Below the pieces are notes generated by a model that was not told the origin of the DNA, searched no databases, and worked only from the letters and a program-made list of their open reading frames with translations. From assembly GCA_021160245.1 (NCBI GenBank), contig JAGHCW010000174.1, forward strand, positions 1 through 18,765: a stretch of 18,765 nt of DNA, in the 5' to 3' direction. The translations under genes were made by a program, and so were the position numbers. Positions 1-18,765 of this stretch are shown one piece after another; positions within the stretch are counted from its first letter, which is position 1; every line of letters begins with the position of its first letter. This DNA is from a bacterium (GTDB taxonomy: Bacteria; B130-G9).

Positions 1-332
1 AGCCGACAAGTCTCTGAAACATCCAACGTGGAGCTCAACGCGTCACCCGCCCGCCGCATGGAAGAGAGCTCCTCGATCTTCTCCGAATACAGCTTATTTG
101 ACGAGGCAAGCACCTCCACAAGGCCAATCATCTTCTGCGAACTATCCCTCAACATGCAAGTCATCTGCAAGAAGAGCTCTCTGATATGGTTTCCCTGACC
201 AGTCTGACATTCCGGTAGAGTTTCATCGAACGCCAAGCGAGAGAGCATAGCCTCAACGGCGCCGGTTAGTCGGGCAAGTTCATCCCTGAGCACATCGCCC
301 GCAAATGAGCCGTCGTCCAGTTTCCTATTCAT
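1..332 (-). CDS. Partial sensor protein, N-terminus only (probable GAF-domain sensor/kinase)
   Basis: The frame opens at ATG 332 and stays open for 110 codons to the window edge, so the C-terminus is not visible. GATAGGTG just upstream is a weak ribosome binding site. The visible part is mostly helical, with a coiled-coil-like stretch (about residues 55-90) that leads into MRRAGDALSSTLDVSE near residues 90-106. A motif of the type 'LxxxGxxLSSTLDxxE' usually opens a GAF domain in bacterial histidine kinases and cyclase regulators, so a GAF-containing sensor is likely. It is the last visible gene of the minus-strand signalling operon, 68 nt after the HDOD gene. The family is inferred from the linker motif alone; the catalytic domain could be a histidine kinase, a GGDEF domain or a phosphatase. 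Confidence 0.6.
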   Translation of the reverse strand, partial: MNRKLDDGSFAGDVLRDELARLTGAVEAMLSRLAFDETLPECQTGQGNHIRELFLQMTCMLRDSSQKMIGLVEVLASSNKLYSEKIEELSSMRRAGDALSSTLDVSETCR

Positions 333-400
333 CGTCACCTATCAATATCGAGGTTAATTGGGTTCTTCACTTATTTCTCTGGCCTACATTGGCCAATAGC

Positions 401-1270
401 CTATCCGATATTATCCAAAAACTCACAGATGAATTCACGGCCTTCTTGCACGAAGCATCTCACCTCATCAAGCTGCTCTGATGAAGCACCAAGTCGAATA
501 ATCTCATCTGGGAGTATTTCAACGTCCGTTGAAGTGAAAGCCCAACCTATATGAGTGCTGCGGCAGATTTTGTCCGCAAGATATATCGTGCCCTCAAGCT
601 TCCCCTTCTCTATCGACTCATGACCGTGGTGATGAAGAATACTACTCTGAAGGATTTCTGGCAGGCGCCAGCAGCTAGCCAAGTACGCCCCTGCATCCTG
701 GTGGTTCAAGCCAAAAGCCTGCATCTCCAATTGAAGAAACGGGGCCTCTCCCGCCTCGGCCTCCTCCATAATTTGGCAATACTCGGATGGATAAAGACAA
801 AGAAGCGCAAGGACTCCGATGTCGTGAATCAGTCCCGCCGTAAACGCCACATCCGCCTCGCATATTTGGCTTCGAGAAGCTATCTCTTTCGAACAGACCG
901 CCACGGCCAAGAAATGAGTCCAAAGGCCAGCCGTGTCCACAGCAGACATGTCGGCAGGGCATCGAATCGTATTGAAGACGGATGACCCAAGGGCAAGCGA
1001 CCGAACTGCCTCTGTTCCAAGAAGGACGATAGCGTGTTCAATGCTCCTAACCTCTCCCTGAAAGCCATAATAAGATGAGTTTGCTAGCTTCAATATCTTG
1101 CTCGCAATCGCCGGGTCCTCAAGGACTATGCTCGCTATCTTCTTCAGCGAAAGATCCGGCGTGTTCAACGCTTCCATCATCCGATACATAACGGTGGGAA
1201 GCGTCGGAAGCTCTGAAATCCCTCTTAGCACTTGCCTGGTCTTCGGCAATTGAGGAATAGACTGGTTCAT
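401..1270 (-). CDS. HDOD-domain signalling protein
   Basis: This 289-residue protein has an HDOD domain over about residues 20-215: ELPTLPTVMYRMME at the start, an inner EDPAIASKILKLANSSYYG segment, and the AIVLLG...RSLAL helix typical of the family. The His-Asp pair lies in GLIHDIG (about residues 149-150). HDOD proteins are non-catalytic relatives of HD phosphohydrolases, commonly acting in two-component and c-di-GMP circuits, where they bind partner kinases or regulate motility and development. ATG 1270 shares its A with the TGA of the upstream hybrid kinase gene (TGATG), and a GTG one codon earlier (1273) would give a GTGA overlap; either way translation is probably coupled. No receiver domain is present, so it may be an output partner of the kinases encoded upstream. 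Confidence 0.9.
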   Translation of the reverse strand: MNQSIPQLPKTRQVLRGISELPTLPTVMYRMMEALNTPDLSLKKIASIVLEDPAIASKILKLANSSYYGFQGEVRSIEHAIVLLGTEAVRSLALGSSVFNTIRCPADMSAVDTAGLWTHFLAVAVCSKEIASRSQICEADVAFTAGLIHDIGVLALLCLYPSEYCQIMEEAEAGEAPFLQLEMQAFGLNHQDAGAYLASCWRLPEILQSSILHHHGHESIEKGKLEGTIYLADKICRSTHIGWAFTSTDVEILPDEIIRLGASSEQLDEVRCFVQEGREFICEFLDNIG

Positions 1271-2784
1271 CACTTGGCTCTGCGCTCGGGGCTTCGGGCA
1301 CGGGTCGGCTTGCCGCCTATTGGGAGTTTCACGGTTACTTCCGTGCCTCCGTGTTCCTTACTATTAAGCGTTATGTCTCCGTTATGCTCCTTGATCATGC
1401 CGTATGCCACGCTCAAGCCAAGACCAACTCCCTTACCGAACTTCCGCGTTGTGAAGAACGGCTCAAAGACTCTATTCAGGTGAGCCTCAGGAACGCCGAC
1501 GCCGCTATCCCGGATACTGAAGAAAATAGATTCCTTCCGCTCAAATGTCTTTATCCAGATTGTCTTGTGATCCTGAGGCTGGACGGCTTGATATGCGTTC
1601 TTCAGAAGATTTACAAATATCTGCTGAACCTGAACGCTATCCGCAAAGACCTCCGGAAGGCCTTGGCCCAGTTGAAGCTCCAGATCGACACCACTCCTTT
1701 TTAGCTGGAACTCCATGAGGGAGAGGGCGTCTTGCAGGACCTTGTTCAGTTTGAACAGGCTTCGCAGTGGCTTTCTGTGCCTCGAGAAGCCAAGAAGCGC
1801 CTCAATGATGCTCTTTGCCCGCAAGGCCGAGTCCTCAATCACGCGCAGCCGCTGCCTTGTCTTTTCATCCTTCACAGATCGCTGCATAAGCTCCGCATAG
1901 CCGAGAATCGGGCCCAGTTTATTGTTCAACTCATGGGCTACGCTGCCCACTAGATCGCCGATTGCAGCGAGTTTTTCACTCTCCACAAGCTGGCGCTGCA
2001 TGTTCAGCATTTCCGTCATGTCCCGCATTATGACCACGGATTGGGGCTTTTCATCAATCTCCATCATTGAGCTCGACACGGAGACTTCCAACGTCCTGTC
2101 CATCGCCCCACGCATCTTGATGTCAATCCTATTGGTCTCACCGATCTCAGAATCAAGCGCTTTTTTTAGATTCTCACAATCCGCCTCATCTTTAACAAGG
2201 CTGAAAATCGTCTTGGTAGAGAGATTCTCAGCCTTTTTTCCGAACAACTTGTGTCCGGCCGGATTGATTGAAAGCACCCGTCCGGATGGGTCGAGAACGA
2301 GGACAGCATCGCCCGCGTTACTAATTATCTTCTCCAAGTACTCCTTGGTCTCGCGGACCTTCTCCTCGAGGCGACTCTTCTCAAGATATATTCTATGTTG
2401 CTTCAGCACCTTCCTAACTTGGAGCGGCAGAGCATCTAGGAAGCCTTGGTCCGGTGTCTTTATTAGGTAGTCGTATGCGCCTTGCTTCATGGCCTCTACG
2501 GCAACGCCCTCGTCGCCATGGCCTGTGACCATTAGTACTGGGAAATCAAATCCCATCTTCTTGATCTGCTGCATCAGCTCAAGACCATTTGTGTCCGGCA
2601 GTGTGTAGTCCATGATCACGAGATCGAATGGAGATTTCGCTACTGCCTCGAGGCAATCTTGTGCGGAGTAGGCTTGAGCGACCGAACATCTGTCGTCGTC
2701 GCCCAATATGGCGTCACGCTCGAGATCGTTATGATCCGCGTCGTCGTCCACAATGAGTATTCTTGCTCTCGGCTCATCAGTCAT
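1270..2784 (-). CDS. Hybrid: receiver-PAS-HisKA-HATPase histidine kinase
   Basis: This 504-residue cytoplasmic protein begins with a complete receiver domain (about 8-125): acidic pocket DDD 13-15, phospho-acceptor Asp59 in VIMDYTLP, Thr87 and Lys109. A PAS domain follows (about 148-255, with DAVLVLDPSGRVLSINPA), then HisKA with His284 in SVAHELNNKLGPILGYAE. The ATPase domain has an N box around Asn392/Asn396, a G1 box DSGVG (426-430), an F box EPFFTT and a G2 box GKGVGLGL (450-457). All residues needed for kinase activity appear present. No membrane segment is seen, so it probably takes phosphate from, or is controlled by, the upstream kinase or regulator. The HELNN pattern resembles NtrB-type kinases. 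Its ATG overlaps the preceding response-regulator gene by 8 nt. Confidence 0.95.
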   Translation of the reverse strand: MTDEPRARILIVDDDADHNDLERDAILGDDDRCSVAQAYSAQDCLEAVAKSPFDLVIMDYTLPDTNGLELMQQIKKMGFDFPVLMVTGHGDEGVAVEAMKQGAYDYLIKTPDQGFLDALPLQVRKVLKQHRIYLEKSRLEEKVRETKEYLEKIISNAGDAVLVLDPSGRVLSINPAGHKLFGKKAENLSTKTIFSLVKDEADCENLKKALDSEIGETNRIDIKMRGAMDRTLEVSVSSSMMEIDEKPQSVVIMRDMTEMLNMQRQLVESEKLAAIGDLVGSVAHELNNKLGPILGYAELMQRSVKDEKTRQRLRVIEDSALRAKSIIEALLGFSRHRKPLRSLFKLNKVLQDALSLMEFQLKRSGVDLELQLGQGLPEVFADSVQVQQIFVNLLKNAYQAVQPQDHKTIWIKTFERKESIFFSIRDSGVGVPEAHLNRVFEPFFTTRKFGKGVGLGLSVAYGMIKEHNGDITLNSKEHGGTEVTVKLPIGGKPTRARSPERRAK

Positions 2785-3277
2785 TGCCCAATCCCCTCTG
2801 CAATGGTAACGCGCTGACCGTTGACCAATATGTTCCTAGCTCAGTTATCGTTGTCAGAAACTCGCCGAAATCTACTGGTTTCACAACATAATCGTTGGCG
2901 CCGAGTTCCGCCGTCTGTTGCACATTCTCGGTGCTTGATGAGGTCGTTAGCATGACGACCGGAATTGTTATGAAGCGATTGTCGGCCCTTATATCTCTCA
3001 AAACCTCCAAGCCGCTTTTGCCGGGCAAGTTCATATCCAAGAGAATGAGCGCCGGACGAGGCGACAGGGCTTTGTCCGAATAGCGCCCTTGCCTGAATAT
3101 ATACTTGAGAGCCGTCTCCCCATTCTCGAAAAGCACGATGCTCTTGATGTTGCCGACCTCACGTAAAGCATCAATCACGAGTTCGGCATGGTCCTTTTCA
3201 TCCTCCACCATCATAAGAAGATCGAGCGACTCCTTCCCGTTTTGCTTGGACTCAAGGTCAATTCTCTTCTCGTTCAC
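2777..3277 (-). CDS. Single-domain response regulator, Rcp1-like
   Basis: This 166-residue protein is a lone receiver domain with no output domain. Visible residues are the acidic pocket in MVEDEKDH (about 23-30), phospho-acceptor Asp81 in ILLDMNLPGKSG, Thr111 in VVMLTTSS and Lys133 in DYVVKPVD. The extended loop before the Asp and the DMNLPGKSGLEVL motif match the Rcp1 group, which usually receives phosphate from phytochrome-like kinases. The kinase immediately upstream has exactly that type of HisKA domain, so the two are probably cognate. It starts with GTG 3277, overlapping the kinase stop as GTGA; AAGAGG lies unusually close to this start. An extra 18 residues precede the receiver fold, so a shorter start is possible, though no better one was seen. 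Confidence 0.92.
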   Translation of the reverse strand: MNEKRIDLESKQNGKESLDLLMMVEDEKDHAELVIDALREVGNIKSIVLFENGETALKYIFRQGRYSDKALSPRPALILLDMNLPGKSGLEVLRDIRADNRFITIPVVMLTTSSSTENVQQTAELGANDYVVKPVDFGEFLTTITELGTYWSTVSALPLQRGLGND

Positions 3278-5346
3278 CTCTTAACCGCCTGCTTTCTCTT
3301 GGGTAGATCAAACCAAAATGTGCATCCATAGGTCTCATTTCTCTCAATATAAATGCGCCCTTCGTGACGCTCAATAATCCGCTGGGCTATGGAAAGGCCT
3401 ATGCCCATTCCATCGACGGACTTGACGCGCAGCCGCTTGAATGGACGGAATACCGATTCTGACTCAGCTTCCTGAATGCCCACTCCATTATCCCTGATAA
3501 AAATCGCATGGCAAGTGTCTCTGTCCTCGGCCCCAACTTCTATAACAGGGGGCCTATGGGGTGAGCAATACTTCAAGGCGTTACCCAACAGGTTGGAGAA
3601 GACTTGCGCAACCTGTATCCCATCGCAATGGACAACGGGAAGTTCATGCAACACTTTCACTGTGGCGTTCTTCTCTTTGATCATCTCGTCAAAGTCCTCG
3701 AGCGTATCTTTGAGCAAATCAGATAGAAGAGTAGGGATCTTATCGATTGTTTTTGTACTAGCCCTAGAAAGATCAAGCAAACTTCGCAAGAGAAGGGAAA
3801 TGCGCGAGACGTTCGCGTTGAGGCGAGCCAAGGAATGCAGGCCGCTTTGGCCCAATAGTTCTTCATATTCCCGCGTCAATTTCGCCGCAAAGCCCTGAAT
3901 CGATACTAGAGGCGCTTGAAGATCGTGTGAGGCGACATAAACGAATTCCTCTAGCTCACTGTTCTTTGCCTCTAGTTTGCGGTTCTTTTCCATTATCTGC
4001 TGACGCAAGCGAACGTCCTCGCTGATGTCTCGGGCAACGCCAATTGTTCCTAAAACGGCGCCCTCCTCGTTTCGAAGGATGCCGGCTGAGATGACAACAG
4101 GAAGCCACCCACCCTCCTTTGCGGGGAATTCGAGCGTCCGGCCTGTTATCGTCTCTGTCTCGCTGCTTAAGAGCTCGTCCATTATCTTGCGGGCTCTTTC
4201 CTTCCCCACTTCAGGATCATCGCTGTAAAATTGTGCTAGGTGCTTGCCGACGATCTCATCTGGAAGGTAACCAAACATCCGTTGCGCGCCGTCGCTATAA
4301 AACGTGACAACTCCATGAGAGTCCGTTGCTATGATTGCATCCGGAGTGCTGTCAATCAGCCTTTGCAGGTTGTCTTTGGTCTCGACGAGCTCACGCTTCA
4401 GCTCCGCCTCCTCTATTGCTCGGGCAGCCTGTTCCGCAAAGAGCTCCAACGGTCGCAACGCCTCAGCTGTCGGGGCTCTCCCATCCCTTGGATCGTCAAC
4501 TGAAATCATTCCTATCTGCTTCCGGCCGCGACCGTAAAGCGGAATGAAGAGGAAATCATTCGGGTGCCAGTCCTTCATTTCCACCCTAGGAATCCTGCTT
4601 TGAACTCCGGAAAGCGGCAGTGCTTCCTTGAGATCATGTGGTATATAATATGAATGCCCTATTCTAAAGCGGTCGTGAAAGAGCTCCTTCCGCATCTGGT
4701 CTGACCACTTCAGCGCCTTGATAACGTTCGTCTCCTCATCGGACACACCAGCGCATGCAATCTCCCTCTCGCGCTCGTTATCAAGAAATCTGGAGACAAC
4801 GACTCGCCTGTAATCGGAATGCTCCCTTATCGCCTCAGCGACTCTCTTGAGAACGTGACTGAGGTCGGTCTCGCCGACTATCTCGTCCCCGATGGCCGTG
4901 AATTCCTTGAGCTGACGGAGTTGTTTCTCAATCGTCTCTTGCGCCGACTCGATTTCCATCGCCAGTTTCTCGGTTGCGGACGAGAAATGAAGCAAGCATG
5001 TCGCTCCGGAGAATCCGCCATCAACTCGACGTCTGGGAATCAACACAGCGTCAAAGAAAAGTATCTCCTTACTATCGAGTGATTCCACGGAAAGGAAATC
5101 GAGCTCAATTGACCTATGCTCAATGGAGAGCCGGCGCCAAGCCTCGTCCCAGCTGAAGTCAGTGGGCTCCGGCAGGACATCTGCGATGGGCTTTTTTAGA
5201 ACTGTGTTGGTGTCTGCCCACAATCTCGATGCGGCGAAGCGATTCGCAAAGGTGATTCGGCTTTCTTCATCTAGAATCAAGAGGCCATCAAGTAACTCGT
5301 CAAGCGAATCTCTCTCTAGATGAAAGATCACGTTAGGTTCTATCAT
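3274..5346 (-). CDS. PAS-GAF-PAS sensor histidine kinase, phytochrome-kinase-like transmitter
   Basis: Counting from ATG 5346, this 690-residue soluble kinase has a divergent N-terminal PAS domain (about 12-120), a GAF domain (about 150-310), a second well-conserved PAS (about 328-445, with STPDAIIATDSHGVVTFYSDGA), and a helical linker into HisKA, with His474 in LEEFVYVASHDLQAPL. The ATPase domain shows an N box (SNLLGNALKY), a G1 box DNGVG near 619-623 and a G2 box DGMGIGL near 645-651. The EFVYVASHDLQ(A/E)PL signature is typical of phytochrome-like kinases that signal to Rcp1-type regulators, and such a regulator is encoded next. The GAF domain shows no obvious bilin-binding cysteine motif, so a light role is not supported. 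An upstream TTG (5358) would overlap the diguanylate cyclase gene by 8 nt; ATG 5346 starts 4 nt after that stop. Confidence 0.93.
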   Translation of the reverse strand: MIEPNVIFHLERDSLDELLDGLLILDEESRITFANRFAASRLWADTNTVLKKPIADVLPEPTDFSWDEAWRRLSIEHRSIELDFLSVESLDSKEILFFDAVLIPRRRVDGGFSGATCLLHFSSATEKLAMEIESAQETIEKQLRQLKEFTAIGDEIVGETDLSHVLKRVAEAIREHSDYRRVVVSRFLDNEREREIACAGVSDEETNVIKALKWSDQMRKELFHDRFRIGHSYYIPHDLKEALPLSGVQSRIPRVEMKDWHPNDFLFIPLYGRGRKQIGMISVDDPRDGRAPTAEALRPLELFAEQAARAIEEAELKRELVETKDNLQRLIDSTPDAIIATDSHGVVTFYSDGAQRMFGYLPDEIVGKHLAQFYSDDPEVGKERARKIMDELLSSETETITGRTLEFPAKEGGWLPVVISAGILRNEEGAVLGTIGVARDISEDVRLRQQIMEKNRKLEAKNSELEEFVYVASHDLQAPLVSIQGFAAKLTREYEELLGQSGLHSLARLNANVSRISLLLRSLLDLSRASTKTIDKIPTLLSDLLKDTLEDFDEMIKEKNATVKVLHELPVVHCDGIQVAQVFSNLLGNALKYCSPHRPPVIEVGAEDRDTCHAIFIRDNGVGIQEAESESVFRPFKRLRVKSVDGMGIGLSIAQRIIERHEGRIYIERNETYGCTFWFDLPKRKQAVKR

Positions 5347-5350
5347 TGTG

Positions 5351-6328
5351 TTACTCAATAATCCCTAATTTGCCTGCACGTTGACTTCCGTAAATGACAG
5401 TCCTATTCCGTCCGGATTGTTTGGCCATGTACAGGCCACTATCCACACATTCAATAAGATCAGAGGGGCTTCTCATACAAGCTTCTAGGGTGGCGATTCC
5501 AAAACTGGCGGTAACCGAGAAAGACTTGTTTCGACTATCTGAGAATTCTAGTGCTTGAATGCTCCCGCGCATTCGTTCGACGGCCGCATAGGCTGCTTTC
5601 GTATTGGTCTCCGGCAGGATAACGATGAACTCCTCTCCGCCATATCTGGCAGGCAGGTCCGATGCCCTGCAAATGTCCTTGAGAACTCTCGATATGCTCC
5701 CCAAGACTGCATCACCTGATTGATGACCAAAGACGTCATTGACACGTTTGAAATGATCTATATCGCACATAGCGAGACTCAATTGGGTCCCGTGCCGACG
5801 GGCGCGCCTAAGCTCAGCCTTCAGTCGCTCCTGAAAGAAACGGTGATTGTAGAGCCCCGTAAGGCCATCAGTAATCGCCAGTCGTTCAAGTTGTTTTACC
5901 TTCTGGGAGAGCTCCTTGTTCGTAGCCGCAAGGCTGTTCGAACGCGTCCTGGCTCTCAGATGCGATTCAGTTCGGGCAAGCAGCGCGAGCTTCGCGAGGG
6001 GCTTGGAGATGAAATCGGCGGCCCCCTTATTCAACCAGAAGGCCTTGTGTTCTGCGGTCGAGAGCGAGCTCATCACTATGGTTGGGATATTGCGCTGATC
6101 TGCCGCCACGATCAGCTCCACCCAGCGCCTGTCATCTGTTGAGGAACAACTGTCCACATCAACGAGTATCAAATCGATCGCCTGCCGCTTGGTCGCCGAG
6201 ATAGAATCTTGAACCGTGGGCAGACAGACCACATCTCGCTCTTCCAGAGATAGCACTTGCCTTAAGTACGCCCTAATCAATCTCCCGCAATTTGCGACGA
6301 GGACCAAGCTCTTCTCATCTCTGATCAT
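5351..6328 (-). CDS. Receiver-like domain plus GGDEF diguanylate cyclase
   Basis: This 325-residue protein carries an N-terminal receiver-like fold (about 7-120), a short coiled-coil linker (about 130-150) and a GGDEF domain (about 152-315). The cyclase active site is RYGGEEF (GGEEF at 230-234), with DIDHFKRVND upstream. An intact RxxD inhibitory site (RASD, 221-224) lies five residues before GGEEF, so product inhibition by c-di-GMP is expected. The receiver keeps Asp57 (LILVDVD) and Lys109 (FISKP), but its acidic pair is replaced by Asn-Cys in VLVANCG, so metal-dependent phosphorylation may be weak or lost. It is the first gene of the minus-strand signalling operon, divergent from the MCE-Cas6 operon. 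No clear ribosome binding site precedes ATG 6328. Confidence 0.93.
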   Translation of the reverse strand: MIRDEKSLVLVANCGRLIRAYLRQVLSLEERDVVCLPTVQDSISATKRQAIDLILVDVDSCSSTDDRRWVELIVAADQRNIPTIVMSSLSTAEHKAFWLNKGAADFISKPLAKLALLARTESHLRARTRSNSLAATNKELSQKVKQLERLAITDGLTGLYNHRFFQERLKAELRRARRHGTQLSLAMCDIDHFKRVNDVFGHQSGDAVLGSISRVLKDICRASDLPARYGGEEFIVILPETNTKAAYAAVERMRGSIQALEFSDSRNKSFSVTASFGIATLEACMRSPSDLIECVDSGLYMAKQSGRNRTVIYGSQRAGKLGIIE

Positions 6329-6464
6329 CTGTCAGACTCTCAAGCAAAAGCGTGAAACCAATACGTCAAGTTGTCTTAAACAAAGCAATCCTCTCTCTTG
6401 TTGTCACCGAATAGGCGTATCACGATCCTCAACGTTTTGTCAACAACGGGGGAATTGAGATCAT

Positions 6465-6493
6465 TTGAAGTATTCAAGGTAGTAACCTATGAT
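6465..6493 (+). promoter_or_regulatory. Predicted sigma70-type promoter for MCE-Cas6-ABC operon
   Basis: TTGAAG (6465-6470) is a 4/6 match to the -35 consensus. It is followed after exactly 17 nt by TATGAT (6488-6493), a 5/6 match to the -10. Transcription would start near 6500, giving a leader of about 47 nt before ATG 6547. This is prediction by consensus only. Confidence 0.55.
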
Positions 6494-6511
6494 ATTTATA
6501 TTTGAATACTT
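6468..6511. repeat. Perfect 10-bp inverted repeat flanking the -10 element (possible operator)
   Basis: AAGTATTCAA at 6468-6477 is the exact reverse complement of TTGAATACTT at 6502-6511, with 24 bp between. One arm overlaps the -35 hexamer and the other covers the predicted transcription start, so the arms bracket the -10. A smaller nested pair (AGGT 6477-6480 and ACCT 6485-6488) lies inside. The layout suits a repressor binding both arms; the regulator is not identifiable here. Confidence 0.5.
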
Positions 6512-6546
6512 GGCGTGTGTTTGGTTGAACTCTAGCTGAGAGTGTT

Positions 6547-7680
6547 ATGAAATCACTTAGGAAGCAGGAAATACGGGTAGGCCTATTCACGATAGGCATT
6601 GTTGTGCTTTTTTCCGCCTTCGTCTTTTCCATAGGCGAGCGAAGTCGCATCCTTCAACCGAAGTACAAACTTGTGGCTTACTTCCATAGCGTCAGCGGAC
6701 TGGTTGACGGAGCGCCTGTTATGCTCGCCGGCGTTGATATTGGCTCCGTAGAGGGGATTACGGTGCTCTTAAATCCCGGAGGCAAGCGAGTGAAGGTCAA
6801 TCTCGTCATCGATCAGGGATTTCAGGACAGAATACGGAAGGACTCCGTGGCTAGAATTGAGACGATGGGCCTTCTAGGAGACAAGTATATCGAGATAACT
6901 ATCGGAAGCTACGATGAGCCAATTCTCGAGGGCCACGGGGCGATTATCAAAACGGTTGAACCGATCGAACTCCACATCGTCCTGAGACGGGGCGAGAGCG
7001 CTCTCCGCAATCTTGAGCAAGCATCGTATTCGCTGGCCGAAATACTGCGCAAGATTGACGAGGGTCAAGGTCTGGCCGGAGCTATTGTCAATGAACGCAC
7101 GGAGTTCACAAGAGCGATTGGAGATTTTGTTGGGGCGGCCGGCTCACTCAACACAATACTGGGAGAGCTAAAGAACGGCCAAGGAACGCTTGGAATGCTG
7201 TTATATGACAAGCCCGCAAGGGCCAATGTCAAGGATATCATCGCCTCGCTCAACAACGTCCTAGGTGGCATAAACGAGGGAACCGGATCGCTAGGGAAGC
7301 TAGTGAAGGACGACAGGCTTTATGAGCGTCTGGCGACTGACATCGGCGATATCGCCATACTTCTCAAGACGCTCCTTCGGGATATTAAGGACGGTGATGG
7401 AATGCTCCCCAAGTTGCTCAGTGAGGAAGCTAGCGGCCCTTTGTTTAGCGACCTGGCCTCGGCTATGCAAAGCCTAGACAGTGCCGCTCAGAGGCTCAGT
7501 AACACCGCAAATAAACTCGACTCCGGCGAGGGCACGCTCGGACTCTTGATTAACAACCCGTCGATCTTCAACGACCTCTCCGATATTCTAAGAGGCGCGA
7601 AGAAGAGTTGGTTTTTGAAGAGGTGGCTCAAGTCGGTCAGGAAGAAGGGCGAAGAGGAGAAGGTTGAGGATAAGAAGTGA
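6547..7680 (+). CDS. MCE/MlaD-family membrane-anchored lipid-transport protein
   Basis: This 377-residue protein has one N-terminal membrane segment (about 11-29, VGLFTIGIVVLFSAFVFSI) followed by a single MCE domain (about 38-120) with the family hallmark VSGLVDGAPVMLAGVDIGSVEGI. MCE proteins form periplasmic rings that shuttle phospholipids or hydrophobic compounds between membranes. The C-terminal part (about 145-350) is helical and carries five degenerate copies of a Gly-x-Gly-x-Leu-Gly-x-Leu-Leu motif (about 173, 211, 244, 282 and 327), then ends in a very basic/acidic tail after WFLKRWLKSVRKK. GAGAG at 6539-6543 is a modest ribosome binding site. The usual partner permease (MlaE) is absent; the next gene is a Cas6 overlapping by 4 nt. 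Confidence 0.93.
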   Translation: MKSLRKQEIRVGLFTIGIVVLFSAFVFSIGERSRILQPKYKLVAYFHSVSGLVDGAPVMLAGVDIGSVEGITVLLNPGGKRVKVNLVIDQGFQDRIRKDSVARIETMGLLGDKYIEITIGSYDEPILEGHGAIIKTVEPIELHIVLRRGESALRNLEQASYSLAEILRKIDEGQGLAGAIVNERTEFTRAIGDFVGAAGSLNTILGELKNGQGTLGMLLYDKPARANVKDIIASLNNVLGGINEGTGSLGKLVKDDRLYERLATDIGDIAILLKTLLRDIKDGDGMLPKLLSEEASGPLFSDLASAMQSLDSAAQRLSNTANKLDSGEGTLGLLINNPSIFNDLSDILRGAKKSWFLKRWLKSVRKKGEEEKVEDKK

Positions 7681-8438
7681 GGCTTAAGCTGCATTTTGCC
7701 CTCACCGATGGCCCGGGGATGACGATTCCGGTCAACCACAACACATGGCTCGTCTCCGCCATCTATCGCTGGCTGGCTCTCTCGTCCCCAAGATTCGCCG
7801 ACTTCATACATAATGAGGGCTATAGATTGAATGGAAAGCCCTACAAGCTCTTCTGTTTCTCAAGACTCTGCGTTAAGAACAGGAACGTTCGGGGCGACAG
7901 GCTCAAGAGCGATTCCGGCACTTTCTCGTGGTTCATCGCCTCGCCCAAAGACGATTTCATCAACCACTTGCTCACTGGTCTGAATAAGGACCCGAGCATG
8001 ATGATCGACGATGTCCGCGCAACGGCAGAGTCCGTCGAGACATCTCCTCTCCCGGAGCTTCTGCCGCCAGTGAAATTCGTCTGCCTTTCCCCTATTACAG
8101 CCTCAGTTTGGGACGCCGAATCGCGTCGGAATCCAACCAGATATCTGGACCCCGGCGAGGAGTTCACAGCGGCCGTTAAGCTGAATCTCACGAGGAAATT
8201 TCGCCTTGTCCACGAGACGCAGCTTGAAGACGATAGGTTGACGATGACGTTCGACCAGGGTTACATGCGGCGTATAGGGCGGATTACAAAGCTCATTGAC
8301 TTTAAGGGGATCAAAGTCAGGGGCATTCTATGCCCATTTGTTGCGGATGGCAGTTCTGACTTGATACGCATCGGATATGAGTGCGGTTTTGGCGAGAAGA
8401 ATTCTATTGGCTTTGGCATGGTTGAGGCGCGGTCGTGA
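7677..8438 (+). CDS. cas6: Cas6 CRISPR RNA endoribonuclease, orphan
   Basis: This 253-residue protein matches the length and layout of the Cas6 family, which cuts CRISPR precursor RNA within the repeat to give mature crRNAs. The strongest signal is the C-terminal glycine-rich signature IGYECGFGEKNSIGFGMVE (about 232-250), nearly identical in pattern to archaeal Cas6. The N-terminal ferredoxin-like fold has VNHNTWLVSAIYRWL. Compared from memory with Pyrococcus Cas6 (Tyr31, His46, Lys52), the likely catalytic triad is Tyr30, His45 (FIHNEG) and Lys57 (PYKLFCFS), so it looks active. The start is GTG 7677, overlapping the MCE stop as GTGA; the stop overlaps the ABC gene start. There is no CRISPR array or other cas gene in the window, so it would have to act on distant arrays or on another RNA. 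Confidence 0.93.
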   Translation: MRLKLHFALTDGPGMTIPVNHNTWLVSAIYRWLALSSPRFADFIHNEGYRLNGKPYKLFCFSRLCVKNRNVRGDRLKSDSGTFSWFIASPKDDFINHLLTGLNKDPSMMIDDVRATAESVETSPLPELLPPVKFVCLSPITASVWDAESRRNPTRYLDPGEEFTAAVKLNLTRKFRLVHETQLEDDRLTMTFDQGYMRRIGRITKLIDFKGIKVRGILCPFVADGSSDLIRIGYECGFGEKNSIGFGMVEARS

Positions 8439-9190
8439 TGAAACCGTCGGATGCTGTCATCTGTGTCAGAGGGCTTGAGAAATGGTATGGAGATGCCCAG
8501 GTACTCTCGGATATCTCTTTTGATGTTGGCTACGGGCAGATTGTCGGGCTCTTAGGGCCAAATGGTTCCGGTAAGAGCACGGCATTCCGCATCATCGCCG
8601 GGCTGCTTCCCTTTAATCGCGGTCGGGTGACATTAGGGGGATTCGATGTACGAGCCAATCGGACCGAGGCCGTTCGCCGGATGGGCTATATGCCAGAGAA
8701 TCCGCCGTTCTATCCTGAGCTGAGCGTTCGGGGGCATTTACGGTTTTGGGCTGGTCTCCGGGACCTTCGGGGCAGAGAGCTCATAAGATGCGTTGAGGAC
8801 ACGATGCGGGCCACAGGGCTTCGTGATAAAGAAGACATGGCAGCGCGAAAGCTCTCCAAGGGCTATCGACAGCGGCTTGGTCTCGCGCAGGCCATTCTGC
8901 ATGACCCCTCCGTTCTCATACTGGATGAGCCCACGGCCGGCCTCGACCCCGATCACGCCGTCGAGACTCGAGAGCTAATCAAATCTCTCGGCCAATCCAA
9001 GACGTTGCTTGTATCGACTCATATCCTGCCGGACGTCGCGAGAATGTGCGATAGGGTCGTGATCATCAACGAGGGTCGCATCGTGGCGGAAGACGTCATA
9101 TCAGACAGCATCGATTCACTTGAAAGGCTCTATCTTGACGCTGTTCATGGGGAGCAGGCCATTCGGCAACGAGGCAACTCAGACGAATAA
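8438..9190 (+). CDS. ABC transporter ATP-binding protein, ABC-2/GldA-like
   Basis: This 250-residue nucleotide-binding domain has Walker A GPNGSGKST (40-48), a signature motif LSKGY instead of LSGGQ (139-143), Walker B LILDEP (160-165), a D-loop GLD and an H-loop His195 in STH. The Q-loop region reads GYMPENPPFYPELSV, as in ATPases that pair with ABC-2 permeases (GldA/CcmA-like exporters) rather than MlaF. ATG 8438 shares its A with the Cas6 stop (TGATG); GTG 8435 is an alternative. No permease follows: the next gene is convergent and overlaps the 3' end by 12 nt. The permease must be elsewhere, or the protein acts differently. Co-transcription with the MCE gene suggests, but does not prove, a lipid-transport link. 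Confidence 0.92.
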   Translation: MKPSDAVICVRGLEKWYGDAQVLSDISFDVGYGQIVGLLGPNGSGKSTAFRIIAGLLPFNRGRVTLGGFDVRANRTEAVRRMGYMPENPPFYPELSVRGHLRFWAGLRDLRGRELIRCVEDTMRATGLRDKEDMAARKLSKGYRQRLGLAQAILHDPSVLILDEPTAGLDPDHAVETRELIKSLGQSKTLLVSTHILPDVARMCDRVVIINEGRIVAEDVISDSIDSLERLYLDAVHGEQAIRQRGNSDE

Positions 9191-10282
9191 GAGTTTCAGG
9201 ACGGCGGCCGCCACAGTTTGCGGCGATATGTTTCTAATGCAGGCCATGCTATCGCATTCACGCTTGTAACAAGGTCCACAAGCCATCGAATGCTGGATAG
9301 TAATCGACCGATTGCCGAACGCGCCGTTGCGAGCGGGGTCCGACGGCCCGAACAGCTCCACAGTCGGCCTGTGAAGCGCTGCTGCAATATGGAGAATGGC
9401 CGTGTCGCCAGAGACCACGAGGTCGCATCGGTCAAGCATAGCGCACAGCATCGGGATGTCCGACCGAGGCGCCATGAAGACTCGATTATCATTGCCCTTG
9501 AGATACGAAAGCACCTCGCGCGCGTGCGGCTCCTCGCCCGGGCCATGAAGCAGCATGAAATAGGGCTGTCTCGGCAAGTCGGTATCCAGAAGAATGCGGA
9601 GCATCTTGGCAAAGTTCCTGGTGCTCCACTGTTTGGTTATCCAGCCTGCACACGGGTTCACGGCAACTAGAACGTCTTGCTCGCCGACGCCTTTTACCAT
9701 GAGGAAATCCGCAAATCTAAGTCTGCAATCTGCGCTGACGTAAATGTCCGAATCGACGCCGTCGCACCAGTTCAGATCGTCCTTCGGCTTTACTCTGCCA
9801 AACTCCTCACCAACCGCCCAGACGACAGCACAGAGCTTCTCAATGATATGTGTTGCGTCCAGAACGTGCCAGCACTTGTAGTTCGTGGAGAGGGCATTCA
9901 AGACCTCACGACACTCCCTCGCAGGAAAGCCAAACCGGCAGCTCGCCTTCGATACCCATGCGAAGGCGCCGCTCTTGATGAGCCCCTGAAGGTCGATCGT
10001 CGCGTCATAGCGAGATTTCTTGAGGCCCGACGCCATGCGGCAAGTATCCGAGGCAACGGCTATCGGGCTGCGCAGAACCTCTCCTCGCCAGAGCTTCGTA
10101 TCCACCTCGATAATCGATGATAGGTTCGGGTTGCCGTAGAGTATCGGGGCCGATTTGGGTTCGATCAGCCAGTCTATAACCGCATCCGGGAAGAGTCGCC
10201 TCATAAGCGACGCCGCAGGCAGCGCGTGGACAACGTCCCCAATCGAACCCAGCTTTATTATCAGCAGTTTCTCAGCACTCAT
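9179..10282 (-). CDS. Glycosyltransferase family 9, heptosyltransferase I-like
   Basis: This 367-residue GT9 enzyme should transfer heptose, or a similar sugar, from an ADP-linked donor onto the lipopolysaccharide core. It opens with LLIIKLGSIGDVVHALPA, the family N-terminal motif. In the donor-binding half it has NPCAGWITKQWSTRNFAKM, LLHGPGEEPHAREV and SGDTAILHIAAALHRPTVELFGPSDPARNG. A cysteine-rich tail, CGPCYKRECDSMAC, is common in family members. ATG 10282 places the motif where the family expects it; a TTG at 10312 would add ten residues and is not favoured, though neither start has a clear ribosome binding site. It resembles WaaC more than WaaF, but no other core-LPS gene is adjacent. 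Its 3' end overlaps the convergent ABC gene by 12 nt. Confidence 0.9.
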   Translation of the reverse strand: MSAEKLLIIKLGSIGDVVHALPAASLMRRLFPDAVIDWLIEPKSAPILYGNPNLSSIIEVDTKLWRGEVLRSPIAVASDTCRMASGLKKSRYDATIDLQGLIKSGAFAWVSKASCRFGFPARECREVLNALSTNYKCWHVLDATHIIEKLCAVVWAVGEEFGRVKPKDDLNWCDGVDSDIYVSADCRLRFADFLMVKGVGEQDVLVAVNPCAGWITKQWSTRNFAKMLRILLDTDLPRQPYFMLLHGPGEEPHAREVLSYLKGNDNRVFMAPRSDIPMLCAMLDRCDLVVSGDTAILHIAAALHRPTVELFGPSDPARNGAFGNRSITIQHSMACGPCYKRECDSMACIRNISPQTVAAAVLKLLFV

Positions 10283-10590
10283 CAGGAGTGCATAATACTG
10301 CACATATCCCAAACGTCAAAACAGACGGCCAATCCGCCTTCGCACAAAGCTACAGCGGACAAGCCCGCTAACCGGGCAGCAGAGTGAGCGCCCTCTGCAA
10401 GCAGCTTGACACCCCGGGCGGAATTGGCCATATTTTAGGGCGCTTCGTGTACTAGCCGCTTCAGGTGCAATTGCCTGACGTGTTCCCCAAGAGAAAAGCA
10501 CAAGAGGTAAAAAGACGAGCTCGCCGCTCTATGCGCTATGTAGGGGCGCATCGGCTAGTATCTAAAAGAAAACTGTCAAAAGAGGTATAA
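10283..10590. promoter_or_regulatory. Divergent intergenic region with inverted repeats and a plus-strand promoter candidate
   Basis: This 308-base gap separates the divergent GT9 and methyltransferase genes and holds no credible coding region. TTGACA at 10406-10411, 17 nt before CATATT (10429-10434), is a plausible promoter toward the methyltransferase. Several inverted repeats are seen: GGCCAATCCGCC (10327-10338) pairs with GGCGGAATTGGCC (10417-10429) apart from one bulged base; GCCCG...CGGGC lies around 10371-10385; and GCAGAG...CTCTGC lies around 10379-10398. AGAGG (10581-10585) is the methyltransferase ribosome binding site. Confidence 0.45.
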
Positions 10591-12048
10591 ATGGCAGACC
10601 GAACTCCCATGAAGCCGCCGGAAAGCGCGATAAAGGCGTACTTCACGCCTCATTCAATCGCGGACTTCATGGCAGAGAATAGCCAGGTGCGCAAGGACGC
10701 CAAGATAATCGATCCCGCCGCTGGCGAAGGCGTCTTTGTTGAGACACTTCTCTCTCGTGGCTACCGAAAGGTGTGGGCAATTGAGCTGGAGAATGAATGC
10801 TACAAGAAGCTCAAGGAACGTTTGAAGTCCCGGAATGGATTCCGCCTCCTTGCCGGTGACGCATTGGACCCCAAGACGCTCGGCGCGTGGTCAACGGGTT
10901 CATTCGATGTTGTAGTTGGGAACCCTCCTTTCTCGCATCAACGAGGCCGGATAGAAGATCCTGAGATACTAAAGCATTACGAGCTCGGTCGCCCGAAACA
11001 GGCGGTCGAGATACTCTTTCTGGAGAGGTTCATTCAGCTGGCGCGGCCGACTGGCTTGGTCAGGATTATTCTCCCGATGAACATCCTCGCGAACACAAAT
11101 CTTCAGTATGTGCGCGATTTCATTTTGAAGAATCTCTGGGTTGAGGCGGTGATCAGTCTGCCTCGTCACACTTTTGGGGGCACGTCAGCAAAGACAGCGG
11201 TTCTATTTGGTCAGAAGAAGGGCAAGCATTGGAAGCTTGGCGGGGGATTCTGGAGCCAGAATGGAGTTCGTGTAATCCGACTGCCGGATCTTGATTCAAT
11301 CGAGGGATTAAAAGACCTTTCAATGGGTGAGCATAAGACTGGATTGACTGTCATGATGGGCCAGATGAAGAAGAGAATGGACCCTGACTATCACTTCGCC
11401 AACAGAGAAATTAGTGAGATGCTGCGCGGCTCAAAGGTCCCATTTCAGCCTCTTTCGGCGCTTGTCGATGTGAGGACGGGCTTCGCCAAGTACGGCGATG
11501 ACGCCTCGAAGATCCTCACGACTCAGCCCAGAGGCAAGAAAGATCGATATATTCGATTGCTAAAGGCAAAGAATCTCTCAATCTATGGATTCGACTTCCG
11601 CAAGCACAAGTTCTTCTTGCGACGAGACCAGGACATTTTCAGGTCGTGGGCATGTGTTGATGTCGGCGATGTCATGGTCGTGCGAGTGGGCGCGGGGTGC
11701 GTCGGTCGCGCGGTGGCCGTCATCGATGAAAAGCAAGCCGGTCAGGCCGACGACTGGATACTAATCGTCAAGCCCAAGAGGATCAACCCGTCCTTCTTGG
11801 CCTTCTATCTAAACAGCTCGATCGGCAGGGCATTTGTGATGAGAGAGGCGCAGGGAACCGGGGCGCTAAGCATCAGCAAAGGCAAGCTTCTCAACGTAAA
11901 AGCGCCGATGCTCCCGGAGCAGGCTCAAGCTCGATTTGAGACTGAGTTGCGCGAGATGTACGGCGCATTTGACCGAGGCGCCAAGAATCGGGCGGAGAGC
12001 ATCTTCAAGTCTCTTGAGGAGGAGTTAAGTCGACTCGTCCTGCGTTGA
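10591..12048 (+). CDS. Orphan N6-adenine DNA methyltransferase fused to a target-recognition domain
   Basis: The 485-residue protein joins a gamma-type methyltransferase domain to a type I-like specificity domain. Motif X is YFTP (17-20), motif I is DPAAGEGVF (41-49), the acidic AIELE lies at 63-67, and catalytic motif IV is NPPF (111-114), which predicts N6-adenine methylation. From about residue 285, FQPLSALVDVRTGFAKYGD... and VGDVMVVRVGAGCVGRAVAVIDE resemble an HsdS-type target-recognition domain. LLNVKAPMLPEQAQARF and a C-terminal helix match the usual TRD ending. The layout is like a type IIG or BREX/PglX-style enzyme without a nuclease domain. No endonuclease or hsdR is nearby, so it may be a solitary epigenetic methylase or a phage-defence remnant. 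AGAGG gives a good ribosome binding site 5 nt before ATG. Confidence 0.9.
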   Translation: MADRTPMKPPESAIKAYFTPHSIADFMAENSQVRKDAKIIDPAAGEGVFVETLLSRGYRKVWAIELENECYKKLKERLKSRNGFRLLAGDALDPKTLGAWSTGSFDVVVGNPPFSHQRGRIEDPEILKHYELGRPKQAVEILFLERFIQLARPTGLVRIILPMNILANTNLQYVRDFILKNLWVEAVISLPRHTFGGTSAKTAVLFGQKKGKHWKLGGGFWSQNGVRVIRLPDLDSIEGLKDLSMGEHKTGLTVMMGQMKKRMDPDYHFANREISEMLRGSKVPFQPLSALVDVRTGFAKYGDDASKILTTQPRGKKDRYIRLLKAKNLSIYGFDFRKHKFFLRRDQDIFRSWACVDVGDVMVVRVGAGCVGRAVAVIDEKQAGQADDWILIVKPKRINPSFLAFYLNSSIGRAFVMREAQGTGALSISKGKLLNVKAPMLPEQAQARFETELREMYGAFDRGAKNRAESIFKSLEEELSRLVLR

Positions 12049-12152
12049 ACCTTAGGCTCAATTTTGCTCTGTATGCTGCCAGATGTCGTCAATGCAACCT
12101 TGCTGCGCACTGCGCGCTTTCCATCGTATTTATGTCAAGAATGCCCGCTAGG

Positions 12153-12180
12153 TTGACATCCATTGCCGCTTCAGTAATCT
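12153..12180 (+). promoter_or_regulatory. Predicted promoter upstream of the GT26 fusion gene
   Basis: A perfect -35 hexamer TTGACA (12153-12158) is followed, after 16 nt, by TAATCT (12175-12180), a weak -10 (3/6). A strong ribosome binding site AAAGGAGG (12191-12198) follows. The -10 is the weak part of this call. Confidence 0.35.
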
Positions 12181-12208
12181 AACCTGAACCAAAGGAGGAC
12201 TTCTTGCA

Positions 12209-13306
12209 TTGCGCAAGACCACAACGGTTCTTGGCATATCAATAGACTTTCTGACGCTTGATGGGCTGCTCGAGGCGTTTGAGCGTTTCGTGGACGAGGG
12301 GATACCCCGCCAGGTAGCCTATATCAACGTTGATTGCGTGAACCAGTACTACCGCAACTCGGGCTATAAAGAGATCATTGATGGCGCCGATCTTGTGTAC
12401 GCTGACGGGATGGGCGTTGTGTGGGCCTCAAAGCTCTTTGGGGAAGGCCTTCCGGAGAGGCTGACGGCTGCCGATTTCTTCGACAGCGTCTGCGAGCTCT
12501 GTGAACGCAAAGAGCTCTCGTTGTTCTTTCTCGGCTCAGAGCCGGGAGTTGCGGAGCTTGCTGCAAAGAAGCTCAAAGAGAGATTCCCGAAGCTAAAGAT
12601 CGCTGGCGCGGAGAGCGGATTCTTTGGGCCTGATGAAGAGGAGTCGCTTGCTGAGCGGATTGAATCCGCCTCGCCCGACCTGCTCATCGTGGGAATGAGC
12701 GTGCCGAGGCAGGAGTTCTGGATTCGGAGGCACGTTCAGCAGCTCAACGTGCCTGTCTGCTGGGGAGTTGGTGCACTTCTCGAATACGTTTCGGGCGCGA
12801 CCAGACGAGCGCCGAAGTGGATGTGTAGCTGCGGCCTCGAGTGGTCGTATCGGCTAATTTTAGAACCCGCGCGGCTGTGGCGTCGCTACCTTGTGGGGAA
12901 CGTCAAATTCGCGCTGCGCGTATTCCTGCTCGTCATCACGGACATCGTCGCCTTCTCGCTCTCATGGATGGGCGCCTACTTCATAAGGGCGGGCCTGACG
13001 GGTCTATTTAACGTGCCGATCAACCCCGTGCGGGGTTACGTCATCGCTCTGCCGCTTATGGTCTTTTTGTGGATAATGACTTGTCTTTTCTTTGGACTCT
13101 ATCGCAAGCCGACTGAGACGACGCGCTTTGGCGAGTTCGTCTCGATATTCAAAGTCTCGATCCTCGCCTCGCTCATCGTGATGGCCACGTCATTCATCTT
13201 CAAGGGCTTCGACTTTGGCCGCGCGGTGGTTCTCATCTCCGTCTTCCTGAACTTCATCGCCCTGACAACCTCGAGGCTCGTGGCGAGGCGCATTGGGGAG
13301 AAGTGA
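12209..13306 (+). CDS. WecG/TagA/CpsF (GT26) glycosyltransferase fused to a polyprenyl-phosphate transferase-like membrane domain
   Basis: This is a 365-residue two-part protein. Residues about 8-231 are a GT26 enzyme: LVYADGMGVVWASKLFG contains the presumed catalytic Asp66, with PERLTAADFF (82-91), LFFLGSEPG, VGMSVPRQEFWI (161-172), WGVGALLEYVSGATRRAPKW and a GLEWSYRL...RRYLVGN ending. GT26 enzymes add ManNAc-type sugars to undecaprenyl-linked intermediates of surface polymers. Residues about 233-360 contain four predicted membrane helices with FFGLYRK and a final SRLVARR, resembling the N-terminal membrane part of WbaP/WcaJ-type glycosylphosphotransferases or CapD-like epimerases, but without their catalytic domain. 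It stops cleanly at 13306. The start is TTG 12209, about 10 nt after AAAGGAGG. The membrane part may simply anchor the GT. Confidence 0.88.
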   Translation: MRKTTTVLGISIDFLTLDGLLEAFERFVDEGIPRQVAYINVDCVNQYYRNSGYKEIIDGADLVYADGMGVVWASKLFGEGLPERLTAADFFDSVCELCERKELSLFFLGSEPGVAELAAKKLKERFPKLKIAGAESGFFGPDEEESLAERIESASPDLLIVGMSVPRQEFWIRRHVQQLNVPVCWGVGALLEYVSGATRRAPKWMCSCGLEWSYRLILEPARLWRRYLVGNVKFALRVFLLVITDIVAFSLSWMGAYFIRAGLTGLFNVPINPVRGYVIALPLMVFLWIMTCLFFGLYRKPTETTRFGEFVSIFKVSILASLIVMATSFIFKGFDFGRAVVLISVFLNFIALTTSRLVARRIGEK

Positions 13307-13387
13307 GGGCCAAATGGCCGAATCTCATCAACCTGCGATCGGAAATCATTTCTTAGTAAGGCTGAATGAAAGGAGATAGTCGCCGGG

Positions 13388-13624
13388 CTAATTCCTGCCA
13401 AGCAGTTGAATCAGATCTTGCTTGGTGAGCCCTGTCTGCCTGATGATATCGGACAGAGTTCCCTTGGCCAGTTCCTTGTGCAGAGGCACTACTGTTCGGC
13501 GCATTCCGTCAGGGGTCATGCCCCTAAGTGAAACATGACTGCCCTTTTGGTGAACCACTTCAAAGCCCACTTTTATCAGAGCTTGAATGAGTTTTTTGCC
13601 GGATACGACGGGCGGTCTCGCCAC
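13388..13624 (-). CDS. hicA: HicA-family mRNA interferase toxin
   Basis: This is a HicA/YcfA-type toxin, 78 residues from GTG 13624. It folds as a double-stranded-RNA-binding-like domain, with catalytic His30 in VVHQKGSHVSLRG and the family ending VVPLHKELAKGTLSDIIRQTGLT. HicA toxins cut mRNA and tmRNA independently of translation and are neutralised by HicB. The gene follows hicB; GTG 13624 shares a base with its TAG stop (TAGTG), which suggests coupling. An earlier TTG at 13648 would add eight residues and overlap hicB by 25 nt. The gene looks intact and is the only toxin in this stretch that does. Confidence 0.93.
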   Translation of the reverse strand: MARPPVVSGKKLIQALIKVGFEVVHQKGSHVSLRGMTPDGMRRTVVPLHKELAKGTLSDIIRQTGLTKQDLIQLLGRN

Positions 13625-13833
13625 TACCGCACTTCTACCGTTGTCCAAAGCGGTTTGACTGGCGACTCGGGCAAATCATCGAGACCAAAGCTCTCAATGT
13701 AGCACTCAATTGCCTCTTTGATATTCGCAAGAGCCTCCGGAAGCGTCTCGCCCTGACTAGTAACGTCAAGCTCTGCACAGCGAGCAACAAAGAACTTGCC
13801 CTCAGGAACCACCGAAACAGCGAAACTACGCAT
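13624..13833 (-). CDS. hicB: HicB-family antitoxin, short form
   Basis: This 69-residue protein shows the HicB partial RNase H fold: SFAVSVVPEGKFFVARCAELDVTSQGETLPEALANIKEAIECYIE. It should bind and mask HicA. It ends soon after this fold (LWTTVEVR) and has no C-terminal helix-turn-helix or ribbon-helix-helix, so it may not bind DNA on its own. GAGAGGG four bases before ATG is a good ribosome binding site. The antitoxin is encoded first, hicB then hicA; many loci have the reverse order. Confidence 0.93.
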   Translation of the reverse strand: MRSFAVSVVPEGKFFVARCAELDVTSQGETLPEALANIKEAIECYIESFGLDDLPESPVKPLWTTVEVR

Positions 13834-13876
13834 GGCGCCCTCTCAATTGTGGCGGTCTAACAGCTCAGTCTGTATA

Positions 13877-13892
13877 GGGATTCGAATTTCCC
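13877..13892. repeat. Bulged palindrome GGGATTCGAATTTCCC in the hicB leader
   Basis: The core ATTCGAAT (13880-13887) is a perfect palindrome flanked by GGG and, after two extra Ts, CCC. It lies a few bases downstream of the predicted transcription start, where an operator would fit. The local HicB has no visible DNA-binding domain, so any regulator is unknown. Confidence 0.3.
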
Positions 13893-13903
13893 AACCAAGA
13901 GCT

Positions 13904-13932
13904 ATAATGCCAAATGGGCGTCGATCTGTCAA
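13904..13932 (-). promoter_or_regulatory. Predicted promoter for hicB-hicA
   Basis: On the minus strand TTGACA (13932-13927) is followed, after exactly 17 nt, by CATTAT (13909-13904), a 4/6 match. The -35 overlaps the stop of the HEAT fragment gene upstream. The predicted leader to ATG 13833 is about 64 nt. Confidence 0.5.
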
Positions 13933-14321
13933 CGGAGGACAATCTCCCTCAGTTTGTCGGGATTGACACTGTATAGCGCTCGATATGCTTGCCGCCTGAC
14001 GTAGAGATTCCTGTCATTCGCAAGCTTGACTAATAGCTGTTCCCTGTCCTCTATCGGGACGTCTTTGAGCCCCATTGCGACGGCGATCCTGGGGCCACGG
14101 TCACGGTCAGTTGCCGCAAGTGAAAGCAGTTGCTTTAGCTCCTCTCTGCTGAACAGCTGTTCATTCAAAGCCCTAACACCCTCTGCTCTGGCTTTCGGAT
14201 CAAGATCAGCAAGCATTGAAAAGACAGCCTTTCTGGCCTCGATCGGTCGAGTTGCTCCGAGGGAGAGAATGGCCATCCTTATTCCGGATGGGGGCATGTC
14301 GCGACAGTTCTTCAAGGTCAT
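13929..14321 (-). pseudogene. HEAT-repeat protein fragment, truncated paralogue of the 16258-17682 protein
   Basis: The 130-residue frame encodes about three HEAT repeats and ends in LYVRRQAYRALYSVNPDKLREIVLR, matching the end of the full-length HEAT protein at 16258-17682 (WVRREAYKALFEANPDSLRRLVLQ). It lacks the signal peptide and the first two thirds. An in-frame TGA lies directly before ATG 14321 and no ribosome binding site is seen. The first nine or so residues come from the opposite strand of RhuM homology, so the gene was cut at about 14290-14300. It is probably a non-functional remnant, although the frame is intact and it could be expressed. Confidence 0.7.
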
Positions 14322-14791
14322 TCAGAACAAGATGCACTGGGCGGCACATGGTCACACGGCCGCGGAGATTATTAGCGTAAGGGCTGACGCCTCGCAACCC
14401 CAAATGGGCTTGACCTCATGGAAGGGAAACAAGCCGACCCTTGCTGATATTCAAATCGCCAAGAACTACCTGAGCCCCGAGGAATTGGACGTCCTGAACA
14501 AAATTGTCTCGATGTATCTGGACTTTGCGGAACTGCAAGCGCTGCAGCAAAAGCCCATATCCATGAGTGATTGGGTCGTCAAACTGGATGATTTTCTGCG
14601 TATCAGCGAGAGGGACATTCTGATGCACTTGGGGCACGGTGAGCCACGATGAGGCGCTGAAAAAGGCCAGAGAAGAGTATGACGTATATCGGAAGGGATT
14701 GTTGAAAGAGCCTTCCGCCGTAGAGCAGCACTTTGCAGAAGCTGTGAAAGAGGCGAAGTGGCTTGAGAGAAGTAAGAAGGATGAAGGATGA
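14296..14791 (+). pseudogene. RhuM-family protein fragment: truncated and frameshifted
   Basis: From about 14299 the plus strand encodes the C-terminal third of a RhuM-family ('virulence protein') polypeptide: RQFFKVIQNKMHWAAHGHTAAEII, then RADASQPQMGLTSWKGNKP, AKNYLSPEELDVLNKIVSMYLDFAE and KLDDFLRISERDILMHLG. The frame then stops at 14652. The usual basic, helical tail continues one frame over (14639-14791, VSHDEALKKAREEYDVYRK...), so one net extra base near 14639 broke it. The N-terminal two thirds are missing and replaced by the antisense of a HEAT gene. RhuM proteins are widespread in accessory regions; their function is poorly known. Confidence 0.85.
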
Positions 14792-14813
14792 AGGCGGAAA
14801 AATGAAGGAAGGG
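14777..14813 (+). repeat. GA-rich short tandem repeat (AAGGATG units)
   Basis: AAGGATG occurs twice in tandem (14777-14783, 14784-14790), followed by degenerate copies AAGGCGGAAAAATG and AAGGAAGGG. It sits at the RhuM remnant's end and just before the next gene, where the GGAAGGG may serve as its ribosome binding site. Repeats of this type are common between genes in several bacterial groups. Confidence 0.5.
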
Positions 14814-14823
14814 ATCGGGATCA

Positions 14824-15348
14824 ATGCTTGAAACACTCATCTTCAACATATCTTCAGCTTTGCTCGAAATTTTCATCGGAGCATTGCGCAAGTACAGGTT
14901 CGCATTGGCCTTGGGCAAGAAAAGCCGAGAAGCGGATGAGCAGGATCGGAGGCGGAGGCGGGACGAGGATCTTCGATCGGCGCTGAAACTCATTCAAACC
15001 GGTCTGCATATCATTAGAGAACTGCCGACTTTTATACGCCCAAAGCAAAACTACATTTGGTCACCATTACCGGAAGCAGGATTCGACCTTATGCGGGCAA
15101 AGGACCTGATCAAGGAGCTAGATGGGGCCTTGCTCGATTCTCTGATGAAGATCAGTCAGAAGATCCAGCAGACAAATTTTCACATAGGTGCTCAACTGCA
15201 AGATAGAAGCAGTGCAACTCCAGACCGTGATGCCCAAAATGCAATGCTAAAGCTCTCCGACCCCGCCCTGACAGCAATTGACAAGTGCATTCTCAAGATC
15301 AAGGAGAATCTCGCACAGATGGAACTCACTGAACTCAAATCAGCGTAG
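14824..15348 (+). CDS. Unknown 174-residue helical protein
   Basis: I do not recognise this protein. It starts at ATG 14824 after a purine-rich tract (GGAAGGG at 14807-14813). Residues about 1-30 are hydrophobic to amphipathic (LETLIFNISSALLEIFIGALRK) and could be membrane-associated. A highly charged segment follows (KKSREADEQDRRRRRDED, about 32-49). The rest is mainly helical, with one proline/aromatic stretch (TFIRPKQNYIWSPLPEAGF) and a C-terminal helix. No cysteine cluster or catalytic motif is seen. It lies between a RhuM remnant and a HepT remnant, so it may be cargo of an accessory region. The length and lack of stops support a real gene, but spurious coding is not excluded. Confidence 0.6.
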   Translation: MLETLIFNISSALLEIFIGALRKYRFALALGKKSREADEQDRRRRRDEDLRSALKLIQTGLHIIRELPTFIRPKQNYIWSPLPEAGFDLMRAKDLIKELDGALLDSLMKISQKIQQTNFHIGAQLQDRSSATPDRDAQNAMLKLSDPALTAIDKCILKIKENLAQMELTELKSA

Positions 15349-15564
15349 TCTCTAGGGTCTCGTCCTGTAGGTGCGTCCTATGCCTCGCGTCTGATGCAGC
15401 AGAGGGACGACCGCCATCGATGCGGTCACAGAGCCTCGAGGTCTCAGATCACGATTGGGGTTTGCAGAAGTCGACGCATTCAGTTCTCTGCGATTTCGTT
15501 TATGAATATCAGTCGCGGCGACAATCGGCGAAAGTGGGCCTATACTGCAAAAATTCGCTGATAT
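15349..15564. other. Intergenic stretch with nothing recognisable
   Basis: This lies between the unknown protein gene (plus) and the end of the HepT remnant (minus). I see no gene, clear promoter, hairpin terminator or repeat in these 216 bases. Confidence 0.5.
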
Positions 15565-15902
15565 TCACAATTCATCGTCCGGCGAAGGGCCATCCGCGCC
15601 GATCGCTCTGATCTTCTCGATCATCAATGCCAGCCTGTTCTTGCATATTCCCCAGAGGTTCTCGTAAAGGCCCCCCCATATTCATGGGCAATAATATTTC
15701 GGAGCGCATAGTTGTCGCGTGTTTCCTGAGACACATGTCGCGCCGCCTCACCGATGATTTCCAGGTTGCGTTCGACGGCGTTCCGAGTCTTTCGATCTTC
15801 CAAAAAATCCTCGAATCGCCTGCCATCTGTGAAGTCCATGGCCGCCTGCGCCGCGTCCAGCATATCCCAGGGCCGTGCCATATCCCTGTCGTCAGGCCGC
15901 AT
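15565..15902 (-). pseudogene. hepT: HepT-family toxin, frameshifted at a G7 tract
   Basis: HepT toxins are HEPN-fold RNases paired with MntA. The frame from ATG 15902 gives DMARPWDMLDAAQ, AVERNLEIIGEAARHVSQETRD and the active-site motif RNIIAHEY (Arg-x4-His-x-Tyr, intact). It then runs through seven Gs (15677-15671) into an unrelated tail ending at 15624. Shifting frame at that tract recovers the family-like tail GLYENLWGICKNRLALMIEKI, which ends at TGA 15567-15565, so one base gained or two lost broke the gene. The usual P-x-I-P-W segment between ETRDNY and ALRN is also absent, suggesting a separate in-frame deletion of about ten codons. Sequencing error or phase variation at G7 are alternatives. 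It overlaps mntA by 11 nt. Confidence 0.85.
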
Positions 15903-16194
15903 AGACCACCTCACGCGTCCTCAATATCTCGCGCTTTCGCCAGGGATTGCGCAATGCTTCCTTCGCAACGAGGTCAACCGACCGCCCAAATCGAACCTCA
16001 AGCTCATCTTTCATGTCCACGAGATCGAATAAATCCCACGGCGCCTCCGGCTCGAAGCTCACGAGAAAATCCAGATCGCTTTCGGGTCCGAAATCGTCGC
16101 GAAGCGCGGAGCCGAATATCGAGAGCTCTACAATCCTCCATTTCCGGCAGAATGATGCCAGCGCTTTGCGGTCCAATTGAACTTGCGCATTCAC
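15892..16194 (-). CDS. mntA: MntA-type nucleotidyltransferase antitoxin
   Basis: This 100-residue minimal nucleotidyltransferase has the full GS-x10-D-x-D motif: GSALRDDFGPESDLD, with Gly28, Ser29, Asp40 and Asp42. A third acidic residue is Asp74 in SVDLVAKE. MntA proteins add AMP to a tyrosine of HepT and so silence it. The start is GTG 16194, because AAGGAG (16208-16203) sits 8 nt upstream; a longer reading from 16245 is possible but has no site. The gene follows the HEAT lipoprotein by 63 nt and overlaps hepT, the usual order. The antitoxin looks active although its toxin is frameshifted. Confidence 0.9.
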   Translation of the reverse strand: MNAQVQLDRKALASFCRKWRIVELSIFGSALRDDFGPESDLDFLVSFEPEAPWDLFDLVDMKDELEVRFGRSVDLVAKEALRNPWRKREILRTREVVYAA

Positions 16195-16257
16195 TGCTAT
16201 ATCTCCTTCATGAGCAAAGCGTCCATGACGATCTTCCCTCAACACCTCATGATGTTC

Positions 16258-17682
16258 TTACTGTAACACAAGCCGCCGCAGACTATCTGGATTCGCCTCA
16301 AAGAGCGCTTTGTATGCCTCGCGTCGGACCCAGTAACTGTCATCGGCGGCGAGCTTGAGAAGCGCATCGTCCATGCTATCCATTGAGAGCGAGGCGATGA
16401 GTTTTGCTGCCGCAAGTCTTAGCGACTCGTCCTCATGCGTTGCGAGGCGCAGCAGGACGGGCTTGAGCTCGTCATCGGAGAGAAGCCCTGGCGAGGCGGC
16501 AAGCGCCTCCGCGACGTTCCTGACGACCTTCTTGTCTTCATCGTCCAGCAGTCGAAGCATGACCGATTTTGCTGAATACGAGCGGAGCCTTACGAGTGAA
16601 ACCGCCGTAAGGCCTCTTACCCGGGGTGATTCGTCCCTCGATAGCTTTGAGAGAATCGAATTCCGCTCGGGAAAGGCCTTCTCAAGCGACTCCGCAATGC
16701 TGCCTCGGACGATTTCCGAGTCATCCTCAATCAGTATCTTGACGACGTTGATGGCTCTGGGCGTCGCCAGCCTGGGCGCCGAATGACCAACAGCTGCGCG
16801 GGCAAGTTCATTCTTGTGCTTTGAGAAGCGTTCTAAAAATCCGATCACCTCATGCTCTGGAAGCTTGTGCAGTAATGTCAATGGTGGCCCACGATGTTTA
16901 GCCTTAGCCCTTTTGATAATCTCTCGGATGAGATCGCGGACATCATCACCGTCAAAATACTCGATAACGTCAATCGCCCAGGGCGCGATGCCCCAAACGT
17001 CGGGAAATTGTTCCTCATCAATCCTCTTTAGAATGGCCATTTTGGCCTTCACACGGAGCGCATGATTCAGATCTGGCACACGAGTCAACGCCCACGCTGC
17101 GGAATGGCGAGAGACGTCAGAGCCGCTTTTCAGCATCCAACAGAGGGCATCAACCACGCCCGGATCACTCGCCGAGCAAGAGTAACTGGCGGCAGCAAGC
17201 CCCTGTCCAATCGCCTCCTTGACGCTTCCATCAGACGTATTGAAGAGCTTGATAAGCTGCTTTCTCGCTCCGTCGTTTCCGCAACATACAATCGCCTCGG
17301 CGACCCTGAAGTTTGGTTCTTGCTCTTTCTTCAGGATCTCAAATAGCGAGGATATAGCGTTGTCATCACCTAATGCCTGAAGAGCATCGAGGCACATAAG
17401 CCGCCTCTGATATCCGGACACCCTGCGAGTTTTCGTTGTCGGGAGCAGAGTCGCGTCATCCCTGTCTCCTTGCCCGATGCGCGGAGAAGCTGGCTCGCCC
17501 AACCTGCTTGAGTCGAGATAAACTCGCATCACCTGGTCATAGCCCCCATTGAGGGCATTTGCCCAAATATCACGGTCGGAAGGTGGGTCGCAACCAACAC
17601 TCAGAAGCAGCTGTGCCGTGATACATGCAAAAAAGAGCGCTGCAATGCAAGAGAGCCTCTTCTTGCGGCTATTTGCTTCCAT
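16258..17682 (-). CDS. HEAT-repeat protein, putative lipoprotein
   Basis: This 474-residue protein has a basic N-terminus (SRKKR), a hydrophobic segment (CIAALFFACITAQLLLSV) and Cys31 after LLSVG, which together look like a signal peptide with an atypical lipobox (Ser at -3). The rest is a solenoid of short helical HEAT-like repeats, for example RVRGLTAVSLVRLRS, KVVRNVAEALAAS, SLRLAAAKLIASL and WVRREAYKALFEA. Such scaffolds bind proteins; no enzymatic site is evident. The start is ATG 17682, because GGAG (17693-17690) lies 7 nt upstream; ATG 17697 adds five residues without a site. A shortened paralogue lies at 13929-14321 on the same strand. Export and lipidation are inferred from the N-terminus only. 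Confidence 0.85.
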   Translation of the reverse strand: MEANSRKKRLSCIAALFFACITAQLLLSVGCDPPSDRDIWANALNGGYDQVMRVYLDSSRLGEPASPRIGQGDRDDATLLPTTKTRRVSGYQRRLMCLDALQALGDDNAISSLFEILKKEQEPNFRVAEAIVCCGNDGARKQLIKLFNTSDGSVKEAIGQGLAAASYSCSASDPGVVDALCWMLKSGSDVSRHSAAWALTRVPDLNHALRVKAKMAILKRIDEEQFPDVWGIAPWAIDVIEYFDGDDVRDLIREIIKRAKAKHRGPPLTLLHKLPEHEVIGFLERFSKHKNELARAAVGHSAPRLATPRAINVVKILIEDDSEIVRGSIAESLEKAFPERNSILSKLSRDESPRVRGLTAVSLVRLRSYSAKSVMLRLLDDEDKKVVRNVAEALAASPGLLSDDELKPVLLRLATHEDESLRLAAAKLIASLSMDSMDDALLKLAADDSYWVRREAYKALFEANPDSLRRLVLQ

Positions 17683-17764
17683 TTGTGAACTCCGCATTAT
17701 CTACCGCTTAGGGCAATAGCTCATATAGGAGACAGCTGAGAGCGATGCACTGGCTTGAGCTGGC

Positions 17765-18001
17765 TTAAGTTATCGCAATCACCGGCACGGCCACGGTTGA
17801 CACCGGCTCATCAACGCGCCGAACGGCATCTTCCATTCGCTTCGCTACTTCCGCCTTGAAGAACCTCTCCCCACATTGGCCGCATACTCCTGTTGGGACG
17901 CTTTCCAGGATGAACAACTGTCCGTGAAAGCGGTAATCAATGCGTTCGAGCAGTTCAGTGACCTCACCGCCGCAGTAAATACATTCCCCGTATGGCTTCA
18001 T
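17765..18001 (-). CDS. YgiT-type zinc-finger protein, probable antitoxin
   Basis: This 78-residue protein has two CxxC pairs, ECIYCGG and VCGQCGERFF, spaced as in the N-terminal zinc-binding domain of MqsA (YgiT). It lacks MqsA's C-terminal helix-turn-helix, like the many short YgiT-type proteins encoded beside DUF4258 or RelE-like toxins. The family is linked to toxin neutralisation; zinc binding is inferred from the cysteines. ATG 18001 overlaps the stop of a decayed DUF4258 frame by 4 nt (ATGA), the usual toxin-antitoxin coupling. The antitoxin frame itself is intact. Confidence 0.88.
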   Translation of the reverse strand: MKPYGECIYCGGEVTELLERIDYRFHGQLFILESVPTGVCGQCGERFFKAEVAKRMEDAVRRVDEPVSTVAVPVIAIT

Positions 18002-18168
18002 CGTGGGTCATCCGGAAAATTCTCCAAGACCAGGCAATTCATCAAGACCTCTTCAGTCTGTCTGATCTAGATACAGTCAGCGATTCTCTCTACTTCAGCG
18101 TGAGACGTCAGAAGATACTCGCTCTTGCGAATCCGCTGGGCGATCCAATCGGTTTTCAATGATGCCAC
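17998..18168 (-). pseudogene. Decayed DUF4258 toxin gene
   Basis: In the frame beginning at GTG 18168 the minus strand reads WIAQRIRKSEYLLTSHAEVERIADCI, matching the start of DUF4258 proteins, which are small RelE-like toxins. A TAG at 18069-18067 interrupts it. The same frame then continues IRQTEEVLMNCLVLENFPDDPR and stops at TGA 18000-17998. Family members continue after the DDPR motif with a beta-strand region (PSCLVLG...) that is missing here. So the gene has both a nonsense codon and a 3' loss, and is too short to be active. It sits just upstream of the YgiT gene, as the intact operon would. Confidence 0.8.
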
Positions 18169-18226
18169 AGTATCCTTCGGACTATTCAGATTTCTAATCC
18201 AGATATTACGCCGGCTTGCCACAATG

Positions 18227-18264
18227 CGCCAAGAGACTTCGTTGGCGGATTCACCTGGTGAATC
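18227..18264. repeat. Two tandem palindromes between the GT4 gene and the toxin-antitoxin locus
   Basis: GATTCACC-T-GGTGAATC (18248-18264) is a perfect 8-1-8 palindrome, and directly beside it CGCCAA (18227-18232) pairs perfectly with TTGGCG (18242-18247) around a 9-nt loop. They begin 3 nt beyond the GT4 stop and precede the DUF4258-YgiT locus. No T-run follows, so a classical terminator is unlikely; a regulator site or a repetitive extragenic element is possible. Confidence 0.55.
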
Positions 18265-18267
18265 AAG

Positions 18268-18765
18268 CTAGCGGCAGCTGAGTCCCTCAATTGTGTCAAC
18301 AAGGAGTCTCCAGGAGAAGCGACCAAGCACCGCCTCGATGTTCGATCGGAAATCAACGGTCGCACGGTCGCGCGCGAAGCGCAGGACGGCGTCGGCAATG
18401 GCCGGCGGGCTGTCCTTGGGGACGACGTAGCCGGTTTTGCCCTCTTCAACTACGTCCGGCAGGCCGCCAACGTCCGTCGTGATTACCGGCTTGCGGAATC
18501 CGTACGCTATCTGGATGATGCCACTTTGCGTCGCCTCGCGATATGGCAGAACGACGATGTCCGCAGTATTGAAGTAAAGCGATACTTCATTATCTGGGAT
18601 GTAATCGTCGATTATCGTTATATTCTCTTCTAATTTAAGATCCTTGATTATTTTATCGAATCGCTCGCGACTTTCCCAGAACTCGCCGGCGATTAGAAGG
18701 TGGGCATTGAGGCGCTTCCGGATAATTGGCATTGCCTCGATGAGCAGGTCGAGACCCTTGTATGG
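18268..18765 (-). CDS. Glycosyltransferase family 4 (group 1), partial C-terminal half
   Basis: The frame is open from the window edge to TAG 18270-18268, giving 165 residues, so the N-terminal acceptor-binding half is outside. It shows the GT-B C-terminal domain: YKGLDLLIEAMPIIRK at the edge, LLIAGEFW, IDDYIPDNEVSLYFNTADIVVLPYREATQSGIIQIAYGF, then KPVITTDVGGLPDVVEEGKTGYVVP. The usual E-x7-E donor site reads E-x7-Q, a variant known in the ATQSG subgroup. Such enzymes build surface polysaccharide chains, in keeping with the GT26 and GT9 genes in this window. The ATG at 18732 is internal, not the start. Confidence 0.9.
   Translation of the reverse strand, partial: PYKGLDLLIEAMPIIRKRLNAHLLIAGEFWESRERFDKIIKDLKLEENITIIDDYIPDNEVSLYFNTADIVVLPYREATQSGIIQIAYGFRKPVITTDVGGLPDVVEEGKTGYVVPKDSPPAIADAVLRFARDRATVDFRSNIEAVLGRFSWRLLVDTIEGLSCR

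Follow-up and report, generated by a model that had tools for sequence, protein, structure and literature searches.

A Cas6 endoribonuclease encoded between MlaD and ABC ATPase genes and its probable partnership with a reduced type III-D-like effector

Results and discussion

A three-gene block coding for MlaD, Cas6 and an ABC ATPase

The analysed stretch of DNA (hereafter the window; 18,765 nucleotides, contig JAGHCW010000174.1 of assembly GCA_021160245.1, from a bacterium of the GTDB lineage B130-G9) contains three plus-strand genes respectively encoding a MlaD/MCE-domain protein, a Cas6 endoribonuclease and an ABC ATPase (Table 1). The overlaps reported between these genes in the initial annotation are borne out by the ORF coordinates and by the junction sequences, which are GTGA at the MlaD/cas6 boundary and GTGATGA at the cas6/ABC boundary. 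The single promoter to which all three genes had been assigned is weakly supported, with consensus matches occurring at chance level (4 found against 2.0 +/- 1.6 expected). The supposed coupling to lipid transport holds in part: the MlaD/MCE domain is present, but the operon contains no permease gene and the ATPase is closest to the GldA/ABC-2 type, its best NCBIfam match being GldA with a score under the GldA cut-off. Compared with the MlaFEDB-type lipid transporters, the operon thus has MlaD but neither the MlaE permease nor a MlaF-type ATPase. Elsewhere the window shows a minus-strand run of overlapping signalling genes (401-6328), named by eye as HDOD-like, histidine kinases, response regulators and GGDEF-like, a plus-strand N6-adenine DNA methyltransferase-like gene with an NPPF motif and no obvious restriction partner adjoining it (10591-12048), and minus-strand toxin-antitoxin-like pairs recognized by eye only as HicA/HicB-like and HEPN/MNT-like (13388-13833 and 15624-16245).

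Table 1. Features of the three-gene block and of the type III-D-like and type I-E loci in the window genome
Feature	Sequence	Position	Strand	Remarks
MlaD/MCE-domain protein gene	window	6547-7680	+	Opens the conserved trio; matches Pfam MlaD above cut-off (E 8.8e-21)
Cas6 endoribonuclease gene	window	7677-8438	+	GTG start overlapping the MlaD stop; TIGR01877 match, predicted fold
Catalytic Tyr30 codon (predicted)	window	7764-7766	+	From P. furiosus Cas6 alignment; at least 90% conserved in 23 Cas6s
Catalytic His45 codon (predicted)	window	7809-7811	+	Invariant in 23 Cas6s; present in 4/4 phylum members
Catalytic Lys57 codon (predicted)	window	7845-7847	+	Invariant in 23 Cas6s; present in 4/4 phylum members
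Cas6 glycine-rich loop GYECGFGEKNSIGFG	window	8373-8417	+	Columns 233-247, mostly invariant in 23 Cas6s
ABC ATPase gene	window	8435-9190 (or ATG at 8438)	+	GldA/ABC-2-like; Pfam ABC_tran E 2e-29
Cas10-like	C84	1527-3050		Type III-D-like RAMP locus
Csm3-Csx10 fusion	C84	3047-4906		Type III-D-like RAMP locus
Csm2-like (Cas11-like)	C84	4683-5357		Type III-D-like RAMP locus
Csm3, RAMP_a	C84	5341-6516		Type III-D-like RAMP locus
Csm3, RAMP_b	C84	6440-7480		Type III-D-like RAMP locus
Csx19-like ORF	C84	gap between RAMP_b and RAMP_c		
Csm3, RAMP_c	C84	7759-9030		Type III-D-like RAMP locus
Type I-E cas7e, cas5e, cas6e, cas1, cas2 and array	C160 (L084)	118-4342		Nine-repeat array, 61-bp period

The middle gene-product had been called a Cas6 from its glycine-rich signature and a Tyr30/His45/Lys57 triad, and on this point family models, predicted fold and triad alignment all agree. 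It matches TIGR01877 (E 5.7e-33; 115 bits, above the cut-off of 58.65), the PADLOC Cas6b model (E 1.5e-54) and the Pfam models Cas_Cas6_C and Cas6_I-A, both above cut-off, and a phmmer search of the PDB recovers Cas6 5YI6 (E 3e-24) and the Pyrococcus furiosus Cas6 3PKM (E 1e-14). The structure predicted by AlphaFold2 with 22 relatives (mean pLDDT 93.5) has the two ferredoxin-like domains of solved Cas6 structures, and its best matches in the PDB are all Cas6 proteins (best E 4e-22; TM up to 0.86/0.90). These sequence matches and the predicted fold rule out the alternative that the protein is not a Cas6. Residues Y30, H45 and K57 align with the triad positions of the P. furiosus enzyme, which we take to be Y31/H46/K52; Tyr30, like His45 and Lys57, is present in all four Cas6s from the phylum, and the loop across the 23 Cas6s reads GYECGFGEKNSxGFG. 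The gene therefore encodes a genuine Cas6, whose predicted active site is intact. No second match to this Cas6 turned up in its own genome, where PF10040, a different Cas6 model, gives no hit. Viral contigs yielded one distant Cas6 match (28%).

Conservation of the gene order across the phylum

Our sample of the phylum comprises four draft genomes (180 to 420 contigs) from one family and three genera, namely the window genome G000 and the genomes G001, G002 and G003. The conserved MCE-Cas6-ABC order for which a search had been proposed occurs in all four, ruling out an arrangement found in one genome only: in each of the other three genomes a MlaD orthologue lies directly upstream of cas6 and an ABC ATPase orthologue directly downstream, the Cas6 proteins are 52-59% identical to that of the window, and the junctions throughout are overlaps or 2-nt gaps. 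The window's other tested genes are absent from the loci retrieved from G001, G002 and G003, so what these loci have in common with the window genome is exactly these three genes. Indeed, the flanks differ, with TrkH, TrkA and a pentapeptide protein encoded upstream in G001 and G003, and a related gene common to G001 and G002 downstream (ORFs read by eye in both cases). No MlaD gene adjoins cas6 in 52 other Cas6 loci or in three genomes from outside the phylum (G041, G094 and G014), the MlaD matches in L030 and L075 lying 6-9 kb from cas6. In an Armatimonadota genome a permease/ATPase/MlaD-like set of conventional appearance is seen about 5 kb upstream of cas6 (L026, 1-5170), which is probably a coincidence. 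The trio was thus already present in the ancestor of the phylum members sampled, and within our sampling it is confined to this phylum. A literature search on Cas6 with MCE or MlaD gave no description of the arrangement among the papers listed, and one on stand-alone cas6 yielded only a review on another subject, which does not prove that no description exists. Between G001 and G003 the dN/dS values are 0.23 for Cas6, 0.12 for MlaD and 0.11 for the ABC ATPase; hence, Cas6 is under purifying selection, with a constraint slightly looser than that on its two neighbours.

A type III-D-like locus lacking its own cas6

The initial annotation had raised the prospect of a CRISPR-Cas locus elsewhere in the genome that lacks its own cas6, and such a locus is present in all four phylum genomes, always in the same place adjoining a nitroreductase gene (1527-9030 of L083 in the window genome; Table 1). 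It contains no cas6, cas1 or CRISPR array, and in none of the four genomes does the cas6 of the MlaD operon lie near it. We label it type III-D-like because Csx10 and Csx19 mark type III-D, with the qualification that the Csx10 model scores 92.9 bits on the fusion protein, under its cut-off of 177.3, and that the Csx19-like ORF is a weak PADLOC match (E 6.7e-5). The Cas10-like protein is recognized by no PADLOC model and by none from Pfam at a score above cut-off. It aligns with a Cas10 from another lineage (G041, see below) over the middle and zinc-finger part only (hhalign E 1.7e-8), its G002 orthologue matches the same protein with a phmmer E of 2e-9 in a 16-sequence set, and its profile weakly matches a broader Cas10 alignment (E 0.0065).

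The Cas10-like proteins are about 500 aa long, against about 850 aa. None of the four orthologues contains a GGD motif, and hence a GGDD, and three of the four have no HD dipeptide near the N-terminus, so that HD is not conserved in this family. No significant alignment with palm domains is obtained for the C-terminal 142 residues; the top local match places SPTE over GGDD (E 0.39), and for this reason we speak of a palm that is inactive by inference. The Csm3-type aspartate, whose place and role in RNA cleavage we take from established Csm3 biochemistry, is present in RAMP_a of G041 and, as read from the alignment to this one relative, replaced by V, I or S in RAMP_a of the phylum; it is also missing from RAMP_b (4/4) and from the fusion protein (3/3 covered), and RAMP_c keeps D or E at this position. 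Of the four Cas7-type domains, three thus lack the catalytic aspartate. As judged from these motifs, most sites for cutting and signalling appear to have been lost from the complex. The effector genes show dN/dS values of 0.12-0.22, indicative of purifying selection.

A comparable set of genes is found in G041, whose Cas6 is the nearest outside the phylum (41% identity) and emerges as the sister of the phylum Cas6s in the tree (support 87/86). A single G041 contig carries cas6 together with genes for a Cas10 with GGDD, a Csm3-Csx10 fusion that scores above the Csx10 cut-off, Csx19 and three Csm3s, and a 22-repeat CRISPR array with a repeat ending GGAATAGAAAC. Its effector subunits match those of the phylum with E-values from 2e-40 to 6e-17, and this apparently represents an active version of the phylum set. 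The presence of Cas6 and the same effector set on one contig strengthens the link between the phylum Cas6 and its probable client; this co-occurrence is an association and not proof of an interaction between Cas6 and the complex.

CRISPR arrays and other cas genes

We scanned the four phylum genomes for three consecutive repeats ending ATDGAAAY, GAAAC or TNGAAAK and obtained only chance-level matches to Cas6-type arrays in all of them by these repeat-3'-end patterns. As a control, ATDGAAAY detects the array in six of six cases where one adjoins a Cas6 relative, and the I-E array of the window genome is picked up by a fourth pattern; arrays may be lost in draft assemblies, and repeats with other 3' ends escape such patterns. 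Array-like matches in G001 (C5, C66 and C106; L146, L149, L152 and L155) proved to be degenerate repeats of about 81 bp, which appear to lie within coding sequence and do not constitute a Cas6-type array. Cas1 is found only in G000, within the I-E locus, and in G003, as a Cas4-Cas1 fusion-like protein on another contig, and not in G001 or G002. One contig of G003 (C164, L091) carries Cas3-, Cas5- and Cas7-like type I genes and a second Cas6 fragment; it is possibly a contaminant because its GC content is 34% as against about 55%. An alignment of the region upstream of the Cas10-like gene shows no repeats that would point to a guide RNA, and a conserved stretch in it resembles, by eye, a small reverse-strand ORF.

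Functional interpretation

Taking these observations together, we favour, with moderate confidence and on sequence evidence, the proposal that a predicted catalytically competent Cas6, fixed between the MlaD and ABC genes, acts in trans for the III-D-like complex by cutting precursor RNA of the CRISPR type. The MlaD-ABC operon would supply steady co-expression of Cas6, its position there mattering for expression only, and the beneficiary of the cleavage would be the phylum's reduced effector, encoded elsewhere without a cas6. That Cas6 and this complex work together is suggested by their co-occurrence, a cas6-less III-D-like locus coexisting with one cas6 in a MlaD operon in all four genomes, and the complex itself would bind RNA, hardly cutting it if at all, and would not signal. 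The initial annotation had offered a trans-acting Cas6 inserted by chance. The trans-acting part is favoured by the cas6-less locus, but chance is an insufficient account of a block of precisely these three genes that has persisted in three genera. Weighing against the proposal are the failure to find a Cas6-type array in the four genomes or Cas1 in G001 and G002, and the separation of Cas6 from the complex in every genome.

The array result leaves room for a role outside CRISPR arrays, in which Cas6 would trim a host non-array RNA that loads an RNA-binding, non-cutting and non-signalling effector, for example in regulation. We regard this as possible but unlikely. It would account for the continued purifying selection on all the genes although most Cas7 domains and the Cas10-like protein lack catalytic motifs, for the fixed place of the locus across the phylum, for the absence of Cas1 in two genomes, and for the want of arrays under patterns that detected all six control arrays. 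However, no candidate guide RNA was found, the fragmented assemblies and the choice of repeat 3' ends could themselves explain the missing arrays, and the aspartate loss comes from alignment to a single relative. In its fullest form, which we put forward just as tentatively, the phylum would possess a ribonucleoprotein, passed on vertically, in which an active Cas6 drawn from an envelope operon is combined with a III-D-derived effector minus cyclase and most RNase sites, and which operates free of arrays with a host-encoded guide or structured RNA.

Rather less probable is a tie to the envelope operon itself, with Cas6 cutting either the MlaD-Cas6-ABC transcript or some other structured RNA connected with envelope transport. 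The retention of the block across three genera while its flanks changed, and the tight spacing at every junction, would fit such a function, which the initial annotation had entertained; the search for it gave no support, as the junctions show no conserved structure (their folds are weak in energy, with almost no compensatory change) and no conserved leader was found. Moreover, no other Cas6 relative examined has the MlaD-ABC setting, and the III-D-like locus without cas6 that all four genomes carry offers a simpler client, which is why we favour the ordinary trans-acting role over an envelope-RNA function. Service to type I arrays appears very unlikely despite the I-E array of G000 and the type I genes on G003 contigs, because a cas6e is already part of the I-E locus, the G003 genes lie on other contigs, one of them the possible contaminant, and G001 and G002 have no Cas1. 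We are equally disinclined to view Cas6 as a remnant of a former CRISPR locus that is decaying and persists only through its operon position: its dN/dS is somewhat higher than those of its neighbours but far below 1, and the open frame, the complete triad and the fold persist in all four genomes at 52-59% identity.

If the trans-acting Cas6 does serve the III-D-like complex, the RNA-processing enzyme of a type III-D derivative would have moved into a non-CRISPR operon, and selection would have maintained the derivative itself after the loss of cyclic nucleotide signalling, of most cleavage of target RNA and probably of DNA cleavage by HD. It would then offer a tractable case of a CRISPR effector turning into an RNA-binding or regulatory particle. 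To us the more interesting part, unforeseen in the initial annotation, is that the probable client is apparently without most of its catalytic sites and that no array was found for it. In practical terms, scoring genomes for the processing enzyme can easily overlook a cas6 that lies outside CRISPR loci.

Comparison with known type III systems

A 2025 classification notes that Cas6 is apparently supplied in trans for most type III systems (PMC12669027). The phylum resembles these systems in its Cas6 fold and triad and in an effector locus without its own cas6; the usual source of the enzyme, however, is another CRISPR-cas locus, whereas here it is a non-CRISPR MlaD-ABC operon throughout the phylum. 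With the type III-D complexes (Synechocystis III-Dv 8BMW; 8S9T-8S9X) the phylum locus shares a Csx10-like Cas5, a Csx19-like protein, several Csm3/Cas7 subunits and a Cas11-like subunit. It differs from them in its shorter Cas10-like protein without GGDD, in three of four Cas7-type domains without the RNase aspartate, and in having no local array, cas1 or cas6. In a published survey 92% of Cas10s had a cyclase domain, and HD domains were found in 3% of type III-D (PMC11229360). An inactivated or lost Cas10 cyclase is shared with types III-G, III-H and III-I, and III-G and III-H are further alike in lacking adaptation modules and conserved Cas7 aspartates, the III-G loci also being without an array. 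The HD nuclease is apparently still active in III-G and III-H, whereas no conserved HD is seen in the phylum Cas10-like protein; III-I has a fused Cas7-11i, and the gene set seen here is of III-D type. The combination of features at the phylum locus thus has no exact counterpart among the reduced type III variants compared (III-G, III-H and III-I).
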